NCBI GenBank assembly: GCA_016790435.1
Contig: JAEUPE010000038.1
Location: 61,932-125,931 of the forward strand
Reading direction: 5' to 3'
Length of the DNA: 64,000 bases
DNA from: Rubrivivax sp.
GTDB taxonomy: Bacteria > Pseudomonadota > Gammaproteobacteria > Burkholderiales > Burkholderiaceae_C
Position numbers and translations under genes: made by a program. Every line of letters starts with the position of its first letter. Within the stretch, counting starts at the first letter, position 1. The notes below the pieces were generated by a model that worked only from the letters and a program-made list of their open reading frames with translations, was not told the origin of the DNA and ran no database searches. Positions 1-64,000 of this stretch are shown piece by piece.

Positions 1-1952
1 CGAGAGGGCTTGGCGCCTCGCGGCGCGGCAAGGGACTTGAGTTCGTCGGCCACGTCGGCGCTGGTGCGGCGATCGAGATAGACGCGGCTCCACACCTCGA
101 GGTTGAGCAGCGCCAGCAGCGCATCGGTGCCGTCGCTGCGGTTGGATTCGTGGTCGGCCAGCAGCGCCGAAACGGCCTCGGGACGGAACAGGCCGCGCTG
201 CCGCACCACGGCGGGCGAGAGCAGTTCTCGCACGACAGCGAGCAGTTCCTTCTTGAGCCAGGCCCCCATGGGCGTCCCGAAGCCGCGCTTGGCGCGGTGC
301 AGGATGTCGTCGGGCAGTTGCGGCGACAGGGCCTGTTTCATCAGGTGCTTGAGCGTGCCGCCCTTCACCTTCAGCTCGCCCGGGATGGCAGCAGCCATCT
401 CGACGAGTTCGTGGTCCAGCAGGGGCACGCGACACTCCAGGCTCACGGCCATGCTCATCTTGTCGGTCAGCAGCAGAAGGTCGTCGGGCAGTTGGGTTTC
501 GGCGTCGACGGCGAACATCCGGTTCAGTTCGTCGTCGCGGCCCGCGGAAGCGAAGGCGGCGTGGAGGCGATCGTCCGCGCCAGCGGTGGGCGCCGCCAGC
601 ATGAGCTGCGCCACCGACTCGCGAGACACCACCTGCAGATAGCTGCGATAACGCTCGTCGGCACCCATCTCGGCGCTGGCGATGAAGCCCTTGGCCAGGC
701 GCGCCATGTTCAGCCACTTGTTGTGCCGGTCTGCCGGCAGGCGTGCCGCCGTGGCGCTGGCCACGCGTCGCGCCCAGCCGGGGAGCGAGTTGAACCGCTG
801 CGCGTAGTGCGCGCCCAGGTAGCGGCGGTAGCCGCCGAAGAGCTCATCGCCTCCGACGCCGGAGAGGATCACCTTGACATCGTGGCGCGCGAACTCGCTG
901 ACGAGGTAGGTGGTGATGAAGGCCGAGTCGGCGATCGGCTCGTCCATGTGCCACACGAGCTTGGGCAGCAGGCCGACGACGTCGGGCTTGACGACGATCT
1001 CGTGGTGCTCGGTCTTGAACAGCTCGGCCACGCGACGCGCGTAGGGCAGTTCGTTGTAGAGCTGCTCGGCGCTGCCGCCCTCGAAGCCGATGGCATAGGT
1101 GCGAATCGGTTGCCCATCGCCGTGCCGGGCCATCGCCGCCACGACGGCGCTGGAATCGACGCCGCCGGAGAGGAACGCGCCGATCGGCACGTCGCTCACC
1201 ATCTGCATGTGCACCGAGCGGTCGATGCCTTCGCGAATGCGCTGCACCCAGTCGGCTTCGGTGGCCTTGCGGTCGACGGCAGCGGACAGGCGCCACCAGC
1301 GCCACTCGCGCACATGGCCGTTCTCCACCGCCAGCAGCGTGGCCGGAGGCAGCTTGCGGATGCCGCGGAAGATGGACAGCGGCGCCGGCACGTAACCCAG
1401 GTGCAGGTAGTCGCCCAGCGCGTCGCGGTTGAGCTCGGTGCGCACGCCCGGCAGCTGCAGCAGCGCCTTGGCCTCGGTGGCGAACGCAAGGCGCTGGCCA
1501 TCCTGCAGCACGTACAGAGGCTTCACGCCCAGCCGGTCGCGGCCGATCAGCAAGCGGCGGCGCCGGGCGTCCCACAGCGCGAAGTCGAACATGCCGTTCA
1601 GGTGCTGCACCACCTCGTCGCCCCAGGCGGCGTAGCCGTGCAGCAGCGTCTCGCTGTCAGAGCCGGTCTTGAAGTGATAGCCCTTGGCCTGGAGCTCGGC
1701 GCGAAGTTCACGATAGTTGTAGATCTCGCCGTTGCAGACGATGGTGAGCGAGCCGTCGGCGTTGCTGATCGGTTGATGCCCGCCGGCCAGGTCGATGATC
1801 GACAGGCGCCGCATCGCGATGCCGCAGGCGCCGTCGATGTGCTGGCCCTCGTCGTCGGGGCCCCGGTGCGCCGTGACGTCGCCCATCGCGGTGAGCCAGC
1901 GGGGTTCGACCGGCTTGCCGTCGAGGTGGATGAGGCCGTGGATGCCGCACAT
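1..1952 (-). CDS. asnB: Glutamine-hydrolysing asparagine synthase-type amidotransferase (3' end off window)
   Basis: Class II glutamine amidotransferase of the AsnB family: an N-terminal Ntn glutaminase domain releases ammonia, and a C-terminal synthetase domain uses ATP to amidate a carboxylate. The protein starts MCGI, so Cys2 is the nucleophile after Met removal. The motifs AHRGPDDEG and NGEIYNY follow, and the PPi-loop SGGVDSS lies near residue 262. About 650 codons are present and the frame is still open at base 1. It is the last visible gene of the minus-strand exopolysaccharide block, 59 bp after the glycosyltransferase. In XrtA loci such enzymes are thought to amidate sugar acids in the polymer, but a housekeeping asparagine synthetase cannot be excluded. 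Confidence 0.9.
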   Translation of the reverse strand, partial: MCGIHGLIHLDGKPVEPRWLTAMGDVTAHRGPDDEGQHIDGACGIAMRRLSIIDLAGGHQPISNADGSLTIVCNGEIYNYRELRAELQAKGYHFKTGSDSETLLHGYAAWGDEVVQHLNGMFDFALWDARRRRLLIGRDRLGVKPLYVLQDGQRLAFATEAKALLQLPGVRTELNRDALGDYLHLGYVPAPLSIFRGIRKLPPATLLAVENGHVREWRWWRLSAAVDRKATEADWVQRIREGIDRSVHMQMVSDVPIGAFLSGGVDSSAVVAAMARHGDGQPIRTYAIGFEGGSAEQLYNELPYARRVAELFKTEHHEIVVKPDVVGLLPKLVWHMDEPIADSAFITTYLVSEFARHDVKVILSGVGGDELFGGYRRYLGAHYAQRFNSLPGWARRVASATAARLPADRHNKWLNMARLAKGFIASAEMGADERYRSYLQVVSRESVAQLMLAAPTAGADDRLHAAFASAGRDDELNRMFAVDAETQLPDDLLLLTDKMSMAVSLECRVPLLDHELVEMAAAIPGELKVKGGTLKHLMKQALSPQLPDDILHRAKRGFGTPMGAWLKKELLAVVRELLSPAVVRQRGLFRPEAVSALLADHESNRSDGTDALLALLNLEVWSRVYLDRRTSADVADELKSLAAPRGAKPS

Positions 1953-2011
1953 GCGGTGGATGCTCCTTCTGGGGTCTCGCCGATGCGATGCGGGCGCCGC
2001 GCGGATGCGGG

Positions 2012-3229
2012 TCAGGCGCCCAGTGCCGCCGGCAGCGGGCGGCCGCGCCCGGCCAGCGCCTGGCGGTAGACCTCGGCATAGCGCGCGACGCTGTTGCTCC
2101 AGGTGCGCTCCTGCTCGACGAAGCGGCGGGCCTGTTGTCGGATGCGCGGCCATTCCGCCTCACGGCCCAGCACGTCGAGCAGCCCCACGGCAAGCGCCTT
2201 GGCGTCGCCGGCCGGGCACAGGTACCCCGTCTCGCCGTGACGGATGAGCTCACGGTGCCCGCCCACGTCGCTGGCGACGAAGACGCGCCCTTGCGCCATC
2301 GCCTCGAGCGGCTTGAGCGGGGTGACGAGTTCGGTGAGGCGGATGGGCAGGCGCGGATAGGCGAGCACGTCGATCAGCTCGTAGTACCGCTGCACCTCGC
2401 CGTGCGGCACGCGGCCGGTGAAGATCACCTGGTCGGCGACGCCGGCGGCAACCGCCTGCGCCTTCAGCGCCGCATCCTGCGGGCCGCCGCCCACGAGCAG
2501 CAGGCGCAACGACGGGCGCTGCGGCAGCATCTGGGCGAAAGCATCGACCAGCAGGTGCAAGCCTTCGTAGCCATAGAACGACCCGGCGAATCCGAGCACC
2601 GTGCAGCCGTCGAGACCCAGCCGGGTGCGCAGCGACGGATCAGCGGGCACGCCGAACTTGAAGTTGGAGACGTCCACCGCATTCGGGATCACGGTGACGC
2701 GATCGGCGTCGATGCCGCGCAGGGCGATGTCGCCGCGCAGGCCCTCGCAGATCGTGGTGATGCGATCGGCCCGCCTCAACGCGAAGGTCTCGAGCGCACG
2801 CGACAGCCGATAGCGCAGACTGCCTTCGGTGGTGGTGCCGTGGTCGACGGCGGCGTCTTCCCACGAAGCGCGCATCTCGTAGACGACAGGCACCCGCAGC
2901 GAAAGCCGTGCCCACAGCGCCGGCAGCGCGTTCAGCACCGGCGAGTGGGCATGGATGAGGTCGGGCTTCTCTGCTCGGGCCACTTCGACGATGCGTGCCG
3001 CCGTGAGGCGCATCTGCGCCATCAGCCCAGCGCCTTCGGCGCTCGGCGTGCGGTAGAGCTTCAAGCCCTCGACGACCTCTTCGCGCGCTTCGCCGGGGCC
3101 CTGCTTGGGCGTGGTGAGCTGCACCGTCTCCCAGCCACGCCGGCGCTGCTCGCGCAGGATGGCGAGCGTGCGGAAGGTGTAGCCGCTGTGCAGCGGGATC
3201 GAGTGATCCAGCACGTGCAGGATGCGCAT
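2012..3229 (-). CDS. XrtA-associated GT4 glycosyltransferase (Daro_2409/Stp3 type)
   Basis: Predicted cytoplasmic GT-B sugar transferase of 405 residues that adds a sugar to the lipid-linked exopolysaccharide repeat. It begins MRILHVLDHS, and the next stretch (SGYTFRTLAIL) is typical of the PEP-CTERM/exosortase A-associated Stp3 family. The C-terminal half has the GT4 nucleotide-sugar-binding pattern (GSFYGYEGLHLL, then PLKPLEAMA). The ATG at 3229 was chosen because homology begins exactly there; the frame stays open upstream but that part lies inside the preceding gene. It follows the amidotransferase with a 14-bp gap, which indicates one operon. The exact sugar is unknown. Confidence 0.9.
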   Translation of the reverse strand: MRILHVLDHSIPLHSGYTFRTLAILREQRRRGWETVQLTTPKQGPGEAREEVVEGLKLYRTPSAEGAGLMAQMRLTAARIVEVARAEKPDLIHAHSPVLNALPALWARLSLRVPVVYEMRASWEDAAVDHGTTTEGSLRYRLSRALETFALRRADRITTICEGLRGDIALRGIDADRVTVIPNAVDVSNFKFGVPADPSLRTRLGLDGCTVLGFAGSFYGYEGLHLLVDAFAQMLPQRPSLRLLLVGGGPQDAALKAQAVAAGVADQVIFTGRVPHGEVQRYYELIDVLAYPRLPIRLTELVTPLKPLEAMAQGRVFVASDVGGHRELIRHGETGYLCPAGDAKALAVGLLDVLGREAEWPRIRQQARRFVEQERTWSNSVARYAEVYRQALAGRGRPLPAALGA

Positions 3230-3243
3230 CGTCACCCCGGCGG

Positions 3244-5199
3244 TCAGGCCACCGCTTCGGCCGAAACCGCGCCGGCGGTAGGCACGGCCGCCTCCGGCAT
3301 CACACGGTCTTCGATGCCCTGGCGCAGGAAGGCTTCGAACATCAGCAGCGTCCAAAGCGGCGCGCTGTAGTCGCGCGTGCCGTTCTGGTGCGCATCGACC
3401 AAGTGGTGCAGATAGCCTTCGTTGAACCAGCCGGTGGAAAGCAACCGCTCGCCGAGCACCGATTCGCGCACACGCTGCCGCAGCGGGCCGCGGAACCAGC
3501 GCGCCAGCGGTACGGCAAAGCCCATCTTCGGGCGGTAGAGGATGTCGTCGGAGAGCGCCGGCTCCATCGCCTTCTTGAGCAGGTACTTGCCCTCGTTGCC
3601 GCGCACCTTGAGGTTGGAAGGCAGCGACGCTAGCCACTCGACGAGCGGGTGGTCCATCAGCGGCTCGCGCACCTCGAGCGAGTGGGCCATGCTGGCGCGG
3701 TCGACCTTGGTGTTGATGTCACCCACCAGGTAGGTCTTCAGGTCCAGGTACTGGATGAGCGCGAGCGGGTCGTCGGTCTGGGCCTGGGCGGCATGGTGGT
3801 CGAAGACGGCACGCGCGTTGTAGCCGCCGAGCTCGCGCTTCAGTGTGGCGCTGAAGAGCTGCTCGCGCATGGGACCGCGCAGGATGCTGACGGAGTGGAA
3901 GTAGGCTTCCACCGAGGTACGCGCCATGCCCTCGAAGGTGGTCTTGGCGCGGAACATGCGCGGCGCCCAGTCGGCCTTGGGGTAGAGGCGGCCGAGAGCG
4001 CCGAAGAGCGGCCGGCGCAGCCCGTAGGGCAACGACGAGCGCATGCGCTCCTCCATCAGGTGCATTCGGTATCGGCGGTAGCCGCCGAAGGTCTCGTCGC
4101 CTCCGTCGCCCGACAACGCCACCGTCACGCGCTTGCGGGCCAGCTGGCAGACACGGTAGGTTGGAATGGCCGAGCTGTCGGCGTAGGGCTCGTCGTACAG
4201 GTGCGCGAGCGTGTCGATGAGATCGAAGTCGTCGCTCTTGACGGTCTCGACATGGTGGTCGGTGCGGTAGCGGTCGGCGACGATCTGCGCGAACTGCGAC
4301 TCGTTGAACTTCGGGTCGTCGAAGGCGATCGAGCAGGTGCGCACCGGTGCGTCGGACAGCCCGGCCATCGTCGCCACGACGGCACTCGAATCCACTCCAC
4401 CGGACAGGAAGGCGCCGAGCGGCACCTCGGAAATCATGCGCAGGCGCACCGCCTCGCGCAGGCGGTGGCGCAGTTCCTCGCTCGCTTCCTCCACGCCGAT
4501 GGTGCTGCCGAGCGTGAAGTGCACGTCCCAGTACGGTCGCGGCTTCGGCTCGGCCTCGCCACGTCGCCAGGTGAGCATGTGGCCCGGCGGCATCTTCTTG
4601 GCTTGCTTGAAGATCGTCCGGGGCTCGGCCACGTAGCCGAGGGCGAAGTACTCCTCGATCGCCAGCGGGTCCACGTCTCGGCGCATGCCGCCATGCGTGA
4701 GCACCGACTTGAGCTCGCTGCCGAAGAGCAGCGTGCCGTCGTCGAGCACGGAGTAGAAGAGCGGCTTCACGCCCAGGCGGTCACGCGCCATGAAGAGCGT
4801 CTGGCGGTTGCGGTCCCAAAGCACGAGGGCGAACATGCCGCGCAGGCGCTTCAGGCAGTCCTCACCCCAGGCCTCCCAGGCGTGCACGATGCACTCGGTG
4901 TCGCTCTTCGTGCGGAACACATGCCCGAGCGCCTGCAGTTCGGGCATCAGTTCCTGGTAGTTGTAGATCTCGCCGTTGAAGACGATGCAGACGCTGCCGT
5001 CTTCGTTGAAGAGTGGCTGCTGCCCGGTGGCCACGTCGATGATCGAGAGGCGCCGGTGGCCGAAGCCGACCCCGGGCTCGACGTGCACGCTGCCCTCGTC
5101 GGGCCCACGGTGGTGCTGCGCATCGTTCATGCGCTGCAGCGCCGCGCGGGCGATCGGGCGCTGCCCGCGGGTGTCGAAGATGCCGGTGATTCCGCACAT
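3244..5199 (-). CDS. XrtA/PEP-CTERM system amidotransferase 1 (AsnB-like)
   Basis: A 651-residue class II glutamine amidotransferase/asparagine synthase homologue, closest in layout to the exosortase A-associated amidotransferase 1 family. Cys2 is the glutaminase nucleophile; RGPDEG (about 31-36) and FNGEIYNY (about 74-81) line the glutamine pocket; SGGVDSS (266-272) is the ATP pyrophosphatase loop. It is a second paralogue of the gene at 1-1952, with the Stp3-type transferase between them. The expected role is amidation of a uronic or amino-sugar acid in the exported polymer, inferred from context. It starts with ATG at 5199 after a 269-bp gap, so an internal promoter is possible. Confidence 0.92.
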   Translation of the reverse strand: MCGITGIFDTRGQRPIARAALQRMNDAQHHRGPDEGSVHVEPGVGFGHRRLSIIDVATGQQPLFNEDGSVCIVFNGEIYNYQELMPELQALGHVFRTKSDTECIVHAWEAWGEDCLKRLRGMFALVLWDRNRQTLFMARDRLGVKPLFYSVLDDGTLLFGSELKSVLTHGGMRRDVDPLAIEEYFALGYVAEPRTIFKQAKKMPPGHMLTWRRGEAEPKPRPYWDVHFTLGSTIGVEEASEELRHRLREAVRLRMISEVPLGAFLSGGVDSSAVVATMAGLSDAPVRTCSIAFDDPKFNESQFAQIVADRYRTDHHVETVKSDDFDLIDTLAHLYDEPYADSSAIPTYRVCQLARKRVTVALSGDGGDETFGGYRRYRMHLMEERMRSSLPYGLRRPLFGALGRLYPKADWAPRMFRAKTTFEGMARTSVEAYFHSVSILRGPMREQLFSATLKRELGGYNARAVFDHHAAQAQTDDPLALIQYLDLKTYLVGDINTKVDRASMAHSLEVREPLMDHPLVEWLASLPSNLKVRGNEGKYLLKKAMEPALSDDILYRPKMGFAVPLARWFRGPLRQRVRESVLGERLLSTGWFNEGYLHHLVDAHQNGTRDYSAPLWTLLMFEAFLRQGIEDRVMPEAAVPTAGAVSAEAVA

Positions 5200-5319
5200 G
5201 GCCTGGTTGGGTTTCAGCCGCAGGTCACGCGAAGGGATTCAGGCGCATCGCGAGGGAGATGCCGATGGGCCCGGCCGTTCCCGCGCTCCACCTGCTCGAG
5301 GCATCCCGTCGCCCTGCCC

Positions 5320-5343
5320 TGCGCCCCTCTTACCTGGGGCGCA
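5320..5343. other. Inverted repeat in the 5200-5468 intergenic gap
   Basis: A perfect 8-bp stem (TGCGCCCC/GGGGCGCA) with an 8-nt loop lies in the 269-bp gap between the Stp2-type transferase and amidotransferase 1. No T-run follows on either strand, so it is not a clear intrinsic terminator. It could be an attenuator or operator. Nothing else was recognised in this gap. Confidence 0.3.
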
Positions 5344-5468
5344 TGGGTTCTGCGGCAGCGATTTCGATGGTATGCGAGCGCCCTCGCGTCAACGCTGGAC
5401 AAAGTCGCCTCGATCAGGGGAGACCCCCATGAACGGCGATGGAACATGACTTCTCGCACGGGCCGCAA

Positions 5469-6710
5469 TCAGCCCGGCGCCGTCGAGCCGCGATACACGG
5501 ACAAGTAACCGTCGATCATGGCCTGCAGGCTGAAGCGGCGCAGCACGCGGTCACGACCCGCATGCCCCAGCGCGCGGGCGGAATCCGGGCGCACTGCCCA
5601 GGCGGACAGGCCCTGCGCCATGGCCTCGATGTCGCCGGCGCGGACGAGCAGCCCGCTGCGGCCAGCGCTCACCAGTTCAGGGTTTCCGCCGACGGCCGTG
5701 GCGAGCACCGGCAGGCCGCTGGCCATCGCTTCGAGGATGGTGTTGGAAACGCCCTCGGCGAGCGACGGCAGCGCGAAGGCGTCGAAGGCGCGCATCAGTT
5801 CGGGCACGTCGCTGCGCTCTCCAGGCAGCCAGGCCAGGTCGGCCACGCCGCCTTCTTCGAGGACTTGCCGTGCTTCGGCACGCAACGGGCCATCGCCGAT
5901 CATCACGAGGCGCATTCGATCGCGAAGTGCCGGCGCACGGTGCAGCGCGAGTACGAAGGCGCGCGCGAGGTCGGGTTGCGCCTTCACCGTCATCATGCGC
6001 CCCACGGTGCCCACGACCCAGAGACCTGGCTCGTTGAACGGGCTGCCGGTGACTGGCTCACGTCCGCGCTGTCCGCCCGCCCCCCCGGCGGCGGGCCTGA
6101 AGCGCAGCGTGTCGACGCCGTTGTAGATCTGGTTCACTCGCCCTTCGCGGATGCCCACGCGTTGTACGAGGTAGCTGCCGAGTTCGCGCGACAGCGCGAC
6201 ATACCGATGCACGAACGGCGAGTACAGGCGCCTGACCCACTGGTGCCGGCGGCTGCTGCCGTCGATGTCTTCGGCATCGCGCCCATGCTCGCCGTGCACG
6301 CGCAGCGGCACGCCCGCCCACGCCGCCGCCGGCTGCATCTCGAGCGCCGCAAGGTTGCGCGTGTGCACGACGGCCGGCCTGCAGCGCCTGAGCAGCCGCA
6401 CGAACTCGGGGTAGAGACGCGCACCGTGACCCGGCGCCTTCTTCAGCGCGACGAGTTCGACATCACGGCGGCGCACACGTGCGGCGAAGCCGTCCACCAC
6501 TTCGGTGAGCGACACGACCATGTGCCGCGCAGCCGCCTGCGGCATGTGATTGATGAGGTTGACGACGCCGTTCTCGAGGCCCCCGGTGTCGAAACGGTAG
6601 ACGACATGGCAGATCAGCGGCGGTTCAGATGCAAGCGCTGCCGCCGCCTCGCCACTGCGTGCATCCGTGTTCACGCCCCCACTCGAGGCAACGTGGCCGC
6701 CGTCGCGCAC
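5469..6710 (-). CDS. XrtA/EpsH1-associated sugar transferase (Stp2 type, GT4)
   Basis: A 413-residue GT-B glycosyltransferase for exopolysaccharide assembly in the cytoplasm. After a roughly 30-residue variable leader comes ICHVVYRFDTGGLENG, which matches the Stp2 family of PEP-CTERM/EpsH1-linked transferases. The C-terminal half holds GT4-type signatures (PSLAEGVSNTILEAMASGLPV, followed by an ATAVGGNPELV segment). It lies 7 bp downstream of the nucleotide-sugar dehydrogenase, so the two are probably co-translated from one message. Donor and acceptor cannot be told from sequence. Confidence 0.9.
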   Translation of the reverse strand: MRDGGHVASSGGVNTDARSGEAAAALASEPPLICHVVYRFDTGGLENGVVNLINHMPQAAARHMVVSLTEVVDGFAARVRRRDVELVALKKAPGHGARLYPEFVRLLRRCRPAVVHTRNLAALEMQPAAAWAGVPLRVHGEHGRDAEDIDGSSRRHQWVRRLYSPFVHRYVALSRELGSYLVQRVGIREGRVNQIYNGVDTLRFRPAAGGAGGQRGREPVTGSPFNEPGLWVVGTVGRMMTVKAQPDLARAFVLALHRAPALRDRMRLVMIGDGPLRAEARQVLEEGGVADLAWLPGERSDVPELMRAFDAFALPSLAEGVSNTILEAMASGLPVLATAVGGNPELVSAGRSGLLVRAGDIEAMAQGLSAWAVRPDSARALGHAGRDRVLRRFSLQAMIDGYLSVYRGSTAPG

Positions 6711-6717
6711 AGGTGCT

Positions 6718-7998
<1,281 letters not shown>

Positions 7999-8056
7999 GT
8001 TGGTTTCCCGTTTTTTCGTGAGTGCTGGAAGGAGATGCGGTGCGGGTGAGCCGCTG

Positions 8057-9700
8057 TCAGCGTCGCGGTGCGGTGGCGCTGGCGGCCGGTTCGAGGACGG
8101 CGGCGATTTGGTCCAGGTGCGCAGCGACAAACTGCTGCAGTCGCTCCGACCCCTGCCCATCCTCGGAAACTGGCGTGTAGAACATGAGCACGGCGCTGTC
8201 GTCGCCGCGGCCCGCGAGCCGCTGCAATGCCAGCCAGAGCATCGCCTGGGCGTCGCTCGCGACATAGCGGCCGGCGACGCGGTAGACGCGCCACACGAGC
8301 AAACGCTGGGTCGGGTTCAACTTCGGGTCCGCCGGCGTACGCAGTTGCGTGGCGTGCAAGTCGACGGCCCCGCCAGCTGCGAGAGCAGCGACGCGCGCCG
8401 CCGGATGGGCCAATGCCAACCATGTCATCGAGCCCTCCTCGACCAGGACGTTGGTCGAGGTGATCATCTTGCGGTCGTAGCCTTGGTCGCGGTACAGGCC
8501 CACCCAGACGCCGACGGCATCGCTGTCGCTGCCCCCGGACCGCCGGTATTGCGCGGCAGCGAAGGCGGCTGAATGGCGATAGGCGGGCAGCCAGCGGGTG
8601 ATGGGCTGATCGATGGCACTCCACGAAGGCGCGCTCGACCCGCCGGCGGTCAGCAGCCGAGCGGGCAGTTCCAGCGCCGGTGGAATGGTCGACACCGCGG
8701 CAACGCCCTCACCGTCGATTCGATCGTGCAAGCCCTGCGTGGCCGCGACAGTGAGGCCCACGGCCGCGGCCATCAGCCACGGGCCCGGGCGACGCGCCGC
8801 GTTGCCCGCCGACGCGGCCGCAGCGGCGGCTTCGGCGGCGGCATCGGCGGCAGGCGCGGCGTCGACGAAGCGGGCGCCGATCATGAACATCAGGAGGATC
8901 ACGACGCCGAAGAAGATCCAGCCGTAGACGAGGTGATCGGCGCCGGCGGCGAGCTTGTTGCTCGACAGGTGTCCGAGCATCACGATCATGTAGGCGCGCA
9001 GCCAGTTGGCGACGACCGGGACGGCGATGGCCACCGCCACGAAGGCCAGCCGGCGCTTGAGGGAGTGGAAGTTGAGGTACGCGAACAGCGTGCCGACCAT
9101 CACCGAGGCGATGAGGTAGCGCACGCCGCTGCAGGCGGCCACCACCGACCAGTTGCCCGAGGGAATGACGAACTGCAGCCCCTCGCGGTACACCGGGATG
9201 CCCGACAGGCGCAACGCGGCGACCGTGAAATCGGCTGTGCCCTCCATCATCGGCTCGATCAGGAACTCGCCCACCGGGACGCTGAAGAAGAGGAAGAGCA
9301 GCGGGAAGGCGATGACTCGCGCGAACCGCGTGCCGAGCACGGCCGGCACGGCGCTGACGATCATCGCCACCAGCGCGGTCTGCGCCACCGCATGCACGCC
9401 GGCCAATTGCCCGAGCAGCCACACCAGGCAGCAGGCCGCGAGCGGCAGCAGCCACGGCGCGGACGGGGCGATCGCGACGCGGGCCAGCTCGGCCCGCTTG
9501 CGCCACATGAGCGCCAGGGCGATGGGTGGCACGAGGAAGGCGTGGGCGAACGTGTCGGAACGCGACCAGATGGACACCATGGCCGTGCCGGTTTCGCGGA
9601 ACAGCCAGAGCAACGCGGCAAGCGCGAGCAGCAGAGGCAGCATCTGCTGCCAAGCCGGTGCCGGGCCCTGCGCCGGGAGCTTGAGCGCGGCCATGCTCAT
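8057..9700 (-). CDS. xrtA: Exosortase A fused to EpsI domain
   Basis: A membrane cysteine protease/transpeptidase that recognises PEP-CTERM tails and attaches or processes the secreted proteins at the inner membrane. Residues 1 to about 275 form a multi-pass exosortase core with the catalytic triad Cys190 (VVAACSGVR), Arg235 (NWLRAYM) and His256 (ADHLVYGW). After an Ala-rich linker (about 280-310) and another hydrophobic segment comes a periplasmic EpsI domain, containing IDQPITRWLP and VGLYRDQGYDRKMI. At 547 residues the length equals exosortase plus EpsI. It sits between femAB-like and dehydrogenase genes. Expected clients in this window are the PEP-CTERM proteins at 18627 and 32899. Confidence 0.95.
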   Translation of the reverse strand: MSMAALKLPAQGPAPAWQQMLPLLLALAALLWLFRETGTAMVSIWSRSDTFAHAFLVPPIALALMWRKRAELARVAIAPSAPWLLPLAACCLVWLLGQLAGVHAVAQTALVAMIVSAVPAVLGTRFARVIAFPLLFLFFSVPVGEFLIEPMMEGTADFTVAALRLSGIPVYREGLQFVIPSGNWSVVAACSGVRYLIASVMVGTLFAYLNFHSLKRRLAFVAVAIAVPVVANWLRAYMIVMLGHLSSNKLAAGADHLVYGWIFFGVVILLMFMIGARFVDAAPAADAAAEAAAAAASAGNAARRPGPWLMAAAVGLTVAATQGLHDRIDGEGVAAVSTIPPALELPARLLTAGGSSAPSWSAIDQPITRWLPAYRHSAAFAAAQYRRSGGSDSDAVGVWVGLYRDQGYDRKMITSTNVLVEEGSMTWLALAHPAARVAALAAGGAVDLHATQLRTPADPKLNPTQRLLVWRVYRVAGRYVASDAQAMLWLALQRLAGRGDDSAVLMFYTPVSEDGQGSERLQQFVAAHLDQIAAVLEPAASATAPRR

Positions 9701-9746
9701 CGGGTGTGCACGCGCACAAGGCCGTGCCGGTCGATCGGCCCCATGC

Positions 9747-10817
9747 TCATCCCAGCGAGCGGACCACGAACGGGCCGAGCCAGTTCGCGAAGCCGAGCGG
9801 CAGCTTGCGCCAGGTCTCGATCATCAGCTTGTACTTGGCGTTGGCCGGGTTGTTCTGCGGCACGGCGTCGCGCTTGTACAGGCGGTACTCGTAGCTGAGC
9901 GGCTGCGGCTCGAAGCCCCAGTTCTTCTTGAAGGCATACGGGCCGGTGCCCTGCTTGCTGCGCCCGTAGTCGAAGAGCGTGAAGCCACGCGCGCAGGAGC
10001 GGCGCATCAACTCCCAGTACTTGAAGTCGTTGGCCGCCAGGTCGCGCGCCGCGAGGTCGTCGCCGGCGTAGTACGGCAACACCTCGTTGCGGAAGTAGAA
10101 GCTGAGCACGCTGGACAGGAGTTGCCCCTCCTTGCCCGTGACCGTGAGCACTTCGCAGTCGGGGCCGAACTCGCGCTGCAGGGCCTCGAAGTAGCTGCGC
10201 GGCAAGGCCGGCGTGCCGTGGCGATGCACGTTGTCGGCGTAGAGCGAGAAGAACCGGCCGACGTCGCTGTCGAGCTCGCTCTTCAGCTCGTTCTTGATGC
10301 CCTTGCGAACCATCGCGCGCTGCTTGCGCGGGATGGCGTTCATGTTCGCTTCTTCGTCGGGCAGGATGGCCTTGCGGAAGGTGACGTACAAGTCCTGCGC
10401 CGGCCAGTCGGCGTGGCGCTTGTGCATGTGGCGCAGCTCGAGGTGCTGGACACCAAGGCTCACGGCCAGGCGTTCCGCCTCGGCTTCCAGCGCCGCAGCG
10501 CTCGCTTCGTCGGTGGCGGCCACGCCACCATAGACCGCGAAGGGCAGGCTCGTGAGCGCGTTGCCGAAGAGCAGGCTCTTCACGTGCGCCAGCGGCAGCA
10601 CGCCGGTGATGCGGTTGTCCTGCACCGCGAAGAGGTAGTGCGTGCGGTGGCGGAAGATCTGCTCGAGGATGCGTTGCCAGCCGCTGCGATGGAAGAAGGT
10701 GGCGCTGGGACAGTCCATGACGAACTGGTCCCAGGCGGCAGCTTGGCGGGCATCGCCCGCATGCAGGCGTTCGATCGTCGGCACGGTAAGTCGGAGCTCC
10801 GGGACTTCAGGCCGCAC
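9747..10817 (-). CDS. FemAB family XrtA/PEP-CTERM-associated protein
   Basis: A 356-residue double-GNAT (FemAB/FmhB-like) protein of the kind found only beside exosortase A. FemAB relatives transfer amino acids onto peptidoglycan precursors, so an aminoacyl or acyl transfer to the polymer or to a sorting intermediate is plausible but unproven. Visible landmarks are SATFFHRSGWQ (about 37-47), PRKQRAMVRKGIK in the middle, and the C-terminal DYGRSKQGTGPYAFKKNWGF, which is strongly conserved in the family. It overlaps the upstream deacetylase stop by 11 bp, so it is translationally coupled. Confidence 0.92.
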   Translation of the reverse strand: MRPEVPELRLTVPTIERLHAGDARQAAAWDQFVMDCPSATFFHRSGWQRILEQIFRHRTHYLFAVQDNRITGVLPLAHVKSLLFGNALTSLPFAVYGGVAATDEASAAALEAEAERLAVSLGVQHLELRHMHKRHADWPAQDLYVTFRKAILPDEEANMNAIPRKQRAMVRKGIKNELKSELDSDVGRFFSLYADNVHRHGTPALPRSYFEALQREFGPDCEVLTVTGKEGQLLSSVLSFYFRNEVLPYYAGDDLAARDLAANDFKYWELMRRSCARGFTLFDYGRSKQGTGPYAFKKNWGFEPQPLSYEYRLYKRDAVPQNNPANAKYKLMIETWRKLPLGFANWLGPFVVRSLG

Positions 10818-11685
10818 CGGCTTGCGCCACGGGCGGCACGGCCTGCACGCGGGGCAGGAAGATGTGGTCCATGCGGCCCCAGCGGAAATCGTCGAGCAGG
10901 AGTTGCAGTTTCGCTTCCATGCGCGGGATGTTCACGTAGTGGCGGAAGCGCGTCTTGGCATCGATGCCCGACACGCGTGGCTGCCCGGGGTCGATTTCCC
11001 AGGGGTGGAAGTAGAAGACCGCGGGCTCGCGATCAGCCGCGTTGACGCGCCCGATGAGCCAGCGGCTCATCGCGTAGGGCAGTAGCCGGAAATAGCCGCC
11101 ACCGCTGCTAGGCAGGTTGCGGTTGAGCAGGCGCACCGTCGTGACGGGCACCTCGAGCAGGCCACTGCCCACGCGGTAGGCGAAGCGCGGTGAATCGGGC
11201 ATGCCGTAGTGGTCGTGCGCGATCGGGTAGATGCTGCTGCTGTAGCGGTACCCGGCCTGCGCGAGCACGTCAAAGGCCCAGAGGTTGCCGGTGCCGATGG
11301 AAAAGCTCGGCGCCCGGTACCCCTGCACGGGCACGCCGGCGATGTCTTCGAGGATGCGCTTGGCGAGGGTGACGTCTTCGCCGAAGGCACGCGCGTCGAG
11401 GTCGCTGGCGCGCTGGTGGCCATAGCCGTGGCTGGCCAGCTCGTGGCCCTCGGCGACGATGCGACGCACGATCTGAGGGTAGCGTTCGGCCACCCAGCCG
11501 AGCGTGAAGAAGGTGGCCAGCGTGCCGCGCCGGGCGAGCAGGTCGAGGATCAGGTTGACGTTGCGCTCAACCCGGCACTCGCGGCTTTCCCACTCGTCGC
11601 GTCGGATGTAGGGGGCGAAGGCCGAGACCTGGAAGTAGTCCTCGACGTCGATCGTCAGGGCGTTGGTGATCGCAGGGGCGAGCAT
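10807..11685 (-). CDS. XrtA-associated polysaccharide deacetylase (NodB + DUF3473)
   Basis: A 292-residue carbohydrate esterase 4 enzyme that should remove N-acetyl groups from the exopolysaccharide or its lipid-linked precursor. The N-terminal LTIDVEDYFQ carries the catalytic/metal aspartates (13-16), and HELASHGYGH gives the metal histidines. RAPSFSIG and the C-terminal FYFHPWEIDPGQPR belong to the DUF3473-containing PEP-CTERM deacetylase family. The ATG at 11685 was chosen because homology begins with the following strand; upstream codons are low-complexity. The gap to the ATPase gene (194 bp) is unusually long within this operon and holds nothing recognisable. Confidence 0.92.
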   Translation of the reverse strand: MLAPAITNALTIDVEDYFQVSAFAPYIRRDEWESRECRVERNVNLILDLLARRGTLATFFTLGWVAERYPQIVRRIVAEGHELASHGYGHQRASDLDARAFGEDVTLAKRILEDIAGVPVQGYRAPSFSIGTGNLWAFDVLAQAGYRYSSSIYPIAHDHYGMPDSPRFAYRVGSGLLEVPVTTVRLLNRNLPSSGGGYFRLLPYAMSRWLIGRVNAADREPAVFYFHPWEIDPGQPRVSGIDAKTRFRHYVNIPRMEAKLQLLLDDFRWGRMDHIFLPRVQAVPPVAQAGAA

Positions 11686-11879
11686 GGGCAGTAGAGGACG
11701 GTCGAGGGCGAATGAGGCGGCGACAGGCGGCGAAGCGTGGGCATGTAAGGCCGGCGCGCTAAACGCGTGCCGGTCCAGCGCACCGGCGAGCGCGCGACGC
11801 CCTGGCTTTTTACCGTCTCCTGCCCCCGCGCACCCGCCTGCCTTGCCTCGGTGCGTGAGGCATGGCACGGGGCAAAGCC

Positions 11880-13073
11880 TCACTTCTTGCGCGTGTCTGG
11901 CTTCTCGGGCTTTTCCGGCTTCTCGGGCGGCTTGTCCAGGCGTTCCGTCCGCGCAGCGGCAGCCCCCTCGGCCTTCTCGGGCCGCTTGGCCGAAAGCGAT
12001 TCGACCAGCTTCTGCAGCAGCGCCAACGTCTGCAGGTTCGTGCGCTCCAGGCGCAGCAGGCTGCGCTCCAGGCGCTGCAACTGGTCGCCACGCTGCTCGG
12101 CCGTGAGTTGCGCGAGTTGGCGCGACATGTCCTCGGCCTTCTCGGGGGCAAGGTTCATGCTGCTGAGGTCGAGGTCGAGCACGGCGCCGGCAAGCCCACC
12201 GGGCATCAGAGGCTCTCCGGTCTGGTTCACCGGCACCGTGGTTGCCTTGCGCTGCGGCACGTCGTTCTCGGCATTGACCTCGCGCACCACCTCGGCGAGG
12301 TCCGCCGCGGTGAGGTTGGTCCGCTCGGCCAAAAAGCCGGCGAGGAGCAGACGATCTGCCAGGCCATTGATGCGCCGCGGGATGCCGCCGCTCGCCTTGT
12401 GCATCTCGTCGAACACGGCCGGCTCGAACGTGGGCTTGCCGGTACCGCCGGCGCACTTGATGCGGTGCTCCATGTAGGCCCGCGTCTCTTCCTTGTCGAG
12501 CGGACCGATGTGGCAGGTGGCGGCCACGCGCTGGCGGAACTGCTCCATCTCGGGCCGCTGCAGGATCTCGCGGAATTCGGGCTGGCCGACGAGGAAGCTC
12601 TGCAGCAGGGCCTGGTTGCCGAACTGGAAGTTGGAAAGCATGCGCAACTCTTCCACGGCGCGGGGCGTCAGGTTCTGCGCCTCGTCGACGATGAGCAGGC
12701 AACGCTTGCCCTTGCTCGTCTGGCTAATGAGGAATGCCTCGAGCGTGATGAGCAGTTCGCTCTTGGGCACGTCCTTGACGCGGAAGCCGAATGCCGCACC
12801 GACCATGCGCAGCGTGTCCTCGGCGCCCAGTTGCGTGGTCACGAGGTGGCCGGTGATGATGTTGCTGCCGGCCAGCCCCTCGATGAGCGAACGCAGCACC
12901 ATCGTCTTGCCCGCACCAATCTCGCCGGTGATGACGATGAAGCCCTCGTTGCGCGAGACGCCGTACTCAAGGTAGGCCTTGGCGCGCCGGTGTTGCTTGC
13001 TGGCGTAGTAGAAAGCCGGGTCGGGGTTGAGCTGGAACGGCTTGACATTCAGCCCGTAGAACGCTTCGTACAT
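11880..13073 (-). CDS. XrtA/PEP-CTERM system-associated AAA ATPase (ExeA-like)
   Basis: A 397-residue cytoplasmic ATPase related to ExeA/GspA. It begins MYEAFYGLNVKPFQLNPDP, typical of the family. Walker A is GEIGAGKT (50-57), Walker B is LLIVDEAQN (about 126-134), and a GGIPRRIN sensor-like segment follows. The last 70 residues are charged and end in a Pro-Glu-Lys repeat (EKPEKPEK), probably an extended, disordered tail. It is 2 bp downstream of the barrel gene. It probably energises envelope assembly of the export complex; this role is inferred from family context. Confidence 0.92.
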   Translation of the reverse strand: MYEAFYGLNVKPFQLNPDPAFYYASKQHRRAKAYLEYGVSRNEGFIVITGEIGAGKTMVLRSLIEGLAGSNIITGHLVTTQLGAEDTLRMVGAAFGFRVKDVPKSELLITLEAFLISQTSKGKRCLLIVDEAQNLTPRAVEELRMLSNFQFGNQALLQSFLVGQPEFREILQRPEMEQFRQRVAATCHIGPLDKEETRAYMEHRIKCAGGTGKPTFEPAVFDEMHKASGGIPRRINGLADRLLLAGFLAERTNLTAADLAEVVREVNAENDVPQRKATTVPVNQTGEPLMPGGLAGAVLDLDLSSMNLAPEKAEDMSRQLAQLTAEQRGDQLQRLERSLLRLERTNLQTLALLQKLVESLSAKRPEKAEGAAAARTERLDKPPEKPEKPEKPDTRKK

Positions 13074-13075
13074 GG

Positions 13076-14668
13076 TCAGAACCGCAGGCTGAGGGAGCCC
13101 GTGAGGGCGGTTTCGCGATAAGCCTCGGACGCCCCGTTGAGCACCGAGTACCGCATCGAAAGCAGGCCGGTCGTGCGCGCGCCCAACTGGCTTGTGAGTC
13201 CGAACGTGATGGACTTCAAATCGGAGCGCACGAGCGTGACGGTGTCCTTGCTCATGGTGCGTGATCCGGCCAGGTTGACGTTCGTGAGCTCCGTCAGGCG
13301 CCAACCGGCGCCGCCAGCATAGCCCCTCTGCCTTGCATTGTCATTGCGGGAGGAGGGGTTCACGCCGCCGGTGTCGACTCGTTCCGTGTTGACAGCATAG
13401 GCCGTCGCATTCAGGGTCAGCCGCGGCCCGGCCCAGGTCCAGATGACGTCGTTGCGGCGCTCCAGCGCAATGCCGCTGTTGCCGAACAATCCACCGCTGA
13501 CCACCTCGTTGCGGTCGCGGCCGGTGGCGGCGATCAGGGCGAGCACAAACTGGTCGCGCTGCACGGGGTCAGGGATCAGCGAAGCGTACTGGCTGAAGTA
13601 CAGCTCATAGAGCGTGATGGCCTGGCCCTGTGCGAGTGCCCCGGAACCGATGTTGATGTCGCGTGAGCTGGAGAACCGGAACGTGCTTCGGGCGAGCCGA
13701 TGCGCGACGGTGGCACGGTAGGCACTGCCGAAGTAGCGCTCCTCGCCTTGCACCGCCACGGTCGTACGTGGCGACGGCGTCCACTGCACGCCCACACCGT
13801 AGTTCTCGTACTGCTGCCGCAGCGCGCCGACCACGTCGGTGCGCTCCACGCCACCGTTGATGGTGAAACGCCAGTCGATGTCGGGCTGCGAGGACACCTC
13901 CGCATTGAGGCGGTCGGTGACGGTGGGCGCGGCGGAGACGAGGAACTTCACGCGCTGGCGAACCCCTGTGAGGCCCCAGCCGAACACGGCTCCGCGGCGT
14001 GGCGAGCGCAATGCGAACAAGCCCTCGTAGACATCCGAATCACTTGCCGTGTCCCTGCCGCCCCGGGTCACCGCCGCGCTCGCGCGGACCTCGTACTCGG
14101 CGACCGTGCTCAGCGGGCCACGCAAGTAGGGCGACAACGCGACCGACCGCACCTCGGTACGGTTGGCGCTCGTTTGTAGAAAACCGACCGGCGTGCCCAC
14201 AGCGGCGATGGTCTGCTGCGTGATGCTGGCGCGCGCATCGACGAAGCCGATCCCATCGATGACTTCGAGCAGGTAGTTGGCGCTCAGGCTGTTGAGGTAC
14301 TCCGAGTCCTCGCGATCGTCGATGCCACGGCGGGAGCTGAGCGACCCGCTGTAGATGAGGGCGCCCTGCATGCGTCCGCCCCGGTGTGCCATCGTGAGGC
14401 TGGGGCTGGCACGCACGAGGTACTCCGTGCCGTTGCCGGTGACGCGTTCGCTGACGTTGAGGATGGTGCTTTCGAACGTGATGCCGGTGCTCACGCCGAA
14501 CGCCCGCGGTACCGGGGCGCCCTCTGCTCCGTCGGCCGGCGCCGGTTGGGCCTGCGCCGGCGCAATTGCGGCCAGCGCGAGGCCGGCGGCCAACGCCATG
14601 CCCGCGCGGATCACCTGGCCGCGGGCGGCGAGTTCACCGCAGCGCCTTCGCCGGGCTGTGGAGTCCAC
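13076..14668 (-). CDS. TIGR03016-type PEP-CTERM-associated outer-membrane beta-barrel protein
   Basis: A 530-residue secreted protein with a signal peptide ending near APAQAQ, then long alternating-hydrophobicity strands and a C-terminal Phe (SLSLRF), as expected for an outer-membrane barrel. It is syntenic with the XrtA-specific family TIGR03016 and is the likely outer-membrane part of the exopolysaccharide exporter. The start is uncertain. GTG 14668, four bases past the kinase stop, gives an Arg-rich n-region and was chosen. ATG 14599 has a good AGGTGA ribosome site 11 nt upstream but would leave an uncharged n-region. Confidence 0.85.
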   Translation of the reverse strand: MDSTARRRRCGELAARGQVIRAGMALAAGLALAAIAPAQAQPAPADGAEGAPVPRAFGVSTGITFESTILNVSERVTGNGTEYLVRASPSLTMAHRGGRMQGALIYSGSLSSRRGIDDREDSEYLNSLSANYLLEVIDGIGFVDARASITQQTIAAVGTPVGFLQTSANRTEVRSVALSPYLRGPLSTVAEYEVRASAAVTRGGRDTASDSDVYEGLFALRSPRRGAVFGWGLTGVRQRVKFLVSAAPTVTDRLNAEVSSQPDIDWRFTINGGVERTDVVGALRQQYENYGVGVQWTPSPRTTVAVQGEERYFGSAYRATVAHRLARSTFRFSSSRDINIGSGALAQGQAITLYELYFSQYASLIPDPVQRDQFVLALIAATGRDRNEVVSGGLFGNSGIALERRNDVIWTWAGPRLTLNATAYAVNTERVDTGGVNPSSRNDNARQRGYAGGAGWRLTELTNVNLAGSRTMSKDTVTLVRSDLKSITFGLTSQLGARTTGLLSMRYSVLNGASEAYRETALTGSLSLRF

Positions 14669-14673
14669 CTTGC

Positions 14674-15846
14674 TCAGACCTTGGCCCGTTCGTTGCGCTT
14701 GGCAGCGCTCGGCTCGGCAACGGCCCGATCGCCGGCACGTTCGCCCGCGCTGTCTGGCAGGACAGGCGCCGCAGCCGTGTTCACACCCGAGGGGCCAGAG
14801 TCCCCATAGCCATAGCCATAGCCATAGCCATAGCCATAGCCGTAGTTGTAGCCATAACCGCCGCTGCTCTCGGCCCGCACCATGTTGAGAAGCATCATCT
14901 TCACCGGACACAACTCAATCGTGGCCAGTGCCTGCTGCACGGTGGACTGCAGCGTGCTGTCGGCGCGCACGACGACGACGATCTGGCCCATGTGCGTGGC
15001 AAGCACGCGGGACTCCGTGGTCAGCAGCAGCGGCGGCGAGTCGAAGATGATGATGCGGTCGGGGTAGCGCGTCGCCATGTCGTCGAGCAGGCGCACCATG
15101 GCATCGCTGGCCAGGAGCTCCGTGGCGCGTGGGTGCGGCGAGCCGCTCGGCAGCAGCGTCAGCTTGTCGACGTTGGTGCGCAACAGCACATCGGCCATCT
15201 GCGCCTTGCCCTCGAGCAATTCGAGCAGGCCGGCACCGGGGGGCAAGCCGAGGACGCGCAACACTGACGGGCGCGCCACGTCGGCATCGACGAGCATGAC
15301 GGTGCGGTCGAGCTCGGCGGCGATGCTCATCGCGAGATTGATCGCGGTGAAGCTCTTCCCTTCGCCGGCCAGAGCGCTGGTCACCATGATCAGGTTGGCA
15401 TGCCGGATCGTTGCCGCGCCCTTGCCCATCGCGTTGGCGATCAAGGGCCGTTTGATCACGCGGTATTGATCCGCCATGCGCGTGCGAGGTGCATTGGGCG
15501 TGACGATGCCCGAGGCTCCAATGGCCACCAGGTCGAGATCGACCCGCCGCGAGCCAGGATGCGGGTCGGATTTGCGCGCGTCGGCGATCGATGCAGCCAG
15601 CGCGGCGTTTGCCGCGGCGCTCAGTGCCGCCGGCGCCGCGGCGGGTGTCGGCGCTGGGGCCGTGGCAGTTGCCACGGCAGCGCGAGTACCTCCCGGGGCG
15701 GGCACCGCCGCCGCGGGAACGGGCGCTGCCACAGCTGGGCTGGGCGCGCGCGGTGCAACCGGCTGGGGATCAATGTCGGGCACCTCGATGCCCGCCTGCC
15801 GCAGTTGCTCCAACCGCTTGGCGGCTTGCTCGATCAGGCTGCTCAC
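14674..15846 (-). CDS. XrtA-associated tyrosine autokinase (BY-kinase)
   Basis: A 390-residue bacterial tyrosine kinase that works with the chain-length protein to control polymer size. An Ala/Pro-rich N-terminal region (about 25-100) leads to a P-loop domain: Walker A SALAGEGKS (157-165), Walker A' VMLVDADVARP (184-193), Walker B IIIFDSPP (265-272). Nine tyrosines alternate with Gly (one Asn) at 331-347 and form the autophosphorylation cluster, followed by a roughly 40-residue hydrophilic tail. The cluster is encoded by a hexanucleotide repeat (separate entry). The membrane partner is the gene 62 bp upstream. Confidence 0.94.
   Translation of the reverse strand: MSSLIEQAAKRLEQLRQAGIEVPDIDPQPVAPRAPSPAVAAPVPAAAVPAPGGTRAAVATATAPAPTPAAAPAALSAAANAALAASIADARKSDPHPGSRRVDLDLVAIGASGIVTPNAPRTRMADQYRVIKRPLIANAMGKGAATIRHANLIMVTSALAGEGKSFTAINLAMSIAAELDRTVMLVDADVARPSVLRVLGLPPGAGLLELLEGKAQMADVLLRTNVDKLTLLPSGSPHPRATELLASDAMVRLLDDMATRYPDRIIIFDSPPLLLTTESRVLATHMGQIVVVVRADSTLQSTVQQALATIELCPVKMMLLNMVRAESSGGYGYNYGYGYGYGYGYGYGDSGPSGVNTAAAPVLPDSAGERAGDRAVAEPSAAKRNERAKV
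14804..14839 (-). repeat. Hexanucleotide tandem repeat in tyrosine-kinase tail
   Basis: Six perfect copies of CCATAG (plus strand; GGCTAT codes Gly-Tyr on the minus strand) lie head to tail. Three diverged copies follow up to 14857. Each unit is two codons, so gain or loss of units keeps the frame and changes the number of tyrosines in the phosphorylation cluster. Confidence 0.95.
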
Positions 15847-15908
15847 TGGGTACCCTCCGCGACGCGCACTGCGGTCTTCACCTTGGGATCGGCCCGGCGG
15901 CTCATGGT

Positions 15909-17552
15909 TCAGGCCCCATACCGGTTCATGACGATCATCGCGATCAGACCGGCGACGAAAATGCCCACCAGCCCCCCGGAGGCGGTGACGAAGCGGAACA
16001 TCGAAGCGCGCTCGCGGCGACGGTCGGCGTCGGTGATGAGCGCCGACACGACGCCGAGCAGCGGCAGACCGGTCTTCTGCCGCAACTCGTCGGCGTGACC
16101 GAAGGTGGGCCGCACCTGCACCGCCGCGAAGGCGAAGGCGACGCCGAGCGCCAACGAGGCGAACAGCACCGCCGGCAACAGGAGCAGCCGATTGGGCGAC
16201 ACCGGGCGCGGCGCCACACGCGGCGGGTCGATGAGCTTGAACTCGGCGACGCCCGTGGCCACGTCGAGCTCGCCGGACATGACGGCAGCCTGCCGGCGCG
16301 ACACGAGGTCCTCGTAGTTCTTCTTGATAATGGCGTAGTCGCGGTTGAGTTGCGCCGACTCCGCTTCGATCTGCGGCGCGGTCTTCAATTGCTGTCGAAC
16401 CTGCGCCATGCGGCTGGAGTACTCGTCCACGCGCGCCTGCATCGCCGCCACCTGCACCTCGGCGGTGGCCAACATGCGGCTCATCTCCTGCACCGCCAGG
16501 CTCTCGCCGGGGGTGGTTGCCGTGCGCGGCGCGGCAGCGGCCGCTTGCGCGGCGGCCACCGCGGCCGCCTGCGCACGCCGCTGCAGCTCGGCCACCTCGC
16601 GCCGCTTCTGCTCCTCGAGTTCGTTGATCAGACGGCGGGCGTTCTGCACGTCCGGGTGCTGATCGGTATAGCGCTGCAGCAGGCCATCGAGACTGCGGCG
16701 CTGGTCCTGGATGCGGGCGTCGATCTCGGGCGTGGCGAAATTGCCCACCGGCGCGCCCGAAGGCAGCAGGACCCCTGGCGCAGGAGCGAGATTGGGCAGC
16801 GCGGAGGTGCTGGGCGACTGACCACGCGCCTCGGCCAACTGGCGCTTGGCCGCATCGCGCGAGCGCTCGGCCTCGCGCAACTGCAGGCGTGCCGCTTCCA
16901 GCTGGGTGCTGATCTCGGCCATGCGGCTGGCCACGTCCTTGCCGTCGGCACCCTGGCGGTCGATGTTGCGCAGCCGGAACTCCTTCATGCGCGTCTCGGC
17001 CTCTTCGAGGCGGGCCTCGAAGATCTTGATCTGCTCGGTCAGGAAGGACTTCGCCGAGTCGGTGTCCTTGCGACTCGCGCCCATGCCGGACTCGACGAAG
17101 ATCGAGACCATCGACTGGATCACCCGCTTGGCCTTCTCGGGCTCGGGGTCGCGATAGGACATCAGGTAGAGATTTGCGCCACCGGCGGTCCGCATCGCAA
17201 TGCCTTTTTGCAGCCGCTCGATCAGGGCCTCCTGGTCGGCCTTGGACTGATTCTTCAGGTCCAAGTCCGCCATGCGGACGAGCTTCTCGAGGTTCGGCCG
17301 GCTGATCAGCGTGCGGCTGAGCATGCTGATCTGCTGCTCGACGTTGGGCTGAACCGCCAGACCGCTCATCAATGGCTTGAGGATCGTGTCGGTGTCGACA
17401 TAGATCCGCGCCGAGGCCTCAAACTGGTCAGGGATGCGCCACACCACCACCACGCCCACGACCGCCACCACCCAGGCGACGATCAGCCCCGGCCAGCGGA
17501 ACTTCCACATCCCGCGCAGCGTATTGAGGACCTGGTTCAGGAGTTCTTGCAT
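15909..17552 (-). CDS. XrtA-system polysaccharide chain-length determinant (Wzz/PCP family)
   Basis: A 547-residue inner-membrane co-polymerase. An N-terminal transmembrane helix (about 22-39) is followed by a long periplasmic coiled-coil region rich in Gln, Arg and Ala (about 170-430), a Pro-rich pre-membrane segment (PPRVAPRPVSPN) and a C-terminal helix, then a second hydrophobic segment at the very end. It matches the XrtA-specific chain-length family. It lies between the export lipoprotein and the tyrosine kinase, the usual Wza-Wzc-like order with the kinase as a separate protein. It probably sets polymer length and opens the export channel. Confidence 0.94.
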   Translation of the reverse strand: MQELLNQVLNTLRGMWKFRWPGLIVAWVVAVVGVVVVWRIPDQFEASARIYVDTDTILKPLMSGLAVQPNVEQQISMLSRTLISRPNLEKLVRMADLDLKNQSKADQEALIERLQKGIAMRTAGGANLYLMSYRDPEPEKAKRVIQSMVSIFVESGMGASRKDTDSAKSFLTEQIKIFEARLEEAETRMKEFRLRNIDRQGADGKDVASRMAEISTQLEAARLQLREAERSRDAAKRQLAEARGQSPSTSALPNLAPAPGVLLPSGAPVGNFATPEIDARIQDQRRSLDGLLQRYTDQHPDVQNARRLINELEEQKRREVAELQRRAQAAAVAAAQAAAAAPRTATTPGESLAVQEMSRMLATAEVQVAAMQARVDEYSSRMAQVRQQLKTAPQIEAESAQLNRDYAIIKKNYEDLVSRRQAAVMSGELDVATGVAEFKLIDPPRVAPRPVSPNRLLLLPAVLFASLALGVAFAFAAVQVRPTFGHADELRQKTGLPLLGVVSALITDADRRRERASMFRFVTASGGLVGIFVAGLIAMIVMNRYGA

Positions 17553-17605
17553 GGTGTATTCAGCCCGGCGAGACGGCGGCTACGAGCCGCACTGGCACGG
17601 CGCAA

Positions 17606-18277
17606 TCAGAAGAAGCTCTGCGGAATGATGAGGATGTCGCCGGGCCGCATCTCGACATTGGCCGAGACGTCGCCGCGACGCACGAGGTCCTTCAGGCGCA
17701 CAGCGTATTGCTTGTTGCCCTCGGACGTGCGCACCAGCGTGGCGCCGTTGCCATCGGCGAAGTCGGTAAGCCCTCCCACGGCGATCATCACGTCGAGAAC
17801 GGTCATTTTCTGGCGGAACGGCAGGAACTGCGGCTTGGCGGCTTCGCCGACAACCCGGATCTGCTCGCTGAACGGACCCACGAAAGTGGTCACGATGACC
17901 GTGACCACCGGATCGCGCACGAACGTGGCCAGACGCTTCTCGATATCGCGGGCCACCGCGGTGGAGGTCTTGCCCTGGGCCACGAGTTCGTCTACCAGGG
18001 GCGCCGAGATCTTCCCATCCGGACGCACGGGCACCGAAAGGGAGAGCTCGGGATTGCGCCAGACGATGATGCTCAGCGTGTCGCCAGCACCAATGACGTA
18101 GCTGTAGTCGGCGGCGCTGGCCGCGGCCGGTGCGGGCGGCAAGCCACCCATCGTGCCGCACGCCGCGGACAGGATCGCAGCGAGAACCGCCAGTGAACCT
18201 GCACCGAACGAACGCCAGGACGGCAGGCCGCCGCGGCGCCGGTGTTGCGGCATCGAAGTGGTGTTGAGCTTGGACAA
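17606..18277 (-). CDS. XrtA/PEP-CTERM polysaccharide export lipoprotein (Wza-like)
   Basis: A 223-residue outer-membrane export protein. A basic n-region (QHRRR) and hydrophobic core lead to the lipobox LSAAC, so Cys40 should be lipidated. The poly-export domain follows (YVIGAGDTLSIIVWRNPELS) and then an SLBB-like segment (IRVVGEAAKPQFLPF). The protein is short compared with E. coli Wza, as is normal for this family. It is the first gene of the minus-strand exopolysaccharide block, 53 bp upstream of the chain-length gene, so the main operon promoter should lie in 18278-18626. Confidence 0.94.
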   Translation of the reverse strand: MSKLNTTSMPQHRRRGGLPSWRSFGAGSLAVLAAILSAACGTMGGLPPAPAAASAADYSYVIGAGDTLSIIVWRNPELSLSVPVRPDGKISAPLVDELVAQGKTSTAVARDIEKRLATFVRDPVVTVIVTTFVGPFSEQIRVVGEAAKPQFLPFRQKMTVLDVMIAVGGLTDFADGNGATLVRTSEGNKQYAVRLKDLVRRGDVSANVEMRPGDILIIPQSFF

Positions 18278-18626
18278 TGCAGACTCTCCTCAGGCCAGTG
18301 TTCTTCGGCGGCACCAAGGCCGGCCGTGCCCAGAGAACACGGCCAGTCGCCACCGACGCAAGCAGGGCCAGGGCTCGCGGAAAGCGCAACCCCACAGCGC
18401 CGTAACGCATTGTGCGGCGCGGCGCGACCTTACAACGATGATCGCATGGGGACAAGCCGCCCCACGCGGCACTCCGCCGCTGGCCACCTGGGAGCGCGCA
18501 GATTTCACGCCCCCTGTTTCTCGTGCCACGCTGTGGCGTGAGAAAGGGCAAGGGCGGCCGAAGCCGCCCTTGCGCTGCAACTTCGAACCGCCCGACGCCG
18601 CAGTGGCCTGCGCGCGGACCGGCCGC
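18278..18626. other. 349-bp intergenic region upstream of the export operon
   Basis: This gap separates the PEP-CTERM gene from the export lipoprotein, both on the minus strand. It contains the PEP-CTERM gene's terminator hairpin (separate entry) and must contain the promoter of the exopolysaccharide operon. I searched for the sigma-54 pattern GG-N10-GC with TTGC and found no good match, nor a convincing -35/-10 pair. No coding potential was recognised. Confidence 0.6.
18548..18573 (-). terminator. Intrinsic terminator after PEP-CTERM gene
   Basis: On the minus strand an 11-bp perfect stem (GCAAGGGCGGC/GCCGCCCTTGC) closes a TTCG tetraloop and is followed by CCTTTCTC. It lies about 53 bp past the stop codon of the gene ending at 18627 and should uncouple it from the export operon. 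Confidence 0.75.
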
Positions 18627-19286
18627 TCAGGCCTTGCGTCGGCGAACCACACCCAAGCCGACCAGACCGAGGCCCATCAGCGCCAGGCTCGTGGGTTCGG
18701 GGATGAGATTGATGTCCACGCTCGCGCCCTGAACGTAGGGGCGGTAGCTGACGCCGGTGTAGTCGAAGAGGGCCGTGATCGTGGCCGAGTAGGTGCCGCT
18801 CAGCTGCGCCGTGCCGGACCCGGCGCCGTTGTACACGTTGGTGCCGAAGATCATTTCGCTCATGCCGAAGGCGTTGTTGCCATCATCAACGTATCCGGCC
18901 CAGCTGATCTGCGAGCCCATCGGCCCGGCACCGCCGCCGTCGAGATAGAAGGGCATCGGATCGGTCGCGGCGTCGAGGTCGGTGTAAGTCAAGCTGATCC
19001 GCAGGGCGCCACTGTTGGACCGGCCATTGACACCGGCCGTGAGGTGCATGAGCAGCGGATTGTCGTTGCCGGCGCCGACCGCCGTCGTGAACGTCCAGGC
19101 GCCGAATGACCCCGCATAGGCCACGCCGCCCACCGAAGCATCTTGATCCGCCGCATTGCCATCGGCAACGGTGAGGGTGTTCGTGCCATCGGTGATCTGG
19201 ACGATCAGCGCGGCTTGCGACACCGCAGGTGCGAGCCCGAGCACTGCAACTGCAGCGGTGGGGGCGAGAAACTTGTTCAGGTTCAA
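18627..19286 (-). CDS. PEP-CTERM sorting-domain protein (small, secreted)
   Basis: A 219-residue exported protein. A Sec signal peptide runs to about SQA (residue 24), then a Gly/Ala/Thr/Asn-rich beta-type body, and the C-terminal sorting tail starts PEPTSLALMG, continues as a hydrophobic helix and ends VRRRKA. This tail is the exosortase A recognition signal. The body has no family I recognise. The start is read as TTG at 19286 because GGAG sits 7 nt upstream and the next residues (NLNKFLAP) begin a normal signal peptide; no ATG is well placed. A sigma-54 promoter lies about 50 bp upstream, so PrsR/RpoN control is likely. Confidence 0.85.
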   Translation of the reverse strand: MNLNKFLAPTAAVAVLGLAPAVSQAALIVQITDGTNTLTVADGNAADQDASVGGVAYAGSFGAWTFTTAVGAGNDNPLLMHLTAGVNGRSNSGALRISLTYTDLDAATDPMPFYLDGGGAGPMGSQISWAGYVDDGNNAFGMSEMIFGTNVYNGAGSGTAQLSGTYSATITALFDYTGVSYRPYVQGASVDINLIPEPTSLALMGLGLVGLGVVRRRKA

Positions 19287-19332
19287 GGTAGAACTCCAGC
19301 GACGAATTTCGAATCGGACGTGCCCTCTCATT

Positions 19333-19348
19333 AGCAACCCCAATGCCA
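19333..19348 (-). promoter_or_regulatory. Sigma-54 (-24/-12) promoter of PEP-CTERM gene
   Basis: On the minus strand TGGCATTGGGGTTGCT matches TGGCAY-N5-TTGCW at every defined position. Transcription should begin about 12 bp downstream, giving a leader of roughly 35 nt before the TTG start at 19286. The locus encodes its own sigma-54 activator, PrsR (26549-27934). Confidence 0.8.
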
Positions 19349-19374
19349 TCCTTTGCAGACAAGGACTTAGCCCG

Positions 19375-19436
19375 GCCGCGTGAACAATTTGCAACCGTGT
19401 TGTCAGGTCTGCCGACAGAGACTTTGTTCACGCGGC
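19375..19436. promoter_or_regulatory. Inverted repeat, candidate activator-binding site (PrsR box)
   Basis: Perfect 13-bp arms GCCGCGTGAACAA (19375-19387) and TTGTTCACGCGGC (19424-19436) are separated by 36 nt. A third, 11/13 copy in the second orientation lies at 19453-19465. The arms start about 27 bp upstream of the -24 element, where enhancer-binding proteins usually bind. PrsR as the binder is inferred. Confidence 0.6.
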
Positions 19437-19544
19437 GAGGCCCGCTGCGCACTCGTTCACGCGACGCGCATTGCGTCGGCGAATGCACCGCCGCTCCCAC
19501 GAATGCGGGGTCTATCTGGTGATCCCGCTTCCCGACCCCAACCC

Positions 19545-19550
19545 TACAAT
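19545..19550 (+). promoter_or_regulatory. Possible sigma-70 -10 element (TACAAT)
   Basis: TACAAT lies 33 nt before the ATG at 19583. No good -35 hexamer is found 16-18 bp upstream, so the promoter would be weak or activator-dependent. Confidence 0.35.
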
Positions 19551-19582
19551 CGGCTGACCCACTGAGTGACCAGGGATCGCAC

Positions 19583-20224
19583 ATGAACGACAAGACAACG
19601 ACCTCGACCGGCGCGTCCAGCCCGCAGATCCTCCAGAGTGCTCCGAAAGCGAAGGATGCGCGCATCCGCCTGGATCGGCGGGCGTTGCTGCGCGCTGGCG
19701 CCGGCGCCTCACCGGTGCTTCTCACGCTGGCCAGCAACCCGGTGGCAGCGGCGAACAGTTGTGTCGTGGCGTCGTCCTTCGTTTCTGTCGCCACCTTCAA
19801 GAGTCGCAATCCGACGGTCACCTCGGTCAACTGCGCCACACGCACGGCCGAGGACTGGCGCAATGCCTGCATGGGCAACGCGCAACTGGCTTGCGCCAAG
19901 CCGCTCGTGTCTGCCACCTTCGGCGCCACGCCCTCGAGCTACAGCAGCAAGACGCTGAGCCAGGTGCTTTGCGACTCCTCGGGCATCTCGACCAGTGGCG
20001 AGCTGGGCGTGCTGCAGCACCTGATCGCGCTCAACCTGAGCGTCTCGCAGGGCTTCATGCGCATGTCAGCGGGCAACGTCAGCCCGGCCTACCTCGGCTC
20101 CATCTGGCGCAACTTCAAGAACAACGGCAACCAGTACAAGCTGCCCTCGTCGACGATCACTTGGAGTTCGGCGCAACTCGTCACTTGGTTGCGCTACCAG
20201 CTCAACTACTCCATGCCGATCTGA
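19583..20224 (+). CDS. Unknown exported protein with Tat-like signal, precedes PqqD/HprK cassette
   Basis: A 213-residue protein of unknown function. The N-terminus is hydrophilic, then DRRALLRAG (31-39) with a twin arginine, a weak hydrophobic stretch and a likely cleavage near VAAAN (about 58). The mature part has five cysteines (60, 84, 96, 104, 130), is Ser/Thr-rich, and ends with an aromatic-containing segment (TWLRYQLNYSMPI). No enzyme motif is visible. AGGGA 8 nt upstream supports the ATG start. It is 108 bp ahead of the PqqD-like gene on the same strand, so it may be the substrate or partner of that cassette; this is inference only. Confidence 0.75.
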   Translation: MNDKTTTSTGASSPQILQSAPKAKDARIRLDRRALLRAGAGASPVLLTLASNPVAAANSCVVASSFVSVATFKSRNPTVTSVNCATRTAEDWRNACMGNAQLACAKPLVSATFGATPSSYSSKTLSQVLCDSSGISTSGELGVLQHLIALNLSVSQGFMRMSAGNVSPAYLGSIWRNFKNNGNQYKLPSSTITWSSAQLVTWLRYQLNYSMPI

Positions 20225-20332
20225 CGGCGTGGCCCCTCCGGGGCCCGCACTGCGATGCGGGCGTGATTGGACCGGCGGCGCGGAAGTCGCCCGCGCCAGG
20301 GCTCGTGTGGGAGCCGCTTTCAATTTCCAGGC

Positions 20333-20641
20333 ATGGACACTTACCTCGCCGCCGACGCCTCGATTCGGCATTGGGAAGGCGAATCCACCGCCGTGGCGCG
20401 GCTGCCGGCCGCGGGCACCACGCACCTGATCGGCGCAGAAGCGCTGGCCGTGGTCCAGGCGGTGGCGCAAGGCGACCGAGGCCTCACGCCACGCGAGATT
20501 GCGCACGCGCTGGGCCTCCTCGTCGACGGCGACGTGGAGGTCGAGACCGGCTTGCAGCGCATCATCGATGGTTTGGTCCAATCCGGCCTGCTGCGCCGAA
20601 CAAACGACGATGCCGAGCCTGGGCGAGAAGGACCCCGATGA
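20333..20641 (+). CDS. PqqD-like peptide chaperone, HPr-rel-A system
   Basis: A 102-residue PqqD-family protein of the type paired with HprK-related kinase A. PqqD-like domains (RiPP recognition elements) bind leader peptides and present them to modifying enzymes. Features consistent with the fold are the IGAEALAVVQAV helix, a LTPREIAHAL helix, and the acidic DGDVEVETGLQRIIDGLVQSG segment that forms the C-terminal winged-helix part. The ATG at 20333 is where the recognisable protein begins. Its 3' end overlaps the kinase gene by 32 bp, so the products are made together. Confidence 0.82.
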   Translation: MDTYLAADASIRHWEGESTAVARLPAAGTTHLIGAEALAVVQAVAQGDRGLTPREIAHALGLLVDGDVEVETGLQRIIDGLVQSGLLRRTNDDAEPGREGPR

Positions 20642-21542
20642 GATCCGTGGCGCGCTAACGAAAGCTGGCGCGGAGGGCGGCCTGTGCTTACGGATGGGGC
20701 CTTATGTGGCCCGCATCCGGTCCCCGCTCATCGACGTGGCAGCGGCAGTGACAGCCCTCTATCGTCATCACACTGTCGTTGATGGTTCCGGCTTCGTCGA
20801 CTTCGACGTCGCCGTCCGACGCCCCAATGGCTTCCGTGCGCTATGGCGCCCGCAGGTGGTCTTCGAGTTCGAGGGAGAGGAACCTTTCAATCCATTGCCG
20901 GGCGACCAGGGGTTCCCGCTCCTCGAGTGGGGTCTGAATTGGTGTGTTTACGGCCTGTGCCATCAGCACCTGACCTTGCACTCGGCCGTTCTCGAAAGAA
21001 GCGGCCGTGCCCTGCTCCTGCCGGCACCGTCCGGCTCGGGCAAGAGCACGCTGTGCGCCGCTCTCGTCTTCAGCGGTTGGCGCCTGCTGTCGGACGAACT
21101 CGCGCTCATCACGCCGGACGCGGGCGAACTGCTGCCGTTGCCTCGCCCGGTCAGCCTGAAGAACGCCTCGATCGAGGTCATTCAGCGCTTCGCACCGCAA
21201 GTCGAGTTCGGCTCGAGAGTGGAGGAAACGGCCAAGGGGGTGGTGGCCCACTTCCCACCGCCGGCCGGCGCCGTGCGGCAGAGCGACGAGCGCGCCCTAC
21301 CCGGTTGGGTGGTCTTCCCCAAGTACACCTCAGGCGCGCCCGCGCGCCTCGTGCCGATGGAGCGCTCGCGCACGTTCATGCAGTTGATCGAGAACGCATT
21401 CAACTACGACATCTTCGGCCGCGACGGGTTCGACCTGCTCTGCTCGGTGGTCGACCGCAGCGACTGCTACACGTTCGAGTACAGCGATCTCGCCGAGGCC
21501 GTGGCGCTGTTCGATCGGCTTTCCCGAGGTGAGCGTGCCTGA
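20610..21542 (+). CDS. HprK-related kinase A
   Basis: A 310-residue P-loop kinase related to HPr kinase/phosphorylase but lacking its N-terminal domain. Walker A is APSGSGKST (139-147) and an HprK-like SDE (161-163) supplies the Walker B acid. EWGLNWCVYGLCHQHLTLHSA (about 106-126) is strongly characteristic of the HPr-rel-A kinase family, as is the FVDFDV segment. No HPr protein is encoded nearby, so the substrate is likely different; related HprK-like enzymes phosphorylate lasso peptides. The ATG at 20610 has a weak ribosome site, consistent with coupling to the upstream gene. Confidence 0.85.
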   Translation: MPSLGEKDPDEIRGALTKAGAEGGLCLRMGPYVARIRSPLIDVAAAVTALYRHHTVVDGSGFVDFDVAVRRPNGFRALWRPQVVFEFEGEEPFNPLPGDQGFPLLEWGLNWCVYGLCHQHLTLHSAVLERSGRALLLPAPSGSGKSTLCAALVFSGWRLLSDELALITPDAGELLPLPRPVSLKNASIEVIQRFAPQVEFGSRVEETAKGVVAHFPPPAGAVRQSDERALPGWVVFPKYTSGAPARLVPMERSRTFMQLIENAFNYDIFGRDGFDLLCSVVDRSDCYTFEYSDLAEAVALFDRLSRGERA

Positions 21543-22659
21543 ACCCCGGGACCTCGTCGTCGAGGCGCTCACGCGCCCGGCGACGCACTTCGAGCGTTGG
21601 TCTGCACGGGACTGGACGCACTTTTTCCAGCAGGCGCGCAACGCAGGATTGTTGGGCCGCGCGGGCGCGCGGCTCCTGGGCCTGTGGCCTTCGGGTCGGG
21701 TTGCGCCGTGGCCTGCCAACCTAGAAGGGCACTTCGCCGCAGCGACACGCCTCATGGAAGCGCAGCGTGCCGAGGTGCAGCGAGAGCTTGGCTACATCAC
21801 ACGCGCTCTGGCCGGGCTCGGTGCGCCTGTGGTGGTCCTCAAGGGCGCAGCCTACCTGGCGGCCGGCCTGCCCCCCGGCGCTTCGCGGGTGTTCTCCGAT
21901 GTTGACATCCTCGTGCCCAAGGCGGCGATTCAGGAAGCCGAATCGCGTCTGATGCTGCAGGGATGGGTGGGCACCCACGATAACGCCTACGACCAGCGCT
22001 ACTACCGCGAGTGGATGCACGAGTTGCCGCCGATGCAGCACCTGCACCGCGGCACGACGCTGGACCTGCACCACAACATCCTGCCCTCCACGGCACGCTT
22101 CAAGCCCGATGGCCGCCACTTGGTCGAACGTGCCGAGCCGCTGCCCGGCTGGCCGGGCCTGCACGTGCTAGCCCCGACCGACATGGTGCTGCATTGCATG
22201 ACGCACCTGTTCATGAACGAGGAGACCAGCCACTCGCTGCGCGACCTGTCCGACCTTGACCTGCTGCTGAGGCACTTCGGCAGCAATGGTGCCTTCTGGC
22301 CGCTGCTGGTGGAGCGGGCAACGCTCCTCGACCTCCGGCGGCCAATGCACTACGCCATACGCCACGTGGTGCAGGTGCTCGACACGCCGGTGCCCGCAGA
22401 CGTGGCGGCGCGGATCGGGGCCTACGCGCCGGCGGCACCGATGGGTGTGCTGATGGACGCCATCTGGCGTCGCGCTCTGCGTTGCCCACATCCGAGCGCC
22501 GCGCTCACCGGCACCTCCGCTGCCCGCTTCGCGCTCTACGTGCGCGGGCACTGGCTACGCATGCCGCCTGGGATGCTTGCGAGGCACCTGACCATCAAGG
22601 CCCTGAGGTTGCACGGGCGCACGACTGGCGAACCTGTAACAACCCCCACCCAGGGTTGA
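21529..22659 (+). CDS. Nucleotidyltransferase-family protein of HPr-rel-A system
   Basis: A 376-residue protein of the nucleotidyltransferase superfamily that accompanies HprK-like kinases and PqqD-like proteins. VVVLKGAAYL (101-110) and FSDVDILV (122-129, with Asp124 and Asp126) form the metal/nucleotide site. A long helical C-terminal half contains HCMTHLFMNEE and SDLDLLLRH. The start is GTG at 21529, overlapping the kinase stop by 14 bp. The likely reaction is nucleotidyl transfer to a peptide or to a phosphorylated product; the substrate is unknown. Confidence 0.85.
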   Translation: MSVPEPRDLVVEALTRPATHFERWSARDWTHFFQQARNAGLLGRAGARLLGLWPSGRVAPWPANLEGHFAAATRLMEAQRAEVQRELGYITRALAGLGAPVVVLKGAAYLAAGLPPGASRVFSDVDILVPKAAIQEAESRLMLQGWVGTHDNAYDQRYYREWMHELPPMQHLHRGTTLDLHHNILPSTARFKPDGRHLVERAEPLPGWPGLHVLAPTDMVLHCMTHLFMNEETSHSLRDLSDLDLLLRHFGSNGAFWPLLVERATLLDLRRPMHYAIRHVVQVLDTPVPADVAARIGAYAPAAPMGVLMDAIWRRALRCPHPSAALTGTSAARFALYVRGHWLRMPPGMLARHLTIKALRLHGRTTGEPVTTPTQG

Positions 22660-22916
22660 GGTCCACTGCGCAACTTATGACGGGCGCAGCACAGCAGTCG
22701 AATGGCTGCGCACCGTGGAGCAAGTCACCGAACCATCCGCACTGGGAAGCGCCCCCTTATCGCGGGGGTTGCCGCCCCTCGTCGCCGCTTCTTACATTGG
22801 CCTTGTGGCCTCCTCCGGAGAGCTCGGTAACAGGTGGTGAAGTCGTAACGGCATTGCCGGTTGCCCAAGCAGCGCGGACCTCAAGTCGATGGCGCGCCGT
22901 CCGAACAGCAAGATCC

Positions 22917-24299
22917 ATGATCAGAATCTTCCAACACTACGTACACCGCGCATCCCTGCGAAGCATGTTCTTCGACTTGGCAGTGGCGCTGCTGCTTGCC
23001 TTGGGTGCCGTGACGTACCAAGTGGGCGGCATCGGCCAGGCGGTGCCACTCGCCGGCGGGCAGTTGATGTCGTTCGCGGCGGCGCTCTTCGTCGTCAACA
23101 GCGCATCCGGTCTGTATGAGCCGCAGAACTCGCTGTCGCTGTCGCGGTCTTGCGCTCGAGCCATCTTCGTCCTGCTCATCGTTCTGCCGCTCGCCTATGC
23201 CATCTTCGGCCTGCTGCCCACCCACCTGAGCAGCCGCGAGGCGGTGCAGTTCTCCGTGATGGCCGGCGTGTCTGCACTTGTGCTGCGCCGGGTCTACGTG
23301 TCACAGCGTTCCGCGGTACCCCGTGGCCGCACTCGCATCCTCATCTTCGGTGCCGGCCCGGCCGCCCAAGTGGTAGGCAATACGCTGCGGTCTGCCGATC
23401 CCAATGCGGTGATCGTCGGATACATGCCCGGCCCGAACGAGACCGAGGCCGCGGTACCGGCGGCCGAACTCCTCACCAGCCGCGGTTCGCTCACCGAAAC
23501 GGCGATCAGCCTCGGTGTCGACGAGATCGTCGTCGCGCTGACCGAGCGCCGCTCGGGCAGCATGCCGCTTCGCCAGTTGCTTGACTGCAAGCTCTCCGGC
23601 GTGAAGGTCTACGATCTCAACACGCACTTCGAGAAGACGCTCGGCCAGATCAGAGTCGACTACCTCAATGCCAGCTGGCTGATCTTCGGCGACGGATTCA
23701 ACCAGGGCGCCTTCCGCACTTTCGTCAAGCGTATCTTCGACATTGTCTGCGCGACGCTGCTGTTCCTGGTCTCGGCTCCGATCATGGCGGTCGCGGCGCT
23801 GCTGATCCGCCTCGAGAGCGCTGGCCCGATCTTCTACCGCCAGGAACGTGTCGGCCTCAATGGCCGCACCTTCCTCGTCACGAAGTTCCGCAGCATGCGC
23901 ACCGACGCCGAGAAGGATGGCAAGCCCCGCTGGGCTGCAGCCAACGACGACCGCATCACACGCGTCGGTCATGTCATCCGGCGCCTGCGCATCGACGAGT
24001 TGCCGCAGATCTTCAACGTGCTCAAGGGCGACATGAGCCTGGTGGGCCCTCGCCCGGAGCGCCCCTATTTCGTTGAACAACTGACGCAGAAGATCCCCTT
24101 CTACGCCGTGCGCCACAGCGTCAAGCCGGGCGTCACGGGCTGGGCCCAGGTCCGCTACGCCTACGGCGCCACGGTCGAGGACTCGCAGGAGAAGCTGCAG
24201 TTCGACCTGTACTACGTGAAGAACCACACGCTGTTCCTGGACCTCGTGGTCCTGCTCGAGACCGTGGGCGTCGTGCTCACCGGCAAGGGCGCTCGCTGA
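22917..24299 (+). CDS. XrtA/PEP-CTERM undecaprenyl-phosphate sugar phosphotransferase (WcaJ/EpsB-like)
   Basis: A 460-residue polyisoprenyl-phosphate hexose-1-phosphate transferase that starts the exopolysaccharide repeat on undecaprenyl phosphate. Several N-terminal transmembrane helices (about 18-120) precede a CoA-binding-like domain with GAGPAAQVVGN. A re-entrant helix near FDIVCATLLFLVSAPIM leads to the catalytic C-terminal domain (FYRQERVGLNGRTF, KFRSMRTDAE, RIDELPQIFNVLKGDMSLVGPRPE). The ATG at 22917 follows a 257-bp gap that should contain a promoter. Long upstream in-frame codons overlap the previous gene and were discarded. Confidence 0.93.
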   Translation: MIRIFQHYVHRASLRSMFFDLAVALLLALGAVTYQVGGIGQAVPLAGGQLMSFAAALFVVNSASGLYEPQNSLSLSRSCARAIFVLLIVLPLAYAIFGLLPTHLSSREAVQFSVMAGVSALVLRRVYVSQRSAVPRGRTRILIFGAGPAAQVVGNTLRSADPNAVIVGYMPGPNETEAAVPAAELLTSRGSLTETAISLGVDEIVVALTERRSGSMPLRQLLDCKLSGVKVYDLNTHFEKTLGQIRVDYLNASWLIFGDGFNQGAFRTFVKRIFDIVCATLLFLVSAPIMAVAALLIRLESAGPIFYRQERVGLNGRTFLVTKFRSMRTDAEKDGKPRWAAANDDRITRVGHVIRRLRIDELPQIFNVLKGDMSLVGPRPERPYFVEQLTQKIPFYAVRHSVKPGVTGWAQVRYAYGATVEDSQEKLQFDLYYVKNHTLFLDLVVLLETVGVVLTGKGAR

Positions 24300-24310
24300 G
24301 CGAAGGCGGC

Positions 24311-24329
24311 CCGGCGCCGATGGCGCCGG
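24311..24329 (+). terminator. GC hairpin after sugar transferase gene
   Basis: Perfect 8-bp stem CCGGCGCC/GGCGCCGG with a 3-nt loop, 11 nt after the stop codon. There is no U-tract, so it may only stabilise the 3' end. Confidence 0.4.
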
Positions 24330-24452
24330 CCGAGAGCGCCGCCAACAGCGTGAACTCGACCGCGTCGCCTGTCACGGCGGCGCGAGTCCGTTGTCGCACC
24401 CAGCCACCACAATGGTCCGTAGAAGCGGACAACAACCGAGGTGGTTCTCGCG

Positions 24453-26552
24453 GTGGATGACATGGCAGTGGCCGGCTACGCGCTCAGCGCCGCCGTCCAT
24501 CTGATCTTCCTGGCCTTCCTGGCCTGGACAGGGCGCATGCCGCGTGGCTCGCCCCTCAGTTCGAGCCTTTTCGTCGGTGCGCTGCTCGCCAGCGCGCTCT
24601 GGGCTGCCGCACAGGCGCTCGGGCAGGCCGGTCGCGACACGGCCTGGCTGGCCGCCGCGACGCTGCTCGATCTCGCGCGATACGGGATGTGGCTGACCTT
24701 CCTGTACACGCTCGTCGGCGCCATGCGCGAGGGCGACTCGCCACGCGTCCCGTCGGCCCTGCGCTGGATTCTCTTCGCCACGCTGGCCATTGCGGTCCTG
24801 CTGCAGGGCCTGCGAGTCGCCTGGGGAGCGGCGGACCACCCGGGCTCGCGCTTCGGACTGCTCGTGCTGCTGGCGCTGCCACTGCTCGGCTTGCTGCTGC
24901 TCGAGCAGCTCTTCCGCAACCTGGGAGAGGATCCACGCTGGTTCGCCAAGCCGGTGTGCATCGGCTTGGCGATCGTCTTCGCCTTCGACATCTACATGGT
25001 CTCGCAGGCCTTCCTCTTCGGCCATGCCGATGAGGACACGCTGGGCGCCCGCGGCCCGGTGCACATGCTGGCGGTTCCTTTCCTGATGATCGCCGCGCGT
25101 CGGCGAGCCGACTGGATCGTACGGCTACAGGTGTCACGTACCGCAGTCTTTCACTCGGCCACCCTGGTGCTGGCCGGCCTGTACCTGCTCTTCGTCTCCA
25201 GCCTCGGCTACTACGTCCGCTTCTTCGGCGGCACCTGGGGCCGCGGGTTGCAGCTGAGCCTGCTTTTCGCGGCCCTGGCCGTGCTGGTGGCGTTCGCGGT
25301 GTCCGGGTCGCTACGCTCGTGGCTGCGCGTCTTCGTGGGCAAGCACTTCTTCAGCTATCGCTTCGATTACCGCGAAGAGTGGCTGCGCTTCACGGCCATG
25401 CTGTCCACCCGCGGCTCGCCGCACGAGATCGGCCGGCTCGTCGTGCGCGGCCTGGCCGACATGGTCGAGTGCCCTGCGGGCAGCCTCTGGACACGCGCCG
25501 ACCCCGAGGGCCCGTTCCAGCAGATGGCGCGCTGGAACGCCCCCCAAATCGACGGACAGGAACCCGCGGACAGCGCCTTCAGCGCCTTCCTGCGCCGAAC
25601 GGGCTGGGTGATCGACCTCGATCAGCTGCGCTCGTCGCCGCGCCTGTATGACGGCCTCGTCCTCCCGACCTGGCTGCTCGGCACGCAGCCGCCCTGGCTC
25701 GTGGTGCCCCTGCTCGCGGGCGACGAACTGCTGGGCTTCGTGCTGCTGGCGCACCCGCGCACGCGCGTGGACGTCAACTGGGAGGTGCTGGACCTCCTGA
25801 AGACCGCCAGTCGGCAGGCCGCCGGCCATCTCGCGCAGATGCAGGCCACCGAGGCCCTGCTGGAGGCGCGCAAGTTCGATGCCTTCAATCGAATGTCGGC
25901 CTTCGTCGTGCACGACCTGAAGAACATCGTCACCCAGCTGTCGTTGATGCTCAAGAACGCGGAACGCCTGCACGACAACCGCGAGTTCCAGCAGGACATG
26001 CTGCTCACCGTGGAAAGCTCGCTCGCCAAGATGCGGCGCCTGATGCTGCAATTGCGCGAAGGCAGTCCTGCAGCCGGCATCAGCGTGGGCGTGGAGCTGG
26101 GTCCCATCGTGCAGCGGTTGCAGGCACTGGCCAAGGGACGCGGGCGAGCCCTCGAGGTCACGCAACCGGAGCGCGTGGCGACGCGGGGCCATGAAGAGCG
26201 CCTGGAACGCGTGCTCGGGCACCTCGTGACGAATGCGCTCGATGCCACCGCGGCCGACGGGCAGGTCTGGATGACCGTGCAACGAGAGAGCGGCCAGGTT
26301 CGCATCGAAGTGGGTGACACCGGAGTGGGGATGACCGAAGAATTCGTGCAGACGCGCCTGTTCAAGCCGTTCAGCAGCACCAAGGGCAGCGGCATGGGCG
26401 TGGGCACCTTCGAGAGCGCGCAATACGTGCGCGAGCTGGGCGGCAGCATCCATGTCGCCAGCCGCCCCTCCGAGGGGACTCAGATCACCGTGCTGCTGCC
26501 ATTGTTCGAGTCGCAGCACGACTCCGACCTCATGCCGCCGGACTTCCGATGA
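24453..26552 (+). CDS. prsK: PEP-CTERM system sensor histidine kinase PrsK
   Basis: A membrane histidine kinase of about 699 residues that pairs with PrsR. The N-terminal half holds eight or more transmembrane segments. A GAF-like domain (about 320-460) follows, then the HisKA/HATPase module: VVHDLKNIVTQLS (phospho-acceptor His), NALDATAADG (N box), GDTGVGM and GSGMGVGTFE (G boxes). The start is uncertain: GTG 24453 has GAGGTGG 8 nt upstream and was chosen over GTG 24441 and ATG 24462. Its stop overlaps prsR by 4 bp. In this family the kinase governs exosortase-dependent proteins through sigma-54. Confidence 0.93.
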   Translation: MDDMAVAGYALSAAVHLIFLAFLAWTGRMPRGSPLSSSLFVGALLASALWAAAQALGQAGRDTAWLAAATLLDLARYGMWLTFLYTLVGAMREGDSPRVPSALRWILFATLAIAVLLQGLRVAWGAADHPGSRFGLLVLLALPLLGLLLLEQLFRNLGEDPRWFAKPVCIGLAIVFAFDIYMVSQAFLFGHADEDTLGARGPVHMLAVPFLMIAARRRADWIVRLQVSRTAVFHSATLVLAGLYLLFVSSLGYYVRFFGGTWGRGLQLSLLFAALAVLVAFAVSGSLRSWLRVFVGKHFFSYRFDYREEWLRFTAMLSTRGSPHEIGRLVVRGLADMVECPAGSLWTRADPEGPFQQMARWNAPQIDGQEPADSAFSAFLRRTGWVIDLDQLRSSPRLYDGLVLPTWLLGTQPPWLVVPLLAGDELLGFVLLAHPRTRVDVNWEVLDLLKTASRQAAGHLAQMQATEALLEARKFDAFNRMSAFVVHDLKNIVTQLSLMLKNAERLHDNREFQQDMLLTVESSLAKMRRLMLQLREGSPAAGISVGVELGPIVQRLQALAKGRGRALEVTQPERVATRGHEERLERVLGHLVTNALDATAADGQVWMTVQRESGQVRIEVGDTGVGMTEEFVQTRLFKPFSSTKGSGMGVGTFESAQYVRELGGSIHVASRPSEGTQITVLLPLFESQHDSDLMPPDFR

Positions 26553-27934
26553 ACCAGAACGCCGCGGCGCCTTCTTCCCCTTCCCTGCTCATCGTCGAGG
26601 ATGATCTGGCGCTGCAGCGCCAGATCCGCTGGTCGCTCGACAGCTTCGAGGCCATCACCGCCGCCGATCGCGAATCGGCCATGGCCCAATTCCGCCGCCA
26701 TGCCACGCCGGTGGTGACCATGGACCTCGGCTTGCCACCGGACCCGGACTCGGTCTCCGAGGGCTTCAAGCTTCTGGAGCAGCTGCTCGACGCGGATCCG
26801 AACGTGAAGGTCATCGTGCTCACCGGCCAGAACGCCCAGGCACATGCGCTGCGCGCGGTGGCCCAGGGCGCTTACGACTTCCTCGAGAAGCCGTTCGAAC
26901 CCGACGTGCTCAAGCTGACCGTCGAGCGTGCGCTGCGCCTGGCCGAACTGCAGGCGGAGAACCGGCGCCTGCAGTCAGCGCAGGTGGTCGACGCCCTGGG
27001 CGGCCTTATCACCCGCGACGCCCGTATGTTGCGGCTGTCCCGCACCATCGAGCGCGTGGCCTCCAGCAACGCCACGGTCATGTTGCTCGGCGAATCGGGC
27101 ACCGGCAAGGAGGTGCTGGCGCAGGGCCTGCATGCCGCCAGCAAGCGCGCCGGGCGCTTCGTGGCCATCAACTGCGCCGCCATCCCCGAGAACCTGCTCG
27201 AGAGCGAGCTCTTCGGCTACGAAAAGGGCGCTTTCACCGGCGCCAGCAAGACGACGCCGGGCAAGATCGAGACGGCCCACAACGGCACGTTGATGCTCGA
27301 CGAGATCGGCGACCTGCCGGCCTCCCTGCAGGCCAAGCTGCTGCGCTTTCTCGAGCAACGCACCATCGAGAGGCTCGGTGGGCGCAGCGAGATTTCGGTG
27401 GACGTGCGCGTCGTCTGCGCCACGCACCAGGATCTGAAGAACCAGATTCGCGACAGCCGCTTTCGCGAGGATCTGTACTACCGCCTGGCCGAGATCGTGG
27501 TCGAGATCCCGCCGCTGCGCGAGCGGGCCGGCGACGCGGTCCTGCTCGCGCACGCCTTCCTGCGCCGCTTCGCGCAGGAACAGCGTCGCTCGGGCCTGAT
27601 GTTCGCGGAGGACGCCATCCGCGCCATCGAGGAGCACCTCTGGCCGGGGAACGTGCGGGAACTGCTGAACTGCGTCAAACGCGCGGCCATCATGGCCGAC
27701 GGCGAGCGCCTCACGGCCGAGGACCTCGGGCTGGCAACCGCCGAAACCCCCGAGAGCACCGCCGGCGGCCCGTCCGACCTGAACCTTCGCGCCATCCGCG
27801 ATGCGGCGGAGCGCGAAGCCATCGTCACGGCGCTGGCGCGCGCCAACGGCAACATCGGCCGCTCGGCAGAGTTGCTCGGCGTGAGCCGCCCCACCATCTA
27901 CGACTTGATGAAGCGCCTCGGTATCAAGCAGTGA
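26549..27934 (+). CDS. prsR: Sigma-54-dependent response regulator PrsR
   Basis: A 461-residue NtrC-type activator. The receiver domain (about 12-125) has Asp59 as phospho-acceptor and Lys114 in FLEKPF. The AAA+ domain has Walker A GESGTGKE (181-188) and the sigma-54 contact loop GAFTGA (227-232). A C-terminal Fis-type helix-turn-helix (about 436-460, SAELLGVSRPTIYD) binds DNA. ATGA overlap with prsK shows coupled translation. The sigma-54 promoter and inverted repeat upstream of the PEP-CTERM gene at 18627 are the most likely target in this window. Confidence 0.95.
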   Translation: MNQNAAAPSSPSLLIVEDDLALQRQIRWSLDSFEAITAADRESAMAQFRRHATPVVTMDLGLPPDPDSVSEGFKLLEQLLDADPNVKVIVLTGQNAQAHALRAVAQGAYDFLEKPFEPDVLKLTVERALRLAELQAENRRLQSAQVVDALGGLITRDARMLRLSRTIERVASSNATVMLLGESGTGKEVLAQGLHAASKRAGRFVAINCAAIPENLLESELFGYEKGAFTGASKTTPGKIETAHNGTLMLDEIGDLPASLQAKLLRFLEQRTIERLGGRSEISVDVRVVCATHQDLKNQIRDSRFREDLYYRLAEIVVEIPPLRERAGDAVLLAHAFLRRFAQEQRRSGLMFAEDAIRAIEEHLWPGNVRELLNCVKRAAIMADGERLTAEDLGLATAETPESTAGGPSDLNLRAIRDAAEREAIVTALARANGNIGRSAELLGVSRPTIYDLMKRLGIKQ

Positions 27935-28088
27935 CATTGTTCCCTGCTGTGGGAGCGTGGCGCCTCGCACGCGCCAGCCCGCGGGAGGATGGTCATTGCC
28001 CGCGACAACCCGGACAATCGCCCCCCCGGACGCACCCCGCCGTGGCGCTCAGCGCCTGCCGGCCGACCGCCTTTCGAGGATCACCGCC

Positions 28089-30866
28089 GTGAGCATCTCC
28101 CGACCTGCCTTTGTCGTTGCCGTCCTCGTCCTGGCGCTCGTCTCGCTGTTGGGCTGCCGCGGAGACTCGGAGGACAAGCTCCTCGAGTCGGCCCAGTCCT
28201 TCATGGCGAAGAAGGAATACAAGTCCGCCACCATCCAGCTGAAGACGCTCCTGCAGCGCAACGCCGACTCGCCGAGCGCCCGCTACATGCTGGGCAAGGC
28301 GCTGCTGGAGACCGGTGATCCGGCTGGTGCACTGCTCGAGTTGCGCAAGGCGCGCGATCTTGCTCACCCAGACGACCAGGTCCTGCCCGACATGGCGCGC
28401 GCCATGCTGCTCACCGGCGAGCATGCTCGAGTCGTCTCGCAGTTCGGTACCACGGTGCTCGGCACCCCCGCCGCGCAGGCCGACCTCTACACCAGCGTGG
28501 CGATCGCGCACGCCGCCTCGACACAGATCGACAAGGCGAAGGAATCGCTCGCCCGTGCACTGCGCGCCAACCCGCAGTTCGCCCCCGCCCTGATCCTGCA
28601 GGCCCGCCTGAAGGCGGGCGAAAGCGACCTGGAAGGCGCTTTGAAGATCCTCGACGATGTGCTCGCGAGGGAAGCAGGCAACGAGCGCGCAGGAACGCTC
28701 AAGGGCGACCTGCTGTGGCGCGGCAAGCGGGACGAGGTGGGCGCCCTCGCCGCGCTGCGCAAGGTCATCGCTGCGGCGCCGGCGGCGGTCGGTGCACACG
28801 TCGCCCTGATCGGCATCCACGCCGAGCTCGGGCGCACGGCCGAGGCGAAGACACAGTTCCAGGCCCTCAAGAAAGCCGCCCCCAATCATCCGGACACCCT
28901 GTACATCGAGGGCCAGATCGCCTTGCAGGAGGGCAACGCGCAGGCTGCGCGCGACATCGCCACTCGCATGCTGAAGGCAATGCCCGATCATCCGCGCGTG
29001 CAGATGCTGGCCGGCGCCGCGGACTTCCGCCTGCGCGCATACAACCAAGCAGAGACCCATCTATCGCGCGCCCTACGGGCCATGCCGAACCACCTTGGCA
29101 CCCGCCAGTTGCTGGCCCAGACCTACCTGCGCACGCAGCAGCCGAACAAGGCCCTCGAGGTATTGGCGCCCGCGATCGAGCAGAAGGCCGTGGACGGCGC
29201 CACGCTCGCACTGGCCGGCGAGGCGCAGATGCTGCTCGGCGACGCCAAACGCGCCGACCAGCTGTTCCAGCTCGCGGCCAAGGCATCGCCGGGAGACCCG
29301 CGAGTACGCACAGCGTTGGCCCTGGCGCAATACGCCCGCGGGGAACCCCAGCCGGCGATCGATGCACTCGCGTCGATCGCCGCCGACGACACCGGCACGC
29401 GCGCCGACTTCGCGCTCATCTCGGCGCGACAGCGCGCGGGCGATGTGGCCGGGGCCATGAAGGCCATTGACGCCTTGCAGAAGAAGATGCCCGAGCGGCC
29501 CCTGCCTGACCTTCTGCGCGGCCGCCTGCTTCTGGCCAAGAAGGACACCGTGGGCGCCACCGCGGCATTCGAGGCAGCACTGAAGAAGGATGCGAAGTTC
29601 GTGCCGGCGGCATCGGCCCTGGCTGGACTGGACCTGGTCGCCGGCCGCAACGAAGCGGCCCGCAAGCGCATCCAGGACGTCGTCGCGGCCGATCCCAACA
29701 GCGTCCAAGCCCGCATGGCACTGGCGGAGGTGACTGCGCGCACGGGTGGCACCGGTGCCGAGGTGTCGCAGATCTTTGCCGCAGCCGTCAAGGCCAGCCC
29801 GGCGCAGCCTGAGCCGCGCCTGCTCTACGTCGATCACCTGCTGCGCATGGGCGACGCTCAGGCCGCGCTCATCGTGGCCCAGGACGGCATCGCGGCGCTG
29901 CCTGGGCACACCGACCTGCAGTCGGCGCTCGGTCGGGCCCAGATCGCCGCCGGCGACGCACGGCAGGCTGTGGGCACTTTCGGTCAGCTCGCTTCGAAAA
30001 ACCCCTCCGAGGCCATCCACCAGTTGCGGCTGGCCGAGGCGCATGTGATGGGCAAGGACCTGGCGGCCGCCCGCTCGGCGCTGCGCAAGGCGCTGGAGAT
30101 CGAGCCGGAGTCGCTCGCCGCCAGGCGTGGCCTCGCGGCACTGGCGCTGCAACAGGAGCGCCCCGACGAAGCGCGCGCCATCGCGCGCGAAATCCAGAAG
30201 TCGCGACCCAAGGAAGCCACCGGCTACCAGCTCGAAGGCGATGTCGAACGACAGCAGCGCAACTGGCCCGCTGCCGTGGCCGCGTACCGCAGGGCCTTTT
30301 CCATCGCACGCAGCACCGACCTGGCGATCCGGCTGCACCAGTCGCTCTTCGCAGGCGGGCAGAGGGCCGACGCGGACCGGCTCGTCGCCGACTGGCAGAA
30401 GGAGAACCCGAAGGACTTCGGCTTCAGCTACTACCTCGGCGACCTGGCGATGTCTCGCGCCGATTTCACCGCCGGCGAGAAACACTATCGCGCCGTGCTC
30501 GATGCGCAGCCGCGCAACGCGCTGGCGCTGAACAACGTCGCCTGGTTGATGGCCAAGCAAGGCAAGACCGGCGCGGTGCCACTGGCGGAGCAGGCCAACC
30601 AGATCCTCCCCAACCGGCCCCAGCTCATGGACACGTTGGCGACTGCACTCGCCGCCGAAGGCGAGGTCAAGCGCGCCATCGACGTGCAGAAGCGAGCCCT
30701 GCAGATCGACCGCAACGACCCGAACTTGCGGCTGAATCTCGCCCGACTGCATCTCAAGGCCGGCGAGAAGCCGCAGGCGCGCGCCGAGCTCGAGGATCTG
30801 GCCCGCCTCGGCGACCGCTTCCGCGCACAGGCCGAGGTGACGGAATTGCTGCGCCTGGCGCGGTGA
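28089..30866 (+). CDS. prsT: PEP-CTERM system TPR-repeat lipoprotein PrsT
   Basis: A 925-residue lipoprotein made almost wholly of tetratricopeptide-like helical repeats. The signal peptide (MSISRPAFVV to LVSLLGC) puts the lipidated cysteine at residue 23. Repeats such as ARYMLGKALLETGDPAGAL recur to the C-terminus. The GTG at 28089 was chosen because GAGGA lies 8 nt upstream and it gives a clean lipobox; the longer in-frame N-terminus is Pro/Arg-rich and not conserved-looking. It is the third gene of prsK-prsR-prsT and probably scaffolds the envelope export/sorting complex. Confidence 0.93.
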   Translation: MSISRPAFVVAVLVLALVSLLGCRGDSEDKLLESAQSFMAKKEYKSATIQLKTLLQRNADSPSARYMLGKALLETGDPAGALLELRKARDLAHPDDQVLPDMARAMLLTGEHARVVSQFGTTVLGTPAAQADLYTSVAIAHAASTQIDKAKESLARALRANPQFAPALILQARLKAGESDLEGALKILDDVLAREAGNERAGTLKGDLLWRGKRDEVGALAALRKVIAAAPAAVGAHVALIGIHAELGRTAEAKTQFQALKKAAPNHPDTLYIEGQIALQEGNAQAARDIATRMLKAMPDHPRVQMLAGAADFRLRAYNQAETHLSRALRAMPNHLGTRQLLAQTYLRTQQPNKALEVLAPAIEQKAVDGATLALAGEAQMLLGDAKRADQLFQLAAKASPGDPRVRTALALAQYARGEPQPAIDALASIAADDTGTRADFALISARQRAGDVAGAMKAIDALQKKMPERPLPDLLRGRLLLAKKDTVGATAAFEAALKKDAKFVPAASALAGLDLVAGRNEAARKRIQDVVAADPNSVQARMALAEVTARTGGTGAEVSQIFAAAVKASPAQPEPRLLYVDHLLRMGDAQAALIVAQDGIAALPGHTDLQSALGRAQIAAGDARQAVGTFGQLASKNPSEAIHQLRLAEAHVMGKDLAAARSALRKALEIEPESLAARRGLAALALQQERPDEARAIAREIQKSRPKEATGYQLEGDVERQQRNWPAAVAAYRRAFSIARSTDLAIRLHQSLFAGGQRADADRLVADWQKENPKDFGFSYYLGDLAMSRADFTAGEKHYRAVLDAQPRNALALNNVAWLMAKQGKTGAVPLAEQANQILPNRPQLMDTLATALAAEGEVKRAIDVQKRALQIDRNDPNLRLNLARLHLKAGEKPQARAELEDLARLGDRFRAQAEVTELLRLAR

Positions 30867-31705
30867 TGCGCCTGCGAGGGCGGCGCGCGCTTCTCCAGGG
30901 CGGCCTGAAGGCCGTCACATTGCTGCTGGCGGGAGGGGGGCAGGACATCGGCCTGGCGCAGCCCGGGGAAGCGCGCCCGGACCTGCGCGCCACCGTGGCC
31001 CGCGCCCGCCCCGCGGTGCTGCCGGTAGGCACCTACAGCGCCACCTCGAGCCCGCGTTTCGGCTTTCGCGGCAGCGGCTTCGTGGTCGGTGACGGTCACC
31101 TCCTCGCCACGAACGCGCATGTACTGCCTCCGCCGACGGAGGGTGAGTCCGGGCCGCGCCTGGCCGTGCTGGCGCAGACGGCGGCGCCCGGGCGCGAGGC
31201 GGGCGACCTGCGTTTCGCGAGCGTCGTCGCCATCGATCGCACGCATGACCTGGCGCTGCTGCGGCTGGACGGGCCGGCGCTGCAGGCACTGGTGCTGGCG
31301 CGCGGGGAGCCCGTGGCCGAAGGCAAGTCGATCGCCTTGATGGGCTTTCCGGTCGGTGGGGCGCTCGGGTTCTCGCCGGTCACGCACCGCGGCATCGTCG
31401 CCTCCGTCACCACGGTCGCGCTGCCGGCCCCCAGCGCAGCGCAACTCGACCCGCGTGCGGTGGCAAGGCTGCGCGCCGGCAATTTCGAGGTGCTTCAACT
31501 TGATGCGACGGCCTACCCGGGCAACAGCGGCGGCCCGGTGCTCGATGCCGACACCGGCGAGGTGGTCGGTGTCGTCAACATGGTGCTTGTGCGGGGCAGC
31601 CGCGAATCGGCACTCTCCGCGCCGACGGGCATCACCTACGCGATCCCGGTGCAGCACCTGCATGCGCTGGTCGCGGAAGCGGGGAGCAACGCACCGCGGC
31701 GCTGA
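30866..31705 (+). CDS. Trypsin-like serine protease, exported
   Basis: A 279-residue S1 family peptidase with the full triad: His85 (ATNAHVL), Asp128 (DRTHDLALL) and Ser221 (YPGNSGGPV). The N-terminus has RGRR followed by a short hydrophobic stretch (LKAVTLLLAGG), a probable signal, so it should act in the periplasm. There is no PDZ domain, unlike HtrA. The ATG at 30866 shares its A with the prsT stop (TGATG), so translation is coupled; GTG 30863 is an alternative. The position suggests a role in processing PEP-CTERM or export-complex proteins, which is inference. Confidence 0.85.
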   Translation: MRLRGRRALLQGGLKAVTLLLAGGGQDIGLAQPGEARPDLRATVARARPAVLPVGTYSATSSPRFGFRGSGFVVGDGHLLATNAHVLPPPTEGESGPRLAVLAQTAAPGREAGDLRFASVVAIDRTHDLALLRLDGPALQALVLARGEPVAEGKSIALMGFPVGGALGFSPVTHRGIVASVTTVALPAPSAAQLDPRAVARLRAGNFEVLQLDATAYPGNSGGPVLDADTGEVVGVVNMVLVRGSRESALSAPTGITYAIPVQHLHALVAEAGSNAPRR

Positions 31706-31743
31706 GCCGCGACGCGCGGCTGCACGGGCCGCGCGCCCTTGCG

Positions 31744-32751
31744 CTAGATCTTGTAGTACTCGCGATACCAGGCGACGAAGCGTCCGATGCCGGTGCGGAT
31801 GTCAGTGGCTGGCGAGAAACCCACCCACTCCTGCAGGGAGTCGACGTCGGCATAGGTGGCAGGCACGTCGCCGTCCTGCAGCGGCAGCAGGTTCTTCTCC
31901 GCCTTGCGACCGAGCGCCTCTTCGATGCAACCGATGAAGTCCATCAGCGGCACCGGGTTGTGGTTGCCGATGTTGAAGACGCGGAACGGCGCGTTGCTCG
32001 TGCCCGGGTCCGGCGTCTCGGCGCGATAGGCCGGGTTCGGCGCCGCGGTCCGGTCGAGCACGCGGATCACGCCTTCGACGATGTCGTCGACGAAGGTGAA
32101 GTCGCGCTGCATCCTGCCGTGGTTGAAGACGTCGATCGCGCGCCCTTCGAGGATGGCCTTGGTGAAGAGGAAGAGCGCCATGTCCGGCCGCCCCCAGGGC
32201 CCGTAGACGGTGAAGAAGCGCAAGCCCGTGGTCGGCAGGCCGAAGAGGTGGCTGTAGGTGTGCGCCATCAGCTCGTTGGCCTTCTTGGTCGCCGCGTACA
32301 TGCTCACCGGGTGGTCGACGCTGTCGTGCTCGGAGAACGGCATGCGCGTGTTGCCGCCATACACGCTGGAGCTCGAGGCGTACACGAGATGGGCCACGGC
32401 GTTGTGCCGGCAACCCTCCAGCACGTTCATGAACCCGACCACGTTGCTGTCGATGTACGCGTGCGGGTTCTTCAGCGAATAGCGGACGCCTGCCTGGGCG
32501 GCCAGGTGAATGACGCGGTCGAACTTCTCGGCCGCGAAGAGCGCCTCCATGCCCCCCCGGTCGGCGACGTCGAGCTTGACGAACCGGAAGCGCGGGTGCG
32601 GCGTGAGCCGCGCCAGGCGGTCGAGCTTGAGTTGCACCTCGTAGTAGTCATTCAGGTTGTCGAGGCCGACCACCTCGTCGCCGCGGGCCAACAGGCGCAA
32701 CGTGGCGGTGCTGCCGATGAAGCCGGCAGCGCCGGTGACCAGTACTTTCAT
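31744..32751 (-). CDS. NAD-dependent UDP-sugar 4-epimerase (UDP-glucuronate type)
   Basis: A 335-residue short-chain dehydrogenase/epimerase. The NAD motif GAAGFIG is at 7-13 and the catalytic Tyr152-x3-Lys156 is in MYAATKKAN. The conserved [16 protein letters not shown] and [17 protein letters not shown] segments match UDP-glucuronate 4-epimerases of capsule and LPS clusters. It could interconvert UDP-GlcA/UDP-GalA or their N-acetylated forms, in line with the dehydrogenase at 6718. The ATG at 32751 begins the Rossmann strand. It is monocistronic on the minus strand, convergent with the protease gene and divergent from the PEP-CTERM gene at 32899. Confidence 0.92.
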
Positions 32752-32898
32752 GGGGAAGATTCTGTCATTCGCATCGGGACGGCCCACGGGCAGGTTCGCG
32801 CTGGCCGAGGGATACGCCACGACCGTCGCGCTTTTCGCCCGCTTCGGTTGTGTTTCGTCGGCTAGTCTTGCAGCTTGATGCAATGTCACGAGTTCGAC

Positions 32899-33882
32899 AT
32901 GACGTACTTCACGCTTCTTCCACCAGACTCGACGAGCCCCAAGGCGCCGCGCCGCGGCGCGCTCGGCCGGGTTGGGCAACTGCTGGCGGCAGCGGCCACC
33001 GTTCTCGCACTGGCCCAGCCCGCCGGCGCGGCCTACGTGCTCGCACCGCAGTACTCGGGCGACTTCGGCGCGGGCGCCGGGGTCGACGCCGAGTTCCACC
33101 GCATCCGGAACGACTGGAGCGGCAGTGCCGTGTTGTGGGACGAGACCAACCTCCGGTTTGGGGCCGGCGTACCGATCGGCACCTTTCCCTGGGGGACGGG
33201 TCTCTGGGGCCAGGTCGACTGGGCCGCCGTGCAGCAGGCCGCGGCTGGCGAGTTGAGTGCTGCCAGCGGCGCGATCGTGCAGAGCTTCGAGGGCGCGCTG
33301 CCCGCCATCAACCATGCCAACTCGCGCTACAGCGAGTGCTACACCGCCACCTGGGGCCCGGCAGCCCTGGTGCCCTTCTTCGCACCGGCTGCGCCCTTGG
33401 GCAACTGCGACAATGGCGAGGCAGGTGACCCGGCACAGCAGAACTGGACCGCCCGCTACAGCGGCTTCATCCGCATCACGGACCCCGGCGAGTACAACTT
33501 CAGCGTGTTGCACGACGACGGCTTCTTCTTCCGGCTCATCGGTGCGGACGGTGCCGAACTGGGCATCGGCCGCGATTTCCTGAACCCGCGCGATCGGGTC
33601 GGATTCGACCAGAACCTGGTGTTGGGAGAGGGCCTCTACGGTTTCGAACTCGGCGCCTGGAACCGGGCCGGTGCCGGCGTTGTCGACCTGCGTTGGACCA
33701 GCGGTTGCAGCAATGGTTGCGAGTGGACCCTTCTGCCGAGCGAGAACCTGCTCACCGCAGCCCAGGTGCCCGAGCCGTCGGCGGCGGCACTCGTGCTGCT
33801 CTCATTGCTGGCCGCCTGGCTGGCTCATCCGCGGCGCCTGTCGCGCTGGCGCCGCTCTAGGTGCTCTCGCCCCGGCGTATAG
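32899..33882 (+). CDS. PEP-CTERM protein with PA14-like domain
   Basis: A 327-residue exported protein. The signal peptide ends near GAA (about 46). The middle section (about 160-285) resembles a PA14 carbohydrate-binding/adhesion domain: [20 protein letters not shown], then [14 protein letters not shown]. The sorting tail begins [12 protein letters not shown], continues as a hydrophobic helix and ends in an unusually long Arg/Ser-rich stretch of about 20 residues. ATG 32899 was chosen (GAG 6 nt upstream); ATG 32878 is possible. No sigma-54 promoter was found upstream. It overlaps the PgaD-like gene by 22 bp, suggesting joint expression with the Pga-like set. Confidence 0.82.
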
Positions 33883-34412
33883 CCTCGCCTCGCGGCGCCG
33901 GCCTGGGTGGCTGGCGTCGCCTGGCGCACGGGCTGGCCATCGTTGCCGGCTGGGTGCTCTTCTTCTGGGGTTGGCGCCGCGTGCTGGCCGCCACGCCCGA
34001 TTTCGCCCAACTGCGGCTGCTGATGCTTGGCGCGGCTGTCGTGGTGCCCGTGGTCACCATCTCGTGGATCCTGCACAACCGCGGCATTCACCGCCGCAAA
34101 GGCCCACGTCGCCATGTAGCGACCGCCAGACTCGAATACGGCGTCGACTTCAACGGTCGCAGGATCGTCGCTGATTTCCGCGCGCTCGCCCAGGCGCGCC
34201 ATGTTCAGATCGTCGTTGAAGGCGCTCGCAAGGAGTACCTTGTCGAGGCCACCGACCCGCCACGCGACGGCGCGCGCGGCGCCGCCGGAACACATGAGGT
34301 GCGTGTCGGTCGACTGGATGTCGCGGAACGAGCCAGCCACCGCGCCACGGCTCCCGCGGGCAGCGAGGAGCCTTCCTCCTCAGGCGACCGAGACGCGCCA
34401 ACCACGCCATGA
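33861..34412 (+). CDS. PgaD-like small inner-membrane protein
   Basis: A 183-residue protein with two transmembrane helices (about 21-43 and 52-72) and a basic cytoplasmic segment (HNRGIHRRKGPRRH), then a hydrophilic C-terminal region. Size, topology and position directly before a PgaC-like synthase resemble PgaD, the c-di-GMP-responsive partner of poly-N-acetylglucosamine synthase. Sequence similarity to PgaD is weak by eye, so the name rests mainly on context. GTG start at 33861; ATGA overlap with the synthase gene. Confidence 0.65.
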   Translation: MLSPRRIASPRGAGLGGWRRLAHGLAIVAGWVLFFWGWRRVLAATPDFAQLRLLMLGAAVVVPVVTISWILHNRGIHRRKGPRRHVATARLEYGVDFNGRRIVADFRALAQARHVQIVVEGARKEYLVEATDPPRDGARGAAGTHEVRVGRLDVAERASHRATAPAGSEEPSSSGDRDAPTTP

Positions 34413-35707
34413 CGCTCGAGACCCTGCTGCTCGCGGTCCAGTCCTCACCAGCGTACTGGGTGGTGCTGGTCTTCTTTGCCGCCTACCCCATCGTGACCAG
34501 CATCATGTGGATCATCACGGCGCTGCTGTTCCGCTGGCGCTGGGAGAACGCGACCCCTCCACCACCGCCGGACGTGCTGACGTCACCCGGCTCGGCCGCG
34601 ACCTTGCGACCCCCTGTGCCCTTCGTCACCGTGCTGGTGCCGGCGCACGACGAGGAGGCGGTGATCGCGCGCTCGGTGACCGCGATGCTGGCCCTCGACT
34701 ACCCCGCCTTCGAAGTCATCGTCGTCGACGACGGCTCGAGCGACGGCACGCTGGCGGCGCTGGCGCCGCTCATGGGCGACACGCGCCTGCGCCTCGTGCG
34801 CAAGAGCGTCAATGAAGGCAAGGCGATGGCGATGAACGACGCCCTGCCGCTGGCACGCGGCGAGATCCTGCTCGCGCTCGACGCCGACGCCGAACCCGAT
34901 GTGCAGTTGCTCAACTGGGTCGTGCCGCACTTCGACTCGCCGCGCGTGGCCGCCGTGACCGGCAATCCGCGCGTGCTCAACACGACGACCTTCCTCGCCC
35001 GCCTGCAGTCCGTGGAGTTCTCTTCCATCATCAGCCTGCTGCGCCGCGCGCAGCGCATCTGGGGCCGCATCGTCACAGTCTCGGGCGTGGTGGCGGCGCT
35101 GCGCAAGAGCGCCGTCGTCGACGTGGGTGGCTTCAGCCCGAACATGCCCACCGAAGACATCGAGCTCACGTGGAAGCTGCAGAAGCGCCACTACGACGTG
35201 CGCTACGAGCCGCGTGCCATCTGCTGGATGACGGTGCCGCAGAGCTACCGCGGCCACTTCCACCAGCGCCTGCGCTGGGCGCGTGGCCTGGCGCAGGTGC
35301 TGCACAAGCACCGCGATGTGCTCACCACCTGGAACTGCCGCCGCCTGTGGCCGGTGTTCGTGGAGTCGGCGCTGTCCATCCTGTGGTCGCTGTGCTTTGT
35401 CTTCCTCACGACGCTGTGGATCGTGTCGTATGCGGTCGGGCTGCCACCGGTGGGTGCCAGCCCCATCCCCAACCTCTGGGGCATGTCGATCGCCACGCTC
35501 TGCCTGGCCCAACTGACCACTGGTGTACTCATCGACCGCCGCTACGACCCGCAGGTGCTGCGCTACCTGCCCTACGCCGTGTGGTACCCGATCGTCTATT
35601 GGGCCCTGCTGGCCTTGACCACCGTGATCGCCATGCCCTACCTTTTCAGGCGGCCGCGCGCGCAGGCCGTGCGCTGGCAGACGGCCCGCACCGGCAAGGC
35701 GGCATGA
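34409..35707 (+). CDS. PgaC-like processive GT2 polysaccharide synthase
   Basis: A 432-residue inner-membrane glycosyltransferase family 2 enzyme that polymerises and translocates a beta-linked polymer, probably poly-N-acetylglucosamine-like. Two hydrophobic N-terminal segments lead to the GT-A domain with VVDDGSSDG (Asp107/108), ALDADAEPD (DxD 158-160), TED (248-250) and QRLRW (286-290), the full processive-synthase set. C-terminal membrane helices follow (about 310-345, 365-415). It is framed by PgaD-like and PgaA-like genes with 4-bp overlaps on both sides, a tight three-gene unit. Confidence 0.88.
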   Translation: MTLETLLLAVQSSPAYWVVLVFFAAYPIVTSIMWIITALLFRWRWENATPPPPPDVLTSPGSAATLRPPVPFVTVLVPAHDEEAVIARSVTAMLALDYPAFEVIVVDDGSSDGTLAALAPLMGDTRLRLVRKSVNEGKAMAMNDALPLARGEILLALDADAEPDVQLLNWVVPHFDSPRVAAVTGNPRVLNTTTFLARLQSVEFSSIISLLRRAQRIWGRIVTVSGVVAALRKSAVVDVGGFSPNMPTEDIELTWKLQKRHYDVRYEPRAICWMTVPQSYRGHFHQRLRWARGLAQVLHKHRDVLTTWNCRRLWPVFVESALSILWSLCFVFLTTLWIVSYAVGLPPVGASPIPNLWGMSIATLCLAQLTTGVLIDRRYDPQVLRYLPYAVWYPIVYWALLALTTVIAMPYLFRRPRAQAVRWQTARTGKAA

Positions 35708-37335
35708 GCCCGATCCGCGCCAGCGGCCCGGTCGCGGGCCACCTGGGTCGCTTGGGCCACCTCAGCCGCTTGGGCCATTCACGACTCGTGGGAGCCTTGT
35801 GTGTTGCAGCCCTGTGCGGCGGACCGCCACCGGCCGCTGCGCAAGACACACCCTCGGCCGGCTCGGTCGCGCGCCAGGCGCAAGCCGGCCCGGGCACCGA
35901 TCTGGCCGCGGCGCGCGCCGCCACCGACCGCCGCGACTACGCGGCCGCCTTGGCGCTCTACGAGCAACTCGTGCAGCAGGCGCCATCGAACGCCGACCTC
36001 CTGATCGAGGCGGCGCGCGTCTTCGGCTGGGCCGACCGCAACCTCCGTTCGGCCGAGCTGTACCGCCAGGCACTCGCCGCTGCGCCGTCCCGGAGAGCGG
36101 ACATCGTGCCCTCGCTCGCCTGGCAGACCCTCTGGTCGGCCGACGCAACGACCGCACTGCCCCTGTTCGAGGAAGCTGCGGCGTTTCGGCCGGGAGATCG
36201 TTCGCTCGGTTGGGCCCTGGGCCATGCGCTCAATGCCGCCGGCCGCCATCGCGAAGCCATCGCGACTTTCCGTCGGTGGGCACCGCCCACATCCGAGGCC
36301 GAGCGCCTCGATCTCGCCAAAGCCTGGCGCTGGGCGGGCTACGAAGACCGCGCCTGGCCCCTGGTGCGCGAGGCCGCCAGTTCGGAGGCCGCGTGGCTGC
36401 GCGACTACCGTGTGGCGCGCGATGTCGCACCCTATGCCTTCGGTTCGTTCGAGGTGGCTGAAGATCGCGACACGCTGCGCAGCCGAAGCTTCTCGCTCGG
36501 TGCCGGCCTGCAACCGATCGCGCAAGCCAACATCGAGCTTGGCGGGCGCCGGCTCGACCTCGACGACGACTACGGCGCCGCAGCGGCAAGCACCTTCGAG
36601 GCCTCGGCCCGACTTCGCCTCGGAGAGCCCGACTCGCCCGGCGGCACATGGTGGCCGCAGCTCGTGCTGCGATCGCATCGCATCGGCTCCTGGCACCCCT
36701 TCACCTCGACCGTCAGAGTGAAGTGGGTCCCGGCCGATCGCTGGCGTGTCGATGCCGAGCGCACGCGCGAACTCGTCGAGACACCGCGCGCTTTCGCCAA
36801 CCGGGTGCACGTTGACGTGACATCGCTCGGCGCCGACTGGCGGCGCGACGAGCGCCTGGCCCTCGCGGGCGCCTTGGCCCATCTGCGCTTCGACGACGGC
36901 ACGCAGCGCGAGCGCCTCGTCGCCCGCGGCGAGTGGGCGGTGCTCACTCGGCCCCGCTGGACCGTCGGCGCCGAATGGAGCCGGTTCGAACGAATGCACG
37001 AAGGCGCGCCGGGGTCGGATGCCCGCGGCTACTGGAACCCTCGGCGCTACGAGGAAACGCGCCTCGTCAGCGGCATCACGTGGGAACAGCGCCCTTGGGA
37101 GTTGCAGGCCCGTGCAGGCCTCGCCCGTTCACGCGAGGTCGACGGTGTCGGCACGGCCAGCAGCGGCGCACCGCACCTCTGGGAGTTGGCGGCAGCCTGG
37201 GACCCCGCCCCGGCCTGGCGCCTGCGCGCCTCGGCGGGCGGCTCGGGCCAGGCGCTCGGTCTCGGCAGTTCCGGCGGCTCCGGCGCCAGGTATTGGCGCC
37301 GCTGGGCACAACTGGGCTTGCACGCCTGGTTCTGA
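35704..37335 (+). CDS. PgaA-like outer-membrane export porin (TPR + beta barrel)
   Basis: A 543-residue secreted protein with a signal peptide ending near AAAQ (about 47). TPR-like helical repeats (about 65-230, e.g. YAAALALYEQLVQQAPSNADLL) are followed by alternating beta strands to a C-terminal Phe (QLGLHAWF), typical of outer-membrane barrels. This architecture matches PgaA, which lets the polymer out through the outer membrane; it is shorter than E. coli PgaA (about 800 residues). Start ATG overlaps the synthase stop (ATGA). No PgaB-type deacetylase is adjacent. Confidence 0.75.
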   Translation: MSPIRASGPVAGHLGRLGHLSRLGHSRLVGALCVAALCGGPPPAAAQDTPSAGSVARQAQAGPGTDLAAARAATDRRDYAAALALYEQLVQQAPSNADLLIEAARVFGWADRNLRSAELYRQALAAAPSRRADIVPSLAWQTLWSADATTALPLFEEAAAFRPGDRSLGWALGHALNAAGRHREAIATFRRWAPPTSEAERLDLAKAWRWAGYEDRAWPLVREAASSEAAWLRDYRVARDVAPYAFGSFEVAEDRDTLRSRSFSLGAGLQPIAQANIELGGRRLDLDDDYGAAAASTFEASARLRLGEPDSPGGTWWPQLVLRSHRIGSWHPFTSTVRVKWVPADRWRVDAERTRELVETPRAFANRVHVDVTSLGADWRRDERLALAGALAHLRFDDGTQRERLVARGEWAVLTRPRWTVGAEWSRFERMHEGAPGSDARGYWNPRRYEETRLVSGITWEQRPWELQARAGLARSREVDGVGTASSGAPHLWELAAAWDPAPAWRLRASAGGSGQALGLGSSGGSGARYWRRWAQLGLHAWF

Positions 37336-37397
37336 GCCGGGTCGCGGTGCCAGCGGTCGCGCAGGCGATGCGCGGGCACGATTGGGGCGTGCGGCGT

Positions 37398-37413
37398 TGG
37401 GCCCCCGGTTGCG
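37398..37413 (+). promoter_or_regulatory. Weak sigma-54-like element upstream of acyl carrier gene
   Basis: TGGGCCCCCGGTTGCG keeps the essential GG-N10-GC spacing and TTGC but differs from consensus at two positions of the -24 box. It would give a leader of about 105 nt to the ATG at 37531. Confidence 0.3.
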
Positions 37414-37487
37414 CTGTTGCCGGCATTCGGGCCGTGAAGGAGTTGTCAGGCCCCTGGCCGCACCCGGGCGCACGGAGGCGCGGTACC

Positions 37488-37493
37488 TAGAAT
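37488..37493 (+). promoter_or_regulatory. Possible -10 element (TAGAAT) for acyl carrier operon
   Basis: TAGAAT lies 38 nt before the ATG at 37531. No convincing -35 box is seen at 16-18 bp upstream. The surrounding CCTAGAATCG resembles the CCTACAATCG before the gene at 19583. Confidence 0.35.
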
Positions 37494-37530
37494 CGTCCGC
37501 TTTGTCTGCAGCTCATTTGGAGCGAAGAAG

Positions 37531-37779
37531 ATGCAAATCGAAACGCAAGTGCTGAGGCTGCTCGACGAGGTGCTCAGCCTCGACGGCCGCAGCGCCACCT
37601 TCACGCGGCAGACTCCCCTGCTCGGGGCGATTCCCGAACTGGACTCGATGGCCGTGGTGTCGCTGATCTCGGCGCTCGAGGAGAACCTGGGCATGATCGT
37701 CGACGACGACGACATCGACGGCGAAACCTTCGCCACCGTGGGCACGCTGTGCGACTTCGTCGCCGCGCGCATGGGCTGA
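37531..37779 (+). CDS. Acyl carrier protein, XrtA-associated
   Basis: An 82-residue acidic acyl carrier protein. The 4'-phosphopantetheine attachment motif is LDSM (37-40), with Ser39 as acceptor. The remainder is a typical four-helix ACP, with VVSLISALEENLGMIVDDDDI after the motif. It heads an operon with two exosortase A-linked hydrolases and a condensation-domain protein, so it likely carries an acyl or aminoacyl group used to decorate the polymer or a lipid. GGAG 8 nt upstream supports the ATG. Confidence 0.9.
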   Translation: MQIETQVLRLLDEVLSLDGRSATFTRQTPLLGAIPELDSMAVVSLISALEENLGMIVDDDDIDGETFATVGTLCDFVAARMG

Positions 37780-37822
37780 ACTCCGCTCCGCCCGGTTCCC
37801 TTGATGAGACGCCACTGACGCG

Positions 37823-38671
37823 ATGGGCATGAAGGCCCTCTTCCGCGACGGTGTGCCGCCCCATGGCGGACGTCGCCTGGTCGTGATGCATGAGCCGGTC
37901 GGCCCGGCGCGCGGCGTCGTCGTGGGCGTGGCCGGGTTCGCGGAGGAGATGAACAAGGGCCGCCGCACGGCCGCCCTGGGCGCACGCGCGCTGGCCCGCG
38001 AGGGCTTTCTGGTCGTGCAGCTCGACCTCGCTGGTTGCGGCGACAGCAGTGGCGACCTCGCCAGCGTCTCGTGGAGCTCGTGGGTCGACGATGTGCTCGA
38101 CACCGCGCGCTGGGCGGCGAGCCTCGCCGATGCGGACCTGCCGCTCACGTTGTGGGGCATCCGTGCCGGCTGCCTGGTTGTAACTCAAGCTCTGGCGCTC
38201 TTGGAGAGGCCGGCGAACCTGTTGCTCTGGCAGCCGCAGCCCAACGGCAAGCTGGTCTTGCACCAGTTCCTGCGCTTGAAGATGGCCGGGCAACTGCAGC
38301 AAGGCTCGGCCAAGGGTGTCACCGACGGTCTTCTGGCCGAACTGGCCGCCGGGCGCGCCGTCGAGGTCGCCGGCTATCAGCTGGGGCCTGGCGTCGCCCA
38401 TGGACTGAGCGCGGCGCAACTGGCGGCGCCCAAGGCGGGCGCGGCGACTCGGGTGCTGTGGCTGGAGGTCTCCTCGCAGACACCACCGGAGTTGCTGCCG
38501 GCGTCGCTGAACATCGTGCAACGCTGGTCTTCGAACGGGACCGACGTGCGCGCCTCGGTGGTCAACGGGCCCCTCTTCTGGCAGACGCTGGACATCGAGG
38601 AGGCTCCGGAGCTGGTGCAGCGCACCGCCGAGCAGATGCGCGCGCTGCGCGAAACGGCGGCATTGGCATGA
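37823..38671 (+). CDS. Exosortase A-associated alpha/beta hydrolase 2
   Basis: A 282-residue alpha/beta-hydrolase-fold protein of the family that accompanies exosortase A (hydrolase 2). QLDLAGCGDSSGD (67-79) is the typical oxyanion-side loop. The nucleophile elbow reads GIRAG (112-116), so Arg114 stands where Ser is expected. The protein may therefore be non-hydrolytic or use another residue. The stop overlaps the next gene by 4 bp (ATGA). Role within acyl chemistry of the locus is unknown. Confidence 0.87.
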   Translation: MGMKALFRDGVPPHGGRRLVVMHEPVGPARGVVVGVAGFAEEMNKGRRTAALGARALAREGFLVVQLDLAGCGDSSGDLASVSWSSWVDDVLDTARWAASLADADLPLTLWGIRAGCLVVTQALALLERPANLLLWQPQPNGKLVLHQFLRLKMAGQLQQGSAKGVTDGLLAELAAGRAVEVAGYQLGPGVAHGLSAAQLAAPKAGAATRVLWLEVSSQTPPELLPASLNIVQRWSSNGTDVRASVVNGPLFWQTLDIEEAPELVQRTAEQMRALRETAALA

Positions 38672-39564
38672 AGGCCATCGAGACCGCGGTGGTGTTCCCT
38701 TGCGCGGGCGAGGAACTGCTCGGCATCGTGAGCTCACCTGCCGCGCCGGCATCACCGCCACGGCACGGCGTGCTCATCGTCGTCGGCGGCCCGCAGTACC
38801 GCGTCGGCAGCCACCGCATGTTCGTGCACCTGGCGCGCCACCTGGCCGAGAACGGGGTGGCAGCGATGCGGTTCGACGCGCGCGGCATGGGCGACAGCAG
38901 CGGCCCGCGCCAGTACTTCGAGGACTTCGACGCCGACATCCGCGCCGCGCTGGATGCCCTCTTCCGCGAAGTGCCCTCCCTGCGAACGGCGGTGATCTGG
39001 GGCCTGTGTGGCGGTGCCACGGCGGCCCTGTTGTATGTGCAGGGCACGCGCGACGTGCGCGTCGGTGCGCTCGCGCTCGTCAATCCCTGGGTCCGCACCG
39101 ACGTCACGCAGGCGGTCACGCAGGTCAAGCACTACTACCTTCAGCGCCTCCTGCAGGGCGACTTCTGGCGCAAGCTGCTGCGTGGCGGCGTGGCGCTGAC
39201 GGCGTTGTCGGAGTTGTTGCGGGCATTGCGGCTCACTGCGCGAGCGGCCTCCGCCGCGCGCAGCACCGGTCGGACCCAAGTCAGGGAGGGCGACGACGAT
39301 GCCGACCTTGGCGTGCGCATGGCGCATGCCTGGGCGGCCTTCTCGGCCCAAGGTGGGCGCACGTTGCTCATCCTGAGCGAGCATGACTACACGGCCAAGG
39401 AGTTCCTCGAAACGGCGAACATGCACCCGGTCTGGCAGAGCAACTTCGCGCACCCGCTGTCGCGCCGGGTCGATCTGCCCGAGGCAGACCACACCTTCCC
39501 GCAGCCCGAGGCCCATGCACGGGTTGAACGGGCCACGCTCGACCTGATGGCCGAGATGGCCTGA
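38668..39564 (+). CDS. Exosortase A-associated alpha/beta hydrolase 1
   Basis: A 298-residue alpha/beta hydrolase of the exosortase A-linked hydrolase 1 family. VVGGPQYRVGSHRMF (38-52) and RFDARGMGDSSG (68-79) are family hallmarks. The elbow is GLCGG (112-116), placing Cys114 at the nucleophile position as in dienelactone hydrolase-type enzymes. The acidic and His residues probably lie in LSEHDYTAKEF and EADHTFPQPEA near the C-terminus. It is translationally coupled to hydrolase 2; the pair may act on an acyl thioester carried by the ACP, which is inference. Confidence 0.9.
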   Translation: MKAIETAVVFPCAGEELLGIVSSPAAPASPPRHGVLIVVGGPQYRVGSHRMFVHLARHLAENGVAAMRFDARGMGDSSGPRQYFEDFDADIRAALDALFREVPSLRTAVIWGLCGGATAALLYVQGTRDVRVGALALVNPWVRTDVTQAVTQVKHYYLQRLLQGDFWRKLLRGGVALTALSELLRALRLTARAASAARSTGRTQVREGDDDADLGVRMAHAWAAFSAQGGRTLLILSEHDYTAKEFLETANMHPVWQSNFAHPLSRRVDLPEADHTFPQPEAHARVERATLDLMAEMA

Positions 39565-39734
39565 CGCCGCAGGCCCGGCAGGGTGCGTCGCGTGGCTCCA
39601 ACTGACCGAACGATCTCCGGCGCGTCGCGGCCTGCCAGGCAGCGGAGCCTGCGCATCCCCAATGTGGTGGATGGCATGGCGGCCTTCCCCGGCGATCGTG
39701 CGTGCGGCCCGCCGCACGATGAGCCCCCGCTGAT

Positions 39735-41072
39735 GTGACTTCCAGTCGTGAATCGATGACCCTGGCGTCGTACGCGCAGCGTTCGATGTGGGCGTTCGCG
39801 CTGCGCTATCGAACAGCCCATCTGAACGAGATGGCGATCGCCTGGCGGGTGCGTGGGCCGTTGCGCACCGATGCACTGGAGGCCGCGCTGGGCCAGGTCG
39901 TCGCCCGACACCCGACACTGCGCTCCAGGCTCTCGTATCAGCAGGGCCAGCTCTACCAGATGGAGATGCCGCCCGAGCCGGTGTCGTTGCCGGTCATCGA
40001 GATCGACGGGACGAGCGCCGAGGCTGGCCTCGAGACCGCCGTCGAGATGCTGAGCGACCCGCAGCGCCAGGCGCTGGACATCATCTCGGGACCGACGCTC
40101 CTGGCCCGCCTCTATCGCATCGGCGTCGACGACCACGTGCTGTGCCTCCAGGTGCACCATGCGATGTGCGACGGCTGGTCGATCGGCATCTTGCTGCGTG
40201 AGTGGATGTGCCTCTATCGGGAGCGCCTGGACGGCCCTTCCGCCGATCTGCCTCCGCTCAACGAACAGTACGCTCACGTCGCTCAGTGGGAACAGCGCGC
40301 CTTCGAGTCGGGCGAACTGGAAGACGAGATCCACTACTGGCGCGCGGAGCTCGAGAGCTTGCCGCCACCCATCGCACTGCCCGCGGTGGGTGCGCGCAAG
40401 GGCAATCGCGATTGGCGCGCCCGCGCCATGCACGCGCACGAGCCAGCCCCGTTCATGCACGCCCTGCGCGAGCAGGCGGGCAGGTTGCGCGTCTCCCCGT
40501 TCGCGCTGCTGCTGGCCGCGCTGGCCGTGCTGCTGCGCCAGCGCACCGGCCGCGAGGACCTGCTAGTGGGAGTGCCCACGCTGAACCGCTGGAGCGCGCA
40601 GGCCATGCAGATCGTGGGCTACATGACCAGCATGCTGCCGGTGCGCGTGCGACCTGCCGGTCCGCTCGGTTTCGACGCGCTGTGCGCGCAGGCGCACTCG
40701 TCGATTCGCAAGATGCTGGCCTACGGGCGCGTGCCGCTCGAGGTGCTCCTGCGCGAGACCGCACTGACGCCTTCCGGCAACACGGTGTTCCCGATCTGGG
40801 CGCAGTTCATCGAAGAGGGCGCGGTTGCCGACTACGAGGTGGCCGGGCTGCGCCTTTCGCCCGTGGCCACCAAGCGCCGCAACCTGCTGGCCGAGCTGGA
40901 TGTGGACATGATCGGCTCGGCCACCGACTGGCGCTGTGAGTTCGCCTACCGCACGTCCCTGTTCGAGAACGACTTCGTGCAGTCCATGATGCTGGACTAC
41001 GTGGACACCTTGCGCCATGTCTTGAAGCATCCACGCTCCACGGTGCAGGAGTTGGGTGCCCGCCTGTCCTGA
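39735..41072 (+). CDS. Stand-alone condensation-domain protein (NRPS C-domain fold)
   Basis: A 445-residue free-standing condensation domain. SYAQRSMWAF (12-21) is the C1 motif, and the active-site HHxxxDG motif is HHAMCDG (141-147). The later YMTSMLPVRV and RVPLEVLLRE segments match C-domain motifs C5-C7. It could transfer an acyl or aminoacyl group from the nearby ACP onto an amine or hydroxyl. GTG 39735 was used; ATG 39756 would trim seven residues. No adenylation domain or ligase is encoded next to it in this window. Confidence 0.9.
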   Translation: MTSSRESMTLASYAQRSMWAFALRYRTAHLNEMAIAWRVRGPLRTDALEAALGQVVARHPTLRSRLSYQQGQLYQMEMPPEPVSLPVIEIDGTSAEAGLETAVEMLSDPQRQALDIISGPTLLARLYRIGVDDHVLCLQVHHAMCDGWSIGILLREWMCLYRERLDGPSADLPPLNEQYAHVAQWEQRAFESGELEDEIHYWRAELESLPPPIALPAVGARKGNRDWRARAMHAHEPAPFMHALREQAGRLRVSPFALLLAALAVLLRQRTGREDLLVGVPTLNRWSAQAMQIVGYMTSMLPVRVRPAGPLGFDALCAQAHSSIRKMLAYGRVPLEVLLRETALTPSGNTVFPIWAQFIEEGAVADYEVAGLRLSPVATKRRNLLAELDVDMIGSATDWRCEFAYRTSLFENDFVQSMMLDYVDTLRHVLKHPRSTVQELGARLS

Positions 41073-41119
41073 CAGGCTGCCGGCTTCGCACCGATGCCGC
41101 CACCTGGCGAGGCTGCCGG

Positions 41120-42265
41120 TCAGCCGCCCTCGACCCGGTTTCGACCGCCTGCCTTGGCCCGGTAGAGCGCCGCATCGGCGCGCGCGATGACCTGGCTCGC
41201 CTCGGAATCAGCGGGGTTGGCCAGCGCCACGCCCACGCTGCAGGTGATGCCGAGCGAGGCATCGGCCACCTGCTGGCGCAGCCGCTCGGCCAGGGCCATG
41301 GCATGCACCTGCGGCGTGTCGGGCAGGACGAGCCAGAACTCCTCGCCGCCCGCGCGGCCGACCACGTCCTCGCCACGCAGTTGCCTCTGCAGGAGCCCCG
41401 CGACACGCACCAGCACCGCGTCGCCGGCGGCATGGCCCAGGGTGTCGTTGATGTGCTTGAAGTGGTCGAGGTCGATGACCAGCGCCGCCATCGGCGCCCC
41501 GGTGCGCCGGTGGCGCAGCCAGGCACGCTGCAGGGCGTCGTTCATGGCGCGGCGGTTGAACAGGCCGGTGAGCGCATCGCGCATCGAGGCCTCGCGCAGG
41601 CGGGCGACGAGACGCTGCGTGACCATGGTCAGGAAGCCGAAGCTGAACAGCGCGCTGCCGCCCAGGTAGGTGAGCATGAGGGCCACGTTGGCGGTGCGGT
41701 TGACCTGCATCTCCGTCGGCTCGGGCCAGGCGACCCCCTGGCGCAGCGCCAACCCGACGAGCACCAACACGAGCAGCGATCCGGGCCCGACGATCCCGAG
41801 CATGCTGGCGCGCCCGAACTCGCTGGCCAATGCCGGCCGGACGGTCCACAGGGTGCGCGCCAGGATCCACGCCTGCAGGCCGTAGGCGGCCACGATTCGG
41901 ATCGGCGCCTCCTCCGGCCCAGGGCCGAGCCAGCCGAAGAGGGCCAGCGCCGGCAGCAGCACGGCCAGTTGCTCGCGGTCTTGCGCCGGCAGGCCCATGA
42001 ATTGCTCGGTGCCGCGGCGCATGAGCGCGAAGCCGATCACGGTGACGGCATTCGTGCCGTTGTAGGGCAGCCAGTGGCGCGGTTCCGAGCGAAGGGCTGC
42101 CAGCACGAGGCCCGCGCAGAGCAGGGCCATGAAAGCCCCCCAATGCGCCACCGCCCGTCGCGACTCGCGCAGGAGCGCGAGGCTCAGCAGCCACATCAGC
42201 GCATACACGCCCATCTGGAAGGCCACCACCCAGAGCAGCGCGGGAACGTCGTTCGGTGGGCTCAT
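41120..42265 (-). CDS. Membrane diguanylate cyclase (GGDEF)
   Basis: A 381-residue c-di-GMP synthase. Six or more transmembrane helices (about 8-215) form a membrane sensor. The GGDEF domain follows, with the active-site GGEEF at 306-310 and the inhibitory I-site RGED at 297-300, correctly five residues upstream, so product inhibition should be intact. The ATG at 42265 was chosen over an upstream TTG. It converges on the condensation-domain gene. c-di-GMP could activate the PgaC/PgaD-like pair nearby, as in other species. Confidence 0.93.
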   Translation of the reverse strand: MSPPNDVPALLWVVAFQMGVYALMWLLSLALLRESRRAVAHWGAFMALLCAGLVLAALRSEPRHWLPYNGTNAVTVIGFALMRRGTEQFMGLPAQDREQLAVLLPALALFGWLGPGPEEAPIRIVAAYGLQAWILARTLWTVRPALASEFGRASMLGIVGPGSLLVLVLVGLALRQGVAWPEPTEMQVNRTANVALMLTYLGGSALFSFGFLTMVTQRLVARLREASMRDALTGLFNRRAMNDALQRAWLRHRRTGAPMAALVIDLDHFKHINDTLGHAAGDAVLVRVAGLLQRQLRGEDVVGRAGGEEFWLVLPDTPQVHAMALAERLRQQVADASLGITCSVGVALANPADSEASQVIARADAALYRAKAGGRNRVEGG

Positions 42266-42485
42266 CGGGGAGGTGTTGCTGGAAGCGGGTGGCAATCACC
42301 ACCGAGGGGCGGCACCGCATCGGCCGGCGGCCATGCGGAGCCCAAGGACGAGGGCACCGAATGATGTCATCGGCCTGGGGCCGGGAAGGCCCGCGAAGCT
42401 CCCTCCCGCGAGGGATACCTTGGTGTCATTCATCCCGAGGGGGCCCTTGCTGTGCAATGCGACTCATCGCCACAGGAGGTTCGTC

Positions 42486-43154
42486 ATGCAGTTCCACTCG
42501 ATCCCCAGGAGTCCCGAAACAGCCGCGCCGTCCTTTCTCGGCCGGCCCAACATGGGCCTGCCCGTGCCGCAGGTGGCCGCAGGCGGCGCTCGGTCGATGC
42601 GCCTGGCCGCTCTCGGCCATGCGCTCATGCAGCACCTGGAGACGCCGCTCGTCGTGGCCGACGCCAGCGGCACGGTGCTCGAATCCAACCCTGCAGCCAC
42701 GCGCCGCATCGAGCGCTGCGAGGGGCTTTGGCTCGACGCCTCCGGCCGGCTGGCCGTTCGCCAGGGCGGGCGCTGGGTGCCGATCAGCAAGTGGCACGCC
42801 GAACTCGCCGCCGGCCGCACGGTGACGCTGGCGCTCGAAGCCGACGGGCCTTCGATGCAGCTCACGCTGAAGCCGATGGCCGTGCACGATGCCGGCTTCG
42901 GCAGCGCCACCTGGGTGCTGGCCACCATCGACCGCGTGGTGCTGACGCGCGCCGACGCCATGCGCCGCCGCTTCCGCTTCACGCGCACGCAGGCGCGCCT
43001 GGCCGAGATGCTGTGCCAGGGCATGCGCCCGGCCAACGCCGCCGAAGCCCTGGGCGTGAAGATCTCGACCGTGCGCACGCACGTCGGCGAGATGTACGAG
43101 AAGACGGGCACGCACAGCCAGGCGCAACTGGTGGCGCTGCTGCACGCCTGCTGA
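42486..43154 (+). CDS. LuxR-type helix-turn-helix regulator with PAS-like N-terminus
   Basis: A 222-residue transcription regulator. The N-terminal part (about 45-130) resembles a PAS sensor (PLVVADASGTVLESNPAATR). The C-terminal part has an LuxR/GerE HTH (FTRTQARLAEML to GVKISTVRTHVGEMYEKTG). The ATG at 42486 has a perfect AGGAGG 6 nt upstream. Its neighbours are the diverging diguanylate cyclase and the converging M16 peptidase, so the target is not evident. The ligand is unknown. Confidence 0.88.
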   Translation: MQFHSIPRSPETAAPSFLGRPNMGLPVPQVAAGGARSMRLAALGHALMQHLETPLVVADASGTVLESNPAATRRIERCEGLWLDASGRLAVRQGGRWVPISKWHAELAAGRTVTLALEADGPSMQLTLKPMAVHDAGFGSATWVLATIDRVVLTRADAMRRRFRFTRTQARLAEMLCQGMRPANAAEALGVKISTVRTHVGEMYEKTGTHSQAQLVALLHAC

Positions 43155-43349
43155 TCGCGGCGGCGCGCCCGATCCAGAGACGGCGCCTTCAGCCGCCGTC
43201 CTTCGTGGCGCCACGGGCACCCGCGCCGCCCGCGACTCGCGCACGAAGGCCTCGAGCTCCCGCGCAGCGACACACCGTGTCTGCGGCCCAGGCGCCAGTG
43301 AAGCGCCTCGGGCACCTCGAGGCCCTCAGGCGCCGACCCGCCCCCCGGG

Positions 43350-44651
43350 TCAGGCGGCCGACGCTTCCAACGCCCGCCTCAAGCGGTCGCGCATGCCACG
43401 CCCCACCGCGCCCGTGAGCGCGAGCGCCGGGGCGTGCTGCAGCAGTTGCGCGAAGAAGACGCGCACGTCCTCGGCACCCACCGCCTGCAGGCGCGCCGCG
43501 CGCTCGGCCTCGGGCCGCAAGCGGCCGGTGGCCATCCACTCGAGTGCCCGGTCCTCCAGCCAGCGCAGGCCACGTTCCTGCGCACGCAACGCCCGCACGG
43601 CGAGTTGTTGGCGCGCACGATCGAGGTCAGCCGGCGCCGGGTGTGCCGCGTGCTCGCGCAACAGTGCCATCACTTCGCGCACCAGGGGTTCGGCATCTTC
43701 GGGCGCCATGCTGGCCTCGACGACGAACTGTCCACACAGGTCCAGCACGTCGGCCGAGCAGGCGGTGTAGTAGGCCAAGCCGCGCTGCTCGCGCACGCGG
43801 TCGAGCAGCGGCGAGCTCATGCCTTCGCCGAGCAGCGCAGCGGCGACCGTGGCCACCGGGTCGTCCGCGCGGCGCGAAGGCACCGGAAAGCCCAATGCCA
43901 GGTGCGACTGGCTCGAACCGGTCAACGCGCGCGTCAGCACGTCGCCTCGCCACGCCGGTTCATCGATGGGCGTGGCGGTCCCCGCGGGCATCGCCGCGAA
44001 AGCCCGCTCGGCCTCGCGATGCATCTGGTGGGGCGCCACGGCGCCGACGATGCCGACGACCACCTGGCCGGCCACATAGCCCGCGGCCCGGTGCGCCACC
44101 AGATCGTCGCGCGTGAATCGCTCGAGATTGCGCCGCGTGCCCATGACCGGCTGCGCCGCGGCGTGCATCCCGAAGGAGGCCTTGTCGAAGAGCTTGAAGG
44201 CCGTGGAGACAGGGTCGTCCTCGTCCTCCGCGAATTCCTGCAGCAGCACCTGGCGCTCGCGTTCCAGTTCATCGGCGGGCAGGCTCGGGTGCAACACGAT
44301 CTCGGACAGCATCGACAGCATGCGCCCGGCATGCTGCGGCAGGCCGCGCATGTAGAAAGCCGTGTGGTCCTTGTCGGTGTGCGCATTCACCTCGGCGCCA
44401 AGGCGCTCGGCCTCGAGATTCACCTGGCGGGCGTCGCGCATGCGTGAACCTTCGGCGTCTTCGACCAGCGTCCCCTTGAACGCCATGTGCTCCAGCACGT
44501 GGCCGATGCCGTTCGTGCGCGCGCTTTCGTTGACGCTGCCCCAGCGCACGAACACGGCCACGCTGCACGTGCCGGCATGCGGCGCCTGCCCGACGAGCAG
44601 GCGCACGCCGTTGGGCAGCACCATGGCGTGCGGCTCGATCATGTGGGGCAT
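43350..44651 (-). CDS. M16 family zinc metallopeptidase
   Basis: A 433-residue single-chain M16 (pitrilysin/processing peptidase-like) protein. The inverted zinc motif HxxEH is HVLEH (about 51-55), with a downstream Glu about 75 residues later as in the family. GLAYYTACSADV is the conserved Arg/Tyr-side signature of the second domain (preceded by DRVREQR). No signal peptide is visible, so it is probably cytoplasmic. It lies 49 bp after selD on the same strand and may be co-transcribed with senB-selD, though a link to selenium is not established. Confidence 0.9.
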   Translation of the reverse strand: MPHMIEPHAMVLPNGVRLLVGQAPHAGTCSVAVFVRWGSVNESARTNGIGHVLEHMAFKGTLVEDAEGSRMRDARQVNLEAERLGAEVNAHTDKDHTAFYMRGLPQHAGRMLSMLSEIVLHPSLPADELERERQVLLQEFAEDEDDPVSTAFKLFDKASFGMHAAAQPVMGTRRNLERFTRDDLVAHRAAGYVAGQVVVGIVGAVAPHQMHREAERAFAAMPAGTATPIDEPAWRGDVLTRALTGSSQSHLALGFPVPSRRADDPVATVAAALLGEGMSSPLLDRVREQRGLAYYTACSADVLDLCGQFVVEASMAPEDAEPLVREVMALLREHAAHPAPADLDRARQQLAVRALRAQERGLRWLEDRALEWMATGRLRPEAERAARLQAVGAEDVRVFFAQLLQHAPALALTGAVGRGMRDRLRRALEASAA

Positions 44652-44700
44652 GCCTCGTGCGCCGCGGCCGCCCGCTCGCGCACGCCGCCGCAGGAACGCG

Positions 44701-45777
44701 TCAAGCGACGACCGTCAGCCCGGGCTTCGCCGCGGCCAGCACGCGCCCGACCACGGCCGCCTGCTCGAAGCCATGGCGGCGGAAGATGCCCAGCACCGCG
44801 TCCACCGCCGCCGCCTCGCAGGCGACGAGCAGGCCGCCGCTCGTCTGCGGGTCGGTGAGCAGCGCCTTGTCCTCGGGCGCGAAGCCCGTGGGCAGCGTCA
44901 CGTCGGCGCCATAGCCGGCCCAGTTACGCCCTGACGCTCCGGTGACGAAGCCCTGCGCCGCGAGCGAACGCACGCCTGCCAATTGCGGCACGGCGGCCCA
45001 GTCGATCTGCACCTCGCAGCGCGCGCCACGCGCCATCTCCAAGGCATGCCCGGCCAGCCCGAAGCCGGTGACGTCGGTGAGCGCGTGCACGCCGGGCAGC
45101 TCAGCCAGCTCCGGCCCGGGCGTGTTGAGCTTCGTGGTGTTGGCGATCATCTGCGCGTAGCCCGACTCGCCGAGCTTTTCCTTCTTCAGCGCCGCGCTCA
45201 TCACGCCCACGCCGATCGGCTTGCCGAGCACCAGCACGTCGCCAGCGCGCGCATCGGCATTGCGCTTCACGCGCTTCGGGTGCACGAGGCCGAGCGCGAC
45301 GAGGCCGTAGATCGCCTCGACGGAGTCGATGGTGTGGCCACCGGCCACCGGGATGCCTGCGGCGCGACACACCGAGGTGCCACCCTCGAGGATGCGGCCG
45401 ATGGTGGCCGTCGACAGCACGTTGATCGGCATGCCGACGAGTGCCAGCGCAAGGATGGGCCGCCCGCCCATCGCGTAGACGTCGCTGATGGCGTTGGTGG
45501 CGGCAATGCGCCCGAAGTCGAACGGGTCGTCGACGATGGGCATGAAGAAGTCGGTGGTGGCGATGAGCGCCTGCTCGTCGTTCAGCTGGTACACCGCTGC
45601 ATCGTCGGCAGTCTCGATGCCCACCAGCAACTCCTTCGGGATCGGCATCGCCGCCGTGCCCTTCAGGATCTCGGAGAGCACGCCCGGGGCGATCTTGCAG
45701 CCACAGCCGCCGCCGTGAGATAGCGAAGTGAGGCGAGGTTCGGCGGCGATCTTCGAAGTCGGGTCGGGGGCGTTCAT
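44701..45777 (-). CDS. selD: Selenide, water dikinase (selenophosphate synthase; SenC role)
   Basis: A 358-residue SelD: ATP plus hydrogen selenide give selenophosphate, AMP and phosphate. The catalytic motif HGGGCGCK holds Cys25, Cys27 and Lys28; Cys rather than selenocysteine is encoded. The metal/ATP residues lie in DDAAVY (59-64) and in TTDFFMPIVDDPFDFGRIAA. GGHTID and DVTGFGLAGH follow in the C-terminal half. Its start overlaps the senB stop (ATGA), so it serves as SenC in selenoneine synthesis; whether it also feeds selenoproteins depends on the rest of the genome. Confidence 0.95.
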   Translation of the reverse strand: MNAPDPTSKIAAEPRLTSLSHGGGCGCKIAPGVLSEILKGTAAMPIPKELLVGIETADDAAVYQLNDEQALIATTDFFMPIVDDPFDFGRIAATNAISDVYAMGGRPILALALVGMPINVLSTATIGRILEGGTSVCRAAGIPVAGGHTIDSVEAIYGLVALGLVHPKRVKRNADARAGDVLVLGKPIGVGVMSAALKKEKLGESGYAQMIANTTKLNTPGPELAELPGVHALTDVTGFGLAGHALEMARGARCEVQIDWAAVPQLAGVRSLAAQGFVTGASGRNWAGYGADVTLPTGFAPEDKALLTDPQTSGGLLVACEAAAVDAVLGIFRRHGFEQAAVVGRVLAAAKPGLTVVA

Positions 45778-46820
45778 CGGGTGTCTCCAGCAGGCGTAGG
45801 AATCGGGTGCGCGGCAGCATGAACCGAAGGCAGCGGAGGCCGATCGGCCAGCAGCCGCCGGACCACACGGTGCAATGCCGCCGACTCGGCCTCGGGGGCA
45901 AACAGCGGCGCGCGGCGTTCGATCTGCCGCGCGAGGGTCGGCAGCATAGCCGGGTCGTCGCGGGTGCGCTCGAGCAGGGCCGCCAGGCCCCGGTCGTCAC
46001 CGACGTCGAAGTAACCGCCGTAGTCGGCCCCCAGCAGGCCGACATTGCCGTCCATGCGCGAGGCGAGCACGGGCGTGCCGGAGCGGATCGCTTCGATCAC
46101 GACCTGGGCGCCGCCTTCCATGACGCTCGGGTGGACCAGCACATGCGCCGACTGGATGCGGCGACGCGTCTCCGCATGGAGACGGGCACCGAGCCAACGA
46201 TAGGCGGGCACCTGCTGCATCAGAGCGCGCGCCTCGTCGGCCAGCCGCGGCTCGAGTGCCTCGCCGATGTGATCGAAACGCAGGTCGGCGCGCAACGCCA
46301 ACCGTCGCACGGCGCGAAACCAGGTGCCAGGGTCCTTCTCGGCGCGCAGGTGCCCCACCATCAGCGCGCGTGCCAGCCGTTGCGGCTTGGCCGCCACCGG
46401 CCGGCGTGCGGTGCACGACTGCAGGACCACCTCGCATCTGCGACGGTAGGCCTCGGGCAGCCGCGCGGGGCCGAGTTCGTTCAGCACGACTAGCCCGTCG
46501 GCCCAGGCGAGAGAGCGCTGCGCATCGGTGTCGTCGTCGATATCGCGGTACAGGTCGGTACCGGTGAGGGCCAGCAGCAGTGGCGCGCTGCCGCGCGCCG
46601 AGTGCCACGCAGCCACCGAGGCGGCCGAGCGGCGCGCATGCAGCGCGATCATCAACTCGTCACCGGCGGCCAACGAGTCGAGCGGGCTCCACGACTTCGT
46701 CAGCCGCACGCGGTAAGCTGAGCCCAGCATGCGGGCCCAGCGGCGAGCCGTACGCCAGTTGCCGTTGTTGGCATCGGCGAGCGCTGGCGTCACGACGACG
46801 ATTTGAGGTTTGCGATGCAT
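45774..46820 (-). CDS. senB: Selenosugar synthase SenB (GT4 family)
   Basis: A 348-residue GT-B enzyme of the selenoneine pathway. SenB couples selenophosphate with a UDP-sugar to form the selenosugar used by SenA. It begins MHRKPQIVVVTPALADANNGN, typical of the family, and has the GT4 phosphate-binding/acid pattern (VMEGGAQVVIEAIRSGTPVL). RLYRDIDDD-like TGTDLYRD lies in the N-terminal domain. It is coupled to selD and diverges from senA with both starts inside one ATGCAT. The assignment follows the published senABC pathway and this gene order. Confidence 0.9.
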   Translation of the reverse strand: MHRKPQIVVVTPALADANNGNWRTARRWARMLGSAYRVRLTKSWSPLDSLAAGDELMIALHARRSAASVAAWHSARGSAPLLLALTGTDLYRDIDDDTDAQRSLAWADGLVVLNELGPARLPEAYRRRCEVVLQSCTARRPVAAKPQRLARALMVGHLRAEKDPGTWFRAVRRLALRADLRFDHIGEALEPRLADEARALMQQVPAYRWLGARLHAETRRRIQSAHVLVHPSVMEGGAQVVIEAIRSGTPVLASRMDGNVGLLGADYGGYFDVGDDRGLAALLERTRDDPAMLPTLARQIERRAPLFAPEAESAALHRVVRRLLADRPPLPSVHAAAHPIPTPAGDTR

Positions 46821-48095
46821 GACGAACTAGGCTCGGCCGCTGCCGTTCTGGACGCCTCGGGCACGGCCCGCGAGGCCTGGGGCGCGGCCGTGACCGCGCG
46901 CGAGGGCCGTGCGGAGGACCTGACGCTGGCCCTGCGCGAAAGCCGCCGCGATACGCTGGCCACGTTCGGCGCCTACGAAGCCGCGCTGCCGGACCTCCTG
47001 GTGCCGCAACGCGCCGAACTCAACCCGCCGCTGTGGGAACTGGGGCACATCGGCTGGTTCCAGGAGTTCTGGATCGGCCGCAATCCCGCTCGCCACCTGG
47101 GCCCACGTGCCGATCCCGACACGCCGCGCCGGCCACCCGGCAGGGCCCATGCCGACGCGCTCTATCACTCGAGCCAGGTGCCGCACGGCACACGCTGGTC
47201 GTTGCCCTTGCCGACGGCGCAGGCCACGCGCGCCGACCTGGCAGGGCAGTTGGCGCAGACGCTGCAATGCCTCGAGGACCTGCCGGACGAGGACGAAGCC
47301 CTCTACTTCCACCGCCTGGCGCTGCTGCACGAGGACATGCATCACGAGGCGGCGTTGTACATGGCACAAGGGCTGGGCATCGCCATCGCCGACCCGCGCT
47401 GGCAGCCACGCGCGCTGCCGGCACCGCGCGGCGAACTGGCGTTCGACGCGGGCACCTGGACGCTCGGCATGCCGCACCCGCGCGGCTTCGCCTTCGACAA
47501 CGAAGTGGGCGCGGCCGAAGTGGAGGTGCCAGCCCTGCGCATCGATGCGCAGGTGGTCCGCTGGGGCGAGTTCATGCCCTTCGTCGATGAAGGCGGGTAC
47601 GAGGCGCGCCGGTTCTGGAGCGAAGCCGGTTGGGCCTGGCTGCAAGCCAGGGCGGCAACCGAGGCGCGGTCGCCGCGCCATGTGCGCCGGGCGCTCGGTC
47701 TTGGCGGCTGGGAGTGCTGGCGGCATGGCCGCTGGATCCCGCTCGACCCGTGCCTGGCCGCGCGCCACCTCACACTGCATGAGGCCGAGGCCTGGTGCCG
47801 CTGGGCGGGCAGGCGCCTGCCGTCCGAGGCCGAGTGGGAACGGGCCGCGCTCACGCGTCCAGAGGCCTTCGAATGGGGCGAGGTGTGGGAATGGACGGCA
47901 TCGCCCTTCCAGCCCTTCGTCGGGTTCGAGCCGCATCCTTACCGGGACTACTCGGCCCCTTGGTTCGACGGCCGGCCGGTGCTGCGCGGCGCCTCGTTCA
48001 TGACCCAGCCTCGCATGAAGCACCCGCGCTATCGCAACTTCTTCCAGGCCCATCGCAACGATGTGCCGGCCGGCTTCCGCAGCTGCGCCATATGA
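46815..48095 (+). CDS. senA: Selenoneine synthase SenA (EgtB-like)
   Basis: A 426-residue non-haem iron enzyme that joins the selenosugar to hercynine to form the C-Se bond of selenoneine. The DinB-like N-domain carries the iron ligands His78 (LWELGHIGWFQ) and HEDMHHE (His172, His176, Glu178). The C-terminal formylglycine-synthase-like domain includes RLPSEAEWERA and ends with FRSCAI. The ATG at 46815 has GAGG 6 nt upstream. The gene pairs with senB/selD and with egtD, which makes hercynine, so an EgtB role in ergothioneine synthesis is less likely. Confidence 0.9.
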   Translation: MHDELGSAAAVLDASGTAREAWGAAVTAREGRAEDLTLALRESRRDTLATFGAYEAALPDLLVPQRAELNPPLWELGHIGWFQEFWIGRNPARHLGPRADPDTPRRPPGRAHADALYHSSQVPHGTRWSLPLPTAQATRADLAGQLAQTLQCLEDLPDEDEALYFHRLALLHEDMHHEAALYMAQGLGIAIADPRWQPRALPAPRGELAFDAGTWTLGMPHPRGFAFDNEVGAAEVEVPALRIDAQVVRWGEFMPFVDEGGYEARRFWSEAGWAWLQARAATEARSPRHVRRALGLGGWECWRHGRWIPLDPCLAARHLTLHEAEAWCRWAGRRLPSEAEWERAALTRPEAFEWGEVWEWTASPFQPFVGFEPHPYRDYSAPWFDGRPVLRGASFMTQPRMKHPRYRNFFQAHRNDVPAGFRSCAI

Positions 48096-48186
48096 AGGCA
48101 TCGGGCAAACACGCACTGTAAGTTGCCCAAGGGCGCGTTCGACCAAGGCTGTCACGGCCGCCGTGGCCGCATGCCTCATGCCCCGC

Positions 48187-49170
48187 TCAAGCCCGCGCCA
48201 CGAAGACGCCGAACCATCCTTCAGGATCGGTGAATCGGCGCACGGTGCCGTAACCCGCTTCGCGCAGCAGTGCCTCGAAGGCTTCGGGCTGCCACTTGTA
48301 CGAGTTCTCGGTGTGGATGCGTTCGCCGGTGGTGAATTGCCGCTCGCCGCCGGGCCAGCGCACCACGAGCGATTGCCGAGCTTCGAGGTGCATCTCGATA
48401 CGGGAATGCTGCGTATCGAAACGGGCCACATGCCGCCACTGTCGCAGGTCGAAGTCCGCCCCGATCAAGGCATTCAGCCTGCGCAGCAGGTTGAGGTTGA
48501 ACGCGGCCGTCACGCCCAGGGTGTCGTCGTAGGCTCTTTCGAGGCGGCGTGGATCCTTCACGAGGTCGGCGCCGATGAGCAAGCCACCGCTCTCCGAACC
48601 CTGCTTGGCCAGCGCGCGTGCGTCGCGCAGCAGCCGCAGCGCCTCGGCCGGCGCAAAGTTGCCGATGCTCGAGCCCGGGTAGAAGACCAGCGCGCCACCA
48701 TCGACGAGGTGGGTCAGGTGCGGCGGCAACGCCAGGCGAGCCGAGAAGTCCTGGCCCACGCCGGCGAGGTCCAGGGTCGGATGCTCGCGCTGCAGCGCTT
48801 CCAGCGACCCGCGCAGGAAGTCCACCGAGATGTCGATGGCCACGTAGCGCCGCGGGGCCAGCGCCGGGAAGAGCCGCGCCGCCTTGGCGCAGTTGCCCGC
48901 CCCCAGGTCCACGAGCACCGGCGCCGGACCGCAACACGACAGCGCCGCGTCGACGATGGCTGCACCTTGACTGGCCAGGATCCCGGCCTCGGTGCGCGTG
49001 GGGTAGTACTCGTCGAGCTCGGTGATGACATCGAACAGGCGCGAGCCGAGCGCGTCGTAGAAGAACTTGGGCGACACCACCGCGGCCGCACCCGCCAGCC
49101 CGGCCGCAGCCTCGGCGGCGAGGGCAGGCTCGGAAAGCGAGTCGAGTTGGAAGAAAAGCGGTGTCTTCAT
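48187..49170 (-). CDS. egtD: L-histidine N-alpha-methyltransferase EgtD
   Basis: A 327-residue SAM-dependent enzyme that trimethylates histidine to hercynine. The family hallmark PKFFYDALGSRLFDVIT with ELDEYYPTRTE spans about 34-61; the SAM-binding loop is VLVDLGAGNCAKA (85-97). YPGSSIGNF lies in the middle. The ATG at 49170 is backed by a perfect AGGAGG 7 nt upstream; a longer frame to 49263 is Pro/Ala-rich and not conserved-looking. It converges on senA. Hercynine is the direct co-substrate of SenA, so the two belong to one pathway. Confidence 0.95.
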   Translation of the reverse strand: MKTPLFFQLDSLSEPALAAEAAAGLAGAAAVVSPKFFYDALGSRLFDVITELDEYYPTRTEAGILASQGAAIVDAALSCCGPAPVLVDLGAGNCAKAARLFPALAPRRYVAIDISVDFLRGSLEALQREHPTLDLAGVGQDFSARLALPPHLTHLVDGGALVFYPGSSIGNFAPAEALRLLRDARALAKQGSESGGLLIGADLVKDPRRLERAYDDTLGVTAAFNLNLLRRLNALIGADFDLRQWRHVARFDTQHSRIEMHLEARQSLVVRWPGGERQFTTGERIHTENSYKWQPEAFEALLREAGYGTVRRFTDPEGWFGVFVARA

Positions 49171-49345
49171 CGTATGGCCTCCTGGAGGAAGCGACGGGAT
49201 CGATGGGAAACGCTCCTGCGCGTCCTTGGCCGGTGCACTCGAGGTGGCCTCGTCATCCGGCACACTCCCGCCCGTCTCACTCTAGCAGCGCGGCACGAAT
49301 AGAGTCGCGGCCTGTCGCCCAACCCTTACAACCAGGAGAGAACCC

Positions 49346-50212
49346 ATGAATCGACTGTCCCGCGCACGCCTGCTGCGCTCGCTGGCGACCTGCTCCCTGC
49401 TCGCCTTCGGCGCGCTGGCCCAGGCGCAGCAGGTCTTCCGCGTCACGACCATTCCTGAAGAGGCTGCCACCGAGCAGGTGCGCAAGTTCACCCCGCTCGC
49501 CGCCTACCTCGAGAAGCGCCTGGGCATGAAGGTGGAGTTCACGCCCGTCAACGACTACCCCGCGGCCGTGGAGGCGCTCGTCAACAAGAAGGTCGACCTC
49601 GTGTGGTTCGGCGGTTTCACGCACGTGCAGGCGCAGATCCGCTCCGGCGGCAAGATCGTCCCGATCGCACAGCGCGAGGAGGACACCAAGTTCCAGTCGG
49701 TGTTCATCGCCAAGACCGACTCGGGCATCAAGGGCCTGACCGACCTCAAGGGCAAGCAGATCAGCTTCGGCTCGCAGAGCAGCACCTCCGGCCACCTGAT
49801 GCCGCGCCACTTCCTGCTCGCTGCCGGCATCGCGCCCGAGAAGGACTTCAAGCGCATTGCCTACAGCGGCGCGCACGACGCCACCATCGCCTCGGTGGTG
49901 AGCGGCAAGGTCGAGGCGGCCGCGCTCGACATCACCGTGTGGCGCAAGTTCGTCACCGAGAACAAGGTCGACACCAAGGCCGTGGCGGTGTTCTACACGA
50001 CGCCGCCCTACTTCAACTACAACTGGTCGGTGCATGCCGACATGCCCGCCGACCAGCGCGCCAAGGTGACCAAGGCCCTGCTCGACCTCGACCCCGCCAC
50101 GCCCGAAGGCAAGGAGATCCTGCAGCTCAATCGCGCCACGCGCTACATCCCGACCGTGCCCGAGAACTACAAGGGCCTCGAGTCCGCCGGGCGCAGCGCC
50201 GGCCTCATCTGA
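49346..50212 (+). CDS. Putative selenate/selenium-oxyanion ABC transporter, substrate-binding protein
   Basis: A 288-residue periplasmic binding protein of the PhnD-like group. The Sec signal peptide is cleaved near AQA-QQ (about 28). VDLVWFGGFTHVQAQ (about 84-98), SQSSTSGHLMPRHF and YSGAHDATIASVVSGKV are typical of the subgroup predicted to bind selenate rather than phosphonate. AGGAGA 6 nt upstream supports the start. Its adjacency to egtD, senAB and selD strengthens the selenium assignment; phosphonate or phosphite uptake remains possible. Confidence 0.87.
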   Translation: MNRLSRARLLRSLATCSLLAFGALAQAQQVFRVTTIPEEAATEQVRKFTPLAAYLEKRLGMKVEFTPVNDYPAAVEALVNKKVDLVWFGGFTHVQAQIRSGGKIVPIAQREEDTKFQSVFIAKTDSGIKGLTDLKGKQISFGSQSSTSGHLMPRHFLLAAGIAPEKDFKRIAYSGAHDATIASVVSGKVEAAALDITVWRKFVTENKVDTKAVAVFYTTPPYFNYNWSVHADMPADQRAKVTKALLDLDPATPEGKEILQLNRATRYIPTVPENYKGLESAGRSAGLI

Positions 50213-50268
50213 GCACGCCAAGTGCCTTCGCTCGTTCGCACGCTCACGCTCACCGACCGCTGCACACG

Positions 50269-51156
50269 ATGAGGATCGACCTCACCGGGCTGGCCGCGCG
50301 CCACCCTGCCGCCCGGCCCGGGGCCGCGCCTGCGCTGCACCCGACCGACCTCGCGGTCGCCGAAGGCGAGGTGGTGGCCATCATCGGCGCCTCGGGCGCG
50401 GGCAAGACCACCTTGCTGCAGGCGCTGGCCTGCGCGCACCGGCCGTTTGCCGGCCAGTTGCGGCTGGATGGCGAGGACCCCTGGGCGCTGCCACGCCGCC
50501 GGCTGCAGCGGCTGCGCGGCCGCCTCTTCCTCGCGCCGCAGGTGCCGCCGCTACCGCCGCGGCAGCGCGTCGTGACGGCCGTGCTCGCCGGGCGGTTGCC
50601 GGCGATGGGGTTGTGGACCAGCTTGCGCTCGCTCTTCTACCCGGTGGACATCCCGGCGGCGCATGCGGCGCTGGAGTGCTTCGACCTTGCCGAGAAGCTC
50701 TTCGAACGTGTCGACCGGCTCTCCGGCGGCGAGCGCCAGCGCGTCGGGCTCGCGCGCTCGCTGCTTTCGCCGGCGCGGCTGTGGCTGGTAGACGAGCCTT
50801 TGTCGGCGCTCGACCCGACGCGCGCCCGCCAGGCCACCGAGACCCTGGTGCGCGAGGCACGCGCGCGTGGCGTGACGCTGGTGGCCACGCTGCACCAGGT
50901 GGACATGGCGCTGGCGCACTTCCCGCGCATCGTCGGCCTGCGCGAGGGCCGCGTCTCGTTCGACCTGCCGGCCGCGCAGGTCACGCGCGAGCGCCTCGAG
51001 CGCCTGTACGCGCAGCACGAGCATGAGCTGCGCGGCACGGTGGCGCTGCCGGGGGCGCCGGTGGCGCCGAGTACGACAGCCGACCCGGCACCCGACCTGG
51101 CCTCCACCGCGGCCGAGCCGCCGCGCGCCGCGCCGGTCGTCATGCACTGCCGCTGA
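50269..51156 (+). CDS. ABC transporter ATP-binding protein of selenium-type importer
   Basis: A 295-residue ATPase of the PhnC-like class. Walker A is GASGAGKT (40-47), the signature is LSGGERQRVGLARS, and Walker B is LWLVDEPLSALDP. A roughly 40-residue Ala/Pro-rich C-terminal tail has no obvious function. ATG 50269 was chosen as the start of homology; the frame is open upstream but overlaps the binding-protein gene. It is 56 bp downstream of the binding protein and 24 bp upstream of the first permease. Confidence 0.9.
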   Translation: MRIDLTGLAARHPAARPGAAPALHPTDLAVAEGEVVAIIGASGAGKTTLLQALACAHRPFAGQLRLDGEDPWALPRRRLQRLRGRLFLAPQVPPLPPRQRVVTAVLAGRLPAMGLWTSLRSLFYPVDIPAAHAALECFDLAEKLFERVDRLSGGERQRVGLARSLLSPARLWLVDEPLSALDPTRARQATETLVREARARGVTLVATLHQVDMALAHFPRIVGLREGRVSFDLPAAQVTRERLERLYAQHEHELRGTVALPGAPVAPSTTADPAPDLASTAAEPPRAAPVVMHCR

Positions 51157-51180
51157 AGCGCCGACGCCAGCCCGCGCCAC

Positions 51181-52017
51181 ATGAACACGCACACCCTGCG
51201 CTCCCCGCCCACGCGTGACCCGGCCTGGCTCGGGCGCGTGTTCTGGTTCGGCGCCGGCGTGGTGCTGCTGTGGCCGCTGTTGGTCGCCACCGAGTTCCGT
51301 CCCTGGATCCTCGTCGAGGAGAAGAACCTCCAGGTCACGGGCCAGTTCCTGGCCAGCTTCCTGCCGCCGGCGGTGGGCGCCGAGTTCCTATGGATGGTGC
51401 TGCGCGAATCCTGGCGCACCGTCGCCATGGCCACCGTGGGCATGACGCTGGCGCTGGTCATCGCCGTCCCGCTGACGCTGGCGTCGGCGCGCACGCTGTC
51501 CGTCTCTGCGCTTTCGGGCCGAATGGCGCGTGCGCCCTTCGCGCTGCGCCAGCTCGTGCGCTGGACCCTCATCGTGCTGCGCAGCGTGCCCGAGCTGGTA
51601 TGGGCGCTGGTCTTCGTGCGCGTCGTCGGCCTCGGCCCCACGGCCGGCGTGCTCGCCATCGCACTCACCTACGGCGGCATGCTCGGCAAGGTGTATGGCG
51701 AGATCCTCGAAAGCGGCGAGGCCCATGTCACCGAGACGCTGCTGCGCAACGGCAGCACGCGGCTGCAGGCCTTCTTCTACGGCCTGTTGCCGCAGAACGC
51801 GGCCGAGCTGACCAGCTACACGGTGTACCGCTGGGAGTGCGCCATCCGCAGCTCGGTGATCCTCGGCTTCGTCGGCGCCGGCGGCCTGGGGCAGCAGCTC
51901 GACAACTCGATGAAGATGTTCAACGGCGGCGAGGTGCTGACGATGCTCGCCGTCTTCGTGGCGCTGGTGGCGCTGGCCGACCGCGTGAGCGCAGGCCTGC
52001 GGCGGGCGCTGGGCTGA
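51181..52017 (+). CDS. ABC importer permease 1 (PhnE-like)
   Basis: A 278-residue inner-membrane permease. About six transmembrane helices are visible, with the EAA-type coupling loop near ETLLRNGSTRLQAFFYGLLPQ and a C-terminal GFVGAGGLGQQLDNSMKMFN segment that is characteristic of PhnE-like proteins. It pairs with the permease 39 bp downstream to form a heterodimeric channel. Confidence 0.9.
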   Translation: MNTHTLRSPPTRDPAWLGRVFWFGAGVVLLWPLLVATEFRPWILVEEKNLQVTGQFLASFLPPAVGAEFLWMVLRESWRTVAMATVGMTLALVIAVPLTLASARTLSVSALSGRMARAPFALRQLVRWTLIVLRSVPELVWALVFVRVVGLGPTAGVLAIALTYGGMLGKVYGEILESGEAHVTETLLRNGSTRLQAFFYGLLPQNAAELTSYTVYRWECAIRSSVILGFVGAGGLGQQLDNSMKMFNGGEVLTMLAVFVALVALADRVSAGLRRALG

Positions 52018-52056
52018 GCGAGCGCAACACGCGATGCGCCACGAGAAACACCGGTC

Positions 52057-52887
52057 ATGAGCCAGCCCTCCCCCGCCGCCAACCTGCCCTACCGGCTGCC
52101 GCCGCGCCTGTTCGACGCGCGTTGCCGCGCCTGCTGGTTCACGCTCGCGGTGCTGGTGCTGGTCATCGCGAGCTTCGCCTCGCTCGACCTGCAGTGGCGG
52201 CAGTTCCTCTCGCTCGAGGCCTTCCGCAGCATGGGCCGGTTCCTGGGCGAGTTCTTCCCGCCCGACACGCAACCCGAGTTCCTGCGCAAGGTGGCCGTCG
52301 GCACCTGGGAGACGCTGGCGATGTCGCTGCTGGGCACGCTGCTGGCCGCCGTGCTCGGCCTGGCGCTGGCGCTGCCGGCCAGCCGGCAACACGAGGGCCA
52401 CCGCGCGAGGCTGCGCACGGCCACCCGCTTCATCCTCAATGCGCTGCGCTCGATCCCCGAGCTCGTGTGGGCGGCGCTGCTACTCATCTCCGCCGGGCTC
52501 GGCCCCTTTGCCGGCACGCTGGCGCTGGCGCTGCACACGGCCGGCGTGCTCGGGCGGCTCTTCGCCGAGGCGATCGAGAACGCGCCGCCCGGCCCGGGCG
52601 CGGCACTGCGCGCGCAGGGCGTCGGCAACGGCCGTGTCTTCCTCTACGCCACGCTGCCGCAGGTGCTGCCGCAACTGGTGAGCTACACGCTGTACCGCTG
52701 GGAGAACAACATCCGCGCCGCCGCCGTGCTGGGTGTGGTGGGCGCCGGCGGCCTGGGACAACTGCTCTCGTTCCACATGGGCCTGTTCCATATGGGCAAG
52801 ACCGCCACGATCCTCGGCGCCATGCTGCTGCTGGTGGCGCTGGTCGACGCGCTCAGCTACGCCGCGCGGCGGTGGATGACCCGTTGA
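52057..52887 (+). CDS. ABC importer permease 2 (PhnE-like)
   Basis: A 276-residue permease paralogous to the preceding one. It shares GVVGAGGLGQLLSFHMGLFH near the C-terminus and the loop GVGNGRVFLYATLPQVLPQLVS before it. Hydrophobic segments at about 25-45, 85-110, 130-160 and 225-265 fit a six-helix core. Followed 14 bp later by the ATP-grasp gene on the same strand. Confidence 0.9.
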   Translation: MSQPSPAANLPYRLPPRLFDARCRACWFTLAVLVLVIASFASLDLQWRQFLSLEAFRSMGRFLGEFFPPDTQPEFLRKVAVGTWETLAMSLLGTLLAAVLGLALALPASRQHEGHRARLRTATRFILNALRSIPELVWAALLLISAGLGPFAGTLALALHTAGVLGRLFAEAIENAPPGPGAALRAQGVGNGRVFLYATLPQVLPQLVSYTLYRWENNIRAAAVLGVVGAGGLGQLLSFHMGLFHMGKTATILGAMLLLVALVDALSYAARRWMTR

Positions 52888-52901
52888 GAGGCCCGTCCCC
52901 G

Positions 52902-54347
52902 ATGCCGCCTCGCCCATCTCCTGCTCCGGCCGTCGGCTGGCTGTTCGCCTACGACTGGGACCGCCTGGCGCTCGATGCGTTGCAGGGCGACGGGCGGGCG
53001 CGATTCGACCACGCCGGCTTCGACCTTTTCTCGTTCCCGAGCAACGCGCGGTTGATCGGCTTCGACCTCGAGCGCTTCGCCGATGCGCAGGCGGCACGCG
53101 GGCGGCGGCTGGGCTGGCGTGCCGTGCTCTCGCACCACGAGCAGTTCGGCGCTTTGGCCGCGGCGCTGGTCGCCGAGCGGTTGGGGCTTCCGGGCGCGAC
53201 GCCCGAATCGATCTGCGCCGCACAGCACAAGCTGCAGGCGCGGCGCGTGCTGCAGCAGGTGGCGCCCGAGGCCAACCTGGGCTTTGCCGACCTCGAGGCC
53301 CACTATGGCGGCGACATCCCGCACGGCCTTGACTACCCCACCTATGTGAAGCCCGTGAAGGCGGCGTTCTCGGTCCTGGCGCGCCGGGTCGCGAGCCACG
53401 CCGAACTCGTGGCGCACACGCGCTTCGGCTGGCGTGAGCTGTGGGTCATCCGGCGCCTCGTCGAGCCGTTCGAGCGCGTCTGCCGCGCGCGGCTGCCTTG
53501 GGCGGGCACGGCGCACCGCCTGCTGCTCGAGGAGCCCGTCTCGCCGCACGTGGCGCAGTACAACCTCGACGGCTACGTGCAGGAGGGGCACGTGCATGCG
53601 CTCGGCGTCGTCGATGCCGTCATGTACCCGGGCACACAGGCCTTCATGCGCTGGGAGCATCCGAGTCGACTCGACACCGCCGTGCAGGCGCGGGCGCTCG
53701 ACGTGGCACGCCGTTTCCTCGCCGCCATCGGCTACCGGCACGGCTGCTTCAACCTCGAGTTCTTCCACGATGCGCGCACCGACCGCCTGACGGTGATCGA
53801 GTGCAATCCGCGCCTGGCCTCGCAGTTCAGCGACCTGTACCGCCGCGTGCAGGGGCGCGACGCCCATGCCGTCGCGCTCGCGCTCGCGCTCGGCAAGGAC
53901 GCCTCGGCCGTGCCGCGCTGCGAGCCGACGGCCGGCGCCGCGGCCAGCCTCGTCTATCGAACGTTCGAAGGCGAGACGGCACCACCCCCGCCCACCCCGC
54001 AACGCCGGGGAGCGTTCGCAAGCGCCTTCGCCGACGGGCTGTTGTTCAGCCAGCCGAAGCGAGGCCATGGCCTCGAACGCGACTTCAAGTGGACGGGCAG
54101 CCACCGCTACGGCATCGTGCACCTCGGAGGAAGCGATCGGGCCGATCTGCAGCAGCGCGCCGAGCGCGCGAGCGCGCTGCTGGGCTGGCCAGCGCCGTAT
54201 GCAGGGCACGCGGCGGAGCACGGAGCCGAAGAACTGGCGGCCGAGCATGCGGCCGCCACAACGCGAGAAGCCCTGGCAGGTAGCGCAGCCGCAAACTCGG
54301 GGATGTGGCCGGCCGTGCAACTGCGCCCGGCCGGCACGTCCGACTGA
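52902..54347 (+). CDS. ATP-grasp enzyme of unknown substrate in the selenium operon
   Basis: A 481-residue ATP-grasp protein, a carboxylate-amine/thiol-ligase or carboxylase-type fold. The nucleotide-lid region includes YPTYVKPVKAAFSVLARRV (about 146-164), and the metal-binding end is NLEFFHDARTDRLTVIECNPRLASQFSD (about 283-310), with the usual Glu and Asn ligands. The N-terminal 80 residues contain FSFPSNARLIGFD and a DLERFADAQAARG segment. ATG 52902 was chosen because GAGAGG lies about 10 nt upstream and the longer frame overlaps both permeases. It is 14 bp after permease 2, so it belongs to the importer operon. No specific function is recognised; a role in selenium or hercynine-type metabolism is only inferred. 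Confidence 0.82.
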   Translation: MPPRPSPAPAVGWLFAYDWDRLALDALQGDGRARFDHAGFDLFSFPSNARLIGFDLERFADAQAARGRRLGWRAVLSHHEQFGALAAALVAERLGLPGATPESICAAQHKLQARRVLQQVAPEANLGFADLEAHYGGDIPHGLDYPTYVKPVKAAFSVLARRVASHAELVAHTRFGWRELWVIRRLVEPFERVCRARLPWAGTAHRLLLEEPVSPHVAQYNLDGYVQEGHVHALGVVDAVMYPGTQAFMRWEHPSRLDTAVQARALDVARRFLAAIGYRHGCFNLEFFHDARTDRLTVIECNPRLASQFSDLYRRVQGRDAHAVALALALGKDASAVPRCEPTAGAAASLVYRTFEGETAPPPPTPQRRGAFASAFADGLLFSQPKRGHGLERDFKWTGSHRYGIVHLGGSDRADLQQRAERASALLGWPAPYAGHAAEHGAEELAAEHAAATTREALAGSAAANSGMWPAVQLRPAGTSD

Positions 54348-54390
54348 CGCCGGCGGGTCGCTCCGCGCTGCAATCGGCGGAGCCGGGGCG

Positions 54391-55152
54391 CTACGGCACC
54401 GTCATCGTGGCGGCGATGCGCTCGGCCAGCGCCGCAATGGCCTGCCGATGCGCCAGCGCCCACGACTCTGGCGCCTCCGGCTGCAGGGCCGGCGTGCCGA
54501 TCCGTGCTTCGTGTGCGACAGGCGGTCGCGTGCCGCGTGCGTCGGCGATCGACCAGCGCGCCTGGGTGGCGAGCGTGCGGCCATCGGCACCGATCTCGAA
54601 GGTCGTGATCTCCACGCGCAGCTGGTGCGTCGGCGCGAGACCGGGTGGCAGCGGCGCGGCCCACAGCGGCCGGCCGCCCATCCGGCGCCACAGATCTTCG
54701 CGCAGCAGCCGCGGCACGGCATCGCGCAGCGGCTCCACCCAGCGCGCGCCGGCGAGCGGGCGCACGAGGGCGCCGCTGGTGCCTTGAGGCAGGAAGAGGC
54801 TGTCGCGGTCGAGGTGCGCCGGCAAGGGCAGGGGCAGCATGAGTTGCCAGACCTCGCCCGCCGGCGCGGCGGTCGTACCCGAGGCCGCCGGTCCACCCAG
54901 GGCCGGCGGGGTGGCGGCCCCGGGCGCGGGCCGGCCCACGGCTGACGGCAACTCCGCAGCGAGACGCAGCCAGATCGTCGGCGGCACGGCCGACGCGGCG
55001 CATCCCGCGAGTTGCGCCAGCGCGGCCGCGCCGGTCGCCATGGCCGCGCCCACCCTGACCCCGGCCGTGACGCCTGCCTGGACGCCGAACGACGCGCCCA
55101 GCCAGGACAGCATGGCTCTTCGCCGCACACGCAAAGGCCCGCCTTCGCTCAT
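54391..55152 (-). CDS. PqiC-like ABC-transport auxiliary lipoprotein
   Basis: A 253-residue protein of the PqiC/YmbA (ABC-type transport auxiliary) family. An Arg-containing n-region and hydrophobic stretch end at AQLAGCAAS, a lipobox-like site, so it is probably an outer-membrane lipoprotein. The core includes WLRLAAELP, then MLPLPLPAHLDRDSLFL and VEITTFEIGADGR. GAGAGGG 5 nt upstream of ATG 55152 is a strong ribosome site. It is the last gene of the minus-strand mlaE-mlaF-mlaD-like operon, where it should dock the MCE needle to the outer membrane. Confidence 0.8.
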   Translation of the reverse strand: MSEGGPLRVRRRAMLSWLGASFGVQAGVTAGVRVGAAMATGAAALAQLAGCAASAVPPTIWLRLAAELPSAVGRPAPGAATPPALGGPAASGTTAAPAGEVWQLMLPLPLPAHLDRDSLFLPQGTSGALVRPLAGARWVEPLRDAVPRLLREDLWRRMGGRPLWAAPLPPGLAPTHQLRVEITTFEIGADGRTLATQARWSIADARGTRPPVAHEARIGTPALQPEAPESWALAHRQAIAALAERIAATMTVP

Positions 55153-55193
55153 GATTCCCTCTCCCCTTGCCGCACGGTCGATCAGTCCCGTCT

Positions 55194-56291
55194 TCATGGC
55201 GTGCCCGCCCTGCCGCGCAGCAGCGACTCGGGATGCCGCTCGAGCAACTCGGCCAGCTCGCGCAACGCGCGTGCCGCCCTGGACACGTCGGCCAGCGCGC
55301 GGTCGGCGTTCAGGCGCAAGCTCGAATCGTCGCCCGCTGCACCGCGCAGGGCCTCGGCCGCCAGCGCCACCGCGTCGGCGCTGCGCTGCACCTGCACGAG
55401 CGCCGCCACGCCGGCACCGGAGAGCGCCCCCACCTGGCCCTGCACCTGCGAGGCGGCGGTGGCGACCTGCTGCGCCATCTGCTCGGCGCTGCGCGCCAGT
55501 TGCGAAGCACCCTGCCCCACCGCACTGGCAGCACGCTGGCCTTCGCCGAGCGTGGCCTGCGCCGAGCGCGACAGCGGCCCGACCTCGCGCTCGAGCCGGT
55601 CTGCCAGGCGCTGCAGCGACTGCGCGGCATCGGCCGCGCGCGTGAGCACCCGTGCCGGCTCGGGCCCGGCCAGCAATTGCCGCATCGAGGCGGTGATAGC
55701 CGAGAGGTCGCGCCCGATCTGCGCCAGGTCGAGCCCTTCGAGCTGCGCCTGCAGCGACTGCAACTGCGACGGTGCCGTCGGGATCACCGGCAGGGTGGAT
55801 GAACCCGGTGTGGTCGCCGCAGTCGCCGCCGAAGCGGCATTGCCCGGCCGCGCGCCAGCGGCGCGCGTCGCATCGATGTCGAGGTCCACGTAGAGCTGCC
55901 CGGTGAGCAGGCTCTGCGTGGCCAGGCGCGCCACGAGGCCGCGCTCCACGAGGGCCGGCACGAGCCCCGAGCTCTTTTCCACGCCCCCCTCGCCACCTGC
56001 CCCGGCGCCGAGGAGATTTCGCAGTGCCTTGCGCTCGAACTCCGCCGTCACCGGAATGGCCACACCGCCCGGCCCGGCCGGGGCCAGGTCCACCGCGACG
56101 ATCTGGCCCACCCGCACGCCACGGAAGACCACCGGCGCGCCCACCTGCAGGCCATAGACCGAAGTGCCGAAGCGCATCAACGCGCCTTCGCGCGCCACGA
56201 AGAAATGCCCGCCGGCGAGCACGACCGCCAGAGCCAGCAGCCCCAGGCCGACGAGCGTGAAGAGGCCGACGCGCCAGGCTGCACCCTTCAT
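55194..56291 (-). CDS. MlaD/MCE-domain lipid transport protein
   Basis: A 365-residue MCE protein. One N-terminal transmembrane helix (about 8-28) anchors it. The MCE domain (about 38-130) has YGLQVGAPVVFRGVRVGQI, the classic signature, and a LLTGQLYVDLDI segment. The long C-terminal region (about 170-365) is helical and Ala/Gln-rich, probably a coiled-coil barrel extension like that of larger MCE proteins. ATG 56291 is the start of homology. It carries phospholipids across the periplasm together with the genes at 56392, 57270 and 54391. Confidence 0.88.
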   Translation of the reverse strand: MKGAAWRVGLFTLVGLGLLALAVVLAGGHFFVAREGALMRFGTSVYGLQVGAPVVFRGVRVGQIVAVDLAPAGPGGVAIPVTAEFERKALRNLLGAGAGGEGGVEKSSGLVPALVERGLVARLATQSLLTGQLYVDLDIDATRAAGARPGNAASAATAATTPGSSTLPVIPTAPSQLQSLQAQLEGLDLAQIGRDLSAITASMRQLLAGPEPARVLTRAADAAQSLQRLADRLEREVGPLSRSAQATLGEGQRAASAVGQGASQLARSAEQMAQQVATAASQVQGQVGALSGAGVAALVQVQRSADAVALAAEALRGAAGDDSSLRLNADRALADVSRAARALRELAELLERHPESLLRGRAGTP

Positions 56292-56391
56292 CGGCGCCCC
56301 CTCGACGAAACGGGGGTGCCGCCACGCCCCACGTGCGGCGCGCGGTGGCGCCAGACCCGCGCGCGTTCGCCCTTGTGGCGACCCGGCGACT

Positions 56392-57264
56392 TCATGCGAC
56401 CACCCCACGCTGCAGGAAGGCGCGCACTTCGGCGGGCCCGTGGGCGAGCAGCTCGCGCGGCGGGCCGAGGGCGGTCATCGTGTGGGCGAGGGGGTCGAGG
56501 TAGAGGGCACGGTCGGCAACGGCGAAGATGCTGGCGTTCTCGTGCGTCACCATCACCACCGCGGTGCCCAGATGGTGCCTCAGATTGAGCACCAGTTCGT
56601 CCAGCCGGGCGGCATTGAGTGGATCGAGCCCGGAGCCCGGCTCATCGAGGAAGAGCAATTCGGGGTCGAGCGCGAGCGCGCGCGCCAGCGCCGCGCGCTT
56701 GCGCATGCCGCCCGAGAGCTGCGCCGGCATGAGGTCGAAGCCGCCGTCGAGCCCCACGAGCGCGAGCTTGAAGCGTGCGCGCCGGCGGCGCTCTGCCGCC
56801 GGCAGCCGCGCGAACAGGCGCATCGGGAACATCACGTTCTCGCCGAGCGACATCGAGCTCCACAGCGCGCCGGCCTGGAACATGACACCGAAGCGCCGGC
56901 GCAGCGCGGCCAGCTCGGCCGGGTCGCCACGGTGCAGGTCGTGGCCGTCGTACAGCACGTGCCCGGCCACCGGCCGCTCGAGCCCGACGAGATGGCGCAG
57001 CAGCGTGCTCTTGCCGCAGCCGCTCGGGCCCATCACCACCAACACCTCGCCGCGATGGATGTCGAAGTCCAGCCCGGACTGCACGACGAGGCTGCCCGCC
57101 GCGATGGCAAGGCCGCGGACTTCGACGAGCGCGCGCGGGTCACCGCCCGGCCGAGTGCCCGCCGCCTCGGCCGGGGATCGGGTCGCACCGGGCGCGCCGG
57201 CCGCGTCGACAGCGCCGGCGGAGCCGGCCTCCCCCGCTGCAGCTTCGAGATCGGCGCCCGCCAT
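56392..57264 (-). CDS. MlaF-like ABC transporter ATPase
   Basis: A 290-residue ATPase. After a roughly 45-residue Ala/Gly-rich N-terminus come Walker A GPSGCGKST (79-87), the signature LSGGMRKRAALARAL and Walker B LLFLDEPGSGLDP. The LSGGMRKR and GSGLDP forms are typical of Mla/Ttg2A-type lipid transporters. The ATG at 57264 is 5 bp past the permease stop. It powers the MlaE-like permease just upstream. Confidence 0.9.
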   Translation of the reverse strand: MAGADLEAAAGEAGSAGAVDAAGAPGATRSPAEAAGTRPGGDPRALVEVRGLAIAAGSLVVQSGLDFDIHRGEVLVVMGPSGCGKSTLLRHLVGLERPVAGHVLYDGHDLHRGDPAELAALRRRFGVMFQAGALWSSMSLGENVMFPMRLFARLPAAERRRRARFKLALVGLDGGFDLMPAQLSGGMRKRAALARALALDPELLFLDEPGSGLDPLNAARLDELVLNLRHHLGTAVVMVTHENASIFAVADRALYLDPLAHTMTALGPPRELLAHGPAEVRAFLQRGVVA

Positions 57265-57269
57265 GCCGC

Positions 57270-58454
57270 TCAGTACCCGAGGATCGAGAAGATCACGGTC
57301 GTCACGCACGCCGCGATGACCATCCACACGAGCCCCTTCACCACCGCGGTGGTAGTGGCCGTGCCCACGGCCTGGGCGCTGCGCCCGGCGTGCAGCCCCT
57401 CGCGGCAGCCGGCCAGCGCCACCAGCGCCACATAAAGCATGGCCTTGAACAGGCCGATGGACAGGTGCGTGAAGGTGACCGAGCGGCCGCACTGCAGGAA
57501 GTACTCGAGGCTGCTGACGCCGTACGTGCCCACGGCCGCCGACCAGCCGGCGACGATACCGGCGAGCACGCCGCAGGCATAGAGCGCCGGCGTCATCAGC
57601 AGCAGGGCCAGCAGGCGCGGCAGCACGAGGTGGCCGATCGGATCCACGCCGAGCACGCGCAACGCATCGATCTCCTCGCCCGCCTTCATCGTCGCCAGCT
57701 GCGCGGCGAACGCCGAGCCGATGCGGCCGGCGAGGATCACGCCGGTCATCAGGCCGGCCAGCTCGCGCACCATGCCGATGGCAACAATGTCGGCCAGGTA
57801 GCTCTGGCCGCCGATGCGTTCGAGCTGCGCCCCCCCCATGTAGGCCAGCATCAGGCCGATGAGCGCGCAGGTGAGCGCGACGATGGGCAAGGAGCGCGGG
57901 CCCGTCTCGTCGAGCTGGTGCAGCACCTCGGCGCCACGCACGACGGCGCGGCCGCTCACCCAGCGCGCCAGCGCGAGCAGCACCTCGCCGAAGAAGGCCA
58001 CCGTGACCACCGCCTCGTTGGTGCGCGGCAGGGCGACGAGGCGGCGCGGCCGTGGCGCCGGCGGTGCCGATGCAGCCGCTGCCGCGTCGGCCTCGAGCAC
58101 CGCGCGTTGCGGAGAGGCCAGCGCCAGCACGTCCTGCAGTCCCTCGGGCAACGCCTGCGCGGCGTGCAGATCCAGGTGGATGCGGCGTGGCCCCAACTCC
58201 TGCTGCAACTCCCACAGCCGGGCGGCCAGCGCGATGTCCCAGCTCGCCAGCGCCGCGGCCTGCAAGGCCACCGTGCTGTCGGGGGGCAGGTCCGACGGCA
58301 GCGCCGGCCAGGCGCCCGCGTGGCCGCGCCAGTCGCCGGCCAGCACCAATGCCCAGGCGCCGTCCTCGCGCACCCAGGCACACCGGGGCACGCTGGCAGA
58401 CAACGCGCCGGCGTCGCGGGGCGGTGCCGGTGAGGGAAGCATCGTCGCCGCCAT
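57270..58454 (-). CDS. MlaE-like permease with N-terminal STAS-like domain
   Basis: A 394-residue permease. The N-terminal 130 residues look like a STAS domain (regulatory, MlaB-like: ALVLAGDWRGHAGAWPAL). The MlaE domain follows (about 150-394) with MVRELAGLMTGVILAGRIGSAFAAQLATM and DALRVLGVDPIGHLVLPR, the family hallmark. The STAS fusion replaces a separate mlaB gene. It is divergent from the flavoprotein gene at 58637, the two starts being 182 bp apart. Confidence 0.9.
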   Translation of the reverse strand: MAATMLPSPAPPRDAGALSASVPRCAWVREDGAWALVLAGDWRGHAGAWPALPSDLPPDSTVALQAAALASWDIALAARLWELQQELGPRRIHLDLHAAQALPEGLQDVLALASPQRAVLEADAAAAASAPPAPRPRRLVALPRTNEAVVTVAFFGEVLLALARWVSGRAVVRGAEVLHQLDETGPRSLPIVALTCALIGLMLAYMGGAQLERIGGQSYLADIVAIGMVRELAGLMTGVILAGRIGSAFAAQLATMKAGEEIDALRVLGVDPIGHLVLPRLLALLLMTPALYACGVLAGIVAGWSAAVGTYGVSSLEYFLQCGRSVTFTHLSIGLFKAMLYVALVALAGCREGLHAGRSAQAVGTATTTAVVKGLVWMVIAACVTTVIFSILGY

Positions 58455-58636
58455 GGCGGGTTCAGCGGGAGACAGAGGTGGCCGACATCCGCCAATGATG
58501 GCGCCAATGGCACCCGCGGCCGCACCGGAGCACCCTGCGGGCAGGGGCAAGCCCGCTTCGATGTAATGCGCCGCGGCGTCGGCGCGACACTCCAACCTCC
58601 CGGGCACCCCAAGCACGCCGCGGCAAGGAGAACTCG

Positions 58637-60091
58637 ATGCAGACCCTGGACGTGGACGTCGCCATCATCGGCGCGGGCACCGCCGGCATGACCGCCTACC
58701 GCAGCGCGCGCGCCCACACCGACCGCGTCGTCGTCATCGAAGACGGCCCCTACGGCACGACCTGCGCGCGCGTGGGCTGCATGCCGAGCAAGCTGCTCAT
58801 CGCGGCGGCCGAGGCCGCGCACGGCATCGCCGGTGCCGGGCGCTTCGGCATCGGGGCTGGCCCCGTGCACGTGGACGGCCGCGCGGTGATGCAGCGCGTG
58901 AGAAGCGAGCGCGACCGCTTCGTCGGCTTCGTCGTCGACGCAGTGGAGGCGTGGCCTGCGGCGCACAAGCTGCGTGGCCGCGCCCGCTTCGTCGACGCGC
59001 GCGCGCTGCAGGTCGGTGAACACACGCGGGTGAACGCGCGGCGCATCGTCATCGCCACCGGCTCGCGCCCCGCGTTGCCCGAAGCCTGGCGGCGCGCGGC
59101 CGGCGCGCGGCTCATCGTCAACGACGACGTCTTTGCCTGGGACGACCTGCCGGCGTCGGTGGCCGTGGTCGGCACCGGCGTCATCGGACTGGAGCTGGCG
59201 CAGGCGCTGCACCGCCTGGGCGTGCGCGTGCGGCTGTACGGCCGCAGCGGGCGCGTGGGGCCCCTCACCGACCCGGCGCTGCAATCGCTGACGAGGGCCA
59301 CCTTCGCCCGCGAACTGCCGCTGACGCTGGCCTCCCGCCATTTCGAGGTGCAGGCGCGCGAGGGCGGCGTGCACCTGAAGAGCGTCGACGGCGAAGGCGG
59401 CACGCACGAGGAGTCGTTCGAGTGGCTGCTCGCGGCCACGGGCCGCCGCGCCAATGTCGACGGCCTCGGCCTCGAGAGCACCGGCCTGCCGCTGCGCGAA
59501 GACGGCGTGCCCGTGCACGACCGCCGCACGGGGCTGGCCGGCACGGACGCGAACCCCGGCACGATCTTCATCGCCGGCGATGCCACCGACGAGCGCCCCC
59601 TGCTGCACGAGGCGGCCGACGAGGGCCGCATCGCCGGCGACAACGCCGGCCGCTGGCCGGACATCCGCGTGCGCCCCCGCCGCGCACCGCTGGCGGTGGT
59701 CTTCAGCGACCCGCAGATCATGATTGCCGGCGCCAGCCACGCCGAACTGGTCGCCGCGGGCACGCGCTTCGCCACCGGTGCGGTCTCGTTCGAGGACCAG
59801 GGCCGCAGCCGCGTGATGGGCCGCAACCAGGGCGCCTTGCACGTCTACGCCGAACAGGGCAGCGGCCGCTTCCTCGGCGCCGAGATGCTGGGCCCGGCGG
59901 CCGAGCACATCGGCCACTTGCTCGCCTGGAGCGTACAGCGCGGCGACACCGTGCAGGCCATGCTCGACAGCCCGTTCTACCACCCGGTCATCGAGGAAGG
60001 CCTGCGCACCGCCCTGCGGCACCTGCAGCGCGAGCTGCGCATGGGGCCCGTGCCGGTGGAGCGCTGCCTCGATTGCGGGCCAGGGGCCTGA
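58637..60091 (+). CDS. Dihydrolipoamide dehydrogenase-like flavoprotein disulfide reductase
   Basis: A 484-residue class I pyridine nucleotide-disulfide oxidoreductase. FAD site AIIGAGTAGMTAY (9-21); redox disulfide GTTCARVGCMPSK (Cys43 and Cys48); NAD site VVGTGVIGLELAQAL; and catalytic His/Glu in FYHPVIEEGL near the C-terminus. It matches stand-alone Lpd-like proteins rather than a 2-oxoacid complex subunit; no E1 or E2 gene is nearby. The physiological partner is unknown. AAGGAG 7 nt upstream supports the start. Confidence 0.9.
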   Translation: MQTLDVDVAIIGAGTAGMTAYRSARAHTDRVVVIEDGPYGTTCARVGCMPSKLLIAAAEAAHGIAGAGRFGIGAGPVHVDGRAVMQRVRSERDRFVGFVVDAVEAWPAAHKLRGRARFVDARALQVGEHTRVNARRIVIATGSRPALPEAWRRAAGARLIVNDDVFAWDDLPASVAVVGTGVIGLELAQALHRLGVRVRLYGRSGRVGPLTDPALQSLTRATFARELPLTLASRHFEVQAREGGVHLKSVDGEGGTHEESFEWLLAATGRRANVDGLGLESTGLPLREDGVPVHDRRTGLAGTDANPGTIFIAGDATDERPLLHEAADEGRIAGDNAGRWPDIRVRPRRAPLAVVFSDPQIMIAGASHAELVAAGTRFATGAVSFEDQGRSRVMGRNQGALHVYAEQGSGRFLGAEMLGPAAEHIGHLLAWSVQRGDTVQAMLDSPFYHPVIEEGLRTALRHLQRELRMGPVPVERCLDCGPGA

Positions 60092-60151
60092 AGGTCCCGG
60101 CGACGGCGATGCCCGAACGCGCAAGCCATGCCGCCCCGGCGCAGGCGGTCC

Positions 60152-60733
60152 TCAGAGCGAGAATGTGGCCTGCACGATCGTGGCATCGGCAGGGTCGTCG
60201 CGCAGGCGAGCGCCCAGGCTGCGCATCAGCGCCAGCATTGGCCCGTTGTCGGCGAGCACGCTGCCGCGCAGCGTCGCCACGCCGCTCAGGCGTGCATGGC
60301 GGCCGAGCCTTTGCAGCAGCGCGCGGCCGAGGCCCAGCCCCTGCCAGTCGTCGGCCACGGCGACGGCGAACTCGGCTTCGCCGTCGTCGTCACGCACGTA
60401 GCGCGCGTCGGCCACCAGGCGGGCCGCGCCGTCGACGCAGCCCGCCTCGGCGACGAGCGCCACATGGTGGCGGAAGTCGATGGCCGTCATCGCCCGCAGC
60501 ACCGATTCCGGCAACTGCTTCATCGCCCCGTGGAAGCGCCGGCGCCGCGAGGCAGGCGACAGCGCCGTGACGAAGGCCTGCTCGGCCGCGGCATCGCCGG
60601 GCTGCACCGGGCGCAACCGCACGCCGCGGCCATCGGCGAGGATGAGCCGTTCGCCGGCCGAGGGAGCGAACACCGGCCAGGGTGGCGACGCGAGCGCCGT
60701 CGCGAAGCGCGTTGCCGCGCCCGACGCGTTCAC
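60152..60733 (-). CDS. GNAT family N-acetyltransferase
   Basis: A 193-residue GNAT enzyme. The acetyl-CoA loop is DDWQGLGLGRALLQRL (Q/RxxGxG/A), the preceding strand EFAVAVA, and the later strand LRGSVLADNGPMLALMRSLG. It may acetylate a small molecule or protein. GTG 60733 was chosen because it overlaps the DUF2917 stop (GTGA), which implies coupled translation; the N-terminal extension in the same frame lies inside that gene. Confidence 0.88.
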   Translation of the reverse strand: MNASGAATRFATALASPPWPVFAPSAGERLILADGRGVRLRPVQPGDAAAEQAFVTALSPASRRRRFHGAMKQLPESVLRAMTAIDFRHHVALVAEAGCVDGAARLVADARYVRDDDGEAEFAVAVADDWQGLGLGRALLQRLGRHARLSGVATLRGSVLADNGPMLALMRSLGARLRDDPADATIVQATFSL

Positions 60734-61035
60734 GCACCGCTCCGCAGCACTGGGGGCGCGCCGTGCAGCCATGCCGACACCCGCTCGGCCCAGCCACGCA
60801 CGCGGGCCCGTCGACATGGCGCGTCCCGCGAGACCTCGAAGCGCGCCTCTTCGCCGAGTGCATAGACGATCACCCGCTCCCCGGGCTCGAAGTGCCGGCT
60901 CTCGCCGGCCGCGAGCAGGATGTCCTCGGGCTGGCCGTCGACGGTGATCCACAGCAGGCCACTCTCGGTGCGCACGCGCACGGGACCGATCAGGCGCTGC
61001 ATCTGGCGGCCGGGCAAGGTGATGAACGGGCTCAT
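60730..61035 (-). CDS. DUF2917 small protein
   Basis: A 101-residue protein of the DUF2917 family, a small cupin-like beta domain: RVRTESGLLWITVDGQPEDILLAAGESRHF (about 19-48) is the characteristic stretch. AAGGAGA 5 nt upstream of the ATG at 61035 is a strong ribosome site. It is divergent from the LysR gene and coupled to the GNAT gene. The LysR protein may regulate the pair. Function unknown. Confidence 0.87.
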   Translation of the reverse strand: MSPFITLPGRQMQRLIGPVRVRTESGLLWITVDGQPEDILLAAGESRHFEPGERVIVYALGEEARFEVSRDAPCRRARVRGWAERVSAWLHGAPPVLRSGA

Positions 61036-61172
61036 GCAAATCTCCTTCCGGGCCCGCGGGTGCATGCGATGGAAGCATCGAACGCCTTGACGGGCCATGA
61101 TGGGGCGAATAGTCTTCCTATGAGCGCCGTCGTTCAAACGATCATTCCGAACTCAAAGCATTCCGAATTTGC

Positions 61173-62204
61173 ATGCGAAGCGATCCCCGCAGGCTGCCCT
61201 CGCTCGATCTGCTCATGGCCTTCGACGCGGCGGCCCGGCACCTGTCGTTCACCAAGGCGGCGGCCGAGCGCTTCCTCACCCAGTCGGCGGTGAGCCGGCA
61301 GATCGCCGCGCTTGAGGAGGATCTTGGCGTGCCGCTCTTCCACCGCCGGCATCGGGCGCTGGAGCTCACCGAAGAAGGCGCGCGCATGGCGCGCGCCACG
61401 GCCGAGGCGCTGGCCGGGTTGCGCGAGGCGGTGCAGACGATCCGCGCCCCGCGCCAGCGCGAGGTGGTGGCGCTGACGACGACCCCGGGGTTCGCTTCGC
61501 TGTGGCTGATCCCTCGCCTCGCCCGCTTCGTCGCCGAGCATCCACGCGTCGACGTGCGCATCGACGCGAGCTACGAACCACGCGCGCTGGCCGGCGAGGG
61601 TTTCGACGTGGCCGTGCGTTACGGCCCCAAGCACGGTCCCAAAGACGGTCCCAAGAGCAGCCCCAAGGACGGGCGCGGCGATGCCCCGGTCGACGCGCTG
61701 TTTGCCGAGACGGTGCAGCCGCTCTGCGCGCCGGCCCTGCTGCAGGGCCCGGTGCCGCTGCGACGCCCGCAGGACCTGGTGCGGCACACACTGCTGCACA
61801 TCAACACGCCCAGCGGTGACACGCAGGGCATGCCGCTCGAATGGCAGGCCTGGCTGCAGACCGTGGGCATGTCGGCCTTCGAGCCGGCCGCCACCCTCAC
61901 CTTCACCAACTACGACACCGCCGCCGCCGCGGCCGTTGAGGGCCAGGGCGTGCTGCTCGGGCGCCGGCCGCTCACCGACGGGCTCATCGCGCAGGGCCGG
62001 CTGGTCGCCCCGTTCAAGGGCCAACTGGCTTCTGCGCGCGGCTACTACATCGTGACGGATCCGGTGGCGGCGCGCCGCCCTGCCGTGGCGGCGCTCGTGC
62101 AGTGGCTGCGTGCGACGGCACGCGGCGATGCCGAGGAGAGGGATGGCGCTGCGGCCACCGCCCACGCCGCTGCCGTGGCCAAGCGATCGCGGCAGCGGCG
62201 CTGA
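61173..62204 (+). CDS. LysR family transcriptional regulator (GcvA-like)
   Basis: A 343-residue LysR regulator. The N-terminal winged HTH is clear ([35 protein letters not shown], then [23 protein letters not shown]). The substrate-binding domain begins near 90. Between its two halves is an insertion (about 151-167) of tandem Gly-Pro-Lys units encoded by a 12-bp repeat. The C-terminal 25 residues are Ala/Arg-rich. It diverges from DUF2917/GNAT across a 137-bp gap, so autoregulation and control of that pair are likely. Confidence 0.9.
61623..61670 (+). repeat. Four 12-bp tandem units inside LysR gene
   Basis: Four units of the form GGYCCCAARNNC lie in tandem and encode Gly-Pro-Lys-X (the last unit Ser-Pro-Lys-Asp). 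Each unit keeps the frame. Confidence 0.85.
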
Positions 62205-62280
62205 CCGCCGCATGCCGGCGCGGGGCCGGCATCGACCGTACACGCCACGAGCGGCGGCGCAATCGGGGACAATCCCGCAC

Positions 62281-63216
62281 ATGCTGCGACAGCGCACGAT
62301 CAAGAGCCTGACTCGCGCCGTGGGCGTGGGCGTGCACAGCGGCCAGAAGGTGGAGCTGACCCTGCGCCCGGCGGCGCCGGACACGGGCATCGTCTTCCGT
62401 CGCGTCGACCTGCCGGTGCCGGTGGACATTCCGGTCAACGCGCATACCGTGTGCGACACACGGATGGCCACCACCATCAGCCCGGGCGGCGACCCCGGCG
62501 CGCCGAAAGTGCAGACGATCGAGCACCTGCTCTCGGCCTGCGCCGGGCTGGGCCTCGACAACCTGTACATCGACATCACCGGCGAGGAGGTGCCCATCCT
62601 CGATGGCAGCGCGGCGAGCTTCGTCTTCCTTCTGCAAAGCGCCGGCGTCGCGCTGCAGGACGCGCCGAAGCGTTTCCTGCGCGTGCTGAAGGCAGTGGAG
62701 GTGCGCGAGGGTGAAGGCGATGCGCTGAAGTGGGTGCGCCTTGAGCCCTTCCACGGTTACAGGCTCAGCTTCGAAATCGAGTTCCACCACCCGGCGCTCG
62801 ACGCCACCGGCCAGCGCGTCAGCTTCGACTTCGGCTCCGGCCGCTACAAGCGCGACATCGCCCGCGCCCGCACCTTCGGCTTCACGAAGGACGTGGAGAT
62901 GATGCGCTCGCGCGGCCTGGCACTCGGCGGCAGCATGGACAACGCCATCGTCGTCGACGACTACCGCGTGCTCAATGCCGGCGGCCTGCGCTACGACGAC
63001 GAGTTCGTGAAGCACAAGATCCTCGACGCCATCGGCGACATGCAGGTGGCGGGCAAGCCCCTGCTCGCGAGCTACACCGCCTTCAAGGGCGGGCACGCGA
63101 TGAACAACAAGCTGCTGCGCAAGCTGCTGGCCGACGCCAGCGCCTTCGAGGTCGTCAGCTTCGAGCGCGAGACCGAGGCGCCGAGCGGCTTTGCCGACCT
63201 GGCGCCGGCCTGGTAG
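62281..63216 (+). CDS. lpxC: UDP-3-O-acyl-N-acetylglucosamine deacetylase LpxC
   Basis: A 311-residue zinc deacetylase that makes the committed step of lipid A synthesis. The zinc ligands lie in TIEHLLSAC (His81), the later HKILDAIGD (about His240, Asp244) and the [13 protein letters not shown] end. [13 protein letters not shown] and VGVGVHSG near the N-terminus are family hallmarks. Length is normal. The ATG at 62281 begins the family's MLRQRTIK; the frame upstream overlaps the LysR gene. Confidence 0.97.
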
Positions 63217-63257
63217 CCGTCCGCGCGCGGCGCATTCGACCGCCTCTTCCCGACGCC

Positions 63258-63443
63258 ATGCTCGTCTTCCGCCTCGTCTTCGGCCTGCTGCTGGTCGCCT
63301 CGGTGCTGTGCTTCGCGATGTACATCGGCACCAACCAGGTCGCCTGGCGCCAGCGCGGCATCCTCGTCCTGAAGTGGACGCTGCTCGCCGCGCTCGGGTT
63401 CTTCGCGGTGTTGATCCTCGAGCGGCTGGCGCTGCTGCTCTAG
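63258..63443 (+). CDS. Small two-helix membrane protein, unknown
   Basis: A 61-residue protein made of two hydrophobic segments (about 2-22 and 38-60) joined by a short basic loop (WRQRG). Similar small proteins occur after lpxC in related bacteria. It is 41 bp downstream of lpxC on the same strand and probably co-transcribed. No function is recognised. Confidence 0.7.
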   Translation: MLVFRLVFGLLLVASVLCFAMYIGTNQVAWRQRGILVLKWTLLAALGFFAVLILERLALLL

Positions 63444-63474
63444 CAGCCGCGGCGCGCCCGCCGCGGGCGGGCCC

Positions 63475-64000
63475 CTAGCGCGGAGCGGGTCGCGACGTTG
63501 TCGGCCGCTCGCCGACCTTCACGCGCACCACCAGCGCCTCGGCGCCGCGTTGCAGGGCCAGCTGCGCCTCGGAGTCGGGCGGCAGCGCGGCCACCGCGGC
63601 CAACAGCTCGGCGGAATTCGCCACCGGCTTGTCCGCCACGCGCAGCACCACGTCGCCCGGGCGCACGCCGCCCTTGGCGGCCGGGCCTTCGTTGAGCACG
63701 CCGGTGATCAGCACGCCCGCCTTCACCGGCAGCGCCAGGCTTTCGGCCAACTCCGCGTTCAAGTCGCGGATGTCGACGCCGATGAAGCCCCGCTTGACCT
63801 TGCCGCCGCGCACGAGTTGTTCCATCACCTCGCGCGCCGTCTGCACCGGCACGGCGAAACCGATGCCCATGTTGCCGCCGCTGCGCGAGAAGATGGCGGT
63901 GTTGATGCCCACGAGGCTGCCGTGAGCGTCGACCAGCGCGCCGCCCGAGTTGCCCGGGTTGATCGCCGCATCGGTCTGGATGAAGCTCTGGAAGGGAGAG
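63475..64000 (-). CDS. HtrA/DegP-type serine protease, C-terminal part (N-terminus off window)
   Basis: The visible 174 codons carry the catalytic Ser in [11 protein letters not shown], the [21 protein letters not shown] segment that ends the protease domain, and one PDZ domain (about [12 protein letters not shown] to [16 protein letters not shown]). The gene continues beyond base 64000, so His and Asp are not seen. It should be a periplasmic quality-control protease. It converges on the small membrane protein gene. Confidence 0.93.

Follow-up and report, generated by a model that had tools for sequence, protein, structure and literature searches.

The locus examined here raises the question of what is modified by a set of peptide-modification-like enzymes that lies inside an exosortase locus and next to a gene for an exported, cysteine-containing protein. 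The locus belongs to a 64,000-nucleotide stretch of DNA from Rubrivivax sp., which we call the window and from the first letter of which all positions are counted. The reading that we favor, with a probability of about 0.58, is that the cassette encodes a protein-modification pathway that is guided by an RRE and acts on the exported protein, and the likeliest form of that chemistry is phosphorylation, perhaps followed by further tagging, of a protein tied to XrtA-type polysaccharide loci.

Organization of the cassette

The preliminary description of this DNA had reported four consecutive plus-strand genes, the last three overlapping, in an exosortase locus. The coordinates bear out the arrangement, with overlaps at 20610-20641 and 21529-21542, and the setting is borne out by an XrtA gene on the minus strand. 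The Walker A (PSGSGKST), SDE and DVD motifs that it had listed were all found. The genes are:

8861-9634, minus strand: XrtA (C272:70792-71565 in genome coordinates)
19583-20224, plus strand: exported Cys-containing protein, proposed substrate, 213 aa; a leader-sharing gene lies by the kinase in 176 of 184 loci
20333-20641, plus strand: PqqD-like protein, predicted discrete RRE fold, 102 aa; below the TIGR04353 cut-off, model pLDDT 91
20610-21542, plus strand: HprK-related kinase A, 310 aa; TIGR04352 379 bits, cut-off 200
21529-22659, plus strand, GTG start: nucleotidyltransferase, NTP_transf_5, 376 aa; PF14907 174.7 bits, cut-off 31.2

The cassette is more than a chance arrangement: in comparisons with two Rubrivivax MAGs the exported gene has dN/dS values of 0.20 and 0.24, and the unit recurs across Pseudomonadota, where nearly all named hits fall. 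When the genes of 80 named loci were grouped, with annotation covering groups in more than 32 loci, the only groups present in at least 52 loci were the four families of the cassette together with ORFs on the minus strand, which we have taken for antisense shadows. An undetected short peptide had also been proposed as substrate. The distance from the exported homolog to the first matched kinase residue has a median of 358 nt (range 268-1163; 75 of the 80 loci measured), which leaves little room and makes a hidden peptide gene unlikely in that gap, the one place that this evidence covers. A motif search of the long-frame proteins returned nothing.

Co-occurrence of the exported protein and the kinase

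A gene with the twin-arginine (RR) leader of the exported protein adjoins the kinase in 176 of 184 loci, or beside 169 of 177 distinct kinases once seven repeat loci were collapsed, so that the proposed co-occurrence of this family with the kinase holds for relatives that share at least the leader. Among the 174 loci scored automatically the gene lies upstream of the kinase in 168 and downstream in 6; the remaining two, L176 (opposite strand) and L210 (long ORF), were entered manually, and four rows were left out because they had no kinase hit (L080, L081), a hit below cut-off (L082) or a kinase split at contig edges (G466). The leader score of the neighboring gene has a median of 36.9 and a 5th percentile of 15.2, against a 95th percentile of 6.6 for the top score at any other place in that locus.

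Within the order sampled, no kinase-negative genome was found to have the full-length group-1 exported family, and XrtA was present in 47 of 50 kinase genomes. The proposed tie to exosortases holds within the order and is looser across the phylum, where any exosortase was found in 32 of 61 kinase genomes and none in the other 29, a result that weakens a strict requirement for XrtA.

The proposed modification enzymes

The kinase, which had been called truncated, is shorter than HPr kinase yet full length for its own family, covering positions 2-280 of the 280 in TIGR04352. Its start is the in-frame ATG at 20610, one codon ahead of the start of most aligned relatives. Residues H123, K144, D161 and E162 (alignment numbering) are invariant in 22 sequences, in favor of the proposed pathway. 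Counting against it, a Glu stands here in the place of the second Asp with a catalytic role in lasso kinases. The nucleotidyltransferase is the sole PF14907 match in the genome (80.8% complete); its gene was undetected within 3 kb in 20 of the 184 loci, partly owing to short flanks.

The window PqqD-like protein scores 22.1 bits against TIGR04353 (HPr-rel-A PqqD chaperone), under the cut-off of 35, and all 29 aligned relatives match this model at E<=0.01, a criterion of E rather than of the curated cut-off. Its predicted structure is a winged-helix RRE fold of the leader-binding kind that lasso B1 proteins also have. The best Foldseek match in the PDB is 5v1v, the TbiB1 lasso RRE with its leader (prob 1.00, TM 0.63/0.71, E 2.4e-3); nothing in the PDB reached E<=0.001, and the top 17 of 912 hits are PqqD or peptide-modification enzymes, in part by their titles. 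TfuB1 came first in a sequence-profile search (E 0.022). Among the genes compared, that of the PqqD-like protein has diverged most (identity 70% and 50%; dN/dS 0.37 and 0.65), which would be unexpected if its product reads a conserved leader and counts against that role.

The exported protein and its leader

The product of the first gene has, as described earlier, 213 residues and five cysteines (Cys60, 84, 96, 104 and 130). It is made up of an RR leader at about residues 32-57 and a mature part that contains Ser64 and Ser68 and a predicted helical domain at about residues 81-206. Two segments of the gene are central to what follows:

19676-19753, plus strand: codons of the Tat-like leader segment RRALLRAGAGASPVLLTLASNPVAAA, residues 32-57; over residues 31-57 it matches L083 at 100% and L084 at 93% identity
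19772-19786, plus strand: codons of Ser64 to Ser68, the proposed modification zone; Ser-enriched

Across 44 exported-protein sequences R32, R33 and S64 are invariant, while S51, C60, S68, C84, W92 and L152 are kept in at least 90%. The family as a whole combines a conserved leader with a mature part that varies by lineage; in the mature part the window protein is 83% and 73% identical to the same two relatives, compared over residues 31-57 for the leader. No Pfam or NCBIfam family is common to more than one of 17 members and no library family to more than two of the 44, and the window protein matches no NCBIfam family at E<=1, PEP-CTERM included. The structure model has a mean pLDDT of 75 (about 89 across residues 81-210), and Foldseek against the PDB gave no fold match among 12 hits (best E 6.6).

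For the analysis of leaders, the 174 scored loci gave 167 distinct leaders and, after removal of L093, L098 and L110 with misplaced leaders, a set of 164 precursors in which a median of 150 residues follow the leader. In appearance this segment is signal-peptide-like, although the support for such a role is thin. Leu or Phe stands at +3 past the RR in 127 of the 164, and the commonest residues at -1 and +5 are Ser (59) and Lys (52), in rows that were themselves selected for RR; we take these neighbors to be of Tat type by comparison with the general Tat consensus. Just 2 of the 44 family members are hit by the Tat signal profile TIGR01409, none with an E below 0.11. For the signal peptidase site, a strict AxA occurs in 63 of 164 precursors against 27% of shuffled windows; the looser AxA-like pattern fits 161 of 164 but also 94% of shuffled windows, and was rejected as support for a signal peptide. 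TatC is encoded in the genome (221 bits, cut-off 132.7), which is weak support because the Tat machinery is common in bacteria.

Serine is concentrated just past the leader. In the first 15 residues it makes up 19.2% against 8.6% in distal sequence; Thr has no such enrichment (8.0% against 8.6%). At least one Ser falls in this 15-mer in 159 of 164 precursors and at least two in 129, against 72% and 34% of distal 15-mers. In 91 secreted-like ORFs from 41 loci, a weak control that includes membrane proteins, Ser was 6.9% near and 6.2% far.

Proposed pathway and competing explanations

A conserved leader next to a protein of RRE fold points to leader binding, and we propose that in the cytoplasm the PqqD-like protein binds the RR leader, a step suggested by fold and linkage. 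The HprK-type kinase would then phosphorylate a serine just past the leader, Ser64 and/or Ser68, and the NTP_transf_5 enzyme might add a sugar or nucleotide onto the phosphoserine, which is the weakest step of the scheme. The leader would serve as a Tat signal before its removal, leaving the protein outside the cell with a tag near its new N-terminus. Of the interpretation first offered, leader-family co-occurrence and the RRE fold now stand as support; phosphorylation or nucleotidylation of the exported protein remains a proposal.

The exported protein might instead be the substrate but be modified elsewhere, near its C-terminus or at numerous sites across the folded domain. The paeninodin kinase does target a C-terminal Ser (PMC9266682), and many group-1 proteins carry short Thr/Ser-containing C-terminal tails (e.g. 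TTMPL, STMS). We consider this unlikely: the C-termini, compared by eye across the 49 listed family members, are not conserved and include no conserved phosphorylatable end, and the Ser enrichment sits at the leader-proximal side.

It is less probable again that the cassette modifies a small molecule, a polysaccharide or an EPS enzyme, with the exported protein as an unmodified linked effector. The XrtA/EPS setting is what such a target would suggest, as are two gammaproteobacterial-type loci that adjoin XrtA-type glycosyltransferase or amidotransferase genes; the phylum genomes without an exosortase and the leader conserved beside an RRE-fold protein argue against it. Detection of the partners also speaks against it: of the 8 kinase loci without a detected exported gene, 7 also have no detected RRE gene. 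Yet 10 of the 17 loci (among 184) in which the PqqD-like gene was undetected do have the exported gene, and for the preferred reading both kinds of gap are unfavorable.

Finally, a regulatory module acting on HPr or a PTS protein is highly improbable. A weak likeness to HPr kinase (PF07475 14.6 bits; PDB 1jb1 E 0.0008) speaks for it, but the kinase scores far under the HprK cut-off (16.4 against 240 bits) and the recurring partners are an RRE-type and an exported protein.

A bolder elaboration of the preferred reading, modification of the exported protein under RRE guidance, is a RiPP-type pathway scaled to whole proteins, in which the RRE would read a Tat leader, the kinase and a nucleotidyltransferase-like glycosyltransferase would place a phospho-sugar on a serine by the cleavage site, and the protein, after Tat export, would be joined by a phosphodiester to XrtA-type exopolysaccharide. 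We hold this chain as a whole to be quite doubtful. On this view the leader would be an address that can be moved among interchangeable extracellular domains. The preferred reading, if true, would itself carry RRE-guided chemistry beyond short peptides to whole exported proteins in Pseudomonadota at large, and would connect HprK-type kinases with polysaccharide loci on the Gram-negative as well as the Gram-positive side.

Comparison with described systems

The closest described system is that of the LPP RiPPs (linear polyphosphorylated peptides) of Bacillota (PMC13381572). Both systems combine a discrete RRE, an HprK-like kinase and an NTP transferase (LppN and the PF14907 protein being paired by enzyme kind), a precursor with a conserved N-terminus and a variable C-terminal part, a serine close past the leader and a polysaccharide-locus setting. 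In the LPP system LppK acts on Ser3 of the core but not on an S3T variant, a precedent for the proposed kinase step; LppN showed no activity in the host used there, which counts against the proposed scheme. The cassette differs in its signal-like RR leader (the lasso/LPP motif [YW]xxPx[LVIFA] occurs in just 2 of 164 leaders), in its protein-sized cargo and in its occurrence in Pseudomonadota, LPPs being stated there to be restricted to Bacillota. LPP clusters also contain an SpI-like leader peptidase and an MsbA-like transporter; among the nine genes scanned here (15909-26549) none had a signal peptidase or ABC transporter as best family.

The paeninodin and pseudomycoidin pathways likewise have an HprK-like kinase, and the latter a nucleotidyltransferase-like protein, PsmN, which is associated with the attachment of a hexose to phosphoserine (PMC9266682). 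The cassette product is large, Cys-containing and exported, in contrast to the short lasso core, and a lasso pathway is disfavored because the B2 leader peptidase, PF13471, has no match in the 80.8% complete genome. With the PEP-CTERM/XrtA system the cassette shares its locus and mostly its genomes; the exported protein differs in ending in SMPI.

Among the papers listed from the literature searched, which left most subscription journals outside its coverage, none was seen, by title and opening of the abstract, to describe the cassette. The system cannot be called wholly undescribed, as had been suggested, since the families of its kinase and PqqD-like protein are named in NCBIfam and the trio is used by the Bacillota LPPs; the addition made here is a fourth, nearly constant component, the exported protein. 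The NCBIfam names are 'HprK-related kinase A', of which the window kinase is a full member, and 'HPr-rel-A system PqqD family peptide chaperone', of which the PqqD-like protein is a relative below cut-off. No library model was found there for the exported protein or for a client. The secreted partner of these enzymes seems to have gone unrecognized so far, and the RR-leader neighbor is a candidate client for both.

Cassette genes and their setting

As the preliminary description had stated, the cassette comprises four genes running along the plus strand from 19583 to 22659, and the second, third and fourth overlap.

19583-20224, plus strand: exported protein, candidate substrate; no NCBIfam family at E ≤ 1
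20333-20641, plus strand: PqqD-like protein; TIGR04353, "HPr-rel-A system PqqD family peptide chaperone", 22.1 bits (cut-off 35)
20610-21542, plus strand: full-length HprK-related kinase A; TIGR04352, 379 bits (cut-off 200)
21529-22659, plus strand: nucleotidyltransferase; NTP_transf_5, PF14907, 174.7 bits

Judged by its sequence, the second-gene product is a divergent relative of TIGR04353. The third had been called a truncated HprK-type kinase; the relationship to HprK holds, but the protein is not truncated, since it is full-length for TIGR04352. Genes of the XrtA system adjoin the cassette (NCBIfam matches to TIGR03027, TIGR03007, TIGR03013 and TIGR02916) and the window also contains XrtA itself, in agreement with the exosortase setting proposed earlier. 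A PEP-CTERM protein with a sub-cut-off EDSAP-1 match is encoded on the minus strand at 18627-19394, divergent from the exported gene.

Co-occurrence of the kinase and the exported-protein gene

We searched for the exported-protein gene, recognized by its RR leader, beside the kinase in three sets of loci. The order sample consisted of 300 genomes, 50 of which carried the kinase above the cut-off, and all 50 loci were taken, including the window. An iterated profile placed the RR-leader gene beside the kinase in 49/50 at E < 0.001; one locus (L063) was borderline at E 0.001 and its gene was later recognized by eye. A scan of GTDB genomes gave at least 333 confirmed kinase relatives, the best 80 of which were retained (7 repeat order-set loci). 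Profiles trained on the order set located the gene close to the kinase in 79 of these best 80, always at E ≤ 9e-12. The second-best match per locus never fell below E 0.2 other than in L092, where this match overlapped the true one. These profiles found no RR-leader gene near the kinase of L111, a Nitrosospira MAG with kinase and nucleotidyltransferase, in whose fetched flanks the exported and PqqD-like genes were undetected. Finally, 61 of 398 genomes in a phylum sample had the kinase above the cut-off; 54 were added, 6 already belonged to the earlier sets, and one with the kinase in two pieces at contig edges was left out.

From 164 leaders, drawn from all three sets, we built a leader profile and scored it over 185 loci (184 above the kinase cut-off plus L082, with the GTDB relatives represented by the best 80 of at least 333). 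Alone it detects the gene at 174 loci; L176 (opposite strand) and L210 (long ORF) were added by hand. The RR-leader gene thus accompanies the kinase in 176/184 loci, or 169/177 distinct kinases, and the preliminary description's best idea, that the cassette may modify the exported protein, survives the co-occurrence count it had itself proposed. Scores of the near gene have a median of 36.9 bits, a 5th percentile of 15.2 and a minimum of 7.8; the best score elsewhere in each locus reaches 6.6 at the 95th percentile and 34.5 at most, the latter fitting the opposite-strand gene of L176. Among the eight remaining loci, seven are also without a detected PqqD-like gene, and L197 at least is truncated by its contig end. 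Weighing the other way, the PqqD-like gene was undetected in 17/184 loci, 10 of which have the exported gene; in one of these 10 (L153) a PqqD-like frame is visible by eye.

Leader, cargo and serines of the exported protein

The leaders show a Tat-like pattern around RR; the cleavage site and Tat profile gave no firm support for a signal peptide. Mature parts vary by lineage, with 20 to 244 residues beyond the leader (median 150). Compared with two near relatives, the leader has identities of 100% and 93%, above the 87% and 80.5% of the kinase, the 83% and 73% of the mature part and the 70% and 50% of the PqqD-like protein, and dN/dS is 0.20 and 0.24 for the exported gene and 0.37 and 0.65 for the PqqD-like gene. 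Among 44 group-1 sequences there is no variation at R32, R33 or S64, and S51, C60, S68, C84, W92 and L152 are conserved at ≥90%. Ser accounts for 19.2% of residues (472/2460) in a zone of fixed length, the 15 residues that follow the leader, versus 8.6% further on; for Thr the figures are 8.0% versus 8.6%. At least one Ser occurs there in 159/164 precursors versus 72% expected from distal 15-mers, and at least two in 129/164 versus 34%. In the AlphaFold model a helical region covering roughly residues 81-210 is predicted with confidence (mean pLDDT about 89), and confidence is low over the N-terminal part; a PDB fold search with it returned no match (best E 6.6).

A reverse search of the 300 order genomes with a profile built from 17 group-1 exported proteins (E ≤ 0.001) matched 46, 41 with the kinase and 5 without. 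The five kinase-negative matches are partial and lie within longer frames, ranging from 334 to 1301 aa; the nine kinase genomes that escape the profile have exported proteins outside its coverage. A module resembling one in the exported proteins, and reading SPGYWKNH or TPGYWKNH, lies within frames of >1000 aa at L241:3303-3809 (kinase-negative genome) and at L243:801-1301 (kinase-positive genome), and therefore part of the group-1 cargo also exists as a module of large proteins.

Proposed modifying proteins and comparison with known systems

The predicted structure of the PqqD-like protein (pLDDT 91) best matches the lasso RRE (RiPP recognition element) TbiB1 with bound leader (probability 1.00, E 0.0024). 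None of its 912 structural matches reached E ≤ 0.001; the top 17, going by their titles or known identity, belong to PqqD or to enzymes of peptide modification. H123, K144, D161 and E162 of the kinase are kept in 22/22 sequences, whereas lasso kinases are reported in a review (PMC9266682) to have a catalytic His-Lys-Asp-Asp set, so that the last residue differs, being Glu here. The nucleotidyltransferase was undetected within 3 kb in 20/184 loci, partly owing to short flanks; L190 and L191 do carry it, farther from the kinase. L189 and L193 encode a 566-aa protein downstream of the kinase, with no nucleotidyltransferase found nearby.

According to PMC13381572, the clusters of linear polyphosphorylated peptides (LPP) of Bacillota combine an RRE with an HprK-like kinase and an NTP transferase and are frequently found in capsule loci; the precursors share a conserved N-terminus, and their C-terminal ends vary. 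Their kinase targets core Ser3, a Thr variant is not phosphorylated, and removal of the NTP transferase caused no change in the published host. The cassette shares with LPP, as described there, this trio, the conserved leader with variable cargo, and serines directly after the leader. Unlike LPP, it shows neither the YxxP leader motif nor, among the nine genes scanned at this locus, a dedicated peptidase and transporter, and we therefore did not file it as LPP. We infer both the chemistry and the export route: the pathway would run parallel to that of LPP RiPPs, the leader serving as a signal peptide as well.

Link to exopolysaccharide loci

XrtA was above its cut-off in 47/50 kinase genomes of the order sample versus 26/250 others; any exosortase was present in 32/61 kinase genomes of the phylum sample versus 49/337 others. 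Among exosortase-negative genomes, neighbors were scanned at two loci. One (L190) adjoins an XrtA-type glycosyltransferase (TIGR03088, 472 bits, cut-off 409) and the other (L191) the start of an XrtA-type amidotransferase (TIGR03108, a partial match over 134 residues that at 237 bits stays under the cut-off); the cassette may therefore be tied to this type of polysaccharide locus and not strictly to the sorting enzyme.

A smaller related class

Inspection of 22 sub-cut-off kinase loci led us to choose five by eye (L217, L219, L220, L225 and L227), which may be peptide-sized versions of the cassette. Their kinases are 384 to 418 aa long, and 0 to 202 nt upstream lies a 61-81 aa peptide with an RR or KR leader and a short Ser-containing tail. 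The L225 kinase has a weak PqqD_rel_X match (15.4 bits, cut-off 35).
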